From positions 1 through 64,000 of the forward strand of contig JASHOQ010000068.1 of assembly GCA_030041045.1 (NCBI GenBank): a stretch of DNA of 64,000 bases, in the 5' to 3' direction. The stretch comes from Acidobacteriaceae bacterium (GTDB lineage Bacteria; Acidobacteriota; Terriglobia; Terriglobales; Acidobacteriaceae). Below are positions 1-64,000 of the stretch, piece after piece; the first letter of the stretch is position 1, and each line of letters begins with the position of its first letter. The notes beneath the pieces are model-generated. The model was not told where the DNA came from. It searched no databases and was given only the letters and a program-made list of their open reading frames with translations. A program made the position numbers and the translations under genes.

Positions 1-786
1 GGCATCGGGATGGATCGCACCGTCGCCACCGGCACCGGTTTCATCGGCCAATACCCGCCTCAGGTCGCGAAGATGTACGAGTCGCTCGCCACGTGTCCCG
101 ACTCTTTGCTGCTCTTCTTCCATCACGTCCCCTGGACGTACAAGCTTCACTCCGGCAAAACCGTCATCCAGTACGTCTATGACAGCCACTTGAAAGGAGC
201 GGAAGAAGCAGCGCAGCTCGGCAAGGAGTGGGACACGCTGGAGGGCAAGATCGACCCCGCGCTCTTCGCCAACGAACAGGCTCGCCTGGCCTATCAGGCT
301 GGCCACGCCATCGTCTGGCGCGATGCCATCGTGCAGTATTTCCTCAAGGAGAGCGGCATTCCGGACGCGCTTGGCCGCGCCGGCCGTTTCCCCGGCCGCC
401 TGGAGGCGGAAGACGCGCGCCTAACCGGATATACCGTCTTCGACGTTCGCCCGTGGGAAGACGCCTCGCGCGGCAAGGCCGTCACCTGCCCGGAAAAATC
501 CTGCTCCGCCGAATGGACTTACTCAGGCGAGGCGGGAATTTTCGATATCGCGGTCCAGTACTTCGATCTTCAGGGCGGCGTGGCGCACTTCGCGCTCAGC
601 GTTCAGGGCAGTCCCATCGCTCTGTGGGCTGCGAACGCGACGCTGCCTTCGCGCCGGCCCGATGGCGACAACTCCGCGCGCTTCACTGCGCATGGGGTCG
701 CACTCAAGCCCGGCGATATTCTTCGCGTCGAAGGCGAGCGCGAAGGGCCGGACCCCGCTACCCTCGACTACATCGAGATCGAGTGA
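1..786 (+). CDS. alpha-glucuronidase (GH67), C-terminal part, 5' truncated by window edge, with C-terminal carbohydrate-binding-like extension
   Basis: Frame is open from base 1 (GIGMDRTVATGTGFIGQYPPQVAKMYESLATCPDSLLLFFHHVPWTYKL), a recognisable GH67 C-terminal signature. Confidence 0.85.
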   Translation, partial: GIGMDRTVATGTGFIGQYPPQVAKMYESLATCPDSLLLFFHHVPWTYKLHSGKTVIQYVYDSHLKGAEEAAQLGKEWDTLEGKIDPALFANEQARLAYQAGHAIVWRDAIVQYFLKESGIPDALGRAGRFPGRLEAEDARLTGYTVFDVRPWEDASRGKAVTCPEKSCSAEWTYSGEAGIFDIAVQYFDLQGGVAHFALSVQGSPIALWAANATLPSRRPDGDNSARFTAHGVALKPGDILRVEGEREGPDPATLDYIEIE

Positions 787-966
787 GGCCGCCGTCCCAA
801 AATTTTCAGTTTCGATGACGAAGCGCTCCCGCTTCCGTCTAAATTCCCTCGCACTTTTTCGAGCGAATTCTCAACCGCGGCGTCCTTTTCATCAGAAGAA
901 AGCCGAGCCAGTATTCCGCGGAGCCGCTCCGCTCTCTTCCCACAAATTCATTTGGAGAGGCGAGAG

Positions 967-1782
967 ATGAAACTGATTCCTGTCCGCACGGGCAGACGAG
1001 CGATGTTGTCTGCCTTTTCCCTGATCGGTCTTGCGCTCACACTTTCTGCTCTCTGTTCGCATGCCGCCGCGCAGGACCAGACCGCCAGCGCCGCCGCAAA
1101 TTCCACCGAAACCTCCACGCAGCCGAAAGGCGACTTCGGGAGCTATCGCACCTTCTATCTCATGGGCGCTGCTTCGCAGCACGATGCCAACGACATCGTC
1201 ACCGACCTGCGCAACATGCTGCCCAGGGCAAGAGTGTATTACGTCCAGTCGCAGGGCGCCCTATCCATTGAAGGTTCGGCCGGCGATATTGACGCGGCGC
1301 AGAAGATGATCTCCGAGGTCGACCGTCCGCGCAAATCCTATCGGCTCACCTTTTCGCTCACGGAGATGGACGAAGACAAGACGGTCGGTACGCAGAAGGT
1401 CTCGCTCATCGCCCTCGACTCCGGAGAGAAGACCGTCTTCAAGCAGGGCAGCAAGGTGCCCGTCGTTACCGGCAGCAGTGCGGAAAATAACTCGACGCAT
1501 ACCGAGGTGCAGTACGAAGACGTAGGGCTCAACATCGAGGCGTCAGTCGATGGCTCCTCGGATACCCTCCGCTTGAACACCAAGATCGAGCAATCCAGCG
1601 TTTCCACGGAAGGCGCCTCAGGCAGCGCGCCGAATGCCGCCGCGGATCCATCGTTCCGCCAGACCGTGCTCCAGGGATCGGCCACGCTCGTGCCCGGCAA
1701 GCCTCTGGTTCTGGGCACGCTTGACATTCCCGGCAGCACGCACCGCGAGGAGATTTCGGTGGTCTCGGAGGTGGTTCGCTAG
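967..1782 (+). CDS. secreted hypothetical protein (secretin N-domain-like region)
   Basis: Signal peptide MKLIPVRTGRRAMLSAFSLIGLALTLSALCSHAAAQ; body resembles a GspD/secretin N-domain pattern (YYVQSQGALSIEGSAGDIDAAQKMISEVDRPRKSYRLTFSL). Confidence 0.6.
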   Translation: MKLIPVRTGRRAMLSAFSLIGLALTLSALCSHAAAQDQTASAAANSTETSTQPKGDFGSYRTFYLMGAASQHDANDIVTDLRNMLPRARVYYVQSQGALSIEGSAGDIDAAQKMISEVDRPRKSYRLTFSLTEMDEDKTVGTQKVSLIALDSGEKTVFKQGSKVPVVTGSSAENNSTHTEVQYEDVGLNIEASVDGSSDTLRLNTKIEQSSVSTEGASGSAPNAAADPSFRQTVLQGSATLVPGKPLVLGTLDIPGSTHREEISVVSEVVR

Positions 1783-1812
1783 AGGAGCGCATGGCCGCGC
1801 CGGGCGCGTCGC

Positions 1813-4032
1813 TCACGCCTTTTTGACTTCCACCAGCGTGGAGTAAAACGTCGCCCCCGCGCCGATGTCCGTGAGCCGCTCGCTCGTGAGCACGTTCATG
1901 TTGATGCCGCCGGGATGCAGCTTGGCCCAGTCCATCTTCGCCGCCACCACGCCTGCGGGCAGGCTCGCGTTGAGCAGTGCTGTCAGCTCGAGCGACCCGC
2001 GATCGTTGAATACGCACACGGCATCGCCGTCCGCAATCGCGCGCGCCTCTGCGTCGGCCGGATGCATTTCCAACCGGTGCCGCAGGCGCGCCTCCATCTT
2101 CCTGTGCCCTTCGAGATTCGCAAAGGTCGAGTTGAGGTAGTTGTCTGCCTTGCGTCCCAGCAACTCCAGCGGATAGCGCTTCGCCCCTTCCCCCCATCGA
2201 GACTCGACTGGAGGGTGAAAGGCGGGAAGCCCATCCTCGCCTGCGGCGGCCAGCGTCTCCGAGTAAAACTCGATCTTTCCCGTCGGCGTCTCCAGCGTTC
2301 CCTGCGTGTATGGCAGAAACGGATGTGCTTCGGGATCGCGGTGAATCGCGAGCGGCACGTGTCCCCGCTCCTCGAGCTCTTCCATCGTGATGTGTTCCAT
2401 GCCCGCGTTCTTTGAGCGGCCGTCGGCGCCGATCTTGAGCGCCTGGCGAATGATCTCTTCGGGCGTATCGCGGAAGCACGGCTCCTCGAATCCCATCCTC
2501 TGCGCCAGTTGTCCGAACAGCCACACGTTGGAGCGCGCCTCGCCCGGCGGCTCGATGGCCTGCTTGCTCAACTGCACGAAGTAGTGGCCGTAGGCGCCTT
2601 GCACTTCTGTGTGCTCGAGGAACGTGGTCGCGGGCAGAATGAAGTCTGCGTAATCGGTGGTATCGGTGAAGAACAGATCGTGGACCACGGTGAACAGATC
2701 GCTGCGCGCGAGGCCGCGCCGCACGGCGTTCTGGTTTGGCGCCACCGCTCCCGGATTCGAGTTGTACACAAACAGCGCATGCACCGGAGGACCCTCTGCC
2801 GAATCCATCCGAGATGTACTGTTTTCTGTTCCCTGTTCCCTGATCCCTGTTCCCTCGCTCCCTTGTTCCCTCGCTCCCAGCTGCGTCAACGCATGCCCCA
2901 GCCGGCACATGTTCACCAGCCGCGCGTCGCGCCCTAGCGGCGAAGCCAGCGCCAGGTCCGGCCGTTCCACCGCCTGCTTGTTCCACGCAAATGCGCCGGA
3001 GGTGGAAAGCTGTCCCCCTCCGCCGCGGTGCCGCCACGCGCCTGTCACTGCCGGCAGCATGGCAATGGCCCGCGCCGCAGTGCCGCCGTTTTCGCTGCGC
3101 TGCACGCCGTAGTTCATGCGCAGCACGGCCGGCCGCGTGGTGGCGTATTCGCGCGCCAGGCTTTCGATCTCTTCTGCAGTCAAACCCGTCCACGCAGCCA
3201 CGCGTTCCGGTGTATACTCCTGCGCACGCGCGGCCAGCCGCTCCGCGCCGTGGGTTCTTTCGGCGATAAACGCGCGGTCTTCGAGCCCCTCGCGGAAGAT
3301 CACGTGCATCATCCCCAGCGCCAGGGCCGCGTCTGTTCCCGGCCGGATGGCGATGTGCCAGTCGGCCAAAGCCGCCGTCCGCGTGCGGTAGGGATCGATT
3401 ACGATCAGCCGCGCGCCCTTGCGCCGCGCCTGCTCTATCATCGGCCAGAGATGAACATTATTGCCGTGTACGTTCGCGCCCCAGGCCACAATCAGCTTCG
3501 CCAGCCGGAAATCCTCCGTCGGCGTACCGAATTTTCTCCCGTAGACCAGGTTCCACGCCTGCCCGCCTGCCTCTGCGCAGATGGTGCGGTCGAGCCGGCT
3601 CGCTCCCAGCCGCGCGAAAAACCGCCGGTCCATCGATCCGTAGCCCAGCACGCCGATGGTGCCCGCGTAACTGTAGGGCAGTATCGACTCCGGCCCGTAT
3701 GTATCGCTGACGGCCTTCAGCCGCTTCGCGATCGCATCCAGCGCCTCGTCCCAGGTTACGCGCTCAAAAGCCTCATGCTCACGCCCGCGCTCGAGCGGCC
3801 CCTTTGCCAGGCCCGCTCTCCGTCGCAGCGGATGCAGAATCCGCTCGGGCGAGTACACGCGGTCTAGATATTTGGCCACTTTGGCGCAGAGAAATCCCAG
3901 GGTAACCGGCTGCTTCGGGTCGCCTTCTATCTTCACCGCGCGCCCCTCCGCATTCACCGTCACCAGCACTGCGCACGAGTCGGGACAGTCGTGCGAGCAC
4001 ACGGTGTGCACAATGCGGAATGGCTCGGCCAT
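1813..4032 (-). CDS. molybdopterin-dependent oxidoreductase (formate dehydrogenase/DMSO reductase superfamily)
   Basis: MAEPFRIVHTVCSHDCPDSCAVLVTVNAEGRAVKIEGDPKQPVTLGFLCAKV; molybdopterin-binding motifs, NSNPGAVAPNQN; the longer ORF start at 4296 is not needed. Confidence 0.9.
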   Translation of the reverse strand: MAEPFRIVHTVCSHDCPDSCAVLVTVNAEGRAVKIEGDPKQPVTLGFLCAKVAKYLDRVYSPERILHPLRRRAGLAKGPLERGREHEAFERVTWDEALDAIAKRLKAVSDTYGPESILPYSYAGTIGVLGYGSMDRRFFARLGASRLDRTICAEAGGQAWNLVYGRKFGTPTEDFRLAKLIVAWGANVHGNNVHLWPMIEQARRKGARLIVIDPYRTRTAALADWHIAIRPGTDAALALGMMHVIFREGLEDRAFIAERTHGAERLAARAQEYTPERVAAWTGLTAEEIESLAREYATTRPAVLRMNYGVQRSENGGTAARAIAMLPAVTGAWRHRGGGGQLSTSGAFAWNKQAVERPDLALASPLGRDARLVNMCRLGHALTQLGAREQGSEGTGIREQGTENSTSRMDSAEGPPVHALFVYNSNPGAVAPNQNAVRRGLARSDLFTVVHDLFFTDTTDYADFILPATTFLEHTEVQGAYGHYFVQLSKQAIEPPGEARSNVWLFGQLAQRMGFEEPCFRDTPEEIIRQALKIGADGRSKNAGMEHITMEELEERGHVPLAIHRDPEAHPFLPYTQGTLETPTGKIEFYSETLAAAGEDGLPAFHPPVESRWGEGAKRYPLELLGRKADNYLNSTFANLEGHRKMEARLRHRLEMHPADAEARAIADGDAVCVFNDRGSLELTALLNASLPAGVVAAKMDWAKLHPGGINMNVLTSERLTDIGAGATFYSTLVEVKKA
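2819..2879. repeat. GGGAACA-type heptamer repeat tract (minus-strand orientation) inside the oxidoreductase CDS
   Basis: tgttttctgttccctgttccctgatccctgttccctcgctcccttgttccctcgctccca; same repeat type as the intergenic tracts at 27652 and 43465. Confidence 0.85.
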
Positions 4033-4177
4033 GGCGTTATTGTAAGCTCCGCCGGTGACGCCAATCGTGGGGCGCCGTTTCGCTTTTCCGGCCTTGCCCT
4101 GTTGTTGGAATGAGAAGCGAGCTTTGGGCAAGGCGCGCCGGGCGTCGAGTTCGCGTGCAGCCTCTTCAGCCGCGGCC

Positions 4178-5449
4178 TTACGCCGCCGACTGCCGCAGAA
4201 CCGCCTCGAAGGGGAGAAACAGCGTGAAGACGGTTCCGTTTCTTCCACTCTGCTGGGAGCTGCGCATGCGCAGCTTGCCCTGGTGCCGCTCGGCAATCTC
4301 CTGGCTCACCCACAATCCCAGCCCCGTGCCGCTGGTTCCCTTGGTGGTGAAGAACGGCTCAAAGATCTTTCGCCGATGCTCGGGTTTTATGCCCGCGCCG
4401 GTATCGGCAACTGTCAGCATCAGTCCCTTGCGGCCCGTGGGCCAGTGCGTGGTTTCGCGGCTGCGCACCAGGAGCCTGCCGCCCGTGCCCTGCATGGCGT
4501 CAATGGCGTTGGCAATCAGGTTGTTCAGCACCTGCCTGATTTCGCCGTCGAAGCAATGCAGCGGAGTGTGCGCCGTCAAGCGCTGCTCCACCTGAATACG
4601 CGCGTTCACGATGCGTCCGTGATGAATGAAGAGCGCGCTCTCGAACAGCTCGTCGCACGAGACCTGACGCGGGTTGGTTGGTTTGCGGTTGAAGCGCAGC
4701 GTCTCGCTGCTGATAATCGAAGCCCGGCGCAGCTCGCGCTCGGCCATGCGCAGGTAGCCTTGCAGCTCGTCCATGTTCGCCGACTGCATCGCCAGAAAGA
4801 GCAGGTTGCTCACCGCTTCCAGCGGGTTGTTGATCTCGTGCGCGATCGAGGCCGCCAGGCGTCCCACTGCGGCCAGCTTTTCCGCCTCCTTGAGCGCTGC
4901 CTCGGCGCGCTTCACCCAGGCCGCATTCTCGCGCTCGCCGGTCGCGTCCAGAAAGACCGCCAGCAGCCCGGCAATCTCACCCTGCGGCCCATGAAGGGGA
5001 ATTGTCGAAAAGGTCCAGAAAACCTCCTCCCGGCGGCCCTCCCGCATCGTCGGAATCGCGACATTCTCGCGCGCGGTCGCCTCGCCGTGCCGGAGCGCGG
5101 CTTCAAACCGCGGTCCAATGGCCGGCCACTCCGATTCCCACGTCTCCGCAGCCGGCGCGCCCAGCGCCTGCGGATGCTTTTCGCCGAGCAACGCGACGCA
5201 CGCGTCGTTGTAAATCAGGATCATCGCCGGTCCCCAGCAGACAGCCATGGGAATCCGGCTCTCGAGAACGGTGTTGACGGCGCAAACGAGCGCGCCGGGC
5301 CAGTGCTCAACAGGGCCCAACGGAGTCCGGGACCAGTCGTGGCTGCGGACAAGATCGGCCATCTCTCCGGAGCCATGAATTTGGGGATCCATCGCCGGGG
5401 GAGGCGCTTCGCTTCCGGGAAATGAATATACATTACCGCGGTTGCTCAT
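4178..5449 (-). CDS. PAS-domain sensor histidine kinase
   Basis: H-box SIAHEINNPLEAVSNLLF, N-box NNLIANAIDAMQ, G boxes ADTGAGI and GTGLGLWVSQEI. Confidence 0.92.
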   Translation of the reverse strand: MSNRGNVYSFPGSEAPPPAMDPQIHGSGEMADLVRSHDWSRTPLGPVEHWPGALVCAVNTVLESRIPMAVCWGPAMILIYNDACVALLGEKHPQALGAPAAETWESEWPAIGPRFEAALRHGEATARENVAIPTMREGRREEVFWTFSTIPLHGPQGEIAGLLAVFLDATGERENAAWVKRAEAALKEAEKLAAVGRLAASIAHEINNPLEAVSNLLFLAMQSANMDELQGYLRMAERELRRASIISSETLRFNRKPTNPRQVSCDELFESALFIHHGRIVNARIQVEQRLTAHTPLHCFDGEIRQVLNNLIANAIDAMQGTGGRLLVRSRETTHWPTGRKGLMLTVADTGAGIKPEHRRKIFEPFFTTKGTSGTGLGLWVSQEIAERHQGKLRMRSSQQSGRNGTVFTLFLPFEAVLRQSAA

Positions 5450-5693
5450 CGACTTCGGGGGAAGGCCGATGCGGGCAATCGACCTGCGAGTTCCGTACCT
5501 CCACCTTCACGGATGCGCCCTCAATCAGTGAGGTTGCGCCCGCATCCCCTTGCGCACTTCGAGTTTGTCCCGCATTTCGCCGCTTTTTGTGAGAGCGAAC
5601 AAGCCTTCAATCGGCGCGAAAATTCCCACGCGTTTTCGCCGCCTTTCCCCCCGCACCAACGCCTCCCCGCTCCTGTACACTGGTTCCGCTAGA

Positions 5694-5804
5694 GCGATTC
5701 CTGAGGTGCTGCGTCCTGAAGCCGACAGTCTCAAGTCGACGCGACCAGCAGGGAGTCGTCGACCTGGCACCGGCGCTCGAAGAGCACCGTTACTCAGGAA
5801 TCGC
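5694..5804 (+). ncRNA. structured repeat element copy A (family of three in this window)
   Basis: Perfect 12-bp terminal inverted repeat GCGATTCCTGAG/CTCAGGAATCGC enclosing a GTCGACGCGACCAGCAGGGAGTCGTCGACCT core shared with copy B. Confidence 0.65.
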
Positions 5805-5807
5805 CGT

Positions 5808-6146
5808 ATGAGCTGTATCTTCTGCAAAATCGCCGCGGGCGAGATTCCTTCCACCGCTGTTCATGAGGACGCGCGCATCTACGCCTTCGCCGACGTCAAT
5901 CCGAGGGCGCCGGTCCACATCCTCATCGTGCCCCGCGAGCACATCGGCTCCCTGAGCGAAGCCGGCGCCCACCACGGCGATCTGCTCGGCCATCTCCTGT
6001 GGACGGCTGCGGAGATTGCCCGCGAGAAAGGTCTCGGCAAGGGCTACCGCGTGGTTATCAACTCCGGACCTGACGGCGGCCAAACCGTGGATCACTTGCA
6101 TCTGCATCTGTTTGGCGGGCGGCAAATGACGTGGCCTCCGGGCTAG
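5808..6146 (+). CDS. HIT family protein
   Basis: MSCIFCKIAAGEIPSTAVHEDARIYAFADVNPRAPVHILIVPREHI...QTVDHLHLHLFGGRQMTWPPG; HxHxH motif. Confidence 0.93.
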   Translation: MSCIFCKIAAGEIPSTAVHEDARIYAFADVNPRAPVHILIVPREHIGSLSEAGAHHGDLLGHLLWTAAEIAREKGLGKGYRVVINSGPDGGQTVDHLHLHLFGGRQMTWPPG

Positions 6147-6168
6147 CGAGTTTCTGCGCCGCGCAGAC

Positions 6169-7503
6169 TCACGGATACATCCGGTGCAGCGTGCGCGCGA
6201 ACGGGATGGTCTCGCGCACGTGATCGAGGCCGCAGATCCACGCCACCGCGCGCTCGATGCCCATGCCGAATCCTGCGTGGGGCACGCTTCCGTAGCGCCG
6301 CAGATCGAGATACCACTGGAACGCTTCCATCGGGAGCTTGTGCTCCCGGATGCGGCTCTCCAGCAATTCCAGATTCGCCGCGCGCTGCGACCCTCCGATG
6401 ATCTCTCCATACCCTTCCGGCGCCAGCACGTCCACGCACAAGGCGTAGCGCGAATCCTTGGGGTCCGGCTCCATGTAGAACGCCTTCACGTGCGCCGGAT
6501 ACCGGTGCACCATCACCGGCCGGTCGTACTGCGTGCTCAGCCACGTTTCATCGGGCGAGCCAAAATCGTTGCCGTACGCAAACGGCGCCTCCAAGTGCCC
6601 ATCCTTGTGCGCCTGATTGAGCATCTCCACCGCCTCGTCGTAACGCAGGCGCGGGAACGGCGGGACGATGGTTTTGAGCTTTTCCACGTCTCGCCCGATG
6701 GTCTCGAGCTCCGCAGTCCGATTCTTCAGCACGCTCTCAACAATGTGCGCAAGAAAATTCTCCGCCAGCTCCATCAGACCGTCGAGATCCATGAACGCCA
6801 CTTCCGGCTCAATCATCCAGAACTCGGTCAAATGCCGCCGCGTCTTTGACTTCTCTGCCCGGAACGTGGGCCCAAAGCTATATACCTTGCCCAGAGCCAA
6901 GGCCGTCGACTCGACGTAAAGCTGCCCGCTCTGGGTCAGGAAGGCCGGATCGCCGAAATAATCCACGGGAAACAGGGTCGACGTTCCCTCGCATGCCGCC
7001 GGCGTCAGAATCGGCGGGTCGGTGCGAACGTAGCCGTTCGAGTCGAAATACTCGGCCGCGGCCCGCATGATCTCCGCGCGGATGCGCAGGATGGCCGATT
7101 GCCGCGGCGTGCGCACCCACAAATGCCGGCGCTCCATCAGGAAATCGACCCCGTGCTCCTTCAGGGTGATGGGGTAAGGATCGGACTCCGGTACCCGATG
7201 CACCACCTCCAGGTCTTCGATGTCCAGCTCGTACCCTCCCGGCGCGCGCTTATCTGCCCGCACCCGCCCGCGAACTATCACGCTGGACTCTTGCGTTAGC
7301 CCTTTCAAGGCATCAAAGACATTTGACGGGACGCTTTTCACGTGCGCCACGCCCTGAATCGTTCCTGTACCGTCGCGAAAAATGGGAAACAGAAGCTTTC
7401 CCGATTCGCGCAGATTGTAAAGCCACCCGCGCAAAGTCACGGACTGGCCTTCGTGCCGGCCAATGGCGGCAATGGTGGTAACCGGTGCGGCTTGCTCGGG
7501 CAT
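6169..7503 (-). CDS. asnS: asparaginyl-tRNA synthetase
   Basis: Class II aa[67 protein letters not shown]. Confidence 0.95.
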
Positions 7504-7708
7504 GGTCTAGGTCGCGTCCTTTTCGCCGTTTGTCGGGGGTAAGCGCGTGCGGCCGCTCCTTTGGACGGCCGGAATTTCTAGAATAACGCGCGCTCCCGGC
7601 AACCGGAGGATACCGGCGCCCCGTAAGGGGATTTGATTGGACTGGAAGCTGTTTTGATTTGGACAATATTGCCTGGGGTTGCATCCTATATAGAGCAAGG
7701 AGGCAGTT

Positions 7709-8464
7709 TTGGCAGCGATGGGTGAACGCGCTGAGGTAAGAAACGAGGAGATGCAGAAAACACAAGCCGATCCGGAAACCGCGGAACGGTTTATTGCCGA
7801 AAAGCGGATCGGGGAAAGAATCCGCAGGCTGCGTCTGAAAAAATCCATGGGACTGGTCGAACTGGGAAAGCACACCGGCCTTTCCGCCAGCTTTCTTTCC
7901 CAGCTTGAAACCGGCAGAGTGGTGCCTACGCTGAGAAATCTTGCGCGCATCGCCATGGTCTTTTCCAAAGATCTCTCTTACTTCTTTGAGAATGAGCCCA
8001 CGGCCATGTTCCGGGTGCATCGGCAAAAGGACCGCGTGCGACTGCCGCAAACCGGCGCCGATCCGCCTACATACACCTTTGAAAGTCTCGGCTACATGGT
8101 TCCCGACCGGTACATGGATCCCTACTATGCGGAGTTCCTTCCGCAGGAGGGCCCCGTGGAGCCGAAGGCGCACATGCACCAGGGTTTTGAGTTTCTCTAT
8201 GTTCTCAATGGCGAGCTCGCCCTGCGCCACGGCGAACACCAGACCACGCTCGAAACCGGCGACGCCGTCTACTTCGATGCCGGGACGCCGCATTCCTATC
8301 AGTGCGCAGGACGCAAGCCCGCCGGCGCCATCATCGTCACCATGCATCAGGCGCCCACGGCTCAGCCGCTGCCCTTCCGCGCGCCTGTGCCCGTGCCCCG
8401 CCCCATACCCGGGGGCGTGCCCCGCACCAACGGCGGTGAAGAACGCGGCGAAGGAGTCATATAG
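7709..8464 (+). CDS. XRE-family transcriptional regulator with C-terminal cupin domain
   Basis: HTH RIRRLRLKKSMGLVELGKHTGLSASFLSQLETGRVVPTLRNLARIA; cupin GFEFLYVLNGELALRHGEHQTTLETGDAVYFDAGTPH; AAGGAGG 7 nt upstream of a TTG start. Confidence 0.88.
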   Translation: MAAMGERAEVRNEEMQKTQADPETAERFIAEKRIGERIRRLRLKKSMGLVELGKHTGLSASFLSQLETGRVVPTLRNLARIAMVFSKDLSYFFENEPTAMFRVHRQKDRVRLPQTGADPPTYTFESLGYMVPDRYMDPYYAEFLPQEGPVEPKAHMHQGFEFLYVLNGELALRHGEHQTTLETGDAVYFDAGTPHSYQCAGRKPAGAIIVTMHQAPTAQPLPFRAPVPVPRPIPGGVPRTNGGEERGEGVI

Positions 8465-8525
8465 GCGGAACGCTCGCGCGAGCCCTCCCCTGTGGAAAGG
8501 CGAAGAGGAACTTCGCCCGGGCTTA

Positions 8526-10064
8526 CTATTTTTCCGCTTCGGCCGGCAGGAGCTCGTAGCTCGCAACGGCGAGCCGTTTGGAGTCCGGCGACCAGTTGTT
8601 CACGTTCATCGATCCGTTCCCGCCCACCAAATTCGCGAGCACCTGCGTCTCGCCCCCGCTGGTTGAAAGCCTGCGCAGCACGATGTCCTTGTTGGAGGCG
8701 TGCGTGGTCACCTCCGGAGCGTAGGAAAGAAAAACGATCGATTTGCCGTCCGGCGCGGGATGCGGCGTCCAATTCCTGAACTTGTCGAATGTCAGCTGTT
8801 CCACCTGGCTTCCGTCCGCGTGCATGCGAGCAATCTGCATTCCGCCCCAGCGGTCGGTATTGAAGTAAATAAATGCGCCGTCGGGGCTGAAATCCGGGTC
8901 ATCGCTGGTGCCGGTCCCGCTGGTGAGCGCCGTTTCCGCGCCGCCCTCCGCGGAGATGGAATAAATATTGATCGCGCCCCGATTCGAGCCCTGCCCCGGC
9001 CGCGTAAACAGGATGGTCTTTCCATCCGGCGACCAGCTATGAAAGTAGGAATCGGGATTCGCCGTAACCATGCGCGGCGTTCCACCCGCAACGGAAATCA
9101 CGTACACGCGATTGCCGGGATTGGCCTGTGTCGTGCAGGTGATCGCCAGCCACTTGCCGTCGGGCGAAAACCCATGGCTGCCGTTGCATCCCGTGGCTGC
9201 GCCCGTATCGATCGTCTGCGGCGTTCCCTTGCCGTCGGCCGACACGCTCAACATTTTCCCGTCCTGGTTGAAAGCCAGCGTGCTCCCATCGCGCGACCAG
9301 GTGGGCGCCTGCGCGTCGCCGCGCGCCGCATAGGCAATCGTCGCCCGCCCGGAATCGACTTCGAGTACCTCGATGGTGCTGAAGAGCGCGAGCGGAGCCG
9401 TGGCGGCTGGTGGAGCTAGCTGCTCAAATTCGAGATGGGTGAATGTCGCCGTTTCCTGCGCCTGCGCGTCGTGCGCGGAGAGACCGATGCCGGCATAAAA
9501 CGGCTCGTCCAGGTGCAGCTTGACCGACGCGCCTGCGGCGTGGAGCGGCTCGCCATGCAGGCTCACAAACAGCGTGAAGACGTCGCCCCGTTTCTCCACG
9601 CGCACGCGCTCCGGCGGATCGATATTCAGCTCGATGCTACCGGTCGTGCCGCCTTTGGTCTGCCGGAATTGGAGCGCCGTAAGCCCCGAGCCGTGCTGCG
9701 CCACGTCTGCGTAGGCGCCGTCTGCGTCCAAGGTCTGCCGGAACATGAGTACGGCCTTGCGATGCGGATTGTGCTCGCCCGTCTTTTCCGAGAAATCGAT
9801 GTCGGCGGTCAAGGCCACGTCGCCTTGCGCCCTCTTCCAGACGAAATGAAATCCGTCTGTCGCACCCCAGATGTTCGCGCCCGCCGAAGTAACGGTGTAG
9901 ACGCCGGTATTCAGGTCGTAGTGCGCCGCTCCCGGCGGGGTGACGCTGCCCACATCCGATTGACCCTCGAAGATTCCGATCGCTTGCGCACGCGCGCTGT
10001 GCACATGGAGCGAGAGCGTGGCGAGCGCAAGCACGCAGAGAGAACCGGCAAGCCTTGCAGGCAT
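8526..10064 (-). CDS. secreted TolB/WD40-like beta-propeller (PD40) protein with N-terminal LamG/DUF1349-like domain
   Basis: Signal peptide; repeated SPDGK blocks (FSPDGKWLAITC, WSPDGKTILFTRPGQ, FSPDGAFIYFNTDR, PAPDGKSIVFLS). Confidence 0.8.
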   Translation of the reverse strand: MPARLAGSLCVLALATLSLHVHSARAQAIGIFEGQSDVGSVTPPGAAHYDLNTGVYTVTSAGANIWGATDGFHFVWKRAQGDVALTADIDFSEKTGEHNPHRKAVLMFRQTLDADGAYADVAQHGSGLTALQFRQTKGGTTGSIELNIDPPERVRVEKRGDVFTLFVSLHGEPLHAAGASVKLHLDEPFYAGIGLSAHDAQAQETATFTHLEFEQLAPPAATAPLALFSTIEVLEVDSGRATIAYAARGDAQAPTWSRDGSTLAFNQDGKMLSVSADGKGTPQTIDTGAATGCNGSHGFSPDGKWLAITCTTQANPGNRVYVISVAGGTPRMVTANPDSYFHSWSPDGKTILFTRPGQGSNRGAINIYSISAEGGAETALTSGTGTSDDPDFSPDGAFIYFNTDRWGGMQIARMHADGSQVEQLTFDKFRNWTPHPAPDGKSIVFLSYAPEVTTHASNKDIVLRRLSTSGGETQVLANLVGGNGSMNVNNWSPDSKRLAVASYELLPAEAEK

Positions 10065-10152
10065 TTCAAGCGCCTCCGCTGAATCGCCTCGGTGGCGAGC
10101 AAACTATAAAGTCGGCGCGCGAAGTTGTCAACGCGCCTCGGTCTTCTCCGCG

Positions 10153-10692
10153 TCAGCTTGCGCGCACGCCGCGGAAATAATCCGCTACCGCCGCCCAGTT
10201 TGCCACGCGCACAAATCCACTCACAGACAGGTTGTGCGGCGCCGAAAAGAGCAGGCCCTGCCCCTCGAATCTTTCCAGGTTGCGCGGTTGGTCGTCGACG
10301 AGGTAATCGGCGCGCAGAATGCTCTTGTCTCCGCAAAAAACGTAACGGGTGGGCGGAACAAAGGAAAAATGCCGCTGCAGCCAGCGATACTTCGGTCCCA
10401 GCGAATTGGGCACCGCCATGGCCTGCGTGGCAATGAAGATCTCGAACCGGCTGGCGAGCTCCCTCAGCACCGGCTGCGCGCCGGGCATCAGCGGCAGGTC
10501 CTCGAAAAAGTCCTCGGCGTCGAGAAAGGCGCGCAATTGCTGCTGCCGATCCGTCGGAGCGACTTCCCACAGACCTTTGCCCGCCAGATCTTCGAGGGTT
10601 ACGTCCTCGTCGAAGGCCTGATTGTAGCGGCGCAGGTGCTCGGCGAGTGTGTCCGCCATCACCTCGTCCATATCCACGCAGATGCGCCGCAC
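10153..10692 (-). CDS. 5'(3')-deoxyribonucleotidase-like HAD phosphatase
   Basis: GTG start; VRRICVDMDEVMADTLAEH...EIFIATQAM...YVFCGDKSILRADYLVDDQPRNLERF. Confidence 0.8.
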   Translation of the reverse strand: MRRICVDMDEVMADTLAEHLRRYNQAFDEDVTLEDLAGKGLWEVAPTDRQQQLRAFLDAEDFFEDLPLMPGAQPVLRELASRFEIFIATQAMAVPNSLGPKYRWLQRHFSFVPPTRYVFCGDKSILRADYLVDDQPRNLERFEGQGLLFSAPHNLSVSGFVRVANWAAVADYFRGVRAS

Positions 10693-10709
10693 CGCTTCGT
10701 TCCCTTTAC

Positions 10710-11525
10710 TCAGCCGCCTGCCTGTCCGGGCTTGCGGACCGCCTGCCCGGTGCCCGGGATCATCTCCGGCTGCGGTTGCTTGGGTGTTGCCACCATCGCC
10801 GGATCCCAGTAGAGCAGCCGGCTGCAACTGTCGCAGGCAAGCAGTTCGCCCTCGCGGAGCTGGTTCCAGATCTGCGGGCGCAAGCCCATGCGGCAGCCGG
10901 TGCACTGCTGGTTTTCCGCGCGCGCAATGCCCGTGCCGCGGGCCGCGGCCAGCCGGTCAAACCGCGCCAGCCACTCGGGACCGATCTCGAGCCGCACCCG
11001 ATCTCGCTCCGCGTTCAGCGCGGCCAATTGCTCCGCGTGTTGCTTTTGCCGCGCGCTCGTCCGCTCGCGCGTCTTTTCGAGAGCGCCGGCAAGCTCCTCC
11101 ACTTGCCCCCGCGCGCGAGCCAGCGCACCTTCCTGCTCTTCGGTCCGCTCCAGGCTGGCCAGCTCTTCGTCCTCCAGCCGCCCGATCTCCGCGGTGGCAA
11201 ACGCGATCTCGTGTTCGATCGCCGCCGCCTGTTCCGGCGTCTTCACGGAATTGTGCTGCGCCCGGAACCGTGCCGCCTTTTGCCGGTGCCCCTCCGTCTC
11301 GCGCTCCAGGCGCGTGCGCAGCGTTTCTTCCCGGTTCAGCGCCGCCGACACCTCGGCCGACTGCCGTTCCGCCGCTCCGAGCGCCGCTTCCGCGCCGGCA
11401 ATCTCGCCGGGGAGCGCGCGCATGTCCTGGCTCAGGCGGATTCGTTCCAACTCCACCGCCTGCAGCTTCACGAGGTTTTCAATCAGGGTCTGCATCCGTG
11501 GTAAGAAGTCTACGGCATTTGGCAT
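10710..11525 (-). CDS. coiled-coil protein with C-terminal C4-type zinc ribbon
   Basis: Coiled-coil body followed by CTGCRMGLRPQIWNQLREGELLACDSCSRLLYW; the start may be at an internal Met (MQTLIENL). Confidence 0.8.
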   Translation of the reverse strand: MPNAVDFLPRMQTLIENLVKLQAVELERIRLSQDMRALPGEIAGAEAALGAAERQSAEVSAALNREETLRTRLERETEGHRQKAARFRAQHNSVKTPEQAAAIEHEIAFATAEIGRLEDEELASLERTEEQEGALARARGQVEELAGALEKTRERTSARQKQHAEQLAALNAERDRVRLEIGPEWLARFDRLAAARGTGIARAENQQCTGCRMGLRPQIWNQLREGELLACDSCSRLLYWDPAMVATPKQPQPEMIPGTGQAVRKPGQAGG

Positions 11526-11573
11526 CTATACAGAAATAGGAGCTGCTCCGGGCCGGTTTCGGCGTCGAATGGA

Positions 11574-13433
11574 ATGAGCCCCACTGCCGCGCCGGCCAAC
11601 GCTCGCGCGGCGGCGCAAAATGGAAGGAAGCAGGCTGCAACCATGGACCCGGAGCCCAGTTCGGAGCAAAATCCGGAGCGACCCGTAAGCGCAAGCCCTG
11701 CGCGAAAAGGGTTCGGCCGGAGGCACCCGGTTCTCAAATGGACCGCCGTTTGCCTGCTTGTGCTCTTCGCCGGGTTCGTTGCCGCCGTGGCCGTGCTCGC
11801 ACATCGTGCGGAACCCATGTTGCGCGCGCGCATTGTCGATGAGCTTCAGGAGCATTTTCACGCCCGCGTCGAGCTTGATTCCTTTCATGTTTCCCTGCTC
11901 GGCGGCCTGCGCGCGGAAGGCCGCGGCCTGCGCATCTGGCCCCCTGCTGAGGTCCAAGGCATCACCATTCCCGCGGCCGGAGGCGAGAAACCCCTCATCT
12001 CTCTCGAAGACTTCCGCTTTCGCGCCCCGCTTCACTACGCCCCGGGTAAGCCCATTCGCATCTCCGTGGTGCAGATGCGCGGCCTCACCGTCGATATGCC
12101 GCCCAAGTCCCGCTTTTCTCACGCTACGGGTTCTCCAGCCTCCGGCCCGGAAGCCTCGGGATCCGCCGGCAGCTCCCAACCGGGCTCCCCGGTCGATTCC
12201 AAGGTGAAGCAGGCGCTCATACACTTCGTGGTGAATAGTCTCGACTGCACCGACGTGCACCTGATCCTGGAACCTGGCAAACCGGGTAAGCTGCCCCTCG
12301 AATTCGCCATCGCCAGCCTCAAGCTCACCAACATCGAGAGCGGCGGCCGGATGAACTTCACCGCCGACCTCACCAACGCCCGTCCCGTCGGCATCATCCG
12401 CACCAGCGGGACCTTCGGACCCTGGACCGTCGACGACCCCGCAGCCAGCGCGATCACAGGCGAATACACCTTTGACCACGCCAATCTCGCGGACTTCAAG
12501 GGAATCGCGGGGACTCTCAACTCAACCGGGAAGTACCAGGGCGAGATGCGCAACCTCACCATCGATGGCGTGACCGAAACGCCCGATTTCCGCCTCACCA
12601 TGTTCGACACGCCCATGAATCTGCACACACAGTTTCATGCCCTGGTGGACGCCACCAACGGAGATACCTGGCTCGAGCCAGTCGAAGCCACGCTTGGCGA
12701 CTCGCACTTCAGCGTGCAGGGCGAAGTGGTCGGCATGCCCGCCGGCGCTATGCCCGTGCCTTCCAGCTCCGGCCCTTTGGCGCAAAGCCCCGGCGGCCAC
12801 TTGATCTCCCTGACGGCCGATATTCCCCGCGGCCGCATGGAGGATTTTCTTCGTCTCACCAGCAAGAACGGCGTCCCGCTCATGACCGGCCAGCTCACCC
12901 TCAACTCCTCAGTGGAGATCCCACCAGGCAAGGAGCCGGTCCACGAGCGCATTCGGCTCAAAGGCCGTTTTTCGCTTGACGATGCCCAATTCACCAACGA
13001 GAAGATTCAGAGCCGCATGGCCGATTTGAGCTTCCGGGGCCAGGGCGATCCCAAGGCAGCCAAACAAAGCGGCGCCGCAGCGGGCATCCACGCCACCATG
13101 CAAAGCGACTTCACCATGGAGCACGGAGTGATCACGCTGCCTGACCTCAAGTACTCCATGCCCGGAGCCGAGATCGCCATGGCTGGCGCATACGGCGTTG
13201 CAGGCGGCCGGCTCGACTTTACCGGCACCGCCAAAATGACCGCCACGGTCTCGCAGATGATCGGGGGCTGGAAGGGCCTGCTGGCCAAACCGGTCGACCG
13301 CTTCTTCAAGAAGGACGGCGCCGGCACCGAAGTCCCCATCCAGATCGACGGTACGCGGGAAGACCCGCATTTCGCAGTCGATTTCAACCGGCTGAAAACC
13401 ACCTCGCCTCAGAGCCCCAACCAATCGCAGTAA
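11574..13433 (+). CDS. AsmA-like membrane-anchored protein
   Basis: N-terminal TM helix WTAVCLLVLFAGFVAAVAVLAH then AsmA-like beta-rich repeats; start codon uncertain (MDPEPS alternative at 11643). Confidence 0.7.
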   Translation: MSPTAAPANARAAAQNGRKQAATMDPEPSSEQNPERPVSASPARKGFGRRHPVLKWTAVCLLVLFAGFVAAVAVLAHRAEPMLRARIVDELQEHFHARVELDSFHVSLLGGLRAEGRGLRIWPPAEVQGITIPAAGGEKPLISLEDFRFRAPLHYAPGKPIRISVVQMRGLTVDMPPKSRFSHATGSPASGPEASGSAGSSQPGSPVDSKVKQALIHFVVNSLDCTDVHLILEPGKPGKLPLEFAIASLKLTNIESGGRMNFTADLTNARPVGIIRTSGTFGPWTVDDPAASAITGEYTFDHANLADFKGIAGTLNSTGKYQGEMRNLTIDGVTETPDFRLTMFDTPMNLHTQFHALVDATNGDTWLEPVEATLGDSHFSVQGEVVGMPAGAMPVPSSSGPLAQSPGGHLISLTADIPRGRMEDFLRLTSKNGVPLMTGQLTLNSSVEIPPGKEPVHERIRLKGRFSLDDAQFTNEKIQSRMADLSFRGQGDPKAAKQSGAAAGIHATMQSDFTMEHGVITLPDLKYSMPGAEIAMAGAYGVAGGRLDFTGTAKMTATVSQMIGGWKGLLAKPVDRFFKKDGAGTEVPIQIDGTREDPHFAVDFNRLKTTSPQSPNQSQ

Positions 13434-13442
13434 GCAACGGCG

Positions 13443-13850
13443 TCATGCTTGCGCCTTCCGCGTTTCGCCGAATACCCACTGGTCGCCGAGCGCAAAGTTC
13501 AACAACGAGCAGCAAAGGACCGCGGCACAATTCGCGGGTACCACGGGCATCCGCGCGCCCTCCACCAGGATGCGCATGAGCGCGAGGTTTCCCATCATCG
13601 ACACCGCGCCATTGGCCAGGTGAAAGCGCACGCATTGGCCCAAGACGCCGGAGCGGTTACGCCGGTCGCGCCAAGTGTAATGCAGGTGCCACACAAAATT
13701 GTGCAGCAGCGTTACCTCGAGCGCCGCCGCCGTTGCCCTTAAGTAGTGCCCAGCACTCACGCGATTGAGCACAGACAGCACGCCGAGCTGCACCGCCATG
13801 CCGAGAGCGCCGACCGCGTTAAACTTGCCCCAGCGCACCAGAATTTTCAC
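13443..13850 (-). CDS. GtrA family membrane protein
   Basis: VKILVRWGKFNAVGALGMAVQLGVLSVLNR...YTWRDR...NFALGDQWVFGE; GTG start overlapping the upstream gene by 4 nt. Confidence 0.85.
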   Translation of the reverse strand: MKILVRWGKFNAVGALGMAVQLGVLSVLNRVSAGHYLRATAAALEVTLLHNFVWHLHYTWRDRRNRSGVLGQCVRFHLANGAVSMMGNLALMRILVEGARMPVVPANCAAVLCCSLLNFALGDQWVFGETRKAQA

Positions 13851-14542
13851 GGCAACGGCTCCTCGCGGTAAAGCGCCGCCGTATGCCGCGCGGCAACGCC
13901 GACGGCCAAGGCGAACATCGCCGCCGCCGCAATCGCTCCGCCCAAATCGAAGAGCAGAAGCCGATGCCCGAAGAGGTGCGCATACGGGCTCCTGAGCAGC
14001 GCCAGGTTGCCAACGGCGAGCAGGATGCGCATCTCCGTCGGCCCGAACCATCCCTGCGAAAGCTCAAACCATCCCAGCGTGTACGTGGCCAGGTAACTTT
14101 CGCCTGCGAGCAGCAGAAACGCCACCAGCATGGCCGCCGCGGTCCAAGGGTGCAGCAGCCCTGACCAAGCCAGGCCGGCCATGAGCGCCGTCGCGCCGAA
14201 GATGTCCACCATGTGATCGACATAGAATCCAAACCGCGGACGCTCCTGCCGCCGCACCCGCGCCAGAGTGCCGTCCAGGCTGTCGCCCAGCCAGTTCAGC
14301 GCAAGAAACAAGATGCCCGCAAGCAGCACGCGTCGGTCGTAGCGCGCCAATGCATAGCACGCGCCCACGCCGATCTGCGCTGCGAACCCAAGCAGCGTGA
14401 GCCGGTCCGAGGTGACCCACGCCGGCGCGCGCTCCGCCATCCATTTGAGCGCGCGCTTCTCCGCTTCTGCCGTCAGCGCCTGCTGCTTCCGCCGCGCCGC
14501 CCTGAATCCCGCCTCCGTCATTGCTCCCGTATTCATGGCCAA
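13847..14542 (-). CDS. CDP-alcohol phosphatidyltransferase family protein
   Basis: NWLGDSLDGTLARVRRQERPRFGFYVDHMVD fits the CDP-OH-P motif DGxxARxx...GxxxDxxxD. Confidence 0.9.
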   Translation of the reverse strand: MAMNTGAMTEAGFRAARRKQQALTAEAEKRALKWMAERAPAWVTSDRLTLLGFAAQIGVGACYALARYDRRVLLAGILFLALNWLGDSLDGTLARVRRQERPRFGFYVDHMVDIFGATALMAGLAWSGLLHPWTAAAMLVAFLLLAGESYLATYTLGWFELSQGWFGPTEMRILLAVGNLALLRSPYAHLFGHRLLLFDLGGAIAAAAMFALAVGVAARHTAALYREEPLP

Positions 14543-14570
14543 CTCCCCTCCCTCACTCCGCCGACTCCCC

Positions 14571-14619
14571 TGACTCGCTGACTTGCTGACTTGCTGACTC
14601 GCTGACTCGCTAACTTGCT
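14571..14619. repeat. octamer repeat tract (GCTGACTT/GCTGACTC/GCTAACTT), six units
   Basis: tgactcgctgacttgctgacttgctgactcgctgactcgctaacttgct, strict 8-nt period. Confidence 0.9.
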
Positions 14620-15401
14620 CCCATCTTCAAAGCCTTCACCACCGCGCGCAGCGTGAACTCGATCGACTCGCGCGGCACGCTCTCCACAAACGGCCCAATC
14701 GCCCATCCCAGCCCGGTCGGGATCGACCGCGTCAGCGATACAGACTCGATCTGCATATACACGCCGCCGTCGCGCTCCTCGTAGCTCCAATACGTGTTCA
14801 TGCGCCACAGAAAGCCGTGCTCGGCAGCCGCGCTCAAAGGGCGCCCGTTCGCACCGATCTCCTCAACCCGCGAGCTGCGCGAGGCAATCGTCCCGCGTTT
14901 CGGCCCGTTCATGGAATCGGCCCGCGCATACGCGATGTCGTACGCCGTATCCAGCACCACCGTGATCACATGCTGCTGGCGGACGCGCAGCACCGCGACC
15001 GCGTGGTCGGCACCCAGTTCGGTCGCCTTCGCGCTCACCACCTGCGGCGCAAATTCTCGTGGATACGCGGCAAAGTCCCTGAGCACACGCTCGAACTCCG
15101 CGGCAGTTGCTCCCGGAGCAAACGCTGTCCCGCGCCAGTCATGAATCAGCGCTCCCTCGAGCTGGGCCTTGTTCTTCGCCGTCAATTCCTCAATGACCGG
15201 CTCGCCCGCGCGCACGCGTTGCCAGTCCTCCGGGGCCAGATACGTGTCCGGCCGCTTGTGCTCCGCATCCAGCCGCGCCTCCACCTCTTGCACGTACGCT
15301 TGGAACGCCGACTGCGCCGCGGCATTCGGCGCTTCACCCGCGGCCGCGACGGCCCCCAGCGCCGCGAGCGCTGCCATCGCCAGCAGCCGGTTCGTCATCG
15401 T
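14610..15401 (-). CDS. secreted hypothetical protein
   Basis: MTNRLLAMAALAALGAVAAAGEAPNAAAQ signal peptide; stop codon lies within the octamer repeat. Confidence 0.65.
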   Translation of the reverse strand, partial: TMTNRLLAMAALAALGAVAAAGEAPNAAAQSAFQAYVQEVEARLDAEHKRPDTYLAPEDWQRVRAGEPVIEELTAKNKAQLEGALIHDWRGTAFAPGATAAEFERVLRDFAAYPREFAPQVVSAKATELGADHAVAVLRVRQQHVITVVLDTAYDIAYARADSMNGPKRGTIASRSSRVEEIGANGRPLSAAAEHGFLWRMNTYWSYEERDGGVYMQIESVSLTRSIPTGLGWAIGPFVESVPRESIEFTLRAVVKALKMGAS

Positions 15402-15610
15402 CCTGCGTCCCTGCCTCATGCTGCGTACCATGTCCCCAAAGACGTTGCCGCGGCAATGCATGGAGCCTCACGCGGAGCGCGCATGTTTCTCACCGCGCAA
15501 CCCTTTGGTCTTCTACAACTTCGCGCAACTTCTCGCCCGCTTTGCCGGGCCCAATGCCCGCGCGGATTCAGCTAAACTGGCCTCCAGGGAACATTTCAGG
15601 GGAAGAAGCG

Positions 15611-16513
15611 ATGACCGCGCCCAGCCCGCCTTCACGCTATCGCTTCGGCGTCTTTGAGGTTGACGTCCGCACCGGCGAACTGCGCCGAAAGGGCGTGCGC
15701 ATCAAGCTCAATGCCCAGCCTCTGCAAGTCCTTCTCCTGCTGCTCGCGCGCCCGGGCGAGCTGCTCACCCGCGAGGAAATTTCCCGCGAGCTCTGGCCCG
15801 ACGGCACCTTCGTCGACTACGAGCACGGCGTCAACTCCGCCGTCAATCGCATCCGCGAAGCCCTCTCGGACACCGCCGCGAGTCCACTTTTTATTGAGAC
15901 TCTCGCCCGCCGCGGCTATCGCTTCGTCGCTCCCGTGGAGTGCATTGCCGGCGGAGAAACCGCCTCCGCACAGCGCGAATCAAGGTTAACGAGCGAGACT
16001 GCGTCCGGACCTGAACCCGGATCCGCACCTGAGACTGCCGCAAAATCCCGCCCGCGCATGCTTGCCTCGGCCGAGGATCTCCCCAAGACACCGCACGCCG
16101 TGGTGCAGACGCTTTTTCTCCTTCTGCAGTTGATGTATCTCGGATTCTACGTGGGCGCGCTCGCGAACCTTGCCGAAATCGAGGACCTGCTCTCGCCTCT
16201 GCATCGCGCCACGCTGATCTTCACCATCCTCATCGTCACCGCGGCCATCCTCATTCCCGTCCGCGCCTTCGTCCTCTGCGCGGTTCTCTTCCGCGCGCCC
16301 GCCGTGCGCCGGAAATTTCTCAGCCTCTGGCCGTTTCTGCTCCTCGTGGATGTCCTGTGGTCTCTTTCGCCCTTTCTCCTTCTGCACCACATCGATTTCG
16401 GTCTCGCGGTCGCCTGCATGGCGCTTCTTGTCTACTCGCCCTTCGCCCAGCGCTCGCTCATTCTTATGGGCGCCGGCCGGACCCAGGGAGAAATTCCAGC
16501 CACGGTTCGTTGA
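15611..16513 (+). CDS. winged-helix (OmpR/CadC-like) DNA-binding domain fused to C-terminal transmembrane helices
   Basis: YRFGVFEVDVRTGELRRKGVRIKLNAQPLQVLLLLLARPGELLTREEISRELWPDGTFVDYEHGVNSAVNRIREAL...RRGYRFVAPV; several TM segments in the C-terminal half. Confidence 0.87.
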   Translation: MTAPSPPSRYRFGVFEVDVRTGELRRKGVRIKLNAQPLQVLLLLLARPGELLTREEISRELWPDGTFVDYEHGVNSAVNRIREALSDTAASPLFIETLARRGYRFVAPVECIAGGETASAQRESRLTSETASGPEPGSAPETAAKSRPRMLASAEDLPKTPHAVVQTLFLLLQLMYLGFYVGALANLAEIEDLLSPLHRATLIFTILIVTAAILIPVRAFVLCAVLFRAPAVRRKFLSLWPFLLLVDVLWSLSPFLLLHHIDFGLAVACMALLVYSPFAQRSLILMGAGRTQGEIPATVR

Positions 16514-16516
16514 CGC

Positions 16517-16534
16517 CCGGGAAAGACCCCGGGT
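16517..16534 (+). terminator. possible intrinsic terminator of the winged-helix gene
   Basis: CCCGGGaaagacCCCGGG hairpin followed by ttgagttcctttt; weak U-tract. Confidence 0.3.
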
Positions 16535-16613
16535 TGAGTTCCTTTTGACGCCGGCTCCCGCGAAAGCGTACCTGGCGTCCCCTGAACGTGCTATCGGTAC
16601 GCGAAGAAAACCG

Positions 16614-16643
16614 TTTACACCCATTCTTCCGGCGGGCTATAGT
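16614..16643 (+). promoter_or_regulatory. putative sigma70-type promoter for the TIR gene
   Basis: TTTACA - 18 nt - TATAGT, about 33 nt upstream of the ATG at 16677. Confidence 0.4.
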
Positions 16644-16676
16644 TGCCTCAACCATCGCCCCCGGCCCCAACCAGCC

Positions 16677-18722
16677 ATGCCGCACGAACCAGTTGCTTTT
16701 ATCAGTCACTCGTCGCTCGACGGTGACACCGCGAACGCTGTCTGTCAGGCTCTTGAGCAGCGCAAGATCCGCTGCTGGATTGCGCCTCGCGACATTCCCG
16801 GCGGAGCATCCTGGGACGACGCCATCATCAAGGGCATCGACGCGAGCCGCGTCGTGGTGCTGATCTTTTCCTCCCATGCCAACCAGAGCATGCACGTCAA
16901 ACGCGAGCTGCATCGCGCCTTTGAAAAGCAAAAGGTGGTCATTCCCTTGCGCATTGAAGATGTCGAGCCGGGCGGCGCGCTCGAGTTCATTCTCATCGGC
17001 GTGCAATTGCTTGACGCCCTCGAGCCCCCGCTCGAAAACCATCTCGGCCCGCTCATTGATCGCGTATCCGCCATCGTGAATGCGCCGGCCGAGCCCAGAT
17101 CCTTCGCGTCTCCTTCGCTCGAGACCCGCGCTTCCACGGCGCGCGGGTTTGCGTCTTCAATCTCCGTGCATGCGTCAGCGCACGCCGTCGCCCTTGCGCC
17201 CGCGGTTGAAGCCCCCGCCGTGGCCCGGCAGGGCGCACCGTCGCCGGCTGGCGGCGAAGACACCAAAACCCTCCGCGTCGCTTTGCTCTACAAGCGCAGC
17301 GCGCAGCCCGACGATCACGTGCTCACCGTTCTCGAGTCCGGCCTGCGATCGGCCGGCCACGAAGTCTTCGTCGATCGCCACCTGCGCATCGGCGTTGAAT
17401 GGGCGCGCGAAATCGAACGCCAGGTGCGCGAGTCCGACGCCGTCATTCCCTTGCTCTCCGCCGCCTCGGTGCAGAGCGAGATGCTGGGCATGGAAATCCA
17501 GATTGCCTCCGACGCCGCCCTGCAGCAGTTCGGCAAGCCGCGTATTCTGCCCGTCCGCGTCGACTATGAGGAGGGCCTGCCCGAGCCGTTTTTCAGCATC
17601 CTCGGCAATCTCCAGTACCACCTGTGGCGCGACCCGAAGCACGACGCCGAGCTGCTTGCCCACCTGCTCGACAGCCTCATTGCGAAGGAGCAGCCCAAGC
17701 TCATCCGCGACGAAACCCCGGGCGGCGCCGTTCCGCTCGAGTCGCCCTATTACATCGTGCAGCCTTCCGATCTCGAATTCCACGCCGCCCTCGACCGCCA
17801 GGACAGCATCGTTCTGGTGAAGGGCGCGCGGCAGATGGGCAAAACCTCGCTGCTGGCGCGCGGACTGCAGCAGGCGCGCAAGGCCGGCAAGACCATCGCT
17901 CTGGTCGACTTCCAGAAGCTCAACCAGGTCAACCTCGCCGACATCGAAAGCCTCTACAAAGGCCTCGGCGGCATGATCGCTGACCAGCTTGACCTCGACG
18001 TCTTCCCGGAAGATGTCTGGCGCCCGGGGCGCGCGCCCAGCGTCAACTTCGAGCGCTACATCCGCCGCGAAGTCCTGGACAAAGCCGAGGGCCATCTCAT
18101 CCTGGCTATGGATGAGGTCGATCGCCTTTTCCCCTGTCCCTACGCCAGCGAGGTCTTCGGCCTGTTTCGTTCTTGGCATAACGAGCGCGCGGTCGATCCC
18201 GACGGACCTTGGAAGCGTCTGACCATCGCCATCGTCTACGCCACCGAGGCGCACCTCTTTATCACCGACCAGAATCAGTCGCCATTCAATGTCGGCACCC
18301 GCCTTGAGCTGCACGACTTCGGCATCGAGCAGGTGGATAAACTCAACCACCTCTACAAGGACCCCATCCAGACTGCCGAGGATCTCAAGCGCTTTTACGA
18401 CTTGCTCAGCGGCCAGCCCTATCTCACCCGCCGCGGATTCTACGAGCTCACCAACCAGGGCAAATCCGTTGACCGGCTGCTCGAAGTGGCTGACACCGAC
18501 GAAGGCCCTTACGGCGATCACCTGCGCCGCATTCTCGTTCTGCTGGCGCGCGACGAGCGCCTGCTGCAAGTGGTGCGCTCCTTCGTCCACGGCCAGCCCA
18601 TCCCCGACCCCACCAGCTTCTATCGCCTGCGCAGCGGCGGCCTAATCGTCGGCTCTTCGGCCCAGGACGCTCAGTTCCGCTGCGCCATTTACCGCTCCTA
18701 CCTTGCCCGCCATCTTGCCTGA
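16677..18722 (+). CDS. tandem TIR-domain protein with C-terminal AAA-like (AAA_35-type) ATPase
   Basis: TIR-1 VAFISHSSLDGDTANAVCQALEQRKIRCWIAPRDIPGGASWDDAIIKGIDASRVVVLIFSSHANQSMHVKRELHRAF; TIR-2 LRVALLYKRSAQPDDHVLTVLESGL...; Walker A GARQMGKTSLL; Walker B HLILAMDEVDRLF. Confidence 0.88.
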   Translation: MPHEPVAFISHSSLDGDTANAVCQALEQRKIRCWIAPRDIPGGASWDDAIIKGIDASRVVVLIFSSHANQSMHVKRELHRAFEKQKVVIPLRIEDVEPGGALEFILIGVQLLDALEPPLENHLGPLIDRVSAIVNAPAEPRSFASPSLETRASTARGFASSISVHASAHAVALAPAVEAPAVARQGAPSPAGGEDTKTLRVALLYKRSAQPDDHVLTVLESGLRSAGHEVFVDRHLRIGVEWAREIERQVRESDAVIPLLSAASVQSEMLGMEIQIASDAALQQFGKPRILPVRVDYEEGLPEPFFSILGNLQYHLWRDPKHDAELLAHLLDSLIAKEQPKLIRDETPGGAVPLESPYYIVQPSDLEFHAALDRQDSIVLVKGARQMGKTSLLARGLQQARKAGKTIALVDFQKLNQVNLADIESLYKGLGGMIADQLDLDVFPEDVWRPGRAPSVNFERYIRREVLDKAEGHLILAMDEVDRLFPCPYASEVFGLFRSWHNERAVDPDGPWKRLTIAIVYATEAHLFITDQNQSPFNVGTRLELHDFGIEQVDKLNHLYKDPIQTAEDLKRFYDLLSGQPYLTRRGFYELTNQGKSVDRLLEVADTDEGPYGDHLRRILVLLARDERLLQVVRSFVHGQPIPDPTSFYRLRSGGLIVGSSAQDAQFRCAIYRSYLARHLA

Positions 18723-18725
18723 GCT

Positions 18726-21700
18726 ATGACCATCGCCCCCGTACTGCCTGCCACCGAACGCAGCTTCTTCACCATCGGCGGCACGCTTCCCGCCAATGCG
18801 CCCAGCTACGTGGAGCGCAAGGCCGACAACGACATCTACAATCATCTCGTCGCCGGCGACTTCTGTTACGTCCTTACCTCGCGGCAGATGGGGAAATCCT
18901 CGCTCATGGTGCGCACCGCGGCGCGCCTCCGCAGCCACGGCGTCAAGGTCGCGCTCCTCGATCTCACCAAGATCGGCCAGAACCTCACCCCCGAGCAGTG
19001 GTACGACGGCCTGCTCGTCCGTCTCGGCCATGAGTTCGGCCTGGAAGACGAGGTCGACGATTTCTGGAACTCGAACGATGCCTCGATCAGCCGCCTCGGC
19101 CCCATGCAGCGCTGGATGAGCGCTCTGCGCAAAGTCGTGCTCGCCTCCGTCCGCGCAAACATCGTCGTGTTCGTCGATGAAATCGACGCCGTCCGCGGGC
19201 TTCCCTTTCCCACCGACGAGTTCTTTGCCGGCATCCGCGAGCTCTACAACGCCCGCACCTCCGATCCCGAGCTCCGCCGCATCACCTTCTGCCTGCTGGG
19301 TGTGGCCACGCCCTCCGATCTCATCCGCAACGTGCGCACCACCCCCTTCAACATCGGCCATCGCGTCGAGCTCAGCGACTTCACGACGGCAGAGGCCGGC
19401 CCGCTGCTCCACGGACTCGACCGTCCCCACGGCCTTGCCATCGATCTCCTCGACCGCATTCTCTGGTGGACAGGCGGCCATCCCTATCTGACCCAGCGAC
19501 TATGCGCCGCCATTGCCGCCGATCCCCACATCGACTCCATCCACGGTGTCGATCGCGTCTGCGACCGGCTCTTTCTTTCCTCGCGCGCCCGCGAGACCGA
19601 CGACAATCTGCTCTTCGTCCGCGAACGCATCCTGCGCAGCGAGGTCGATCGCGCCAGCCTGCTCGATCTCTACAGCCACATCCGCGCCGGCAAAGTCGTT
19701 CCCGACGACGACGCCAACCGACTCATCGACGTACTCCGCCTCTCCGGTCTAGTTTCCGTCCGCGCCGACCACCTTGCGGTGCGCAACGAAATCTACAAGC
19801 GCGTCTTCGATCCGCGCTGGATTCGCGTCAACATGCCCGACGCCGAGCTGCGCCGCCAGCGCGAGGCCTTCCGCAAGGGCGTGCTGCGCGCCGCGGCCAT
19901 TGCCTTCGCCGTCATCGCGGCCATTGCCGCCCTGGTGCTCAAGATCGGCGCCGACGGCCAGCATGTCGCCTTCCAGAATTACAGCGCCAACATGATTCAG
20001 GTTCAGCGCGCCTACGACAGCGGCGATTACGCCTCCGGCACCGATCTCCTGCGCCAGACCGCGGGCCTCGTCCGCCAGCCCGGCTGGCGCACCAAGACCA
20101 GCGCTGACGGCCACTCCTTCCTCATCAAGACCCTCTCCTTCATCCGCCGGCACATCTATCTCTATGCCCTCCTCAACGGCTTCGATAACAAGGTCGACCA
20201 GCGCTTCGAGTGGGGCTATCTGCGCGGCCGCTCCGATGGCAATGCGGCCTTCTCTTATATCGGGTACCAGGCAGAGGTCCGGGGTGTCGACCTCTCGCCC
20301 GACGGCAAACTCGCCGCGGCCGCCGCCTCTGACTCCACCGTGCGCCTCTTCTCGATCGAAGGGCTCAATGCAAATTCCAAAACCCCGCCGGCGCTGGTCC
20401 GCGCCCTCCTTGTCTTCGACGGCGCCCATTGCCCCCGGCCTTTTCTCGTCGTTACCCCCACGGCCGCCGGAAGCGTAAATCGCCAGTACGCCGACGAGCT
20501 GAGCCATTGCGATCGCCACTTCCAGCTTCCCTCCACCCAGCCCGGCATGCTTTCGGCAAAGTTTTCGCCCGATGGAAACTGGCTCGCCGTCAGCACCGGC
20601 AAGTGGAATTCCAACCGGAGCGGCGGCGGCACCGTCTACCTGTGGAGCACAAAGCCTCCCTACGCTGTCATTCCAGTACCTACGCAGCACGCTCAGGCTG
20701 TCGATACCGTCGTTTTCCGCCCTGGAACCCAGGAGTTTGCCACCACCAGCGAAGACTTGACCGCCGAGTTTTTCCGCATTACGCCTTCCGGAACCGTCCT
20801 CTTCGAAAACAAGTTCGACGCCGCTCTGCACTGTACCGGCATGCCGGGCTGCCCAAGCCGGGGCATGAACGCGGCGGCCTACTCACCCGATGGAAGCACT
20901 TTCGCCATGGCTTTCGGCGACGGCCATCTCTGGATTCAGGGCCGGCCGAGCCCCATCGTCGCCGATGTCTCCGGACTCATGTCGATCGCCTTTTACGACA
21001 ACAACCGGATCTTTTTGGGCACGCGCGACGGCCGCGTGGTGGAATACGTGCTCGCTCGCGATCCCGCGAAAGACGAAGCGCCGAAGACCTTTCTTGAAAC
21101 CGGGCAGGGGCTGGTCACATCGCTCACTTTTTCTGACGATCCGTACCGGAGCGTTCTGCTGACCACCGGGAGCACCGGCACCGTACTGGTTTGGAAGCTG
21201 GTCAAAGACGAGCACGACCGGCACATTGTTCTCCAGCATGGGGACAGCATCATGCTCCGCGGCGAGCGCGACGTCGTCTACAGCGCCGCCATCTCCAGGG
21301 ATCAGCGAGTCATCGTCTCCGGCGGCGCCGATGTATTTATCGGATCCTCGAGCGGCCGTGTTTCCTTCTGGATGGAGCAGCCCGCTCCCGGTCCACCGGC
21401 TCCCGGCTCCCCCTCGCCCGGTCCCTTCGACGCCGTCACCTGGGAATCGCAGCCGAAGTTCGTCGAATCGGACGGCGCGGTTCAGGCGCTGGCCTATTCT
21501 CCGCAGCCGGCGGCCTGCGCACCAGCGCAATTCCCGCCCCAGATTGCCGCCATTCGCGGTGTCTCCCGGAGTACCGCCAGCGATGCACCGACGGAAATCT
21601 CCTTCATTCCCCTCGATCCCGCCACCGGCAAGCCGGATTTGAACCGCATCGACGCCCGCTCCGGCCACGTGTCCACCGGCAAGGCCTTGGCCTGGTCGCC

Positions 21701-22703
21701 CGACTGCCGCTTCGTCGCCACCTCCGCAACCGACGGCACCGTCCTGCTCTGGAATGCACTCACTCATTCGTCCACGCCGCTCGATCTGCCCCGCGAGAAT
21801 GGAGGCGGCCCCATCGCCATCGCCGCTCTCTCTTTTTCTCCCGATGGCTGGCTCGCCGGCGCGGGCAATCTGAGTCCTTCCCGTGCCTTCACCTGGAACG
21901 GGCGCAAGTACGCCGGCCGCGGCATGATCTTTCTCTGGCGCCCGGCCGAGTCGCCCGCTCTCCGCTCCGTGGTCCAGCCTTTTGCCGCGCCGCGACCCAA
22001 TGACCGGCAGTCCGCGCCCGCGGCCATGACCCTCCAGACCCTCGCTTTCTCCGGCGACGGCCGCTCGCTTGCACTTTGCGGCTCCGATGCCACGGTTCAG
22101 ATCTGGTCGGAAGGCCAGCTCCTTGAGGAAACTCCGTCCTCGCCCCGCATCCTGAATGGGACAGAAATGCCCTCGAGCCCGCCCTCCTGGGTGAGCCAGC
22201 AGCGCCTGCAGGGCTCGTGCAATGCCGTCGCCTTTTCTCCTGACGGTCAGTGGCTGGCCGCAGGAACCAGCTCCCGCGAGGTCGCCGTCTGGTTTACCGG
22301 CAACTGGACCCGCGCCGTCGGCACCTGCGATACCAGCGCCATCTACGGCACTTCCAGCACGCCGCACTGTGTCCCCTCGCCGCCCCGCGCTGACGCCGCC
22401 ATCAACGCCGTCGCCTTCTCACCCGATAGCCAGCGCCTCGCCTACGGCACCGCCGACGCCAATATCTATCTCTGGGGCGTTACCTCTCAGCTCCCCTTGC
22501 CCGTTATCGCCGTTCACTCCGGCGGCGTGCTCACGCTGGCCTTTTCACCCGACGGCCGCTGCATCGCCTCCGGCAGCAATGACGAGACTCTGCGCTTCAC
22601 TTGTCAGGACGATCCCGCCCACGTGCAGAATCTCGTCAATCGGGTCATCAAGACCGATCAGTACCGCGCCGACGCCGACAACTGGATCGCCTTCGCGCAG
22701 TGA
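18726..22703 (+). CDS. AAA-like (AAA_35-type) ATPase - TM helix - WD40 repeat protein
   Basis: Walker [16 protein letters not shown], Walker [32 protein letters not shown], many WD40 blades ([45 protein letters not shown]); starts 3 nt after the TIR gene stop. Confidence 0.9.
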
Positions 22704-22707
22704 GTGC

Positions 22708-23124
22708 TCACCCCTGCGCTTTCCACGGGTCGTATGTGCCCGCGCTCCACGAGTGTCCCTCCGGATCCTTCACCATGAACTCACGGCTCCCGTAATCCGT
22801 GTTCCGGATTGCCCGCACCACCGGCGCTCCCGCTGCGATCGCCCGCGCGTAGACTGCGTCCACATCCTCGACCACGATATAGGCGCTCCGCGTCTCCTTT
22901 CCGCCCAGTTCGCCGGGAAGCGCGAAGTTTCGCCCATACTCGTCGTCCCGCGCTGACCCGAGCATGATCATCCCTCCGCCCAGCGCCAGCTCTGCGTGGT
23001 ACACCGTTCCATCCGGCCCCTCGTACACCGCGCGCCGCGTGAATCCGAACACCTTTTCGAACCACGCGATCGCCGCGTTCGCATCGCGATACCTGAGCGC
23101 CGGCATGATGGTCGAATTGGCCAT
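22708..23124 (-). CDS. VOC superfamily (glyoxalase/bleomycin resistance-like) protein
   Basis: MANSTIMPALRYRDANAAIAWFEKVFGF...LGGGMIMLG...VVEDVDAVYARAIAAGAPVV...MVKDPEGHSWSAGTYDPW. Confidence 0.9.
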   Translation of the reverse strand: MANSTIMPALRYRDANAAIAWFEKVFGFTRRAVYEGPDGTVYHAELALGGGMIMLGSARDDEYGRNFALPGELGGKETRSAYIVVEDVDAVYARAIAAGAPVVRAIRNTDYGSREFMVKDPEGHSWSAGTYDPWKAQG

Positions 23125-23225
23125 GCTACCTCCCTGGGCGGAAACGTCCGCCGCTTCCATGCTGAGTCGAGACAGAGTATGGGTCTTGGAAAAACCGGAA
23201 ATCCCGCACTTGTCTTGGGCGCCTC

Positions 23226-23265
23226 GTCCCTTTCGTCCGCCGCGGCGGATGCGAAAAGAGTGCGA
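23226..23265. repeat. palindromic repeat P2 (degenerate)
   Basis: tccctttcgtccgccgcggcggatgcgaaaagagtgcgaaagc; same palindrome as P1 at 24313. Confidence 0.6.
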
Positions 23266-23280
23266 AAGCATTGTCCTTAC

Positions 23281-23393
23281 AGCGGTCTCACAGTTGCTGT
23301 ATCCCGAAGCCGCAGATGCTAAGTGGCTTTTTCACCAAGAAAAAGCCACCTTCCGCAACTGTGACATATGGCTACATGTACTGTGGAACCGCT
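23281..23393. ncRNA. structured repeat element copy C (diverged)
   Basis: gttgctgtatcccgaagccgcagatgctaag aligns with copies A and B; ends AGCGGTCTCACAG/CTGTGGAACCGCT near-complementary; internal 11-bp hairpin GTGGCTTTTTC/GAAAAAGCCAC. Confidence 0.55.
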
Positions 23394-24221
23394 CTAGTCC
23401 ACTCGGATGTGATTCGCCCACTGGGTCTTGTGCGCCGAGTAGGTGGTCGCATCCACTCCGGAGAAGGCGCGGAACTCGTTGGCAAAGTGCGACTGATCGT
23501 AGAACCCGCAATCGAGCGCCAGCTCCGCCCAGCGCACATCTGCACCCGCGTGCAGCAGCCGCACCGCCCGCTGGAAGCGCTGGATCCGGCACCACACCTT
23601 GGGCGAGTGACCCACTTCTTCGCGAAACACCTGCGAGAACCGCCGTTCGCTCCATCCCGTGCTCCGGGCTACCGCGCGCACAGTGGTCAGCGCCGGTGCC
23701 CGTCCGAACCGGTCCAGCGCGTAGCGCACCACCTCCGCCTGCTCCACGCGCCGCCTGTCCGCGCGCGCCTTCCAGCGTTCCAGCAGAAACACCTCCAGGC
23801 ACGCGAACCGCTTCTCCAGGTTCGCTGTTGCACGCAACCCGTCCCGGAGCGCCCGCGTTTGCGCGCCCCACGCGCACTCCAAGTCGATGCTGCGGTTGCT
23901 GAACAGGTCTACTCGATCGCCGGCAAACAGCGCAAACCCGTCGGGCTCGAAGATCACCCCCATCAGGTCCGCCATGTCCGCGCTGGAGATGATCTCGTAC
24001 ACGCTGCGCCCACCAACCACAATTGCGGGCGCCACGGGCACGTCCGGTCCGCAGGCCGGGCAGTCGCACAATTGGTCCCGCTCCAGGTTCAGGATCAACT
24101 GGACGCACCCGTTGGGCAGGATGCGCTCGCGCCGGTGCTCGATCGCCGGCGCGCGCGTCAGCCACAGCATGCGCACAAACCGGTCCAGCGGTGCCGCGGG
24201 CCTGCGTTCGAGATACAGCAC
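23394..24221 (-). CDS. AraC family transcriptional regulator
   Basis: C-terminal double HTH TVRAVARSTGWSERRFSQVFREEVGHSPKVWCRIQRFQRAVRLL...ELALDCGFYDQSHFANEFRAFSG. Confidence 0.93.
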   Translation of the reverse strand: MLYLERRPAAPLDRFVRMLWLTRAPAIEHRRERILPNGCVQLILNLERDQLCDCPACGPDVPVAPAIVVGGRSVYEIISSADMADLMGVIFEPDGFALFAGDRVDLFSNRSIDLECAWGAQTRALRDGLRATANLEKRFACLEVFLLERWKARADRRRVEQAEVVRYALDRFGRAPALTTVRAVARSTGWSERRFSQVFREEVGHSPKVWCRIQRFQRAVRLLHAGADVRWAELALDCGFYDQSHFANEFRAFSGVDATTYSAHKTQWANHIRVD

Positions 24222-24312
24222 GGTTCACCTCGTGCTCGTTATGGTACGCTCCCGGACCACACTCGGGTACAAATGTGGCGCCCCAGCTCTGGCGATTCAC
24301 CGAGTCGCCGGT

Positions 24313-24360
24313 TGCCCCATCCTTTTCGTCCGCCGCGGCGGACGAAAAGTGTGGGAAAGC
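24313..24360. repeat. palindromic repeat P1
   Basis: TTGCCCCATCC followed by perfect 28-bp palindrome CTTTTCGTCCGCCGCGGCGGACGAAAAG then TGTGGGAAAGC. Confidence 0.8.
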
Positions 24361-24384
24361 ACGCACTCAACCTCACCAGCACCC

Positions 24385-24428
24385 CGCTAACTTGCTAACT
24401 CGCTAACTCGCTAACTTGCTGACTCGCC
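24385..24428. repeat. octamer repeat tract
   Basis: cgctaacttgctaactcgctaactcgctaacttgctgactcgcc. Confidence 0.88.
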
Positions 24429-24465
24429 AGCCCCGCTAGCTCCGCTCACCCGCTATCATCCCCTC

Positions 24466-25065
24466 ATGCTCCCCGCGCGCGACGCCGAGCTGGTTCAGAT
24501 TGTCGACGCTTCCTTTGCGGAAGTGTCCCGCCGCGCCGGCCCGCATCTGGTCTGCCGTCCCGGGTGCACCCAGTGCTGTTACGGTGCCTTCCGCATCAAC
24601 GCCCTCGACGCTGCCCGCCTCCGCGTGGGCATGATGACTCTGCGTGAGACAGACCCCTCCGCCGCACTGGCCATTGAAACCCGCACCCGCGCCTGGCTCG
24701 CCGAATATGGCGCCGATTTCCCGGGCGACCGCGAAACCGGCATCCTGGGTACAGGCGCGGAAGACCAGGAGAAATTCAAAAGCTATGCCAACGACGCGCC
24801 TTGTCCGGCGCTCGATCTTTCGACCGGTCTCTGCTCGGTCTATGACTGGCGTCCCATGACCTGCCGCGTCTTCGGCCCGCCCATCCGCGCTGCGAGCGAA
24901 ACTGGCGCCGAAGCCCTCGGCCATTGCGAGCTTTGCTTCACCGCGGCGACGCCGGAGGAAGTCGCCGGCTGCGAGATGCCGGTGCCCGACTCGCTCGAAG
25001 CGGAAATCCTTGACGAGCTGGGCTCACAGGAGGAGACGATTGTTGCGTTCGCGCTGCTCAAGTGA
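24466..25065 (+). CDS. YkgJ-type cysteine cluster protein (zinc/iron-chelating)
   Basis: CRPGCTQCCYGAFRIN...CPALDLSTGLCSVYDWRPMTCRVFG. Confidence 0.85.
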   Translation: MLPARDAELVQIVDASFAEVSRRAGPHLVCRPGCTQCCYGAFRINALDAARLRVGMMTLRETDPSAALAIETRTRAWLAEYGADFPGDRETGILGTGAEDQEKFKSYANDAPCPALDLSTGLCSVYDWRPMTCRVFGPPIRAASETGAEALGHCELCFTAATPEEVAGCEMPVPDSLEAEILDELGSQEETIVAFALLK

Positions 25066-25115
25066 GGCACGACGCCTCTCCAGTCCGTGCCGTACACTGA
25101 ACCTTGCCGGCCCCC

Positions 25116-26339
25116 ATGCCAACGCGTCCCTGCTGGGTTGAAATCTCAACCCGCGCCCTTGAGGGAAATTTCCGCTTTTTGGCTTCGCTCGCCGCGCCCC
25201 ACGCGGAGCTGCTCGCGATCGTCAAGGCCAACGCCTACGGCCATTCGCTGGCACTCTGCGCGCCGGCCGCCGTTCGAGGCGGCGCGCGCTGGCTGGGCGT
25301 CACCAGCGTGGAGGAGGGCATTGCCGCGCGCGAGCTTTGTCCCGACGCTCAGATTCTCGTCATCGGCGGCGTTTTTCCCGGCCAGGGGGCAGCCGGGCTC
25401 GCCCATCGCCTCACGCCGGTGGCCTGGGAGGCGTGGCATTTTGACGAGCTCGCATCCGCCGCCCGCGCCGCGAAGGCACCCTCCGGACCGATACCCGGAT
25501 CTGTACCCATCCACCTTGAAATCGACACCGGCATGAGCCGCCAGGGCGCCGATCCCAACGCCCTTGGGCCTCTGCTTGCGCGATTCGGTCCCGGCTCCCC
25601 GCTGCGCCTCGAGGGCGTCATGACGCATCTATTCGCCGCCGACGAAGCTGGCGGCGAGATCACCCAATCCCAGCTTGCGCTGCTCGACCAGGCCCTCGGC
25701 CGCATCTCCGCGGCCGGCCATTTTGCCGAGTGGCTCAACGTGGGGAATTCCGCCGCACTCCTTGCGGGCCAGGCGCCGGCGCTGGCCGAGCTTGCCGCGC
25801 GCCACGGCATGAAGGCCATGATTCGTCCCGGCCTGGTGCTCTACGGCCTTATCCCCGAGTTCACGCCCGATTTCAAACCACCTGTCGCGGCTGCCGAGCC
25901 GGCATCCCTCACCCGCGCCCGCGCCGCGCTCGCGCCGGTCCTCGCCTGGAAGTCCCAGGTCGTTACTGTTCGCAGCGTTCCCGCCGGAACCCTGGTCGGT
26001 TACAACGGGACCTTCGTGGCCACCGAACCCATGCGCCTCGCTCTTGTCGCCGCCGGCTACGGCGACGGCCTAGACCGTAAACTCGATCGCAGCCTCGGCA
26101 ACCGCTTCAGCCTGCTCGTCCGCGGCGAGCGCGCGCCTATCGTCGGCCGCATCTCCATGGACCAGACCGTCCTCGATGTCACCGAGATCCCCGGCGTCGC
26201 GCCCGGAGACGAAGTGGTCCTGCTCGGTGAGCAGGGCGGCGAAACCATCACCGCCTTCGATCATGCGCGTGCGGGTGCGACCATTCCGTGGGAGGTTTTC
26301 ACGCGCATTGCCGCTCGCGCTTCGCGCATTGCCGTCTGA
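25116..26339 (+). CDS. alr: alanine racemase
   Basis: PLP Lys motif LAIVKANAYGHSL; HLEIDTGMSRQG; GRISMDQTVLDVTEI; an upstream TTG at 25104 is also possible. Confidence 0.94.
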   Translation: MPTRPCWVEISTRALEGNFRFLASLAAPHAELLAIVKANAYGHSLALCAPAAVRGGARWLGVTSVEEGIAARELCPDAQILVIGGVFPGQGAAGLAHRLTPVAWEAWHFDELASAARAAKAPSGPIPGSVPIHLEIDTGMSRQGADPNALGPLLARFGPGSPLRLEGVMTHLFAADEAGGEITQSQLALLDQALGRISAAGHFAEWLNVGNSAALLAGQAPALAELAARHGMKAMIRPGLVLYGLIPEFTPDFKPPVAAAEPASLTRARAALAPVLAWKSQVVTVRSVPAGTLVGYNGTFVATEPMRLALVAAGYGDGLDRKLDRSLGNRFSLLVRGERAPIVGRISMDQTVLDVTEIPGVAPGDEVVLLGEQGGETITAFDHARAGATIPWEVFTRIAARASRIAV

Positions 26340-26469
26340 CTGCCGAGGCCGAGTCGATCCGCATGCATTCCCGGCCACACCACAGGCGCCCCGGGGCGCG
26401 CAACAGGATCCTGGCCCAGCGCAAACGTCCATCCAGAGAAGGGAATTCAAGTCCGGGAGTCGGACCTAT

Positions 26470-27165
26470 TCATCGCGCTGCGGCCCGAGTGGCAGCCCCC
26501 GCCGGCGCCGGGCACAAGCCCGCCGCGCACTCCACCGCGGAGATCATCGCATCCATCCCCATGCACGAGTTCAGCAGCATGTGATAGAGCCCGCGCGAGC
26601 ACCACTCCTGTTGGTAAAACTTGCGGATCACCGCCGCCCGACGCTTGTCGAAGGCGGCCAGTTCCTGTTCGGCGTTCTCCGCCTGGCGCGGAAACTGGCG
26701 CGCGAACCAGTCCTTCTTGGCGCTTGAGGTCGCGTACACAAAGATGTGGAAGCAGCCGGGCTTCCCGGCCAGCGCGCACGCCGCGCCGCGGCCCACCAGC
26801 ACGCACTGGCCCTCTTCTGCAGCCTCCAGTATCTCTTTGTGGATAAGCGCCAGCAGCCGATCGGAGTCGAAGATCTGCTCCTCCGAGTTGCCGGTGGTGG
26901 ACATCGACGAATCTTGCCAGAAGATCTTGCCGTAGCGGTAGTACCACGGGTCCAGCCGCTCGTCGAACCGGGCCGCCATCCTCGGATCCACGCCGGCCCT
27001 CCGCGCCGCGCCTTTCACCAGCTCTTCATCCAGCAGCCGCCAGCCCAGCCGCCGGGCGAGCTCGTGCGCAAACTCCCCGCCCCGAGAGCCATACTCGCGC
27101 TCGATCGTAATCACCCGTGTGGGCGCGTGCGCCACTGTGGCCAAAACCCCCGCGTCAAGGAGCAT
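26470..27165 (-). CDS. cytidylate kinase-like family protein
   Basis: VITIEREYGSRGGEFAHELARRLGWRLLDEELV...GQCVLVGRGAACAL. Confidence 0.82.
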   Translation of the reverse strand: MLLDAGVLATVAHAPTRVITIEREYGSRGGEFAHELARRLGWRLLDEELVKGAARRAGVDPRMAARFDERLDPWYYRYGKIFWQDSSMSTTGNSEEQIFDSDRLLALIHKEILEAAEEGQCVLVGRGAACALAGKPGCFHIFVYATSSAKKDWFARQFPRQAENAEQELAAFDKRRAAVIRKFYQQEWCSRGLYHMLLNSCMGMDAMISAVECAAGLCPAPAGAATRAAAR

Positions 27166-27244
27166 ACACCCGATTCCCGGCAACGGAAAAGCACCTCGCT
27201 TGCGGCTATTCGCAAACCATTCGTCACAAACGGGCATCCATACC

Positions 27245-27275
27245 TTGACGATCTACACAACCGGGTGTAGATAAT
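27245..27275 (+). promoter_or_regulatory. promoter with PadR-type operator
   Basis: TTGACG at 27245, GATAAT at 27270; perfect inverted repeat ATCTACAC-aaccgg-GTGTAGAT at 27251-27272 inside the promoter. Confidence 0.6.
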
Positions 27276-27319
27276 CTAGGTATCGTCCCCGGCGCGCAAA
27301 CTCGCCGGGAACCCGACTT

Positions 27320-27649
27320 ATGGGAAAACCAAGCGATCTCGTCCAAGGAACTCTCGATCTGTTGATCCTCAAGACCCTCACCCTCGATGCGATGCACGGC
27401 TGGGCCATCGCCAAGCGCATTCAGCAGCTCTCCGGCGAGGTCCTCCAGGTGCAGCAGGGTTCGCTGTACCCGGCCCTCCATCGCCTGGAGCAGCAGGGCT
27501 GGATCAAGGCACGATGGGCCGAGAGCGAAACCGGGCGCCAGGCCAAGTTCTACGCGCTCACTGCCGCTGGCCGCAAGCAGCTGGAAACCGAATCCGCCAA
27601 CTGGAGCCGGCTCTCGGCGGCCATCAACCTCATCGTCAGCGAAGCGTGA
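27320..27649 (+). CDS. PadR family transcriptional regulator
   Basis: [56 protein letters not shown]. Confidence 0.95.
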
Positions 27650-27651
27650 GA

Positions 27652-27735
27652 GGCAGGGAACAGGGAGCAGGGATCAAGGGAACAAGGGACAGAGGGAACA
27701 AGAAAACAGAAAACAGGGAGTAGGGAGTAGGGAAG
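27652..27735. repeat. GGGAACA-type heptamer repeat tract
   Basis: cagggaacagggagcagggatcaagggaacaagggacagagggaacaagaaaacagaaaacagggagtagggagtaggg. Confidence 0.85.
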
Positions 27736-27748
27736 GAAGTCAAGCGGG

Positions 27749-27784
27749 CTGATCGCTGACCACTGATCACTGACCACTGACCAC
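27749..27784. repeat. TGACCAC/TGATCAC heptamer repeat, five units
   Basis: tgatcgc tgaccac tgatcac tgaccac tgaccac, exact 7-nt period, a few nt upstream of the permease ATG. Confidence 0.85.
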
Positions 27785-27790
27785 CCAAAA

Positions 27791-30475
27791 ATGCGTTGGC
27801 TCAATCAATTCGCCATGAAACTTCACATGCTCTTCGCGCGCAATCGCGCCGGCGCTCGCCTCGATGACGAGCTCCGCTTCCATCTCGATCGCCAGACCGA
27901 AGAAAACGTTGCGGCGGGAATGGGCCGGGAGGAAGCCCGCGCAGCGGCCCTGCGGTCGTTCGGCAATCCCGCTCTGCTGCGCGAGCAAACCCGTGCCGCA
28001 TGGAGCTGGAACTCGCTCGAAGCGCTCTTCCGGGACCTCCGCTTGAGCTTTCGTACCCTCCGCCGCACGCCCGGCTTTACTCTGGTCTCGGTCGCCGTCA
28101 TCGCTTTGTGCATCGGCGCCAGCACCTCGCTCTTCACCATCGTGCGCTCGGTGCTCCTGCGCCCGCTTCCTTTCCGCGACCCTTCGCAACTGGTCATGAT
28201 TTACGAGCACTTCCGCGCGCCCGAGCTGAATCAGCCCAACTACAACTTCAACCCTGTCGCGCCCGCCGATTTCTACGACTGGCGTTCCCAGACCAACGGT
28301 TTTGGAGACATGGCCGCCTGGCGCTATGCGCAGTTCAACCTCACTGGTGAGCGTGGCGAGTTGCCGGAAGTCATCATTGCGCGCGGGGCCACTTACAACC
28401 TGTTCTCGCTTCTCGGTGTGCAACCGGCTTACGGTCGCAGTTTTACCCAGGACGAAGATCGTCCCGGCGAAAGCGTCGTCATGCTCACCTGGAGCCTGTT
28501 CGAGCGCCGCTTTTCGGGCGACCCCTCAATTGTCGGCAGGAGCATTCATCTTGACGGCCAGCCCTATACCGTCGTCGGCGTTCTGCCCAAGAACTTCACC
28601 TATCCCGACTCAACCGTGCAGGTCTGGGTTCCTTTTGCCGCCGCGGGCATTCCACCCGAGGTGCTGCGTCACCACGATTTTCATTTCAGCCGCGTGGTGG
28701 CCCGTCTCCGGCCCGGCGTCAGCCTCGCCAATGCCATTGCCCAGGTCGACGCGCTGCAATACCGCATTCACATGCAATACCTCAACGCGCCGGTCGCCGA
28801 GGACGCGGTCTCGCGCTCCATCACCGAAGACCTGGCCCAGGACGTGCGCAAGCCGCTGCTCCTGCTCATGGGCGCGGTCGGCTGCATGCTCCTGATCGGC
28901 TGTCTCAACGTGGCCAACCTGCTCATCGCCCGTTCCGCCGTGCGGCAAAAGGAAGTGGCCATCCGCGGCGCCCTGGGTGCGCGCCGCTGGACGCTCATTC
29001 GCGAGCAGCTCATGGAGAGCCTGCTCATCTCGCTCGCCGGCGGCGTGCTCGGAGTCGCGCTCTCGTTCTCCGCCACGAAATGGCTCGCCCACGCCTGGAA
29101 AGAGCTTCCCAGCGCGCAGTCCATTCACGTCGATGGCATGGTGCTCGCCTTTGCCTGCGCGCTGGTTCTGGCTGTCGCGCTTCTTTCCGGTCTGCTTCCG
29201 GCCATCTCTTCCACGGCCAAATCGGTCTTTGCCACGCTGCAAACCACCGCGCGCACCACCAGCGCCGGCCTCGGCCGCACCACGCTGCGCAAGGCGCTGC
29301 TGGTGGTTGAAATCTCCGTCACCGTCGTGCTCCTCATCGCCGCAGGCCTCTTGCTCAAGAGCTTCGTCCGCCTGCGCGCCACGGACGTGGGCGCCGACAC
29401 CAGAGGCGTCCTCACCCTTTACTACAGCCTGCCCGTAGAGAAGTACTCGACGCAGGAAAAGATCAACGCCTTCAATGAGGCGCTCCTCGCGCGCCTTCGC
29501 GCCCTGCCTGGCGTCCGCGCCGCGGCCCTTGGTTCGGTGTTTCCCGGAGCAGGCTACGGGGGCGACGATATCTTCCTCGTCCGCGAACATCCTCCCATTC
29601 CGCCGGGCACGCTTCTTCCTGACGCCATGAACCGCATCGCCGATCCCGGCTACTTCCAGGCTCTCGGCATTCCCCTTCTGCGCGGCCGCTTCTTTACCAG
29701 CGACGATCGCGGCGCCCAGGGCGAAAAGATCATCATCAGTCACCTGCTCGCGCAAAAGTACTTCCCCGGCGAAGATCCCATCGGCAGGCATCTGCACGTT
29801 CCCGCCTGGGACGTTCCGGGTCAGCCTGAAACCAACTTTGAAATCGTGGGTGAAGTGGGCGACACGCTCTGGCAGGTGGGCCAGCCCGACACGGCCACGA
29901 TGTATACACCGGCTCTCGCGGAGCTCCCCAAGGTCAACGGATTTGCCCTTGCCGTGCGCACCGCTTCCGACCCGCTGGCCATCTCTGTTCCCGTGCAGAA
30001 GCAGATCGCGGCCCTCGATCCCGAGCTGCCCGTCTCCGATGTGCTCACCCTGGATCAAGTCATCGGCCAATCTCTGGCCAGCGCCGACCTGAGCGCCACG
30101 CTGGTTCTTGCCTTTGCCATTCTCTCGCTCGTCCTTGCTTCCGTCGGCCTGTACGGCGTGCTCTCTTTTCTTGCCTCGCAACGCACGGTGGAGATCGGCG
30201 TCCGCATCGCGCTCGGCGCGCAGCGCGATCAGGTTCTTCGCCTCATGCTTTTGGACGGCCTGCGTCCCGCGCTCTTCGGGCTCGTCCTCGGTCTCGGCGC
30301 CGCCGCTGCCGCCGTGCGCCTCATCCGCTCCATGCTCTATGAAACGCAACCCGTCGATCCCGCCGTTTTTGCCGCCGTAGCCGCAGTGCTGCTCCTGGTG
30401 GCCGGCCTTGCCTGTCTGGCGCCCGCCTGGCGCGCCGCGCGGCTCGATCCCATGCAGGCGCTGAGAACGGAATAA
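27791..30475 (+). CDS. ABC transporter permease, ADOP (acidobacterial duplicated orphan permease)/MacB-like
   Basis: N-terminal LDDELRFHLDRQTEENVAAGM, FGNPALLREQTR; FtsX/MacB permease halves (GCLNVANLLIARSAVRQKEVAIRGALGARRW; GVLSFLASQRTVEIGVRIALGAQ); C-term DPMQALRTE. Confidence 0.93.
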   Translation: MRWLNQFAMKLHMLFARNRAGARLDDELRFHLDRQTEENVAAGMGREEARAAALRSFGNPALLREQTRAAWSWNSLEALFRDLRLSFRTLRRTPGFTLVSVAVIALCIGASTSLFTIVRSVLLRPLPFRDPSQLVMIYEHFRAPELNQPNYNFNPVAPADFYDWRSQTNGFGDMAAWRYAQFNLTGERGELPEVIIARGATYNLFSLLGVQPAYGRSFTQDEDRPGESVVMLTWSLFERRFSGDPSIVGRSIHLDGQPYTVVGVLPKNFTYPDSTVQVWVPFAAAGIPPEVLRHHDFHFSRVVARLRPGVSLANAIAQVDALQYRIHMQYLNAPVAEDAVSRSITEDLAQDVRKPLLLLMGAVGCMLLIGCLNVANLLIARSAVRQKEVAIRGALGARRWTLIREQLMESLLISLAGGVLGVALSFSATKWLAHAWKELPSAQSIHVDGMVLAFACALVLAVALLSGLLPAISSTAKSVFATLQTTARTTSAGLGRTTLRKALLVVEISVTVVLLIAAGLLLKSFVRLRATDVGADTRGVLTLYYSLPVEKYSTQEKINAFNEALLARLRALPGVRAAALGSVFPGAGYGGDDIFLVREHPPIPPGTLLPDAMNRIADPGYFQALGIPLLRGRFFTSDDRGAQGEKIIISHLLAQKYFPGEDPIGRHLHVPAWDVPGQPETNFEIVGEVGDTLWQVGQPDTATMYTPALAELPKVNGFALAVRTASDPLAISVPVQKQIAALDPELPVSDVLTLDQVIGQSLASADLSATLVLAFAILSLVLASVGLYGVLSFLASQRTVEIGVRIALGAQRDQVLRLMLLDGLRPALFGLVLGLGAAAAAVRLIRSMLYETQPVDPAVFAAVAAVLLLVAGLACLAPAWRAARLDPMQALRTE

Positions 30476-30542
30476 ACTGCGATCGGCCCCGCGGCCGGAA
30501 ACAGAAAATGGCCGCGGCAAGGAATTCCAAACGGAGGCCGCA

Positions 30543-33257
30543 ATGCGAGGGCTCGATCGACTGGCGATGGCGATGCGGGTGCTGTTCGGGCGCAGCCGCG
30601 CCGGTGCACAGCTCGAGTCGGAACTGCGCGATCACCTCGAACGGCAGACGGAAGAGAATCGCGCCGCCGGTATGGACCACGAAGAAGCGCGCTACGCCGC
30701 CCTGCGCGCTTTCGGCAATCCCGCCCTGCTGCGCGAGCAGGTCCGCGCCACCTGGAGCTGGGGATGGATCGACCGGCTGGCGCAGGATCTTCGCTTTGCC
30801 GCCCGGCAGATTCTCCGCGCTCCCAGCTTTGCGCTGATTGCGATTCTCACTCTCGCGCTGGGCATCGGCGCCAACACCGCTATCTTCAGCCTGACGCACG
30901 CGCTGCTCCTCAGCACCCTCCCGGTTCCGGCACCGGACCAGCTGGTCCGCCTTGCCATCGACCTCCATAATCCTCGCGCAGAGGCCAACAACGCTCCGCT
31001 CAACGTCCCTTTTGCGCAATTCCTAAACCAGCATGCGCAATCGCTTCGCGGCGTCTTTGGCTGGTCGGTGTACGATTTCGTTTTCACTGAGGCCGGCGCC
31101 AGTCGTGGTTTTCGTGGCGCGATTGTCAGTGGCAATGCCTTTCAGGTGCTCGGTGTGCGCCCCGTTGCCGGCCGCCTGCTCACTCCCGCCGACGACCAGC
31201 CCGGCGGCGGGCCCGACGGATGGTCCACGGTCATCAGCCATCGGATGTGGGTGGGCCACTTTCATGCAGATCCCTCGGTGATCGGCCGCCGCATTACCAT
31301 CACCGATCACAGCGTCACCATAGTGGGCGTCGCCCCCCAGGGTTTTGAGGGCATGGTTGTCGCGGAGCACCCCGACTTCTATCTGCCCATCGAGTTTTCC
31401 GCGGCGCTCAACAACAATGAAGATCAGCTTCACTCCGCAGCCGGGCTGTGGCTGATGACCTTTGCGCGGCTCAAGCCCGGCATGAGTCGCAGGCAGGCGC
31501 AGGCCGAGATCAAGACTCTATTCCCGGTAATGCTCGACGATCTCATGCCGCCTGCGGTCCGTCACCTGCCCGTGGTTGAGCGCGCCACCCTCGACGTGGA
31601 CGATGCGCACAGCGGCTGGACCGAACTGCGTCTCGAATACACGCGGCCTTTGCTGCTGCTGCAGATCCTGGCCTGCATAGTCCTTCTCATCTGCTGCGCC
31701 AATCTCTCGGGGCTGCTGCTGGCCCGGGCTTCTGCTCGACGGCATGAGTTTGCGATTCGCGGTGCGCTGGGCGCCGGGCGTTTGCGTCTCATGCGCCAGC
31801 TCTTCGTCGAGAGCCTGATGCTCGCTCTTCCCGGCGCCCTGCTCGGAATCGGCCTCGCCTGGCTGGCCGGTCCCTGGATTCTGCACTCCCTCGACAGCCG
31901 CCATTCCCAAATCCTTCTCTCGCCCAAGCCCGACGCGACGGTTCTTGCCCTTTCCGTCCTTTGCGCGTTCGTTTGCGCGCTGTTGTTTGGCACGGCTCCA
32001 GCGTGGGTTGCCGGCCACACCAACATTGACGCTGCGCTCAAAATCTCCAATCGTCGCGCCGCCCTTAGCGGGGGCGCAGCGCGACGGTTCTTCATCCCCA
32101 TCCAGGTGGGTCTTTCGCTCACCCTCGTGGTTCTGGCGGCGCTGCTTGGCGCCAGTGTCGTCCGGCTGCATTCCGACGATACCGGCTACCGCATGCAGGA
32201 TGTTGTCTTCCACTACGCCGATTTTGGCCGGCTGCCGCAGAAGGGCGCTGCTCTCGTCGATCTTTACCGCCGCATTACCGCGCGCATGGAACAGATGCCC
32301 GGAGTGGACGCCGCCAGCGCCGTTGGCGTGCTTCCGTTTTATGGCTGGATCTTCAGCGAGTCCCTCACTTCCGCGAGCGATGCCGCCCATGCCAAAACCA
32401 CCGTGACCGATATCAACAACATTGGCGCCGATTATTTTCGCGCCGTGGGCGTCCCCATCCTGGCCGGCCGCGATCTACGCAACAACGACGAAGACCTACA
32501 CTCCTGCATTGTGAACGAGAGTGCCGCGCGTCTCTTCTATCCCCATGGCGCGGCCGTCGGCAGCACAATGCACCAGGTATCGCACGACATGGGGAACGGC
32601 ACGACCACGGTCGACGACTGCCAGATTGTCGGGGTGGTGCAGGATTCGAAGTATGACTCGCTTCGCGAGACCCCGCCGCCGATTCTCTACAAGCCATACT
32701 TCGACGCGAGCGGGCCCGTTTCGAGCCTGTATTTCGCAATTCACGGGCGCAGCGTGGCGGCCGCAGAAACGGCCTACCACCAAGCCATTCACGAACTGGC
32801 GCCGGCCAGCCCTGAAACCGATCCCGCCGCACTGAGCGAGCTGGCCGGCGGCTCCATCGCCCGCGAGCAACTGCTCTCCGTGGTCTCAGGCTTTTTCGCC
32901 GCCCTCGGCCTCCTGCTCAGCGGCATCGGCATCTACGGCCTGGTGGCGTGGAATGTCTCCCAGCGCACCATGGAGATTGGCGTGCGCATGGCCCTGGGGG
33001 CGACGCGCGGCCACGTCTTCCTCATGATTCTCAGCCAGACCACCTCGCTGCTCGCCATCGGTCTCGCCATCGGCGGCGTGGCCGGATTCTTTGCCGCGCG
33101 CACGGTTGGCAGCTTCCTCTACGAAACCCGCGCAGGGAATCCCGGTGTTTTTCTGGCCTCGGCCGGTGTTCTCGTCGCCATCGGCATGGTGGCCGCGATG
33201 CTTCCGGCGCGCCGCGCCGTGAACATCGATCCGATGCAGGCGCTGCGCACGGAATAG
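30543..33257 (+). CDS. ABC transporter permease, ADOP/MacB-like (second copy)
   Basis: Same architecture: LESELRDHLERQTEENRAAGM, CANLSGLLLARASARRHEFAIRGALGAGR, GLVAWNVSQRTMEIGVRMALGA, DPMQALRTE. Confidence 0.93.
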   Translation: MRGLDRLAMAMRVLFGRSRAGAQLESELRDHLERQTEENRAAGMDHEEARYAALRAFGNPALLREQVRATWSWGWIDRLAQDLRFAARQILRAPSFALIAILTLALGIGANTAIFSLTHALLLSTLPVPAPDQLVRLAIDLHNPRAEANNAPLNVPFAQFLNQHAQSLRGVFGWSVYDFVFTEAGASRGFRGAIVSGNAFQVLGVRPVAGRLLTPADDQPGGGPDGWSTVISHRMWVGHFHADPSVIGRRITITDHSVTIVGVAPQGFEGMVVAEHPDFYLPIEFSAALNNNEDQLHSAAGLWLMTFARLKPGMSRRQAQAEIKTLFPVMLDDLMPPAVRHLPVVERATLDVDDAHSGWTELRLEYTRPLLLLQILACIVLLICCANLSGLLLARASARRHEFAIRGALGAGRLRLMRQLFVESLMLALPGALLGIGLAWLAGPWILHSLDSRHSQILLSPKPDATVLALSVLCAFVCALLFGTAPAWVAGHTNIDAALKISNRRAALSGGAARRFFIPIQVGLSLTLVVLAALLGASVVRLHSDDTGYRMQDVVFHYADFGRLPQKGAALVDLYRRITARMEQMPGVDAASAVGVLPFYGWIFSESLTSASDAAHAKTTVTDINNIGADYFRAVGVPILAGRDLRNNDEDLHSCIVNESAARLFYPHGAAVGSTMHQVSHDMGNGTTTVDDCQIVGVVQDSKYDSLRETPPPILYKPYFDASGPVSSLYFAIHGRSVAAAETAYHQAIHELAPASPETDPAALSELAGGSIAREQLLSVVSGFFAALGLLLSGIGIYGLVAWNVSQRTMEIGVRMALGATRGHVFLMILSQTTSLLAIGLAIGGVAGFFAARTVGSFLYETRAGNPGVFLASAGVLVAIGMVAAMLPARRAVNIDPMQALRTE

Positions 33258-33287
33258 AAAAGGCGCGGCGTACATCTCCGCCGCGCC
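33258..33287 (-). terminator. intrinsic terminator for the minus-strand DUF4097-like operon
   Basis: Minus strand: GGCGCGGCG hairpin (33262-33270 with 33279-33287, 9 bp) followed by UUUU (33258-33261). Confidence 0.6.
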
Positions 33288-33329
33288 CGTCGAACTCCGC
33301 CAGCTACACTAACCCCGCGAACTCCTCTG

Positions 33330-34934
33330 CTACTGGCTTTCAGGCTGTGCCGGCAGCGCCTTTTGCGATCTCAGATGCGGCGCATTGGCCGGAGCCTTGG
33401 GCGTCGCTGGAGCCTCCGGAACCGCGGGCGGCGCGGGCGGAAACGGGGGACCCTTCTTGATGCCCAGGTCCCCGTTGTCCGAGGTCAACTGGATGGTCGG
33501 ACCGCCTGATCCAATCTTCCCGCTTACGGTTTTTTCTTCGTCTCCGCTCACCGTCAGCCCGTAATCGTCCACAATGTCGCCGTTGCGCGTGTGTCCGTCC
33601 ACGGTGGCGTTGGTGTTCGGCGGCAGCGTGATCTCCACATCGCCCTTGTCGTTCCTGGCTTCGATGTTGTACGAGCCCGCCGGTTCCACGCTGATCCGCC
33701 CATCGCGGTCCTCCACGGTGCTGTCGCCGTAAACCTGGCTCAGGTCCACGTCCTTGGCGTGTGTGGTCACATGTACTGAGCCCTCGGCCTCGGTCACGCG
33801 CAGGTCGTCCGAGTCCAGCGTCAGGTCCCCGGGAAGTTGGGCCACGTCCAGCGTGGTCACGGAAGTATGCAGGTGCACCGGCCCGCTGATGGTCTCCATG
33901 TGCACATCACCCGGAATGTCGCCATTCTGCATGACCGTGCCGTGAATCTCCGAGAGCGTGATGTCGTTTACGTCGCCCTGCAACGTCAGGTCGCCTTGGA
34001 TGTCGTGGGCGGAAAATTCGTCATGCCTCCCATTTGTAAAGTGCGCCACCACCGGACCCGTGATTGAGTTGAGCTGGATGTTGCCTCGGGCGGTCACGTC
34101 GATCCCCGCGCCCAACCCCGCCGCCACCACGTCGTCCCAGCCGGAGTTCACCGTCACCTTGGCCGTCTTGGGAACCGTCAATGTCAGGTTGACCTTACCT
34201 TTGTCGTTGCCGTCTGACTTGACCAGCACTGCCGTTCCGCTTACGGTCAAGTGCGGCGCCACGGCATTCCAGATTTTCCTGGCCTCGCTGTCAGAGTCGG
34301 CAAACGCCTCTTCGTGCGCCTGCACTTGGATATCCGGTCCATCCCCCGCCGTCACGCTGATGTCCCCGTGCGGGTTTTCGATGTCCACCGTCGCACCCGC
34401 GGGGATCGCTGCGTTGAGTACCTGCATGTCGTTGTCGTGCTCCGGCATTCCAAAGAAGCCGCCGTTGTCGCCGTTCCACTGCCACAACCACGGGCTCATG
34501 TGATGCCAGCCCGACGCGCCGAAACCAAGGATCGCCAGCAGGATCAGCAGGCCGACAAAACTGCCCGTGCGCCGCACCGGCGTTGGACGCTTCATGTCTA
34601 AAGTCCACTCGCCCAAAAGCGCCAGGCCCGCGCCGATCAGCAGCAGCGGCCACCAGCGCGCGTACCAGTCCCAGAATGCGCTGGCGCGGATGTGACCGGA
34701 AAGCACGAGCAGGGCTACGATTCCGATGCCGATCAGGATCAGCGGCCCCACCATCGACGGCACCCGCGGTCCGTATGCGCTTGCACATCCCGCCTTCCAT
34801 GCGTGCCGCTGCGCCCGCCACGCATCGCGCTGCGCCCGCCATGCCGCTCGCTGCTGCTCGCGGTACACCCGCCACTGCGTCTTCGGATCGTACGGCGGAA
34901 CGCCGCCAGGAGGTGAATTGGGAGGTGTGCTCAT
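33330..34934 (-). CDS. membrane protein with C-terminal DUF4097-like beta-strand repeat (putative adhesin) domain
   Basis: MSTPPNSPPGGVPPYDPKTQWR; TM helices; GDISVTAGDGPDIQV...VTARGNIQLNSITGPVVAHF...GDVEITLPPNTNATV repeats. Confidence 0.82.
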   Translation of the reverse strand: MSTPPNSPPGGVPPYDPKTQWRVYREQQRAAWRAQRDAWRAQRHAWKAGCASAYGPRVPSMVGPLILIGIGIVALLVLSGHIRASAFWDWYARWWPLLLIGAGLALLGEWTLDMKRPTPVRRTGSFVGLLILLAILGFGASGWHHMSPWLWQWNGDNGGFFGMPEHDNDMQVLNAAIPAGATVDIENPHGDISVTAGDGPDIQVQAHEEAFADSDSEARKIWNAVAPHLTVSGTAVLVKSDGNDKGKVNLTLTVPKTAKVTVNSGWDDVVAAGLGAGIDVTARGNIQLNSITGPVVAHFTNGRHDEFSAHDIQGDLTLQGDVNDITLSEIHGTVMQNGDIPGDVHMETISGPVHLHTSVTTLDVAQLPGDLTLDSDDLRVTEAEGSVHVTTHAKDVDLSQVYGDSTVEDRDGRISVEPAGSYNIEARNDKGDVEITLPPNTNATVDGHTRNGDIVDDYGLTVSGDEEKTVSGKIGSGGPTIQLTSDNGDLGIKKGPPFPPAPPAVPEAPATPKAPANAPHLRSQKALPAQPESQ

Positions 34935-35290
34935 GGTTGTCCTCCGTCTCCGCCATTCCCGAACCGCTGCGGTAAATCCTGCATTGGAGAGGGAACCATC
35001 GCGGTTCCCGGAGCGGCCGGCGGCTGCGCCGGGTTTTGGTCCACGCTGCCTCCATACGGCGCACATGGGTACGGTCCATAACCATCCCCATACCCATCCA
35101 TCGCCAGCGCCGCTCGCTCAGCCAGCAGCATGACTCCGATCATGATCAGCAGCAGTGGCCAGAACAGGCTCCAGAAATGGTCGATCACGCCGGCCTCGTC
35201 CAGCAGCGCAAGAATCCCCAGCAACAGAAGAATCGCCGGACCGCGCAAGCGGCGGATCAGAATATATCGGTTCATCCCCAATCCGTTCAT
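34931..35290 (-). CDS. LiaF-TM/DUF5668-like small membrane protein
   Basis: ILLLLGILALLDEAGVIDHFWSLFWPLLLIMIGVMLLAERA; overlaps both neighbours by 4 nt. Confidence 0.7.
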   Translation of the reverse strand: MNGLGMNRYILIRRLRGPAILLLLGILALLDEAGVIDHFWSLFWPLLLIMIGVMLLAERAALAMDGYGDGYGPYPCAPYGGSVDQNPAQPPAAPGTAMVPSPMQDLPQRFGNGGDGGQP

Positions 35291-36228
35291 TTCGGACCTC
35301 CCTGCGAGTCCTGCATGCGGCGCACAATCATCCACACGCCCAGCCCGATAAGAATCAGCGGCCACGCGAACTCAAACGCTCGCCCCGAAAACAAATCGAA
35401 TTGCCCCATCAGGAACAGCAGTCCCAGCGCAATCAAGACCACCGCGCCGATGGGTTCCCTGCGCCGCCAGTAGAGCGGCGGAACGGGCGGGATGGGGGGA
35501 ACCGGCGGCACAGGCGGAATGCCTGGACTGGTGTATCCCGCTCCCGTCCCGGCTGGCCCGTAAGGACCCGCATATGGGCTTTGGTTCGGATCCGGATACG
35601 AACCCCCCGGGTAGGTGCCTTGATACGGCGTTTGCCATCCCTGCCCGCCCGCTGCCGCACCCGTCCCGACTGGGCCCGCTCCTGGGGGATTCGCACCCGG
35701 CGGATTCGTCGTCGTTTGCCCCGCTCGAAAACCTCCGCCGGGATGCACGCTACCCGCCTGTCCGGGCGCACCCCGCTGCCCGATATTCAGCCAGTTCCCG
35801 ATCTCGTTCAGTCCCAGCGGATCGGGAATCGGCATCCCGTCCCGCCGCGCCTTGGCCACGTGATAGGCCTCGAACACCTGGTAAACGATCCATCCTGCAA
35901 TGAACAAACCGAAGATCGGGAAGTGATCCGCTGAGCTCACCAGGATGGCGAAGATGAAGATGTGGATCAATCCCTTGATGAATTGGCCGTTGTACATCGC
36001 GCCTACGCCCGGAATCACACCCAACGCCGCCGCCGCGGCCGGATTCGGCTGACCCTGCGGCGCATACAGACCCGAAAACGGCCTCTGCGCGCTCTGCCAC
36101 GCCGTCGAGCACGGCTCGCACAGAATCTGCCCCGTCGCTGCCGTGCGCACGCAGCTTGCGCACAGCGCCTTGCCGCAGTTCTGGCAATAGGCCGTCGCAC
36201 TTGTGCCGCTGTGGTTTACGCAATCCAT
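35287..36228 (-). CDS. B-box-like zinc finger membrane protein
   Basis: MDCVNHSGTSATAYCQNCGKALCASCVRTAATGQILCEPCSTAW; TM helices; Pro/Gly-rich linker; C-terminal LiaF-like TM. Confidence 0.78.
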   Translation of the reverse strand: MDCVNHSGTSATAYCQNCGKALCASCVRTAATGQILCEPCSTAWQSAQRPFSGLYAPQGQPNPAAAAALGVIPGVGAMYNGQFIKGLIHIFIFAILVSSADHFPIFGLFIAGWIVYQVFEAYHVAKARRDGMPIPDPLGLNEIGNWLNIGQRGAPGQAGSVHPGGGFRAGQTTTNPPGANPPGAGPVGTGAAAGGQGWQTPYQGTYPGGSYPDPNQSPYAGPYGPAGTGAGYTSPGIPPVPPVPPIPPVPPLYWRRREPIGAVVLIALGLLFLMGQFDLFSGRAFEFAWPLILIGLGVWMIVRRMQDSQGGPK

Positions 36229-37124
36229 GGCTTGCCCCTTTCCCGCATCTTACGGTTGGAATGCGTCAAACCCTCTTGCTTCCAACTTTCATCCGCCTGC
36301 ACCAAACTCTCTTGAACTCCTTTCGCCCGGTTGCGTGAATGGTCGAGCGCCGCTTCAACGGCTGGCCCGCTCACCGGCATGCTCGACCCCTTCGGAGGGT
36401 CCACGCGCGACCCTCCATCGCCGTTCTTGCGCGATTCTCCCCCGCTCGGCTGCGCATTTTTCTGCGTTCCGTTGCCGTTGCCCTGGCCCTCGGATTCCGG
36501 CGCCGGCCCACGCAATCCGCGCATCCGCGACTCCACCTCGTACACAAAGCGCAGGTGATCGTAGTAACGGATGATCGGCACTGAGGCCATGGTCAGCTGG
36601 CGCTCCATGAAGGAGCGCATCGCCGTCGGCCGCAGGTCGCTCAAGCGCAAGCTCGACACCCGCACGCCCAACATGTTCAAGGTCAGAGCGATCGAAAAGA
36701 ATGCGGTCGCGCCCGTCATCATCAGGCGCGGCTCGGCAAACCGCCGCACCCAGCCCATAAATCCCGGCCGTTGCCATTTTGCCGCGGCCAGCAGCTCAAT
36801 CGGAATCGCACCTGCCGGCGCCGCGATCGGCGCGCCCAGCGGCAGCGCCACGTCATGTCCCGGCCCTGTGTGCGCCAGGATCTTTTCCACCAGGCCGGCC
36901 GGAACCTCAGGTTCGGGGGAGAGAAACTCCAGCCACTCCCGCCCCCGCCTTGACTCGTCATAGAGCGCCATGCAGGCCGGGCAAACCGCCAAGTGTTCGC
37001 GGAAAATGGCTTCATCGGCGGGCGAGAGCACCCCGTCCAGCGCATCCGGCAAGAGCGTCTCCCACTGTCCGCAAGCCGCAGAGCCCGGGATGTGGGAACT
37101 CGGAATGTCCTTGCGCTCTGCCAT
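36216..37124 (-). CDS. anti-sigma factor with zf-HC2 domain
   Basis: CGQWETLLPDALDGVLSPADEAIFREHLAVCPACMALYDE; TM FFSIALTLNMLGV; 2 nt after the sigma factor gene. Confidence 0.85.
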   Translation of the reverse strand: MAERKDIPSSHIPGSAACGQWETLLPDALDGVLSPADEAIFREHLAVCPACMALYDESRRGREWLEFLSPEPEVPAGLVEKILAHTGPGHDVALPLGAPIAAPAGAIPIELLAAAKWQRPGFMGWVRRFAEPRLMMTGATAFFSIALTLNMLGVRVSSLRLSDLRPTAMRSFMERQLTMASVPIIRYYDHLRFVYEVESRMRGLRGPAPESEGQGNGNGTQKNAQPSGGESRKNGDGGSRVDPPKGSSMPVSGPAVEAALDHSRNRAKGVQESLVQADESWKQEGLTHSNRKMRERGKPWIA

Positions 37125-37126
37125 GG

Positions 37127-37780
37127 CTACATCACCTCCCGTTTATTACGTTCCAGCAGCCGCGCCAGTTCCGCGCGCCCCCTGCTGATGCGGGATTTGA
37201 CCGTCCCTTCGGGTATGCCCAGCACCTGGGCGATCTCTCTGTAATCCATGTCTTGCAAATCCCTTAAAATCACTGCTTCGCGCAGGTCCACTGAGACCCT
37301 GGCCAGCGCTCCCTGCACCATCTTGGACAATTCCTTCTTGGCCGCCAGCTCGTGCTGGGAGGGGCCCTGGGCCACGAGCCGGTCCACTGGCCTGAGCTCC
37401 TCAGCCTCGTCCCATCCCTCGTCGAGAGATGACGTGGCTCGCAAATTCCGTGTACGCCGGAAGTTGTCCACCAGCAGGTTCCGCGTCATGGTGGTGATCC
37501 AAACCGGCAAGCTGCCCCGCCCGGCATCGAAGCTGCCCAGGTTCGAGTAGATTTTCAGGAAAACGTCCTGAGTGAGGTCTTCGGCGTCGGTCGTGTTCCC
37601 GGTAAACCGGTAACAGAGCCCATACACCCGTTTGTGGTGCGTGCGCACCATCTCCGCCCACGCGGCCGAATCCCCGTTCAGGCATCGGAGGACGACTTGG
37701 GACCATTCGGTCTCCAGCTTGCTTACCTCCACGCGTGGCGCTGGACGCGTCGCGCAGACGCCCGGCGCCGGGTTCACCAT
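37127..37780 (-). CDS. ECF/RpoE-type RNA polymerase sigma factor
   Basis: Region 2 HHKRVYGLCYRFTGNTTDAEDLTQDVFLKIYSNLGSFD; region 4 LREAVILRDLQDMDYREIAQVLGIPEGTVKSRISRGRAELARLL; start uncertain. Confidence 0.92.
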   Translation of the reverse strand: MVNPAPGVCATRPAPRVEVSKLETEWSQVVLRCLNGDSAAWAEMVRTHHKRVYGLCYRFTGNTTDAEDLTQDVFLKIYSNLGSFDAGRGSLPVWITTMTRNLLVDNFRRTRNLRATSSLDEGWDEAEELRPVDRLVAQGPSQHELAAKKELSKMVQGALARVSVDLREAVILRDLQDMDYREIAQVLGIPEGTVKSRISRGRAELARLLERNKREVM

Positions 37781-38162
37781 ACCCGGTCGCCGGCCTTCGT
37801 GTCCGGCCTGGCCGCCGTCGCGCGCCTCGCGCCGCCGCTGCCTCTTCGGCGCGGCTTCCCGAACCGCCGTCGCCTGCGCCGAACGCTCTCTCCGCGCCAC
37901 CCCAAACGGGGCCATGCTCCAGCTTAATGTACCCACGCACTGCATACGGCGCTGGTACGTATCGCAACTACAGTTTGTTCCAGCCCTCTAAACTCTTCGG
38001 CGTGAACCACCGCAACCGGGTTTTGTGCGAACTGCCGCGTTCACCCAAGCCTCGGGCGCCAACCATGTCTTTCATCAAAATTAACTTGCAGTTTGCAACT
38101 TAACCGTGTAAGCATACCTTCGCTGAATCAAGGAATCTTCATCTTTCCACTGGAGGCAAATC

Positions 38163-38768
38163 GTGAAGAGGATCCCTGCTCTGCTGTGCGTTCTCGTTCT
38201 GATTAGCCTGTCAGCATCTGCTCAGGAGCTCTCGCAGGCGGACCGCGACAAGGGCGTCCAGTACCTCGAACAGACCCGCGACGGCGTGGTGGCCGCGGTC
38301 TCCGGCCTTTCAGACGCGCAACTGCACTTCAAGGCCGGCCCCGACCGCTGGTCCATCGCCGAGTGCCTCGAGCACATCGCGCTGGCCGAAGACTTCCTCT
38401 TCATGAACGTCCAGCAGAACGTGATGAAAGCCGGCCCCGGCGCATCCGATCGCGACTACGTGAAAATTGACGCCGCCATCCTCGCCATGGTTCCCGATCG
38501 CAGCCACAAAGCACAGGCGCCGCCGCCGCTCGTCCCCACCGGCCGCTGGACTCCCGACGAAGCCCTTCAGCATTTCCTGGCCAGCCGCGAAAAAACCATC
38601 GAATTCATGAAGACCGAGCCCGGTCTGCGCGCGCACACGGTGGAGATGCCTCCCATGGGCCAGCAGCTTGATGGCTACGAGTGGCTGCTCTTTATCGCGG
38701 CGCACAGCAAGCGCCACACCGAGCAGATTGAGGAAGTGAAGGCCGATCCGAATTTTCCCAAGAGCTGA
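38163..38768 (+). CDS. DinB superfamily protein, secreted
   Basis: Signal peptide; AVSGLSDAQLHFKAGPDRWSIAECLEHIALAEDFLF...AAHSKRHTEQIEEVK; GTG start. Confidence 0.85.
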   Translation: MKRIPALLCVLVLISLSASAQELSQADRDKGVQYLEQTRDGVVAAVSGLSDAQLHFKAGPDRWSIAECLEHIALAEDFLFMNVQQNVMKAGPGASDRDYVKIDAAILAMVPDRSHKAQAPPPLVPTGRWTPDEALQHFLASREKTIEFMKTEPGLRAHTVEMPPMGQQLDGYEWLLFIAAHSKRHTEQIEEVKADPNFPKS

Positions 38769-38796
38769 AGCCTGGCTGACCCCGCGAACGATTTGG

Positions 38797-38820
38797 CTCG
38801 CTGACTTGCTGACTTGCTAA
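38797..38820. repeat. octamer repeat tract (three units)
   Basis: ctcgctgacttgctgacttgctaa. Confidence 0.75.
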
Positions 38821-40103
38821 TCCACCCACTCCCCCTGCCGCATGAGCGGCTCGGCTGTGCCCGCAGCGGAGATTCCGTCGATATCGAGCTTCTCTGACCC
38901 GATCATCCAGTCCACGTGAATCAGGCTCGTGTTCGCGCCCCGGCAGGTGAGCTCATCCGGCGTCAGCTTGTCGCCTTCGCGCAGGCAGGACGAATACGCC
39001 TGCCCCAGCGCGATATGCGAGGCCGCGTTCTCGTCGAACAACGTGTGCAGAAATACCTGCCCGCTCGAGGCAATCGGCGAGGAGTGCGGCACCAGCGCCA
39101 CCTCGCCCAGCCGCCCTGCGCCGTCGTCGGTGTCAATCAGCTTTTTCAGCACCTCCTCGCCCTGGCTTGCGCGTGCTTCCACGATGCGGCCTTTTTCAAA
39201 CCGCACGCGGATGCCTTCGATCATCGTTCCCTGGTACGAAAGCGGCTTGGTCGCGGTCACGATTCCCTCGGCGCGGTCCTTGTGCGGCGTTGAGAACACC
39301 TCTTCCGTGGGCATGTTCGGAATGCAATATATGCCATTGCCCGCCGTCGTGCCTCCGCCCAGCCACAGGTGATCGTCTGCCAGACCCAGCCGGAAATCCG
39401 TTCCCGGCCCGCGATACTGGAGGGCCGCGTACCGTTTCTCGTTCAAAAACGCAGCCCGTTTCTGCAGATTCGCGTCGTGCGCCCGCCACGCGCTCACCGG
39501 GTCCTCCTGATCGATGCGTGTGGTGGAAAAAATCAGGTTCCATAGCTTTTCGAGCGCAGCCTCCGGCGTTTCGCCCGGAAACAGTGCCTCCGCCCACGCC
39601 GGCGTGGCGCTGGCCACGATGGTCCAGTTGATTGCGTGCCGCGTAATCAGCTCGAGCGCCGGCCGGTACGCCTGGCTGACCGCGCGGTTCGCCCGTCCCA
39701 CTCTTTCCGGATCTTCCTTCGAGAGCAGCCCCGGATGTCCGCCCGCAATCGCCAGCCGCGCCGAGCCGCTCTTGAACGCCGCGCCCATCCCGTCGTAAAG
39801 CCACTTCGCGGCGTGGTCAAAGCTCTCGTCCGGCGCAAAGCGATAGCGCAGCAGCGTGGCCTCTTCGTCGGTAAAGAGCGTCGTCACCAGGGCCGCTCCG
39901 GCACGATACGCGTGTTCGGTAATCTTTCGCGCCAGCGGCAGCGCGTCGATCGGTGCCGTCATTAGCAGCTCCTGCCCGTGTTTCAACCCCAGCCCCACCT
40001 GCACCGCCACTGCGGCGAACAGATCAAGGTTTTCCTCCTGGGTGCGCGCTGCCGCTGCTTGTCCCCGTCCTTGCATTGTCGAAGCCCCGCTGCTGGTTTT
40101 CAT
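38817..40103 (-). CDS. M29 family aminopeptidase
   Basis: LGLKHGQELLMTAPIDALPLARKITEHAYRAGA...FDENAASHIALGQAYSSCL...TSLIHVDWMIGSEKLDIDGI. Confidence 0.9.
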   Translation of the reverse strand: MKTSSGASTMQGRGQAAAARTQEENLDLFAAVAVQVGLGLKHGQELLMTAPIDALPLARKITEHAYRAGAALVTTLFTDEEATLLRYRFAPDESFDHAAKWLYDGMGAAFKSGSARLAIAGGHPGLLSKEDPERVGRANRAVSQAYRPALELITRHAINWTIVASATPAWAEALFPGETPEAALEKLWNLIFSTTRIDQEDPVSAWRAHDANLQKRAAFLNEKRYAALQYRGPGTDFRLGLADDHLWLGGGTTAGNGIYCIPNMPTEEVFSTPHKDRAEGIVTATKPLSYQGTMIEGIRVRFEKGRIVEARASQGEEVLKKLIDTDDGAGRLGEVALVPHSSPIASSGQVFLHTLFDENAASHIALGQAYSSCLREGDKLTPDELTCRGANTSLIHVDWMIGSEKLDIDGISAAGTAEPLMRQGEWVD

Positions 40104-40130
40104 TCTCGTCAAGCCCCTCAATCCCTATTA

Positions 40131-40165
40131 AAGACGAAAGGCGCAGGCCTCGAAAACCCTGCGCC
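40131..40165 (-). terminator. intrinsic terminator downstream of glgC
   Basis: Minus strand GGCGCAGG-gttttcgag-CCTGCGCC followed by TTTCGTCTTT. Confidence 0.6.
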
Positions 40166-40196
40166 CTCACTCTTCGGTGTCAATGCTCTTCCCCCG

Positions 40197-41456
<1,260 letters not shown>

Positions 41457-41775
41457 AGGATCCTGCCCTGGTTCAGTCTCCTGGAGACGGTCACGTTCAG
41501 AGAAGTTCTTTTGCTCGCAACAGCATAACCCCTGGGCGGCGCACTCCTCCACACTTCATTGAACGCAGGAGAATACCACACCGCCGAAACCCTCAGCCAG
41601 CGCCCGCAGCCACCAACCCGGCGGTCTTTTCCGGATTTGCCTGATCCGGCTCCCCGTCGACCGTCAGTGGAAGCGTTGTGCGCCTCACCCCGCATCGGAA
41701 TTGGATGCCGGAAGCGCGCATGCCGCTTTCGCAGAGCAGGAAGGAAAAGCCGGTCGGCGCGCGGCGACTCTTGAA

Positions 41776-42600
41776 TTACCGCCGGATGCTCGTGAACTTG
41801 TACTCCATTCCCACGCTGACCGCGGCATTGATGTCGTACTGAGAGATGTGTGCCCCGTAATTGGTGCCGTAATGGGTCATTACCGCGTCCGGCGTTACGC
41901 GGAACACCCAGTGCTCGGAGCGGTTCAGGTCAAAGTGCCCGCCCATAATCACTGCCGGCGCAAACTGGTCGTTATAAAACGCCGCGCACTCGGCCGGATT
42001 CGGGCAGGAACTCGACGGCGAGAGCAGGTCACGCTCGAAGTCCCCGTACACCTCGCCCAGGAGCACATGCGCCACCAGCGCGCCATGCTTGTTGTGCGGG
42101 CCCAGGAATTCAGGCCCCGCCGTGCCGAAGTACTCCGCCACAAATGGGCCCCGGATGGGTCCGCCGGTGCCGCCGCCGTTCAGGTGGTTTACGCCCGGCC
42201 CACTGGTGCCCACGTATGCGCGGATCGAGCTCTCCACGCCCCAGTGCTTTGTCAGCCACATTGAACCACTCAAATCCAGCCCGCCGAGGTTCGCCCCCTG
42301 CAGCAGGTTGGGTCCCGCCTTCATGTGGTCGTAGGCCATGGCCAGCGAAGCGTCAAAGCGGTTGTCGTAACTCACCTTCGCCAGCGGATTCACCGAAATG
42401 TAAGGCGTGCTCGTGGGCTCCTGGTCATTGCCCGTCTGCACGTTGTTCGATTGCGAGGAGCTGCTTTGCCCCGAGGAATTGCTTTGGGCCGATGAGCTGT
42501 CTTGGGCCGAATTGCTTTGGGTTTGGGCCGGCGCGCACGCCGGAAAGACCAGGGCTGCCGCAACGGCAATCCAGGGAAGAAACCTTGCTTGGAAACGCAT
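41776..42600 (-). CDS. outer-membrane beta-barrel-like protein with Ser/Gln/Asn-rich N-terminus
   Basis: Signal peptide MRFQARFLPWIAVAAALVFPACAPAQ; SNSAQDSSSAQSNSSGQSSSSQSNN; aromatic terminal strand VGMEYKF. Confidence 0.65.
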   Translation of the reverse strand: MRFQARFLPWIAVAAALVFPACAPAQTQSNSAQDSSSAQSNSSGQSSSSQSNNVQTGNDQEPTSTPYISVNPLAKVSYDNRFDASLAMAYDHMKAGPNLLQGANLGGLDLSGSMWLTKHWGVESSIRAYVGTSGPGVNHLNGGGTGGPIRGPFVAEYFGTAGPEFLGPHNKHGALVAHVLLGEVYGDFERDLLSPSSSCPNPAECAAFYNDQFAPAVIMGGHFDLNRSEHWVFRVTPDAVMTHYGTNYGAHISQYDINAAVSVGMEYKFTSIRR

Positions 42601-42719
42601 CACACCCCAGCTTACAGGACCATCCCCAACCCCGCCAACGGACTGCCCCCTGACACCTGCCGGGGTCCCCAGTGAGCGATTGTTGCTCGCTCGGGCGGCC
42701 GAAACCTGATCTCTGCTTT

Positions 42720-43433
42720 TTACGGTTCGCATCGTTCCATTGGACGCACCCATAGCAGATACCGCACCGTCTTCAGCGTCTCTTCCGCTCCCAGCGCGTC
42801 TTCGTACCAACCGGGCTCCGGTTCCACGGCAGGCGCCGCGCGCGCCTTCCACGCAATCGGCATGCGGCTGAAGATCAGCCCCGCGCGCCCCAGTTGCCAG
42901 TCGCTCGAAACCACCTCCGCTGATGTCCATCCCCGCGCCCGCATCATCCTCGCCGCGTAGCACGCATTTTCTACCGTATTGCGCGCATCCGGCTCAATCG
43001 CAATCGCGCTCTCCGGAATCCCCTGCGCCTCGGCGGTCCGCGCCATCACTTCGGCTTCTACGTAGCGGTTCTTCACCGCGCCGCCCGTAAACAGGATGTG
43101 CCCGGCCGCGCCGCGTTCGTATTCGCGCACCGCCTCGCTCACGCGCGCCAACTCCGTCGGCGTCGGATTCCCGTATTTGTCCGCCGGATCGCCCAGCACC
43201 ACGATCGCGTCAAATTGTGTTTGCTCGGTATTGCCCTTGGGCGCAAACCGCCGCGCCAGGTAGGCCCAGGTCCACAACCCGGCCACAGTCGCTGCCGCAA
43301 GCAGAATCGAACGACCGCGCCAACTCATCTTCCTGCGCCGGGCCCGTCCCGCGTTCGCGCCTCCGTGGGCGACCCTCCGCCCTCGCGCCTGCTTTTGCGC
43401 ACGGGCCGGCCTCGGTCTGGTCGTCGTTTTCAC
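42720..43433 (-). CDS. YdcF/SanA-like (DUF218) membrane protein
   Basis: FDAIVVLGDPADKYGNPTPTELARVSEAVREYERG...FTGGAVKNRYVEAEVMARTAEAQGIPESAIAIEPDARNTVENACYAARMM; the longer ORF runs back through repeat DNA and is rejected; start may be 43328. Confidence 0.82.
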   Translation of the reverse strand: MKTTTRPRPARAQKQARGRRVAHGGANAGRARRRKMSWRGRSILLAAATVAGLWTWAYLARRFAPKGNTEQTQFDAIVVLGDPADKYGNPTPTELARVSEAVREYERGAAGHILFTGGAVKNRYVEAEVMARTAEAQGIPESAIAIEPDARNTVENACYAARMMRARGWTSAEVVSSDWQLGRAGLIFSRMPIAWKARAAPAVEPEPGWYEDALGAEETLKTVRYLLWVRPMERCEP

Positions 43434-43464
43434 CCGTCTGCTCGCCTCCAGATTCCACTCTATT

Positions 43465-43608
43465 GGAACAGGGAACAGGGAACAGCGAACCAAGGGAACA
43501 AGGGACCAAGGGAACAGGGAACAGGGAACAGGGGACCAAGGGACCAAGCGAGCAAGCGATCGAGGGAGCGGGGATTGAAGGAACAGGCGAGACGAGAGGG
43601 AACAGGAA
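43465..43608. repeat. GGGAACA-type heptamer repeat tract
   Basis: ggaacagggaacagggaacagcgaaccaagggaacaagggaccaagggaacagggaacagggaacagggg... Confidence 0.88.
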
Positions 43609-43663
43609 ATCATTACCTGCCACTTCGCCAACCTGCTCACGCGCGAACGTCGGTGCAGCCGCC

Positions 43664-43690
43664 GCTGACTTGTTAACACGCTAACTTGCT
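43664..43690. repeat. octamer repeat tract (degenerate)
   Basis: gctgacttgttaacacgctaacttgct. Confidence 0.7.
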
Positions 43691-43695
43691 GTCTC

Positions 43696-44316
43696 TCACA
43701 ACCCCAGCGGCTTTTCCCACTCGCCGAACACAAATTTGTCCAGCGCCTTCCGCTCCCGTGGCTGGGTCTCCCGCTTTATCAGCTCTTCGTTGGCCAGCCT
43801 TTCCGGCTCGTCCTGGTAGCCCAAGGCAATCACCGACCCGAAATCGTACGCTTCCGGAATCACCAGCAGTTTCCGGGCCTTTTCCCGGTCGAACCCCGCC
43901 ATCTGGTGCGTTGTCAATCCCAGCGCCGCCGCCTGGAGCACCAGGTACGCGCTCGCCGCGCCCAGGTCGAATACCGCATACGAATTCGGCGAGTTGTCAT
44001 GACTGAAGCGGGCTTTGGCCACGCCCAGTATGAGCACAGGAGCTCTCTGCGCCCACGACCGGTTGAAGGGCACCAGCGAATCAGCTACCTTCTTGTGCGT
44101 CTCTGTTCCCCGCGTCCCCACGATATAACGCCACGGCTGCTCGTTGTAGCTTGAAGGGGCCCACCGCGCCGCCTCGAAAACCCGCCGCAGATCTTCTCTC
44201 GAAACCTCTCGGTCCGCAAAAGCCCGCGCGCTCCATCGGTGGTGAAAAATCGGCAACACCCCATCCACCACGTGCGCCCGTTTAATCTCGTTCACTTCCC
44301 TGGCCGTCTTCATCAT
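43696..44316 (-). CDS. nitroreductase family protein
   Basis: FHHRWSARAFADREVSREDLRRVFEAARWAPSSYNEQPWRYIVGTR...GLTTHQMAGFD. Confidence 0.94.
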   Translation of the reverse strand: MMKTAREVNEIKRAHVVDGVLPIFHHRWSARAFADREVSREDLRRVFEAARWAPSSYNEQPWRYIVGTRGTETHKKVADSLVPFNRSWAQRAPVLILGVAKARFSHDNSPNSYAVFDLGAASAYLVLQAAALGLTTHQMAGFDREKARKLLVIPEAYDFGSVIALGYQDEPERLANEELIKRETQPRERKALDKFVFGEWEKPLGL

Positions 44317-44588
44317 CTCTCCGCTCCCTGATCCCTTTATTGCATTGAAGCCAACACCCTCCTATGGATTCCTCTGCGCGTTCCGGGGATTCTCAGAGGC
44401 ACACAAAACCTGTTGGAACAGGCATTTTCTTCAAGGGAAAGGGAAAAGCGAGCAAGGCGGGAACGGGAGAACGTGAAAACAAAGGGACACCGGAACGAAA
44501 GCAGCTCCGGGAGACGTGCGAACTCGCTGGCCTCAGCGAAGCGGACGCCAACTTCCGGCGTCGTTCGCTCGTTCCCTGTTTCCTGCCT

Positions 44589-45470
44589 TTAAAACGCCGG
44601 CTGCTGCGCGTGATCCTCTTCCTCTTCCACGCCGTAGCGGCGCAGCAGGTTGGGCAGGCTCTGCGAAAATGCCGAGCGCGGCATCACCACGTCACACCCT
44701 GCTTCCACACCTTTGAGCTTCAGGTCGCCCTGTACATGGCTCAGGAAGCCGATGATCGACACCGCCTTCTTGAACTTGGCGCGGAACTTCGGAATCAGCG
44801 TCATTGGTTTCGCGTTGAGGTTGTTCAGGTCGAAGACCAGGAGCGTAGGCCGCTCTGCGTCGGGCGCCTCCAAAATGCGTGTCACCACGTCCTTGTCGCC
44901 TTTGGCAAACTCCACCTTCACGCCCAGCTTGCGCGCTGTCTCCTGAATCTTGGCCAGGAAGAACAGATCCTCGATGAAGCAAAAGATGCGCGTCGGCGCA
45001 TCCTCGCGCACAGGCGCCGCCGGCTGGGGCACATAGGCGTCGTGATAGTACGCGCCGTGGCTGTTGCTGCCGATCTGAATGGTCGACGGCGGCCCGTCGG
45101 CTACGTTGCCGTTCACCGCGCGGTAGCTGTGGTCCATGGGACCGACAAACTCCCTCGGGCCCTTCTGCCTGTTCTTGCGTTTGCCCTGCCCCTGGTGGTT
45201 GATGCTGTTGCCGGGCGACGAAGGCGGACCGGCATTCTTCTGAAAGAATTTCTTCTTCCTCCGGCTCTGGCCCTGATGTACAGGTTTGCCCTGCGGGGAC
45301 TGCTGCGCCTGCGACTGGCCCTGCTGCCCCTGGTGATTCTGAGTCGAGCCCTGTTGGTTGGATTTGTTCTTGCGGCGGCGCCGGCGGCGCCGGTGTCCCT
45401 GCGACTGCACCTGGCCATTGTCAGGTGCTGGCCCCAGCTCCGGCTGAGGCTGCGTCGATTCTGTCGTCAT
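44589..45470 (-). CDS. protein with basic, Gln/Gly-rich disordered N-terminus and receiver-like C-terminal domain
   Basis: GHRRRRRRRKNKSNQQGSTQNHQGQQGQSQAQQ...; C-terminal TRIFCFIEDLFFLAKIQETARKLGVKVEF...PTLLVFDLNNLNAKPM...IGFLSHVQGDLKLKGVEAGCDVVMPRSAF; RBS-like AGGAAG upstream of the ATG at 45470. Confidence 0.75.
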   Translation of the reverse strand: MTTESTQPQPELGPAPDNGQVQSQGHRRRRRRRKNKSNQQGSTQNHQGQQGQSQAQQSPQGKPVHQGQSRRKKKFFQKNAGPPSSPGNSINHQGQGKRKNRQKGPREFVGPMDHSYRAVNGNVADGPPSTIQIGSNSHGAYYHDAYVPQPAAPVREDAPTRIFCFIEDLFFLAKIQETARKLGVKVEFAKGDKDVVTRILEAPDAERPTLLVFDLNNLNAKPMTLIPKFRAKFKKAVSIIGFLSHVQGDLKLKGVEAGCDVVMPRSAFSQSLPNLLRRYGVEEEEDHAQQPAF

Positions 45471-46140
45471 GCGTATACTTCCTGGTACTTTGCAGTCTGG
45501 TGCTTTGCAATTTAGTTCGTCGAACTCGAGCTCGGCATTGTCGCTCATCCGGGCTTTCCTGCGCAGTGCGCGGCGCCGGACTCGGCCTTTTTCAGGCCAG
45601 CTTTTGCAAACCGCCTCCGGGACGCCGCGCCCTCACCGCGATTTATAAGCGCGGCCCTTCATCGCTGGCGTGGCCTCACTCCAAATGGCCCGGAAACGCA
45701 CCCGGCTTGAGAGCATCTTGTCGAAGTTAGTTGCCTGCTCCATGCGCGCGGGCAATCTTTTCCTCCCCAGAGACGTACCAGCGCACCCCTTCGTCCGCCG
45801 TTTCCAACTCTCTGGAAAATTCCTTGGCCGCACCCTGCGCAGATGCCGTTGATCAACTTCCTTCCGTTCTTCCGGAAGGACGCGGAACGGCTGGTGCTTT
45901 TCTCAGGTGTGCCCCTTCCTATGTGAGCCTGGGCCCCGTACAGCCGGCTTAGGTATGAGCTGTTCTCGCAGGACCTGCCGGCTCGGCGGCGAGCTTGCCC
46001 TCCCCGAAACCGGGAGGCCCGCGTCAGCCGCGTGATAGGCAAGTTCGATACTACAGCGAAGGCAACGGGCTGGCAAGAGGTGTTTGTTGCTTCGCCTGAA
46101 CGGAGGATTTCGATTGCGGGATTACTTCCGGGGACACACA

Positions 46141-46367
46141 CCCAAAAGCACGAAGCGCCGCTCCCATAAGCGGCGCTTCGCGGGACCTGCACCGGTCACT
46201 GGCCTCCCCCGGCAGGTTTTGGGCGGCGGCTCCTGGCCGCCGCACCGTCCGCAGGCTTTCCCGGCCGACTCTCCCCCTTAAGGGAACGGTCGCTCGCCGT
46301 TTGCTCTTGCCGGGCGCCTGCTCTGCTTCAGGCTGCCCTTAAGTCGGCAGCCCCAAACATCACTGGC
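46141..46367 (-). ncRNA. candidate small non-coding RNA, family not identified
   Basis: Minus-strand promoter-like TTGTGA(46396-46401)-16 nt-TATTAC(46374-46379); internal hairpins GGCTGCC/GGCAGCC and GCGGCGGC/GCCGCCGC; ends in 12-bp terminator stem; no convincing ORF. Confidence 0.4.
46147..46180 (-). terminator. intrinsic terminator on the minus strand
   Basis: CGAAGCGCCGCT-tatggg-AGCGGCGCTTCG (12-bp perfect stem) followed by TGCTTTT on the minus strand. Confidence 0.65.
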
Positions 46368-46528
46368 GCCTTGGTAATAGCAATCCAAGTTCCTTTCACA
46401 ACATTCCTTATTTTCAAAAACTTAGCCAGGTTTTCCAGGTGTGCTGTTTTCGATTATGGGAGGTAGAAAAGGCGAAAACTTCAAAAAACCATAATTCTGT
46501 GTACCTCAATCCGTCCACGCCGGGAATC

Positions 46529-47374
46529 TCACTGCTGACAGAGCGGGCAATAGTGCGTTCCCCGCCCGGCAATTGTGATCCGCCGGATCGGCGTCCCGCA
46601 GCGGCGGCAAGGCTCCCCTGTGCGCTGATACACAGAGTGCTCGAGCTGAAAAAACCCCCGCTCGCCGTCCGCGCCCACATAATCGCTTACCGAGGAGCCT
46701 CCGAGCCGGATGGCATGCAGAAGCACTTTTTTGAGCGCCTGCCGCAGCCGCTCAAGCTCGGCCCGCGTCAGCCGGCCCGCCACGCGCCGCGGCCGGATTC
46801 CGGCCTGGAAGAGGCTTTCGTCAGCGTAGATGTTGCCCAACCCGGCCAGCAGTTTTTGATTGAGCAGTGCGGCCTTGATGGGCGTGCGCCGCCCGCGGAA
46901 AAGGGCTGCAAACGCCTCCGTTCCAATGGCCAGAGGCTCGTCGCCCGGCGGGCCGAATGACTCACCCCGCGCAAGCTCCCTCAATTCCAGCCGCCCAAAC
47001 CGCCGGGGATCGACAAAGCGCAACTCGCGTCCGCTCGCGAGCGTCAGCCGCGCGTGCGTGTGTTTCTCCGCCGGCGCCTCCGGCGTGGTCACCAGCAGCC
47101 GGCCGGTCATGCCCAGATGCACAATCCACTGGGCCTCCACCTGCTCCTCTGCACGTGTCCGCTCGCCCGTGGCCGGCCCCATCTCACACACAATGTGCTT
47201 GCCCGCGCGGTGCACGCCGAGAAACACACGCCCTTCAAGCCCTCTGGCCTGCCTCGCCGGCGGAGTCTTGAACGGCTCGTGCTCGCCGCTGAACCACGCC
47301 TCCACCACGCGATCGCCGCGTAGGCGCGCATCGACGCCGCGCGCGATCGTCTCCACCTCGGGCAATTCGGGCAT
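46529..47374 (-). CDS. mutM: formamidopyrimidine-DNA glycosylase (Fpg)
   Basis: MPELPEVETIARGVDARLRGDRV; IVHLGMTGRL; zinc finger CRRCGTPIRRITIAGRGTHYCPLCQQ. Confidence 0.97.
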   Translation of the reverse strand: MPELPEVETIARGVDARLRGDRVVEAWFSGEHEPFKTPPARQARGLEGRVFLGVHRAGKHIVCEMGPATGERTRAEEQVEAQWIVHLGMTGRLLVTTPEAPAEKHTHARLTLASGRELRFVDPRRFGRLELRELARGESFGPPGDEPLAIGTEAFAALFRGRRTPIKAALLNQKLLAGLGNIYADESLFQAGIRPRRVAGRLTRAELERLRQALKKVLLHAIRLGGSSVSDYVGADGERGFFQLEHSVYQRTGEPCRRCGTPIRRITIAGRGTHYCPLCQQ

Positions 47375-47399
47375 TCGCTTATTTTAATGAAGGGGTGAA

Positions 47400-47927
47400 T
47401 CATTTACGGTCGGCGGACGCATGATCGGCGGGCGTGAGAATCTTATTCGCTTCGAAGCTCACGATCTTCCACACCCCCGGCGGGCCTTCCACGTAGACGC
47501 GCGTGTAGCGGTAGCTCCCGGAGATATCGCCGTCCGGTGTCGTCGCCTGCACGTCGGCAGTTGACGTGACCAGCGCTGTGGTCCCGTAAAAGCGCACCTT
47601 GCGATCGGAAACTTCCAGGCTGGTGAAGTGCACGCGATGCAGGTTTGCCAGCGCTTCATCCTTTGTCTGCAGTGTGCCCGAGGGCGTGATGGCCATATAG
47701 TCTTCGGCCAGCAGACCGCTCATCGCTGCGATGTCGTCCTTAAGCATCGCGTCGCGCCATACATCTTCCAGGTGATCGATCTCGTGACGCCGCTCGTGCT
47801 TCTCCTTCTGGGGGACCCCCGCCCAAAGCACGCTCACGCACGCGGCCAGCGCAAGCGCGGCCAGAACCGCTCGCCCCGCGCGGAGCCGGAGCAGGCGTTT
47901 CCAGGGGTCGGTCGCCGAGCGCGTCAT
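47400..47927 (-). CDS. SnoaL/DUF4440-like (NTF2-fold) protein, membrane-anchored or secreted
   Basis: DVWRDAMLKDDIAAMSGLLAEDYMAITPSGTLQTKDEALANL...YTRVYVEGPPGVWKIVSFEANKI. Confidence 0.82.
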   Translation of the reverse strand: MTRSATDPWKRLLRLRAGRAVLAALALAACVSVLWAGVPQKEKHERRHEIDHLEDVWRDAMLKDDIAAMSGLLAEDYMAITPSGTLQTKDEALANLHRVHFTSLEVSDRKVRFYGTTALVTSTADVQATTPDGDISGSYRYTRVYVEGPPGVWKIVSFEANKILTPADHASADRK

Positions 47928-48079
47928 ACGCGTATCGGATGGTAGCCCCGGACCGGTTTGGAGGTCAACGCAATTCCGGCCGGAACATGGTATCCATTGA
48001 TACATCCGCATCCATTCGAGCCCGTCCACACCAGGCACTGCCTGCGCGCTCTCCCCTCAGGTTTGACGCAAAAAGCAGC

Positions 48080-48367
48080 TTAAACGAGAGCGATCAGGTT
48101 CTCGAGGTTGCGCTCCCGCATCTTCTGGTACAACCCGCCGACCACGTACTTCTTGAAGTGCGCCGAATCGCGGTGCGCCGCCATTGCTTCCTCGTCGCGA
48201 TATCGTTCATAAATCAGCACTGTATCCGGATCTTCCTGCACCTGGTGGGGAAAGAATCCGATGCAGCCCGGTTCCTTCCGTGAGGCATCGGCCAGATTGC
48301 GCAGCATCTCCGCGATTTCCGCGCGATCCTCCGAAGCAAACTTGAACCGGATTACAAAACTGATCAT
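48080..48367 (-). CDS. antibiotic biosynthesis monooxygenase (YgiN-like) domain protein
   Basis: EIAEMLRNLADASRKEPGCIGFFPHQVQEDPDTVLIYERYRDEEAMAAHRDSAHFKKYV. Confidence 0.9.
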   Translation of the reverse strand: MISFVIRFKFASEDRAEIAEMLRNLADASRKEPGCIGFFPHQVQEDPDTVLIYERYRDEEAMAAHRDSAHFKKYVVGGLYQKMRERNLENLIALV

Positions 48368-48441
48368 AGAGGCAATTCCTTTGTGCCACTGAGCTTGTGG
48401 AAATGGTTACTCAAGTGTACCTTTGATCGCCAAGACTACGC

Positions 48442-49752
48442 CTAAAGAGCCTCAAGCGCCCGGGCAAACTCCGGCAGCAGGATGGTCTGACCGCGGTCCG
48501 GACCGGTGGAAATCATGCCGATGCGCGCGCCGCTTTCACGCTCCTGAAACAATAAATACTCGCGCGCCGCCGTCGGCAGCCATTCGAACTCCGTCACCCC
48601 CTCGGTCGATTCGCGCCAGCCCTTGAGCCTGGTGTAACAAGGCTTGATCTGCTCCAGTCCGTAGACGTCCGCGGGAATCTCATCCGTCATCCTTCCGCCG
48701 ATATCGTACCCGACGCACACCGGAATCTCATCCAGCTCATCGAGCACGTCCAGCTTGGTCACTACCAGCCACTCGGCTCCGTTCACCTGGTTCGAATAGC
48801 GCAGCATGGGCATGTCGAGCCAGCCGCAACGCCGCGGACGTCCCGTCACCGCGCCGTACTCATGCCCGCGCGCGCGCAGCACTTCGCCGCTCGCATCGTG
48901 AATCTCGGTGGGAAACGGTCCCTCGCCCACGCGGGTCACATAGGCCTTGGTCACCGAGATCACCGTCCCAATCGCCGTCGGCCCCACACCCGTTCCCGTG
49001 GCCGCACCGCCGGCGGTTGACGACGACGAAGTCACAAACGGATAGGTCCCGTGATCGATGTCGAGCATTGTGCCCTGCGCGCCCTCGAACATCACACTAC
49101 CGCCCTCGGCCAAAATGTTATTCAGGAGCCGCGCCGTATCGGCCACAAACGGCCGCACCTTTTCCGCCGCCGCAGCATACTCGTCATACATCCTGGCCGG
49201 ATCGAGCGGATCGGTCCCGAACAGCGCATGGGCAATCGCGTTCTTCTCCGCGCAGGCGGCCTCAATGTGCGTTTTCAAAAGCGTCGGGTGCAGCAGGTCC
49301 ACCACGCGCAGCCCGCTGCGCGCCATCTTGTCCTCGTATGCAGGTCCGATGCCGCGGCTCGTGGTGCCGATCTTCTTCCGCCCCGGCGCACTTTCGGCCG
49401 CCAGCTCAATCATGCGGTGGTAGGGCAGAATCACCTGCGCGCGGTTGGAGACGAAAAGCTGCTCGTCAACGCCGACGCCCAGCTCGCGCAGATGCGCAAC
49501 CTCTTTCAAAAACGCCAGCGGATCGAGCACTACCCCGTTGCCGATGACACCCTTGCACCCCTTGCGCAGAACCCCGCAGGGAATCAGTTGCAGAACGAAC
49601 TTCTGATCCCCGATGATCACCGTGTGCCCGGCGTTGTGCCCGCCGGCGTAGCGCGCCACGGCGGAAAAGCGCTCGCTGAGCGCGTCCACAATCTTACCCT
49701 TGCCTTCGTCACCCCACTGGGCGCCCAGCACCACCGCCGTCTTCGCTCGCAT
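48442..49752 (-). CDS. purA: adenylosuccinate synthetase
   Basis: MRAKTAVVLGAQWGDEGKGKIVDALSERFSAVARYAGGHNAGHTV; FEGAQGTMLDIDHGTYPFVTSSS. Confidence 0.97.
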   Translation of the reverse strand: MRAKTAVVLGAQWGDEGKGKIVDALSERFSAVARYAGGHNAGHTVIIGDQKFVLQLIPCGVLRKGCKGVIGNGVVLDPLAFLKEVAHLRELGVGVDEQLFVSNRAQVILPYHRMIELAAESAPGRKKIGTTSRGIGPAYEDKMARSGLRVVDLLHPTLLKTHIEAACAEKNAIAHALFGTDPLDPARMYDEYAAAAEKVRPFVADTARLLNNILAEGGSVMFEGAQGTMLDIDHGTYPFVTSSSSTAGGAATGTGVGPTAIGTVISVTKAYVTRVGEGPFPTEIHDASGEVLRARGHEYGAVTGRPRRCGWLDMPMLRYSNQVNGAEWLVVTKLDVLDELDEIPVCVGYDIGGRMTDEIPADVYGLEQIKPCYTRLKGWRESTEGVTEFEWLPTAAREYLLFQERESGARIGMISTGPDRGQTILLPEFARALEAL

Positions 49753-50029
49753 TTCCGGTCCATTTCCGCAGCAGAGTCGCGTAAAAGTGTTCCGCGCAGT
49801 CGCAATCGCTCGAGTCGACCGCGGACGCGCTCGGCCCGCGGCCTCTACGATGATACAGCAGGGTGAATGCCGTTCAGGCTCTCTGAGGAAGCCTCTTCTG
49901 AGCAAAGTCGAAAGCGTTGATTCGGAGACTTGAGAATCCCATGGCGGACGGACTCAGGAATAGGCTCTATGCCCGATTTGAGGGCAAGCCGCATTCAGGA
50001 AGCGGACGCGCGATGGCAAGACCAATGCA

Positions 50030-50084
50030 AATCATTGCACCCGTGGTTAGACCACTGGCACGTCTGCAAGAATCTGCAATGATT
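50030..50084. promoter_or_regulatory. long inverted repeat upstream of the giant GH28 gene
   Basis: AATCATTGCA (50030-50039) and TGCAATGATT (50075-50084), 10-bp perfect arms, with GTGGTtagACCAC nested inside. Confidence 0.5.
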
Positions 50085-50133
50085 GAAGATTCACTCCGTC
50101 TTTACACGCCGTTTCCCTTCAGCGATTTTTCTC

Positions 50134-50163
50134 TTGACACTGCGGCGGGAGCGTTATCATAAT
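50134..50163 (+). promoter_or_regulatory. putative sigma70-type promoter of the giant GH28 gene
   Basis: TTGACA (50134-50139) - 18 nt - CATAAT (50158-50163); GGAGG just upstream of the ATG at 50274. Confidence 0.5.
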
Positions 50164-50273
50164 TTTCCGCGTTCATTGAGGTCTGACCAATCGGCTGCCG
50201 GGAACTCTGTCCCTGAACAGTCCGGCCGTCTTATAGCGCTCCCGCTCCACCTGTTTTTTTCCGGAGGTTAGTC

Positions 50274-53200
50274 ATGCTGCGCCGCGCCCTTGTTGCCGCT
50301 TTGCCTCCCGTGTCTCTAGCCGCCGCATTCGTTCTCGCCTGTCTTTTCCTTCTTTCTGCCGCCCGCGCGCAGGCGCCTGTCGCTTTGCCGTACACTATGA
50401 CCACCGTGGGCGGCCTCGCGCCCATGTCCTCGACCGCCGGCACGGCTTGCCCCAATCTGCCTGCAGGCCAGGTCTCCACGGACGCCTTCGGCGACGGCTG
50501 CCTTGCGGTCAACGGCATCTTCGGTGCCGCCGGCCGGGGCGGCGTGGTGGCCGACGCCTATGGCGACATCTTTATCGCGGACGACGTTGACGACGTGATC
50601 CACATGATCAATCCCTCCTCCGGCATCATGACGCGGCTGGCGGGAGCAGGCTCCGTCTGCTCCACCAAGCTCGATGGCTCGGGCGATGGCTGCATTGCCG
50701 CCACGCAGACCTCCGTCAGTAGCCAGCGCGGCATCGGCGTGGATCAATGGGGCAACGTCTTTTTGCCCGGCTACGGCGACCACATCGCCCACATCATCTG
50801 CCGCGCCGCCTCGCCCCTGTGCACGCCCGCGCAGGTGGGCACCCTCGAGGCCGTCGCCGGCTGCGTCACCAACACCGGCACCAACGGCACCACCGGCACC
50901 GGCCTCGACAACACCATCGCCCTCACGCTCAACGCCGGCACCTGCTCCACGTCGCTGGGCGAAATCAACACCCCGCGCGGCATCACCGCCGACCTTTACG
51001 GCAACGTCTACATCGCCGAAACGGCAACCTTCCGTTTCCGCGTGGTCCTGGGTCCGGAGACTTCTCCTTACTTCACGGGAACCAATCCGCTGTGGACCGC
51101 GCTCGCGGTGCACTACCCCTCGCTGACGCAGGGCTACGCCTATACCGTGGTCGATATCGGCGGCGACACCAGCGCCACTACTGCCGGCAACTCCTGCTCG
51201 GAGACGACAAACGGCGTGGTTTATAGCGGCACCGCGCTCGACAAGTTCGGCGATGGCTGCCCGCTCGACTTCAGCTCAGTAAGCACCAGCTCCAGCAGCT
51301 ACGTGCAGGGCGTGGCTACCGACGGCGCCGGCAATCTCGTCTTCACCGACCCCGGCAACGGCCGCCTGCGCGTCTTCTTCGTGAGCGGCGCGGGCACGGT
51401 GGGCGCGGCCATGGCCGCGGCCATCACCGCCAACAACCCCACCATCGCCACGCCGCAGCCCGGATTTGTTTACTCGCTCGCCGGCGGCGGTACCACTTCG
51501 ATCTCCGGCACGCCCACGCTCGGCTCGGCGACCAGCGGAATCGACTCCTCCATCTTCAAAGTCGCCGTCAGCCCGCAAGGCAACATCTTTGTCGGCGACA
51601 ACAGCAAGGTCGAGTTCTTCGACATCAATACCGGCTACATCCGCGTTCTCTTTTCCGCCGCCTCTTCGAACGTGACCACGGGCAGCTTCTGCAGCGGTTC
51701 TTCGGGACAGACTTCACTCAGCGCTTACAGCGACGGCTGCCCCGCCTCGAAATCCCTCTTCACCAACTCGAACGGCCTTGGCCTCGCCGTCGACGGCCAG
51801 GGCAGCCTCTATCTCTACGACGCCTCCAGCAACACCTCCGGCATGCTGGTGCGCAAAGTCCTCGCGCAGGGACTCGCCGAGCAGACGCTCACCGTTCCGC
51901 TCACGCAGACCTTCGATCTCCATCTCCCTGAATCGGCCTCCGCATCGCCCTCGGGCGCAACGGCCACGCTGGCCTCCACGCCTGACATCAGCGCCGGCGC
52001 ACCCACCTGCGCGCAAAACGCCGATGACTCCGTCGATTGCACCGTCGCCGTCACCGCCACGCCTTCGGCCGCCGGCCTGCGCTCCGCGGCGCTGACCATT
52101 ACGCTGCCTTCGGGTTCGTGGGTGAATCCTCTCGCCGACATCGCCCTCGGTGGAATTGTCTCGGGTTCGATCCTCACGGTAGATGACGCGGCCACCACGG
52201 TCTCCGGCGTCACCACACCGCTTGCGCCCTCGACCAAATCGGTATTCAGTTCCATCGCGCCCGCGGGCGTAGCGCTCGATGGCGCCGGCAACGCGTACGT
52301 AATGGATTTGAATTCCGGCTCGATCCTGGAATCTGTCGCCGGCGCCTCTGGCGTGGCCATCTCCTCCTCGCTGCCTTCGAATCCCGGACAGATCGCCGTC
52401 GACCAGCAGGGCGATGTCTTCGCCGTCGGCAGCGGCACGCCGGAGATTGAAGAGCTCGCCGTCACCGGCGCACCGGCTTCCGCCGGATCTCCTTCGACGT
52501 TCGCAGCAACCTCCATCGTCTACACGCCCGCGAACAGCGGCACGCCCACGCCCCAGGCAGCCGCCGTCGATAAGGCCGGCAATCTCTTCGTCGCCGACAA
52601 TCAGGGCTCGCCCGCAGACAACGCTGTCTACCGGCTCACGCTCGAAGCCGACCCTGCGAGCCGGCAGACCGAAATCGCCTCCGGCCTCTCCAATCCCGTC
52701 TCGCTCGCCGTCGATTCGCTCGGCAACGTCTATGTCGCCGACAAGGGCGCCGACGCCGTCCTCAAGCTCACCCCCGGCGCCAATGGCGCCTACACGCAGT
52801 CCACGCTACTCACCGGCGTGACGCCCGTCGCCGTCGCCGCCGATCCTGCGGGCGATGTCTATGTGCAGGACGAAAACAGCTCCTCGGTTCTCGAAGTGCC
52901 CGTGAGCGGCCCGGCGGAAATCAGCGTCTACCCCGGCCTCGTCGCGCCCACCGGACTCGCCGTCGACGGCAAAGGCGATGTCTTCAGCGCGGACTCGAAG
53001 AACACGTCGATCACGGAGATCATCCGCAACGCCGTCGCCTATACCTTCCCCAATGAGACCACCACCCTGAGCGGCGCACTCACCAATGGCGGAAATCTTG
53101 TGGCTACGCCCGAAAACACCAACACCTCCAGCTTCACGCTCGGCGCGGGCGCATCCAACGGCTGCATGTTCTCCGGCTCAACCACCGCCGGCGAGGCCTG

Positions 53201-56200
53201 CACCTTCACCGCATCGCTCGACTACGGCACCGGCAGCGCCACCGACGTGCTCTCTTTCGTGCCCACACCCGCCGCAGCCACACTCGGCGCGCTCACGCTC
53301 TCCGGCACGCTCACACAGATCGCCACCACCACCACCATCTCTGGTCCGCTGCCTGCGAATCCCACCACCAGCACCGGCGCCACCTTCACCGTCACCGTTA
53401 CACCGGCCTCGGGAACCAACGCGCCCTCAGGCACGGTCACCGTCACCGTCGCGGAAGGCGGGTCGACAGTTCAGACGTATACCCCCGCTCTGAGCGCCAG
53501 CGGCTCGAACGGCGTGGCCACCGTCGACGTCACCGGCCTCGCCGCCGGCTCCTTCACCATTGCCGCGAGTTACGCCACGGCTTCCAACGCCACCTTCAGC
53601 GGCTCCAGCTCCGCCTCTACGCCGTTCACGCTCTCGCTGCCCACGGCGCCCACCACCATCACGCTGCATGTGAACAATCCCAGCATCACGTATGGGGGCA
53701 CGCTTACCGGCAGCGTGACCATCGCGCCGCAGTCGGGCACAGGCACGCCCACCGGCACGGTCACGCTCTACTCCGGGACCACGCCTCTCGGCTCTTGTAC
53801 GCTCTCCGGGGGCGCCTGCACGTTCTCGGTCACTCCGCCTGCGGGCTTCCAGTCCATCACCGCGAGCTATAGCGGAGACAGCACTTTTTCGGCCGGCATC
53901 TCCTCCGGCGTTTCCATCAACGAGGCCCGCGCCCTGCTCGACGTGACCGCCGATAGCTATACCATCACCATCGGCGCGGCTCTGCCTGCGTACTCCTATA
54001 CTGTCACCGGCTTCGTCAACGGCGACACCCAGGCGAGCGCCCTCACCGGCGCGCCTTCCATTAGCGGCAGCGCGGCCAACTCGAACACCGCAGGCACCTA
54101 CCCGATCTCCATCACCACCGGCACCCTCGCGGCCGCCAATTACAACTTCACCTTCACCGGCGGCTATCTGCGCATCGTGCCCGCCGTGCAGGCTGCGCCC
54201 GTCGCAACCGGCGATTCCCGCACGGTCACCGAGCCCGCATTCCCCGCCGTATGCCAGCAGTTGACCGCCGCCATCACCATGGTCAACAACGACATTCCCA
54301 CCTCGGTGGACGCGACCGTCACCAACCCCGACGGCGCGCGCATCCAGTCCGCGCTCAACGCCTGCGCCGGCACGGGTGAGGCGGTCGAGCTCTCCGTCGA
54401 CGGCATGGGCGACGACGCTTTCCTCAGCGGTCCGCTCTCGATGCCCTCGAACGTGACCCTGCTCGTCGATCCCGGCGTGGTTCTCTTCTTCTCGCGCAAC
54501 GTGCAGGACTACGACACCACCCCCGGCACGCACACTTGCGGCACGGTAAATAATGACACCGCCACGGCCTCCTGCCTGGCCCTCATCGACATCCCGGGCA
54601 CTTCATCGAACGTGGGCATCATGGGCTACGGCAAGCTCGACGGCCGCGGCGGCGACACGCTCCTCAATGCCTTCCCCGCGTCGTTTGCCGGGCAGAGCTG
54701 GTGGGGACTTTCGTCGATAGCCAACAGCGGCGGCAATCAACAGAACCCGCGCTTCATCCAGATGGACACGGGCGCGAGCAACATCACCCTTTACAAGATC
54801 ACCATTCGCAACTCGCCGCTCTTCCACGTCTCCACCACCGGCGCCGTGTCCAACTTCACCGCGTGGGACATCAAGATCGTCACGCCCACCACGTCGCGCA
54901 ACACCGACGGCATCGATCCAGGCAACGCGACCAACTTCACCATCACCCGCTCGTGGATTTCCGATGGCGACGACAACGTGGCCGTAGGCGGCGCCAACAC
55001 CGCGCCGGCAGCGAACATCTCCGTCACCAACGATCATTTCTTCGCCGGCCACGGCGAATCCATCGGCAGCTACACCGAAGCCGGCGTGAGCAACATTCTC
55101 TTCGACGGCAACATGCTTTGGGGCAACGAGAGTGTCGACTCGAACTCCACCGGCATCCGCATCAAGTCCGCCAACGATCGCGGCGGCCTGGTCTCCGGCA
55201 TCCAGTACTCGAACTCCTGCTTCCAGGACCACAACACCGAAGTCCAGTTCACGCCGCTCTACAACACCAACACCGGCACGCTTACGCCGAACTACCAGAA
55301 CATCCTCATGCAGAACCTCACCTTCCTGACGGCGGGGTCGGTGCAATTTACGGGAGCGGACAATCCCACCACCAACCAGATCAATCCGCTCCTGGTCACG
55401 CTCGATAACGTGAACTTCGATTCGCTCTCCGCTTCTAATTTTGTTACCACCGGCGACGAAGGCACGGAGACGAACGCCGAGCTCACCTACGGTCCCGGCG
55501 ATGTCAGCTCCAACTTCATCAGCGGCTGGGCTACATTTGCCGGCTCCAATGGCGACACGGTCACCAACAACATCACCGCCTCCACGCTCTTCCCGCCGGA
55601 GTGCACCTTCACCCAGATTGCTCCGGAGCTCACCGGGCCCGCGGGCGAGCCGCAGACCATCCTTGAAGGCGACAACGCCACTGCAGTCATCATCCTTACG
55701 CCCGCCGTGGGCGGCGCCGCCTATCCGACGGGCACCGTCACGCTCACCGACGCGCTCACCGGCGACTCCACCACGGTCACCCTTCCCGGCAATACCGACA
55801 CGCTCTTCGTTCCCCAGAGCGGTCTCTCCGTGGGTACGCATACTTTCACCGACACTTACTCCGGCGACTCAAACTACGTGCCGGCCACAGGTGAGCCTTA
55901 TTCAACCGCCGGGCCCTACATCGTGACCGTCAACGCCGGCAGCCTCACCGCGACCAGCACGTCGCTTTCCGGCGTTCCTTCCTCGATCAGCTTCGGCTCC
56001 TCGTTCACAGCAACGGCCACGGTCTCCGGCAGCAATCCCACCGGCACAGTTGAGTTCGTCGTGAACGGTTCCGTCTACTCGACAGCTGGCGTGGTTTCCG
56101 GCGCAGCTTCGGCCTCGATTAGCCTTCCCTACAGCACTAGCGCTTACACCATCTCTGCCATCTATAGCGGCGACACCGCCAACGCCGGCTCCACTTCTGC

Positions 56201-59200
56201 CACCGCGACCATCCTGGTCGAAGCCGCGGCCACCACCACTGCGCTTTCGGCCAGCGCAACCGCCACCACGCTCGGCCATCCGGTCACGCTTACAGCCACC
56301 GTGAACTCCGCCGCGGGCACGCCCACCGGGACGGTCACCTTCACCTACACCACCGCGAACAACAGCACGCCGGTTCTCATCGCCACCGGCTCGCTTGCAA
56401 ACGGCGCCGCCACGGCCGCGGCCGATCTGCCCACGGGAACCGACGCCGTCACGGCCTCCTACGCCGCCAGCGGCAGCTTCGCGGGCTCTGTCTCGACACC
56501 CATGAACATCACCGTGAATCCGCCGGCCATCATCCCGCTCTCCACAAGCCCGATTCCGCTGGCTTACACCATGACCACGCTCGCCGGCGGCGCCGCCGCG
56601 AACTGCGCCACGGCCACAGACACCTTCGGCAACGGCTGCCCGGCTACGCAGATTGTCTTTACCGGCGGCAGCTCCGTTGACCTGCGCAGCGTAGACGCCG
56701 ATCCCTTCGGAAACGTCTACTTCACTGACGCCGTCGCCAGCCAGGTGCGCCGCATTGCACCCAACGGCATCGTCACCAACTTCGCCGGCTTCGTCTCTGG
56801 AACCGCCTGCCTGCCCAGCGCCGCGCAGGGTTGCGTGCCCAATACGGTGAAGCTCAACAAGCCGCGCGGCGTTTCGACGGATGCGTTGGGCAACGTCTAC
56901 ATTGCGGGTTACGACGATAACAAGGCCTACATGGTCAGCGTCTCCACCGGTCTGCTCACCCTCGTGGCCGGAACCGGCACCGCGGGCACGCCGACGGCGA
57001 GCAACGGCGATGGCGGTCCCGCTTCAGCCGCCAATCTCGATGGGCCGCGCGGCATCTGGGCTGATTCGCTCGGCGACATCTACATCGCCGACACCACCGA
57101 CAACAAGATTCGCGAGGTGAACACCACCGGCACCATTCAGACCATCGCCGGCACCGGCGCCGCGGCCTCCAATGGCGATGGCGCTCCCGCAACCGCGGCG
57201 GCCATCGACAACCCGCAGGGCGTGATGACAGACACCAACCTCAACGTCTACATCGCCGACTCGAGCGGCGACAAAGTGCGCGTGGTCTGCGTCACCTGCG
57301 GAACCAATTCGCCATTGGATCACCTGCTCGCACAGCTAGGCATTACCTCGCCCGTCAATGGCGACATCTACACCATTGCCGGCGGCGGCTCGTCCAGTTA
57401 CTCCGGTCCCTTCCCGGTGCTCGCAACCAGCGTCGGCATGAGCCCGCAGAAGCTGGGCATTGACTTGAGCGGCAACATTTATATCTCCGACGGCGACGGT
57501 GCTGCCTGGTTCCTCGATGCGCGCACCGCCTTCATCCGTCCCATCGCCGGCAAGACCACCACCAACTGCCCCACAGAAACCGACAGCTTCGGCGACGGCT
57601 GCCCGGCTACGCAAGCCATCGTCGGCGATGGCGGCAACGGCATCGGCGTGGGCACGGATTCGCTGGGCAACGTCTACGTCTCGGACACGCTGAACGCGCG
57701 CATCCGCAAGATCACCACTAACCTCAATTCGCCGGCAACGTCGACTGGATCGACAATCACGCAGCCCGTAGAGCTCCACTTCATCGCCGGCGACTCGCTC
57801 GCTTCCACGAATGGCGTCGCGTACTCGTCGCCCGAGTGGTTGCTCACTGCTTCCTCCTGCACCACGAACACCGACACGACTATGGACTGCCTGCTCTCCT
57901 CGAGCTTCACGCCCTCCGTCCCCGGCGCGCGCTCCACGCCGCTCGCGGTGAACAGCTCGCTCGGCAACACGGCCACGCTTGCGCTTACCGGCCTCGGCCT
58001 CGGCGCGGGCGCCACGCTCGACCCCGCCACGCGCAGCACCTTCGGTTCCGGCCTCGGCGTCACCGGCCTGGCCACGGACAACGCCGGCAACGTCTACGTG
58101 TCGGATTCCAATAGCAAGCAGCTCTTCCGCTTCGCGCCGTCTGCCGTTGCACAGGGCGCAGGCGCAACCGGTACTGCGCTCGTCACACTCGTTGCTCCGG
58201 GCGCGGTCGCCGTGGATGAGCGCGGCTACACCTATGTGGCCGATACCTCCGCCGGCACCGTCACCCAGATCGCGCCCTCCGGCGCAACTGTGGCGCTGCC
58301 ATTCACCTTCACCACCCCCGCCGGCCTCGCCGTCGACGCGCTCAACAACCTCTACGTCTCCGACTCCTCCGCGCAGGCCGTCTACCAGATCAGCCCCTTC
58401 ACCAACGCCGAGCAGACGCTCGCCCTGGGCGCGCTGGTCTCGCCCGAAGGCCTCGCCATCGACCCATCCGGCAATCTGCTTGTCGCCGATCCCGGAGCGC
58501 CCGCCATCTACCGCTTCTATCTCGAATCGGCCACGCGCACTACGGTCACCACGCCCGCCGTCGCGCCGTCTCTTGCGTTGAATGACGCCGCGGGCAATCT
58601 GCTCATCGCCGACACGGCTTCCATCCTGGCCGTTCCCGCGAGCAGCAACAGCTCACCGTTTACCATTGCTTCCCTCACGCCCGCCGCGCTCGCGGTCGAC
58701 TCCGCCGGCAATCTTTACACCGGCGCCTCCGGCGGCGTACTCAAGCTCACGCGCACGCAGGGCTATGTGCAATTCGCCGGAGCCTCCGCGCCGCCCGCCG
58801 CCGTCAACCTGCTCGAGTCCGGCAATCAGGCTTACGCCGAGACCTCGATCAGCCAGACCGACACCTCCGATTACTCTCTCGCGCCAACGGCTTCCACCGA
58901 TTGCGCTCTCAGCAGCGCGGGCTCGGGCACGCTTGCCATTGGCGGCGTCTGCGCCTTCACCGCGAGTTACACGCCCACGACGTTCCTCACCACCACGGAC
59001 ACGGCCACCTTCAACGGCAACCTCGCTAATGCCGCACTGTCCACTCCGGCAGCCGTCCAGCTCACGCTCACCGGCCCAGCCACGCCGCCCGCCTCCACCA
59101 TCACGCTCGGCGCCTTCTCACCCGCCGCGCCCATCTACGGCCAGACAGTCACCCTCAGCGCCACCGTCTCCGGCGCAAGCGTCACGCCTGCTGGCACGGT

Positions 59201-60737
59201 CGTCTTCACGGTCGACAGCACCACGTACTCGGCCACATTGACCAACGGCGCCGCCTCCGTCCAGGTCAGCGGCCTCAAGGCCGGCGCGCACACCGTCTCC
59301 GCTGCTTACACCAGCACCAACGGCTACACTGCTTCGTCCTCGTCCACGGCCACGCTCACAGTTGGGCAGGCCACGCCGGTCATCGCCTGGCCCGCACCCA
59401 ACCCCATCACCTATGGGACCGCGCTGAGCGCAACCCAGCTTGACGCGACCGCCTCGGTGCCCGGCACATTCGCCTACAACCCCGCCGCGGGCATCGTGCT
59501 CAACGCAGGCACGCAGACGCTCACGCTCACCTTCACGCCGACCGACACCACCGATTACACCTCCGTGATGCAGTCGGTCACGCTGGTCGTGAACCAGGCC
59601 GTCAGCAACGTTGCGCTCACGGCGAATCCCAATCCTGCCGCGCAAGGAATGACGGAGACGCTCACTGCTACCGTCACCGGCGCGGGCACGCTCACCGGCT
59701 CGGTGGTCTTCACCTCCGGCTCAACCACGCTCTGCACCACGGCGCTCACCGCCAGCGACGTGGCCTCGTGCAGCTTTGTCCCGTCGGCCTCGGGCACGCT
59801 CACAATTACGGCCACCTACGCGGGCGATGCCAACCACTCCGGCTCCTCGGCCAGCCTCTCGCTCAACGTCTATGACACGGCCATCACCGAAACGTTCTCG
59901 AGCACGCAGCTCACTTATCCGGGGGCAACCAATGTCACCGTCTGCGTCGCCGGGGCTACCAAGGCCACGCCCACCGGCACGGTCAAAATTGAAGACGGCA
60001 CCACGGTCCTCACCACGCTGACTCTCGGCAGCAATGGCTGCGCTTACTGGTACATCTCGCCCGGCTTGAACGCGGGCACGCACTCCATCTCCGCCGTCTA
60101 CTCCGGCGACAAAAACAACTCCGCCGGCGCCTCCGCGCCCACTATCCTCACCGTCAGCCCGGTTCCGGTGACCATGTCCGTCTCCTGCTGGAACGCGAGC
60201 TTCGCCTACGGCGCCAACTACCAGTGCGACGTGAACGTAAGCTCGGCCGCCGGCTCGGCGCAGGGCTCCATCACCTATAGCTACGACGGCGGCGCACCCG
60301 TCTCCGTGCCTCTGAGCAGTGGCAGCGCGACATTCACTATCACCAAACCCGTCGTCGGCAACCAGTCGGTCGTTATCGCGTATCCGCAACAGACCAACTA
60401 CGCCGCCGCTACGCCGCAGACCGAGAACTTTACCGTCACGGCCGCGCCGGTTACCGTCTCGCTCACGCCTTCCACCTACTACACCACGGCCGGCACCACC
60501 GTCACCTTCTCCGCCGCGGTGACTTCGTGGAGTGCCGGCGCGCCCGACGATAACGGTTCTGTCACCTTCTCGCTCGGCTCAACGCTGCTCGCCACCGTGC
60601 CCGTCAATGCCAGCGGCCAGGCCAGCTACGCCACGTCCTCGCTGCCCGTCGGTAGTGACACCGTCACCGCAACTTACTCTGGCGGTGCCAACTACGGGAC
60701 CGGCTCCGCCAGCGCGACCATCACCATCGTGAAGTAG
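50274..60737 (+). CDS. giant secreted multidomain protein: NHL propeller repeats, Ig-like repeats, GH28 polygalacturonase domain, second NHL/Ig-like block
   Basis: Signal peptide; repeated GNVYVAD/GNLFVAD NHL blades; repeated Ig-like blades (GTPTGTVTLYSGTTPLGSCTLSGGACTFSVTPPAGFQSITASYSGDSTF); GH28 motifs in the centre. Confidence 0.9.
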   Translation: MLRRALVAALPPVSLAAAFVLACLFLLSAARAQAPVALPYTMTTVGGLAPMSSTAGTACPNLPAGQVSTDAFGDGCLAVNGIFGAAGRGGVVADAYGDIFIADDVDDVIHMINPSSGIMTRLAGAGSVCSTKLDGSGDGCIAATQTSVSSQRGIGVDQWGNVFLPGYGDHIAHIICRAASPLCTPAQVGTLEAVAGCVTNTGTNGTTGTGLDNTIALTLNAGTCSTSLGEINTPRGITADLYGNVYIAETATFRFRVVLGPETSPYFTGTNPLWTALAVHYPSLTQGYAYTVVDIGGDTSATTAGNSCSETTNGVVYSGTALDKFGDGCPLDFSSVSTSSSSYVQGVATDGAGNLVFTDPGNGRLRVFFVSGAGTVGAAMAAAITANNPTIATPQPGFVYSLAGGGTTSISGTPTLGSATSGIDSSIFKVAVSPQGNIFVGDNSKVEFFDINTGYIRVLFSAASSNVTTGSFCSGSSGQTSLSAYSDGCPASKSLFTNSNGLGLAVDGQGSLYLYDASSNTSGMLVRKVLAQGLAEQTLTVPLTQTFDLHLPESASASPSGATATLASTPDISAGAPTCAQNADDSVDCTVAVTATPSAAGLRSAALTITLPSGSWVNPLADIALGGIVSGSILTVDDAATTVSGVTTPLAPSTKSVFSSIAPAGVALDGAGNAYVMDLNSGSILESVAGASGVAISSSLPSNPGQIAVDQQGDVFAVGSGTPEIEELAVTGAPASAGSPSTFAATSIVYTPANSGTPTPQAAAVDKAGNLFVADNQGSPADNAVYRLTLEADPASRQTEIASGLSNPVSLAVDSLGNVYVADKGADAVLKLTPGANGAYTQSTLLTGVTPVAVAADPAGDVYVQDENSSSVLEVPVSGPAEISVYPGLVAPTGLAVDGKGDVFSADSKNTSITEIIRNAVAYTFPNETTTLSGALTNGGNLVATPENTNTSSFTLGAGASNGCMFSGSTTAGEACTFTASLDYGTGSATDVLSFVPTPAAATLGALTLSGTLTQIATTTTISGPLPANPTTSTGATFTVTVTPASGTNAPSGTVTVTVAEGGSTVQTYTPALSASGSNGVATVDVTGLAAGSFTIAASYATASNATFSGSSSASTPFTLSLPTAPTTITLHVNNPSITYGGTLTGSVTIAPQSGTGTPTGTVTLYSGTTPLGSCTLSGGACTFSVTPPAGFQSITASYSGDSTFSAGISSGVSINEARALLDVTADSYTITIGAALPAYSYTVTGFVNGDTQASALTGAPSISGSAANSNTAGTYPISITTGTLAAANYNFTFTGGYLRIVPAVQAAPVATGDSRTVTEPAFPAVCQQLTAAITMVNNDIPTSVDATVTNPDGARIQSALNACAGTGEAVELSVDGMGDDAFLSGPLSMPSNVTLLVDPGVVLFFSRNVQDYDTTPGTHTCGTVNNDTATASCLALIDIPGTSSNVGIMGYGKLDGRGGDTLLNAFPASFAGQSWWGLSSIANSGGNQQNPRFIQMDTGASNITLYKITIRNSPLFHVSTTGAVSNFTAWDIKIVTPTTSRNTDGIDPGNATNFTITRSWISDGDDNVAVGGANTAPAANISVTNDHFFAGHGESIGSYTEAGVSNILFDGNMLWGNESVDSNSTGIRIKSANDRGGLVSGIQYSNSCFQDHNTEVQFTPLYNTNTGTLTPNYQNILMQNLTFLTAGSVQFTGADNPTTNQINPLLVTLDNVNFDSLSASNFVTTGDEGTETNAELTYGPGDVSSNFISGWATFAGSNGDTVTNNITASTLFPPECTFTQIAPELTGPAGEPQTILEGDNATAVIILTPAVGGAAYPTGTVTLTDALTGDSTTVTLPGNTDTLFVPQSGLSVGTHTFTDTYSGDSNYVPATGEPYSTAGPYIVTVNAGSLTATSTSLSGVPSSISFGSSFTATATVSGSNPTGTVEFVVNGSVYSTAGVVSGAASASISLPYSTSAYTISAIYSGDTANAGSTSATATILVEAAATTTALSASATATTLGHPVTLTATVNSAAGTPTGTVTFTYTTANNSTPVLIATGSLANGAATAAADLPTGTDAVTASYAASGSFAGSVSTPMNITVNPPAIIPLSTSPIPLAYTMTTLAGGAAANCATATDTFGNGCPATQIVFTGGSSVDLRSVDADPFGNVYFTDAVASQVRRIAPNGIVTNFAGFVSGTACLPSAAQGCVPNTVKLNKPRGVSTDALGNVYIAGYDDNKAYMVSVSTGLLTLVAGTGTAGTPTASNGDGGPASAANLDGPRGIWADSLGDIYIADTTDNKIREVNTTGTIQTIAGTGAAASNGDGAPATAAAIDNPQGVMTDTNLNVYIADSSGDKVRVVCVTCGTNSPLDHLLAQLGITSPVNGDIYTIAGGGSSSYSGPFPVLATSVGMSPQKLGIDLSGNIYISDGDGAAWFLDARTAFIRPIAGKTTTNCPTETDSFGDGCPATQAIVGDGGNGIGVGTDSLGNVYVSDTLNARIRKITTNLNSPATSTGSTITQPVELHFIAGDSLASTNGVAYSSPEWLLTASSCTTNTDTTMDCLLSSSFTPSVPGARSTPLAVNSSLGNTATLALTGLGLGAGATLDPATRSTFGSGLGVTGLATDNAGNVYVSDSNSKQLFRFAPSAVAQGAGATGTALVTLVAPGAVAVDERGYTYVADTSAGTVTQIAPSGATVALPFTFTTPAGLAVDALNNLYVSDSSAQAVYQISPFTNAEQTLALGALVSPEGLAIDPSGNLLVADPGAPAIYRFYLESATRTTVTTPAVAPSLALNDAAGNLLIADTASILAVPASSNSSPFTIASLTPAALAVDSAGNLYTGASGGVLKLTRTQGYVQFAGASAPPAAVNLLESGNQAYAETSISQTDTSDYSLAPTASTDCALSSAGSGTLAIGGVCAFTASYTPTTFLTTTDTATFNGNLANAALSTPAAVQLTLTGPATPPASTITLGAFSPAAPIYGQTVTLSATVSGASVTPAGTVVFTVDSTTYSATLTNGAASVQVSGLKAGAHTVSAAYTSTNGYTASSSSTATLTVGQATPVIAWPAPNPITYGTALSATQLDATASVPGTFAYNPAAGIVLNAGTQTLTLTFTPTDTTDYTSVMQSVTLVVNQAVSNVALTANPNPAAQGMTETLTATVTGAGTLTGSVVFTSGSTTLCTTALTASDVASCSFVPSASGTLTITATYAGDANHSGSSASLSLNVYDTAITETFSSTQLTYPGATNVTVCVAGATKATPTGTVKIEDGTTVLTTLTLGSNGCAYWYISPGLNAGTHSISAVYSGDKNNSAGASAPTILTVSPVPVTMSVSCWNASFAYGANYQCDVNVSSAAGSAQGSITYSYDGGAPVSVPLSSGSATFTITKPVVGNQSVVIAYPQQTNYAAATPQTENFTVTAAPVTVSLTPSTYYTTAGTTVTFSAAVTSWSAGAPDDNGSVTFSLGSTLLATVPVNASGQASYATSSLPVGSDTVTATYSGGANYGTGSASATITIVK
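54226..55600 (+). other. GH28 (polygalacturonase) domain within the giant CDS
   Basis: NTDGIDPGN, SDGDDNVAVGG, GHGESIGSYT and GIRIKSANDRGG: all four canonical GH28 active-site motifs in the correct order. Confidence 0.88.
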
Positions 60738-60761
60738 CGGAGAGTTCCACCAAATTCTCCG

Positions 60762-60807
60762 TGCCCCATCCTTGCGCCTTGTGTCTGGCGCAAGGGTGGG
60801 AAGGGAC
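60762..60807. repeat. palindromic repeat P3
   Basis: GCCCCATCCTTGCGCCttgtgtctGGCGCAAGGGTGGGAAG. Confidence 0.85.
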
Positions 60808-60828
60808 TTCCCTTAACTGAAGTTTCCG

Positions 60829-60873
60829 TTGCCCCATCCTTCCGGCGCTTTTGCCGGAAGGGTGGGAAGCACT
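60829..60873. repeat. palindromic repeat P4
   Basis: GTTGCCCCATCCTTCCGGCgcttttGCCGGAAGGGTGGGAAGC. Confidence 0.85.
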
Positions 60874-60895
60874 CCCGCTGTCGCGCCGCCCAACC

Positions 60896-60930
60896 CGCTA
60901 ACTCGCTAACTTGCTGACTCGCCAACTCGC
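60896..60930. repeat. octamer repeat tract
   Basis: cgctaactcgctaacttgctgactcgccaactcgct. Confidence 0.85.
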
Positions 60931-60953
60931 TCTCCTGCGTTACCCTGAACCTT

Positions 60954-63047
60954 ATGGGCCGCATCCGCATACTTCCTGATCAGGTGGCCAACCAGATCGC
61001 CGCCGGCGAAGTCGTCGACCGCCCCGCCTCCGTGGTCAAGGAACTCCTCGAGAACGCGCTCGACGCCGGCGCCAATCGCATCCACGTTGAAGTCGAAGCC
61101 GGCGGCCGCAAGCTCATCCGCCTCACCGACGACGGCCACGGCATGAACCGCGACGACGCCCTGCTCGCCTTCGAGCGCCACGCTACTTCAAAGCTGCGCA
61201 CCGCCGACGACCTGCTTGCCATCGCCACGCTCGGCTTCCGCGGCGAAGCCTTGCCCTCCATCGCCAGCGTCGCCCGCGTCACCCTCGAAACTGCGGCCGG
61301 CGATTCCGGCCCGAGCGGCTCACACCAGGCTGAAACGCGACCGCTCGGCACAAAAATCGAGATCGCCGGCGGCAAGATCCTTTCCGTTGCCGACGCTGCT
61401 CTTCCGCACGGCACAACCCTCACCGTCGCCGACCTTTTCTTCAATACGCCTGCCCGCCGCAAATTCCTCCGCGCTGAATCCACCGAGCTCGCCCACGTGG
61501 CCGCGCTCGTCACCCACTACGCCCTCGTTCATCCGGAGAAGCACTTTGAGCTCGTCTCTGCCACGCACACGCTCGTCTCCGCGCCGCCGGTTGCGCGCAC
61601 CGCCGAGCGCATTTACCAGCTCTTCGGCAAAGACACCCTCGCGGCGCTTCTTCCGGTCGCAGCTGAGACGGCTCTCGCACACGCCGGCCTTCCTGAGCCG
61701 CCTCCCTGGAAAAAAGATCCCGCCCAACCCGCTCGCGCGCCCGGAACCCTGCGCCTCACCGGCTTTTATTCGAAGCCCGAGCTGCAGAAGCTCAACCGCA
61801 ACTCCATCTACATCTTTGTCAACAAACGCCTCATCCGCGACCGGCTGCTTCTGCACGCCATCACCGAGGCCTACCGCAACGTCATCCCGCCTGCCAGCTT
61901 TCCCGTCGTCCTGCTGTTCCTTGAAATGCCGCCCGAAGAAGTCGACGTGAATGTCCATCCCGCCAAAACCGAGGTGCGCTTCCGCCAGCAGGCCCTCGTC
62001 CATGACTTCGTCCGCGACTCGCTGCGCACCGCGCTCGTCCAGGCGCGCCCCGCCGCCGGCTTCCTGGCCGCGCTCGACGCTCAGCCCACGGCGAGCCCGT
62101 CGCTCATGCCGCCCGCGGTCTCGCCCGTGCCCGGTGTCCCGCAATCTGACTCGGATCGCTCCGTCCAGTCCGCCACTCCCGCCCTGCCCATAACGGCCGG
62201 ACCATTTCTCGCCTCCGCCGTCGATGACGCCTCCCCGCAACCCGAGCCTTTTCAGCTCACTCCGCAGATTCCCACCCCGGTTTCCGGCCGCCTTCCCTTC
62301 ACCGCCTCCGGTCTTACCCCAGGCACCGGTCCGGACGATCTCAACATCCGGACACTTGCGCCGGCCGCCACTGGCCTGCTCGAATCCGTTGAAGAAAATT
62401 CGGCTGCCGCAACGGCCCTTGTTGAAGCCGAACAGGCCGAAGCTAACCTTAATCATTTGAGAGATCTGAAGCCGCTCGGCCAGCTTCGCGAGTCCTTCAT
62501 TCTGGCCGCCGGCGAGGACGGCTTGTGGATCATCGATCAGCACGTGGCCCACGAGCGCATTCTCTTTGAAAAAATCCTTGCCGCCCGCGAGGTGGAGAAA
62601 GTGCAGCGCCAGCGTCTCCTCATGCCCCTCCTGGTCGAGCTCAAACCCCAGCAGATGGTGGTATTTGCACGCATCGCCGATGAGCTCGAGCGCAACGGTT
62701 TTGAGGTCGAGCCTTTCGGCCCGCAGACCCTGGCCGTCAAAGCCGCCCCCGTGGGCCTGGAAGGCGCGGCCCTCGAGCGCATGTTGGGCGAAGTGATCGA
62801 CCAATCCTCCGCGGATTCCGATGAATCCATCCAAAATCAAGACCTGACCGTTCTGTGCACGCGCATAGCCGCTTCCATTGCCTGCCACTCTGCCATTAAA
62901 ATCAATACAGCCCTTGACCCGGCACGTATCGAGTGGCTATTGTTGGAGCTTGCGAAAACCCGTCATCCGACCAGTTGCCCGCATGGACGTCCAATCGCTT
63001 TGCTGTATTCTTGGAAAGAGATCCAGCGGGCCTTCCACCGCGTTTAG
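60954..63047 (+). CDS. mutL: DNA mismatch repair protein MutL
   Basis: MGRIRILPDQVANQIAAGEVVDRPASVVKELLENALDAGANRIHVEVEAGGRKLIRLTDDGHGM; GFRGEALPSIASVARV; CPHGRPIAL. Confidence 0.97.
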   Translation: MGRIRILPDQVANQIAAGEVVDRPASVVKELLENALDAGANRIHVEVEAGGRKLIRLTDDGHGMNRDDALLAFERHATSKLRTADDLLAIATLGFRGEALPSIASVARVTLETAAGDSGPSGSHQAETRPLGTKIEIAGGKILSVADAALPHGTTLTVADLFFNTPARRKFLRAESTELAHVAALVTHYALVHPEKHFELVSATHTLVSAPPVARTAERIYQLFGKDTLAALLPVAAETALAHAGLPEPPPWKKDPAQPARAPGTLRLTGFYSKPELQKLNRNSIYIFVNKRLIRDRLLLHAITEAYRNVIPPASFPVVLLFLEMPPEEVDVNVHPAKTEVRFRQQALVHDFVRDSLRTALVQARPAAGFLAALDAQPTASPSLMPPAVSPVPGVPQSDSDRSVQSATPALPITAGPFLASAVDDASPQPEPFQLTPQIPTPVSGRLPFTASGLTPGTGPDDLNIRTLAPAATGLLESVEENSAAATALVEAEQAEANLNHLRDLKPLGQLRESFILAAGEDGLWIIDQHVAHERILFEKILAAREVEKVQRQRLLMPLLVELKPQQMVVFARIADELERNGFEVEPFGPQTLAVKAAPVGLEGAALERMLGEVIDQSSADSDESIQNQDLTVLCTRIAASIACHSAIKINTALDPARIEWLLLELAKTRHPTSCPHGRPIALLYSWKEIQRAFHRV

Positions 63048-63118
63048 AACTCACGCGTTCATGAATCTGGGAAGGTGGCAGTTCTGCTCCTCGGGAGCGG
63101 TCACTGCCGGGCGCTAAA

Positions 63119-63237
63119 GCATTTTCTGAGTAGCTATATCCCGAAGACGGAAAGCAGAGTCGACGCGACCAACAGGGAGCGGCGACCTTGCGAAGGAACG
63201 AAGAGGACACAGTAACTCAGAAAATGCCGTAAAGGCA
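63119..63237 (+). ncRNA. structured repeat element copy B
   Basis: Perfect 12-bp terminal inverted repeat GCATTTTCTGAG/CTCAGAAAATGC enclosing a GTCGACGCGACCAACAGGGAGCGGCGACCT core shared with copy A. Confidence 0.65.
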
Positions 63238-63414
63238 ACACCGGGGCACAAAGATCCCGGAATGCATCGTTTGAGCCGGCTCTCGAATTACAAGGCCAGT
63301 CCCGCCATGAGGTTGGGGTCCTTAGTCGGTTGAGCCGCCGGCCCTCGATTGAGGCAAAAGAGACGCAATATCTCTGGTTACGCCGCGGCGCCAGCCTGGA
63401 AGTGAGGTTTTTCT

Positions 63415-64000
63415 TTGACAGCAGAGCAATTGGAAGCTTCGCGCGCGGAAAGAATGCGCCTGAACGGGCATGGGGTTCTCTCGCTTGAAGATGCCCGTAC
63501 CTGGATTGAGGAGACGGGTTTGTGTCTCTTTTTGCCCCGGCGTCAGTTTTCCATGGGTGTCGCGCCGTCGTTTGTTGAAGCCATTGCCGGCGAGCGCAAC
63601 CCCAACCCCGGCGCCAGGCAGATCGCACTGGGAGAGGATCTGCTGGTTCGTCTTGAGGCCGACAGCATCGCCGTGCGCCTGAACCTGCTCGGCCAGCCCG
63701 GCGAGCAGCCCGACTTCGTTGTGGCGGCCTGGGTTTTGCCCTATGTTTACGCCCTTCGCGGCGATCGCGACTGGCGCCGCAGCCCGCAATTGACCGGCTC
63801 GCGTCAGGTCTCCCCGCTCGCCATCCAGACGTACAAGCAGCTCGAAGCGGGCGACGCCACCATTCCGCAGCTCAAGCACGCGCTCGGCAAGGAGGTCACC
63901 GAGTCCGCCGTCCTGCGCGCCATTACCGAGCTTTGGCAGCAGTTGCGCATCATTCCCGTCATCGCTGCGCCAGGCAAAAACGCCCAGTGGCAGCTCCTGC
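63415..64000 (+). CDS. winged-helix/AlkZ-related-like protein, 3' truncated by window edge
   Basis: TTG start with AGTGAGG upstream; open to window end: LTAEQLEASRAERMRLNGHGVLSLEDARTWIEETGLCLFLPRRQFSMGVAPSFVEAIAGE...; absent from the supplied ORF track. Confidence 0.6.
   Translation, partial: MTAEQLEASRAERMRLNGHGVLSLEDARTWIEETGLCLFLPRRQFSMGVAPSFVEAIAGERNPNPGARQIALGEDLLVRLEADSIAVRLNLLGQPGEQPDFVVAAWVLPYVYALRGDRDWRRSPQLTGSRQVSPLAIQTYKQLEAGDATIPQLKHALGKEVTESAVLRAITELWQQLRIIPVIAAPGKNAQWQLL

Follow-up and report, generated by a model that had tools for sequence, protein, structure and literature searches.

Described features of MITEs are TA ends, TIRs, a small size, and stable hairpins (PMC2229807). 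The ERIC or IRU sequences of enterobacteria are intergenic imperfect palindromes of approximately 100-130 bp with TA ends and a target duplication, while the Correia or NEMIS elements of Neisseria (107-155 bp) have TIRs and TA ends, occur in size variants that contain or lack an internal module, and give rise to stem-loop transcripts (PMC2229807). RUP of Streptococcus pneumoniae, which depends on IS630-Spn1, is non-autonomous and has TA ends; its mobilisation in trans by the transposase of the IS has been proposed (PMC2229807). In the IS427 group of the IS5 family, direct repeats of 2 bp are usual (PMC3281130). Three sequences (A, B, and C) in a window of 64,000 nucleotides from an Acidobacteriaceae bacterium are probably members of a non-autonomous, TA-inserting MITE superfamily of this family of bacteria that is mobilised in trans and whose arms covary through joint recognition of both ends. 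The features shared with MITEs are the short length, TIRs, TA on both sides together with an empty site, and the presence of multiple, partly recent copies. The elements are imperfect palindromes of approximately 115 bp, with inverted ends starting with NRGC and insertion at YTAR.

Copy A (115 bp, 5692-5806) has the arms GCGATTCCTGAG/CTCAGGAATCGC (5694-5705 and 5793-5804) and a central hairpin of the CTCCCTGNTGGTC type (5735-5763) with the conserved motif CTCCCTGNTGGTCGC on the minus strand. Copy B (113 bp, 63117-63229), of which identical copies exist elsewhere in the genome, has the same type of central hairpin between the arms GCATTTTCTGAG/CTCAGAAAATGC (63119-63131 and 63215-63227), which measure 13 bp when the next T-A pair is counted. 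Both are of the core-bearing type. Copy C (115 bp, 23280-23394) represents a second type with the central hairpin GTGGCTTTTTC...GAAAAAGCCAC (23323-23349), and the central hairpins are swappable between elements. It had been claimed in a first-pass annotation that A and B have perfect inverted ends, that every substitution in these ends affects both arms, that interior blocks are shared, and that C has the same 5' half and near-complementary ends, all of which is borne out by the sequence. The arms of A and B differ at three positions (G-C to A-T, A-T to T-A, and C-G to T-A), all of them compensated, and the 19-mer CGACGCGACCANCAGGGAG, common to A and B, has exactly two occurrences in the window, where shuffles predict 0.14. 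The coordinates needed correction: the last base of the right arm of B is 63227 instead of 63237, and the true limits of the copies are the flanking TA dinucleotides at 5690-5691 and 5807-5808 (A), 23278-23279 and 23395-23396 (C), and 63115-63116 and 63230-63231 (B). The annotation had not tied the elements to a named family, and comparison with the Rfam covariance models, Acido-1 and Acido-Lenti-1 included, likewise gave no match, neither at the gathering threshold for the window nor at E ≤ 1 for five element loci.

Nearly all copies in the genome have TA on both sides and unrelated flanks. The target consensus in relatives is YTA at the left and TAR at the right, which amounts to a palindromic preference for YTAR. 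Copy A adjoins the gene of a HIT-domain protein (5808-6146, plus strand; Pfam PF01230, with orthologues in congeners), the A of the right TA being the first base of the ATG. Of 12 congener orthologues, 11 lack the element, and in these a motif similar to TGTACACTG precedes the ATG by 8-10 bases, while the twelfth (L273) contains a different insertion in the gap between motif and ATG. Three orthologues read gCTATG, which is the sequence of the window minus the element and one TA; in the window, this site is interrupted by TA[115 bp]TA. This empty-site comparison marks the left TA of copy A as the probable target duplication; a TA duplication is indistinguishable from insertion 3' of TA by an element with its own terminal TA. 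Copies have also inserted into copies of C: B (L010, L042), C itself (L060), and B with a REP copy (L242), which makes at least three nested insertions plus a fourth, L242, obtained from a separate reading. C has five internal TA sites, of which CTAA alone fits YTAR, and all of these insertions are located there.

The TGTACACTG motif of the window (5674-5682, plus strand), conserved upstream of HIT genes and now split from the ATG by copy A, resembles an extended -10 box; a simple scan of the motif region revealed no sigma-70-type site. Its position and conservation suggest that it may be the promoter of the HIT gene, the mRNA of which would have been leaderless before the insertion. A leaderless promoter is also suggested for the HIT genes of the genus as a whole, in which a similar motif is found approximately 8-10 bases before the ATG (window 5674-5691; orthologues L274-L285). 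The right TA of copy C lies within the stop codon of an AraC-type ORF (23394-24221, minus strand), this stop codon being supplied by the element. A 3487-aa ORF elsewhere in the window (50274-60734) combines a family 28 glycosyl hydrolase domain with NHL/beta-propeller repeats and ten Ig-like stretches of the Big_3_5 type.

The genome of 5.23 Mb contains at least 41 sequence matches to A, at least 41 to B, and at least 60 to C, the latter figure including self-complementary ones. A search with a degenerate pattern for the ends, in which one mismatch was allowed, gave approximately 287 ends, against a single one in the reversed-pattern control. In the fetched loci, inverted TA-NRGC pairs show a spacing peak at 100-140 bp, and the unpaired ends are further elements of which the other end has diverged. 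The copies measure 113-115 bp between the two TA and are non-coding, with no transposase of their own. Among full-length copies with at least 95 % identity, 10 of 32 for B and 12 of 33 for C are identical to the consensus at different sites, which indicates recent amplification of both families. Coding DNA is avoided: 29 % of the copies lie within a spanning ORF of at least 200 aa, against 78 % of random positions. Several arm types exist side by side in this one genome, examples of which are, for the terminal 17 bp, TAAAGCATTTTCTGAGT and TAGAGCGGTTCCACAGT. In several B copies, a REP-like palindrome of approximately 38-43 bp (CCCCAGCAAGCGAGGAGCGCTTGCCGGGG...), bounded by a GACCAAC repeat, is present in the tip of the central hairpin (L237, L238, L239, L242, and L006 in the same genome; also L231, L233, and L234). 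Given its different sites, this composite seems to have moved.

A search of 85,488 species genomes with the central-hairpin pattern gave at least 105 stretches, and the matches listed were nearly all titled Acidobacteriaceae or Acidobacteria. A few actinobacterial pattern matches (Kitasatospora, Microbispora) without the element architecture were excluded from the set. BLAST matches to B were found in 21 of 201 sampled genomes of the family and the second type in 20 of 301 sampled genomes; elements of the latter type have NRGC ends and matching arms as in the core type, with a different central hairpin, GGTGGCTTTTTC...GAAAAAGCCAC. The central hairpins are conserved within each type, and among relatives there is hardly any variation in the NRGC ends or at one G-C pair within the arm. 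A plasmid search gave no match, and the single viral match to the central-hairpin pattern is located at 890-911 of viral contig L323 (IMGVR_UViG_3300037108_000196). No earlier description of the family was found in the open-access literature, ISfinder and subscription papers being outside the scope of this search; within the searchable literature and databases, this is an undescribed MITE superfamily of Acidobacteriaceae.

The first-pass annotation had taken the covariation of the arms to suggest selection on RNA or hairpin DNA structure. Covariation was examined in 68 non-redundant core-bearing elements, cut out at fixed distances from the core and aligned on sequence alone, using an R-scape-like test written for this analysis (not R-scape itself) with a tree-based null that keeps the substitutions per branch. 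All ten predicted arm pairs were among the top 13 of 7,750 column pairs, and four of them, plus one off-register neighbour, scored above every null value. Strong covariation was confined to the arms. In a second alignment, of 61 elements, 94.5 % of the cells pair (93.7 % for arm cells), and the covariation score is 0.416, whereas shuffling yields 0.159 and sliding the partners no more than 0.168. The covariation is thus real and far above the phylogenetic null; selection on RNA is unsupported, and the copies are mobile elements inserting at TA. Selection on structure may still act on the DNA itself, by way of hairpin or cruciform recognition.

Matching arms are no proof of an RNA, since the inverted ends of mobile elements must match anyway. 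We propose joint recognition of both ends as the cause of the covariation: without it, an element would not move on. As the divergence between two elements grows, compensated differences per pair increase from 1.8 to 3.8 while one-arm differences stay at approximately 2, as expected for lineages that pass through symmetric arms, after which each copy decays. The same trend would also fit a stem that matters as structure, in which the whole element, as a hairpin or cruciform, is the enzyme substrate, the arms may take any sequence provided that they stay complementary, and the central hairpins are exchangeable. With 53 of 68 arm sequences (11-mers) being distinct in spite of the high pairing of arm cells, with several arm types in one genome, and with central hairpins kept within each type, this reading has points in its favour; we nevertheless regard it as rather unlikely, as the nearly fixed NRGC ends and inner G-C pair look like ends that are read as sequence, central hairpins interrupted by REP are still present at several sites, and the Y1 loci of the genome have different palindromes.

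An RNA stem is expected to favour G-U on one strand. The arm cells comprise 642 Watson-Crick pairs, 26 G-T, 26 A-C, and 44 other combinations, and as the two mismatches are equally frequent there is no RNA strand bias. A structured functional RNA spread by transposition, such as a cis-regulator or small RNA, would agree with the covarying stem, with the predicted folds of A, B, and C, which beat shuffles on both strands (z -3.2 to -6.6), and with the position of copy A, at a place where transcription could make it the leader of the HIT mRNA. The central hairpin also shows some compensatory changes (7 C-G to U-A at one pair); its variation is little, and this conservation of the core is partly imposed by the search pattern. 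In young copies, no constraint on the arms was seen, with similar per-site rates in arms and interior (B, 7 substitutions in 36 arm sites versus 32 in 81 interior sites; C, 12 in 36 versus 17 in 83), a comparison of low power. Together with the mismatch counts and the absence of an Rfam match, these data make a functional RNA very improbable. Template switching during replication of the quasipalindrome, by which one arm would be copied onto the other under little selection, is a known source of multi-base compensatory changes (PMC8794818) and agrees with the lack of an excess of G-T over A-C mismatches. As the main cause it is improbable, given that recent copies contain uncorrected one-arm changes and that strong covariation is restricted to the arms, but it can operate jointly with the MITE explanation.

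At the DDE_3, DDE_Tnp_1, PF13340, and Y1 loci of the genome and at the PF13340 loci of relatives, no autonomous element was found that shares the inner arms. This absence, together with a diversity of arms that is unusual for one MITE superfamily, counts against the MITE interpretation. In all fetched loci, TIR pairs more than 200 bp apart were nested or neighbouring copies, apparent chance pairs, or an IS427-type element, none of them recognisable as an autonomous carrier of the arms. The PF13340 and PF01609 loci of the genome and the PF13340 loci of relatives have only the outer TA-GRGC in common with the elements, and IS427-type elements of Acidobacteriaceae end in TA-GRGC and sit at CTAG, with inner terminal repeats that, in the loci examined, differ from the arms. 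IS5/IS427 as the partner is, on the basis of these ends, a lead and not a demonstration. An IS630/Tc1-mariner partner was rejected, as the single DDE_3 gene of the genome has unrelated ends (CTAGTGTTTTGTCC). At L079 and L091, two elements directly adjoin each other: one of the IS5/IS427 type, which has two overlapping frames and the TIR TAGAGCGTGTTTCA, and one that is IS630-like, with the TIR CTAGTGTTTTGTCC. A REP/RAYT-type element, inserted beside a tetranucleotide without duplication and mobilised by a tyrosine transposase of the Y1 type, would agree with the ten Y1 matches in the genome and with the TIR-flanked tyrosine transposases described in acidobacteria (PMC3733652). This explanation is largely refuted and has next to no probability: none of the Y1 genes carries the core, arms, or interior of the elements, the palindromes on either side of them are different, and the target preference (YTAR) is palindromic. 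The inverted repeats that flank the Y1 genes at L080 and L082-L089 are perfect or nearly so and belong to several unrelated types, an arrangement resembling REPtrons or TIRtrons.

In the MITE interpretation, a DDE-type transposase, for which the IS427 group of the IS5 family is the likeliest source, would act in trans, pair both ends, and insert the element at TA. Onward movement would need the joint recognition of both ends, so that one-arm mutants would be dead ends, while new subfamilies would be founded by symmetric arm changes; a single template switch from one arm to the other may be enough to produce such a change. Any hairpin transcript would be incidental and may influence an adjacent gene, copy A between the promoter-like motif and the HIT start codon being a case in point. 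The evolution of the arms in step may reflect paired-end recognition, template switching between arms, or hairpin recognition, and this large natural series of paired-arm changes could separate the three. More generally, strong covariation of a stem is usually accepted as proof of a structured RNA, yet inverted ends in mobile DNA can produce it as well. Simple tests discriminate between the two: the ratio of G-T to A-C mismatches and an empty site. In this host the elements are numerous, recent, and located at gene borders, such as the start of the HIT gene and the stop of the AraC-type ORF.

Among known systems, IS427-group members of Acidobacteriaceae resemble the elements in their TA-G(A/G)GC ends and location in CTAG but are approximately 770-900 bp long, contain a transposase, and have different inner terminal repeats. 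RUP is alike in being non-autonomous with TA ends; a partner IS has been proposed for it, whereas none was found for the acidobacterial elements, the only DDE_3 (IS630-like) gene having unrelated ends. REP elements and REPtrons are likewise short palindromic interspersed DNA, yet REPs measure 20-40 bp and carry GTAG or CGTC tags (PMC3733652), compared with approximately 115 bp, inverted ends, and TA flanks here. The Correia or NEMIS elements, similar in size, TIRs, and TA ends, differ in host phylum and sequence, and covarying arms are a feature of the acidobacterial elements. ERIC or IRU sequences are similar in length, palindromic nature, and TA ends, with no sequence relation seen; the acidobacterial elements stand apart in having arms that vary between subfamilies yet stay complementary, and two central hairpins that alternate.

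Follow-up and report, generated by a model that had tools for sequence, protein, structure and literature searches.

Paralogous AAA_35 ATPases, one with TIR domains and one with a membrane-anchored WD40 region, as a candidate two-protein signaling relay

The neighboring genes A (TIR-TIR-ATPase) and B (ATPase-TM-WD40) of an Acidobacteriaceae bacterium probably constitute a two-protein signaling relay that is built on two paralogous STAND-like ATPases of the Pfam family AAA_35. As judged from sequence comparisons, the two genes are coupled, output and sensor ends are strictly split between the two chains, both ends are modular, and the ATP sites are conserved. Hetero-oligomerization of the two ATPases, sensing across the membrane, and activation of A by B are what we infer for the working of the pair.

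Both genes lie on the forward (+) strand of the window (the whole 64,000-nucleotide stretch of contig JASHOQ010000068.1 that was analyzed), as do all other window features given below. Gene A (16677-18722; open reading frame, Pfam, AlphaFold2 model) encodes the output or effector partner of 681 aa, and gene B (18726-22703; open reading frame, Pfam) the sensor partner of 1325 aa. They are separated by 3 nt, the TGA of A at 18720-18722 being followed by GCT and then by the ATG of B at 18726, as a preliminary description of this DNA had stated. Within A, TIR1 (residues 8-99; 16698-16973) occupies the variable output position and scores above the cut-off for both TIR_2 and ThsB_TIR. TIR2 (residues ~200-335; 17274-17681) lies directly N-terminal of the ATPase, an arrangement found in many family members, and Pfam recognizes two stretches of TIR_2 in the protein (E=8e-41). 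The AAA_35 ATPase (residues 348-677; 17718-18707) contains Walker A (K389), Walker B (D479-E480), the arginines R498 and R504, and a GxP motif (GQP, 579-581; G579-P581), and the chain stops 4 aa past this domain. The match to PF14516 is full-length (248 bits, E=1.4e-73). Membership in this family was set by the curated cut-off of 27 bits, which both A and B (90.3 bits, E=1.4e-25) pass. The earlier reading of A as two TIR-like domains plus an AAA-like ATPase was therefore correct, with the ATPase now assigned to AAA_35 and carrying the STAND-type GxP motif.

AlphaFold2 models A (mean pLDDT 81.7, pTM 0.52) as two TIR domains, joined by a linker of poor prediction quality, followed by the ATPase. 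Among solved folds, the model best matches 2qen (an archaeal ATPase), RPP1 (a plant TIR-NLR), Sso1545, Avs3, EfAvs5, ORC/Cdc6, and CED-4. STAND NTPases are recognized by a P-loop, an acidic pair in Walker B, and a GxP motif beyond the ATPase core. The motifs of both A and B include all of these, with structural matches for the A model only, and the suggestion of a STAND-like ATPase made in the preliminary description is upheld for the fold of A by 2qen, RPP1, Avs3, and CED-4. A search by sequence for a solved AAA_35 structure returned only P-loop similarity to RecA. In TIR NADases, the alpha-C helix carries the catalytic Glu. When TIR1 is aligned with Cat1 (9mud_K), a CRISPR TIR protein, E77 of TIR1 pairs with the Cat1 Glu in the same helix, so that the fold and a Glu at the catalytic position, on which the earlier reading had been made to depend, were both found. 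In TIR2, the corresponding residue of this helix is E273, a position with Glu in 55 and Gln in 7 of 63 TIR2-type domains, the only domains counted here, and the nearby E268 is conserved in 62 of the 63. As the E273 position is Gln in seven domains, TIR2 may be structural or a scaffold rather than enzymatic. Most likely, the output of the window pair is TIR-based NAD+ processing or TIR signaling.

Gene B begins with its AAA_35 ATPase region (residues 1-385, Pfam match 19-263; 18726-19880), which has the Walker A motif TSRQMGKS with the lysine K57 and with the first Gly replaced, Walker B at D151-E152, and GxP at G251-P253 (GHP). A hydrophobic segment (residues about 382-408) with a single predicted TM helix (residues ~387-408; 19884-19949) follows, and a helical stalk in a low-confidence part of the model (19950-20240) leads from it to the predicted sensor, a WD40 beta-propeller region (20241-22601; Pfam WD40 E=5e-45) that is probably periplasmic. 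The C-terminal half of B is ~50% identical in the relatives L033 and L034. The AlphaFold2 model of the sensor is poor (pLDDT 54) and strand-rich, with about 55 strands in addition to the stalk. Of the architecture proposed earlier, paralogous ATPase, TM helix, and WD40 repeats were recovered, and the number of about ten blades was neither confirmed nor contradicted: five WD40 stretches are significant by Pfam versus 9-10 visible SPDG-like motifs, next to the strands of the model.

The two ATPases are homologous, with 30% identity over 248 aa (E=3e-28, far above chance), and they are the only AAA_35 proteins in the 5.2-Mb host genome, which is 99.6% complete. All 97 A and all 66 B proteins compared retain intact Walker A and Walker B motifs, but every B has T, D, N or A in place of the first Gly of the P-loop. 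All 97 A and 65-66 of the 66 B also have the GxP motif, and two Arg are nearly invariant in A and in B. The domains around the ATPases are distributed in opposite ways. In 99 A proteins, a median of 313 residues precedes the ATPase and a median of 1 (maximum 21) follows it; in 68 B proteins the medians are 9.5 residues before and 686 after. No chain with both an output and a sensor end was found among these 99 A and 68 B. The split of effector and sensor over two related ATPases, which had been proposed from the window as unlike the usual single-chain TIR-STAND, is hence a property of the family, with A ending at the ATPase and B beginning with it. ATPase distances of A and B correlate over 55 pairs (Mantel r=0.86; permuted maximum 0.41), a correlation to which the kinship of the host species contributes.

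A lack of conserved co-occurrence in relatives had been named as refuting a coupled pair, and this was not what the searches showed. Among 300 genomes from the same family, 12 had the A core and all 12 also had B; sampling 396 genomes across the phylum gave 8 more with A, again all with B, for a total of 20/20; two further genomes with a weak, partial AAA_35 match were assigned to neither class. A scan with one genome per species yielded 80 loci. Across all loci retrieved, the 99 non-redundant A genes comprise 64 with B nearby, 16 solo genes, and 19 near contig edges. With solo genes defined by at least 1.5 kb of sequence on each side and the 19 edge loci left out, A and B are adjacent at 64/80 loci. 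The gap is below 300 bp in 61 of these 64 pairs, and B lies directly downstream on the same strand in 56. When the genomes behind solo A loci, which come mainly from Verrucomicrobiota, were searched whole, with the PF14516 match (its score and its span) used to tell A from B, B was found elsewhere in 10/11; Aromatoleum (G662) is the sole case of A without B. Two of these genomes (G658, G660) have a single A and a single B, which lie on separate contigs. By these comparisons, A and B are a coupled, conserved unit that is inherited together. Copy numbers of A and B are unequal in some genomes: G654 has one A and five Bs, and two Verrucomicrobiota loci, L135 (3566-10869) and L138 (2662-9225), have one A followed by two tandem Bs, which suggests that one executor can serve several sensors.

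The module is rare and patchy, e.g. with any match in only 2 of 289 genomes of the phylum of G654, one of the two being G654 itself. It was found in at least seven bacterial phyla. The records include Acidobacteriota, Verrucomicrobiota, Armatimonadota, Proteobacteria, Planctomycetota, and others, with the proviso that labels of MAGs can be wrong, and complete plasmids with the pair come from Cyanobacteria, Chloroflexota, and Abditibacteriota. It is not a phage gene family, as phage records gave TIR-like matches only and a relative of A was present in a single one of 2.9 million viral contigs. This relative (L207) has 35% identity and may sit on a misassigned host contig.

Around the conserved ATPase cores, outputs and inputs are exchanged. 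Pfam assigns TIR, SEFIR plus TIR, Ser/Thr kinase with or without TIR, caspase plus TIR, DUF4145 plus TIR, trypsin, a Trans_reg_C winged helix, and BTAD to the N-termini of A, together with class III cyclases, usually with TIR and in several cases under the curated cut-off. Plasmid-borne A proteins add CHAT, CHAT plus TIR, trypsin plus TIR, and a kinase that ends in a LuxR helix-turn-helix. The C-termini of B comprise WD40, PEGA/carboxypeptidase-regulatory, TPR, PDZ, DUF2092, GUN4, PAS-GAF, and WD40 plus peptidoglycan amidase. Outputs of a regulatory kind (winged-helix, BTAD, LuxR, kinase, cyclase) are frequent. A quick search on the A ATPase tree (97 rows) gave at least 30 changes of output class, a count that is only approximate because some labels of "TIR only" stem from truncated or unassigned N-termini. 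An output swap is illustrated by L033, which is 72% identical to window A over residues 172-680 and has an N-terminal domain without BLASTP similarity to the window TIR1. WD40 and TPR sensors are each paired with several outputs, in a classification by phmmer that left several B unassigned, including window B, which Pfam shows to be WD40. Kinase outputs keep HxDxKxxN in 25/25 and a DFG-like motif in 23/25, and the A1 profile search was dominated by kinases of other members. The module is thus not peculiar to TIR or WD40 and is instead a chassis with many outputs and inputs. In a Nostoc plasmid (L204:7565-11893), the WD40 repeats of B are followed by a peptidoglycan amidase, and this sensor may also act on the cell wall. 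In Chlorohelix (L205:573-7272), gene B precedes gene A. This A, a kinase-AAA_35 protein, ends in a LuxR-type helix-turn-helix; no other A that was seen has a domain C-terminal of its ATPase.

In the mechanism that we propose, the recognition domain of B, outside the cytoplasm in most members, would meet a signal that alters the nucleotide state of the ATPase of B. This ATPase would then recruit the ATPase of A into a hetero-oligomer via the conserved Arg and GxP elements, and the clustered output domains of A would become active. The active output would be TIR NAD+ processing or signaling in the window, and phosphorylation, cyclic-nucleotide synthesis, proteolysis, or DNA binding elsewhere. 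A would serve as a shared hub wherever a genome has a single A but several Bs. For the window pair, the WD40 propeller would signal across the membrane to the TIR output, plausibly leading to NAD+ depletion or a TIR-made second messenger, and the trigger would be whatever the propeller binds.

Sensing from outside depends on the topology of B. One hydrophobic segment lies immediately C-terminal of the ATPase in 59/64 B proteins, and a comparable segment is rare in A (8/99). Lys and Arg are more frequent before than after this segment in 46 B and less frequent in 5, with 5 versus 1 in the window protein; the N-in/C-out orientation is thus a prediction from hydropathy and charge. An extracytoplasmic side also fits the peptidoglycan amidase, PEGA, and DUF2092 domains that occur at the C-terminal position, and most members of the B family probably have their sensor outside the cytoplasm. 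Alternatively, the C-terminus of B could be cytoplasmic, with the hydrophobic segment as a peripheral or hairpin anchor of an NLR-like intracellular sensor at the inner membrane face. WD40 propellers are usually cytoplasmic and PAS-GAF domains usually intracellular, and the PAS-GAF B protein of Abditibacteriota has no TM segment after the ATPase; together with the five members of reversed charge, this would fit such an anchor, but the bias in 46 of 51 biased cases as well as in the window, and the amidase, PEGA, and DUF2092 domains at the same position, make it unlikely. That A and B each act alone as homo-oligomers, and are adjacent through shared ancestry or operon convenience, is very improbable. 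Each ATPase does have its own intact Walker motifs, and A does occur without a neighboring B, mostly in Verrucomicrobiota, yet B is still present in 10 of the 11 solo-A genomes and the divergence of A and B is correlated. Since none of the 99 A and 68 B carries both ends on a single chain, A or B alone would also be without input or without output.

A role in defense, as suggested in the preliminary description, is a further possibility. In a dedicated antiphage or abortive-infection system, B would recognize a phage-derived or membrane-damage cue and the TIR domains of A would deplete NAD+. The retained E77 of TIR1 and its alignment with Cat1, weak matches of A to PADLOC TIR models, fold hits to Avs3, Avs5, and RPP1, the patchy distribution (12/300 family genomes), the plasmid copies, and death-type effectors among the outputs (caspase, CHAT, trypsin, TIR) are all consistent with such a system. 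However, PADLOC, run on the 111 neighbor genes alone in search of known defense genes, found no recurrent defense family, only isolated Septu, methyltransferase, and TnpB/Cas12-like hits. The window neighbors look like housekeeping genes (AsnRS-like, alanine racemase-like, ABC permeases; by eye from translations), and the neighborhood hence gives no indication of defense. GC and GC3 of the pair are also the same as in the surrounding DNA, and winged-helix, BTAD, LuxR, kinase, and cyclase outputs are common in the family. The defense assignment thus found no specific support, and we regard a dedicated antiphage system as rather doubtful; an antiphage role of the version with TIR is possible.

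Two further observations concern the neighborhood. Just upstream of A, the window encodes a Trans_reg_C winged helix with hydrophobic segments (15611-16513), a type that is fused directly to AAA_35 in L043, L044, L076, L087, and L088. As a third component the upstream gene was rejected, because as a separate gene it is not kept next to the pairs of relatives. Downstream (27791-33257), two large tandem MacB-like ABC permease genes have similar N-termini, by eye only.

The closest precedent for the AAA_35 relay is the two-gene nSTAND2 operon (Kaur, Burroughs, Iyer, Aravind, eLife 2021, PMC8195603, Fig. 6C). As described with that figure, two adjacent genes encode STAND NTPases that are predicted to form a hetero-multimer, the operon is mobile, and variable effectors, mostly GT4 or HEPN, sit on the partner with the eroded NTP site. 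The AAA_35 pair differs in its NTPase family, in the intact site of its effector partner (97/97 A), and in its TM-anchored sensor, which has no counterpart in the nSTAND2 architecture as presented there. PF20702 (nSTAND2) gave no match in A up to E=0.1 and was not among the best 25 of 37 families for B; L044, a relative of A, has a sub-threshold hit (E=0.0095). Taken as a composite, A and B resemble single-chain Avs and TIR-STAND proteins and the plant TIR-NLR RPP1, with N-terminal output, STAND-like ATPase, and C-terminal repeats, but the parts are divided between two paralogous ATPases (in all 99 A and 68 B), and the sensor is set off from its ATPase by a TM helix. Plant sensor-helper NLR pairs (NRC network) likewise have separate sensor and executor NTPases, sometimes with one executor for several sensors, an analogy without claim to specific homology and with the difference that the AAA_35 sensor is membrane-anchored. 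As in two-component systems and membrane Ser/Thr kinases, a TM helix connects a sensor with a cytoplasmic output that can be exchanged, although the coupling would proceed by two ATPases and not by phosphotransfer. Thoeris (ThsB TIR) and Cat1 share the TIR1 family and the Glu position of A, but here the TIR is fused to a STAND-like ATPase and the pair itself contains no ThsA: in PADLOC, no ThsA model matched A or B, the two proteins searched. TIR1 scored above the ThsB_TIR cut-off. In the open-access journal literature, no description of the pair was found under AAA_35/PF14516 or under a combination of TIR, WD40, and AAA-like domains, and no mention of PF14516 was found. Two DGR papers (PMC7517822, PMC10907252) list some of the same domain types in the parts concerned, where the pair is not described, and the AAA_35 pair is apparently unnamed so far.

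With at least seven phyla and many outputs and sensors, the module looks like a widespread signaling relay rather than a one-off immune receptor. Perhaps, though this stays tentative, the AAA_35 pair represents an unnamed, phylum-spanning class of transmembrane signaling that parallels two-component systems, in which a membrane-anchored sensor ATPase activates a soluble paralogous ATPase with about ten kinds of output by STAND-type hetero-oligomerization, TIR being one output of many and one executor sometimes serving several sensors. If so, bacteria would possess a plug-and-play membrane receptor made from NLR-like ATPases, with sensor and executor separate as in plant NLR pairs, and the AAA_35 "AAA-like" proteins of Pfam, annotated without a function, would gain one. 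As a single ATPase chassis joins immune-type (TIR, caspase, CHAT) and regulatory outputs (kinase, cyclase, transcription factor), the relation of STAND-type to ordinary signal transduction would become testable.
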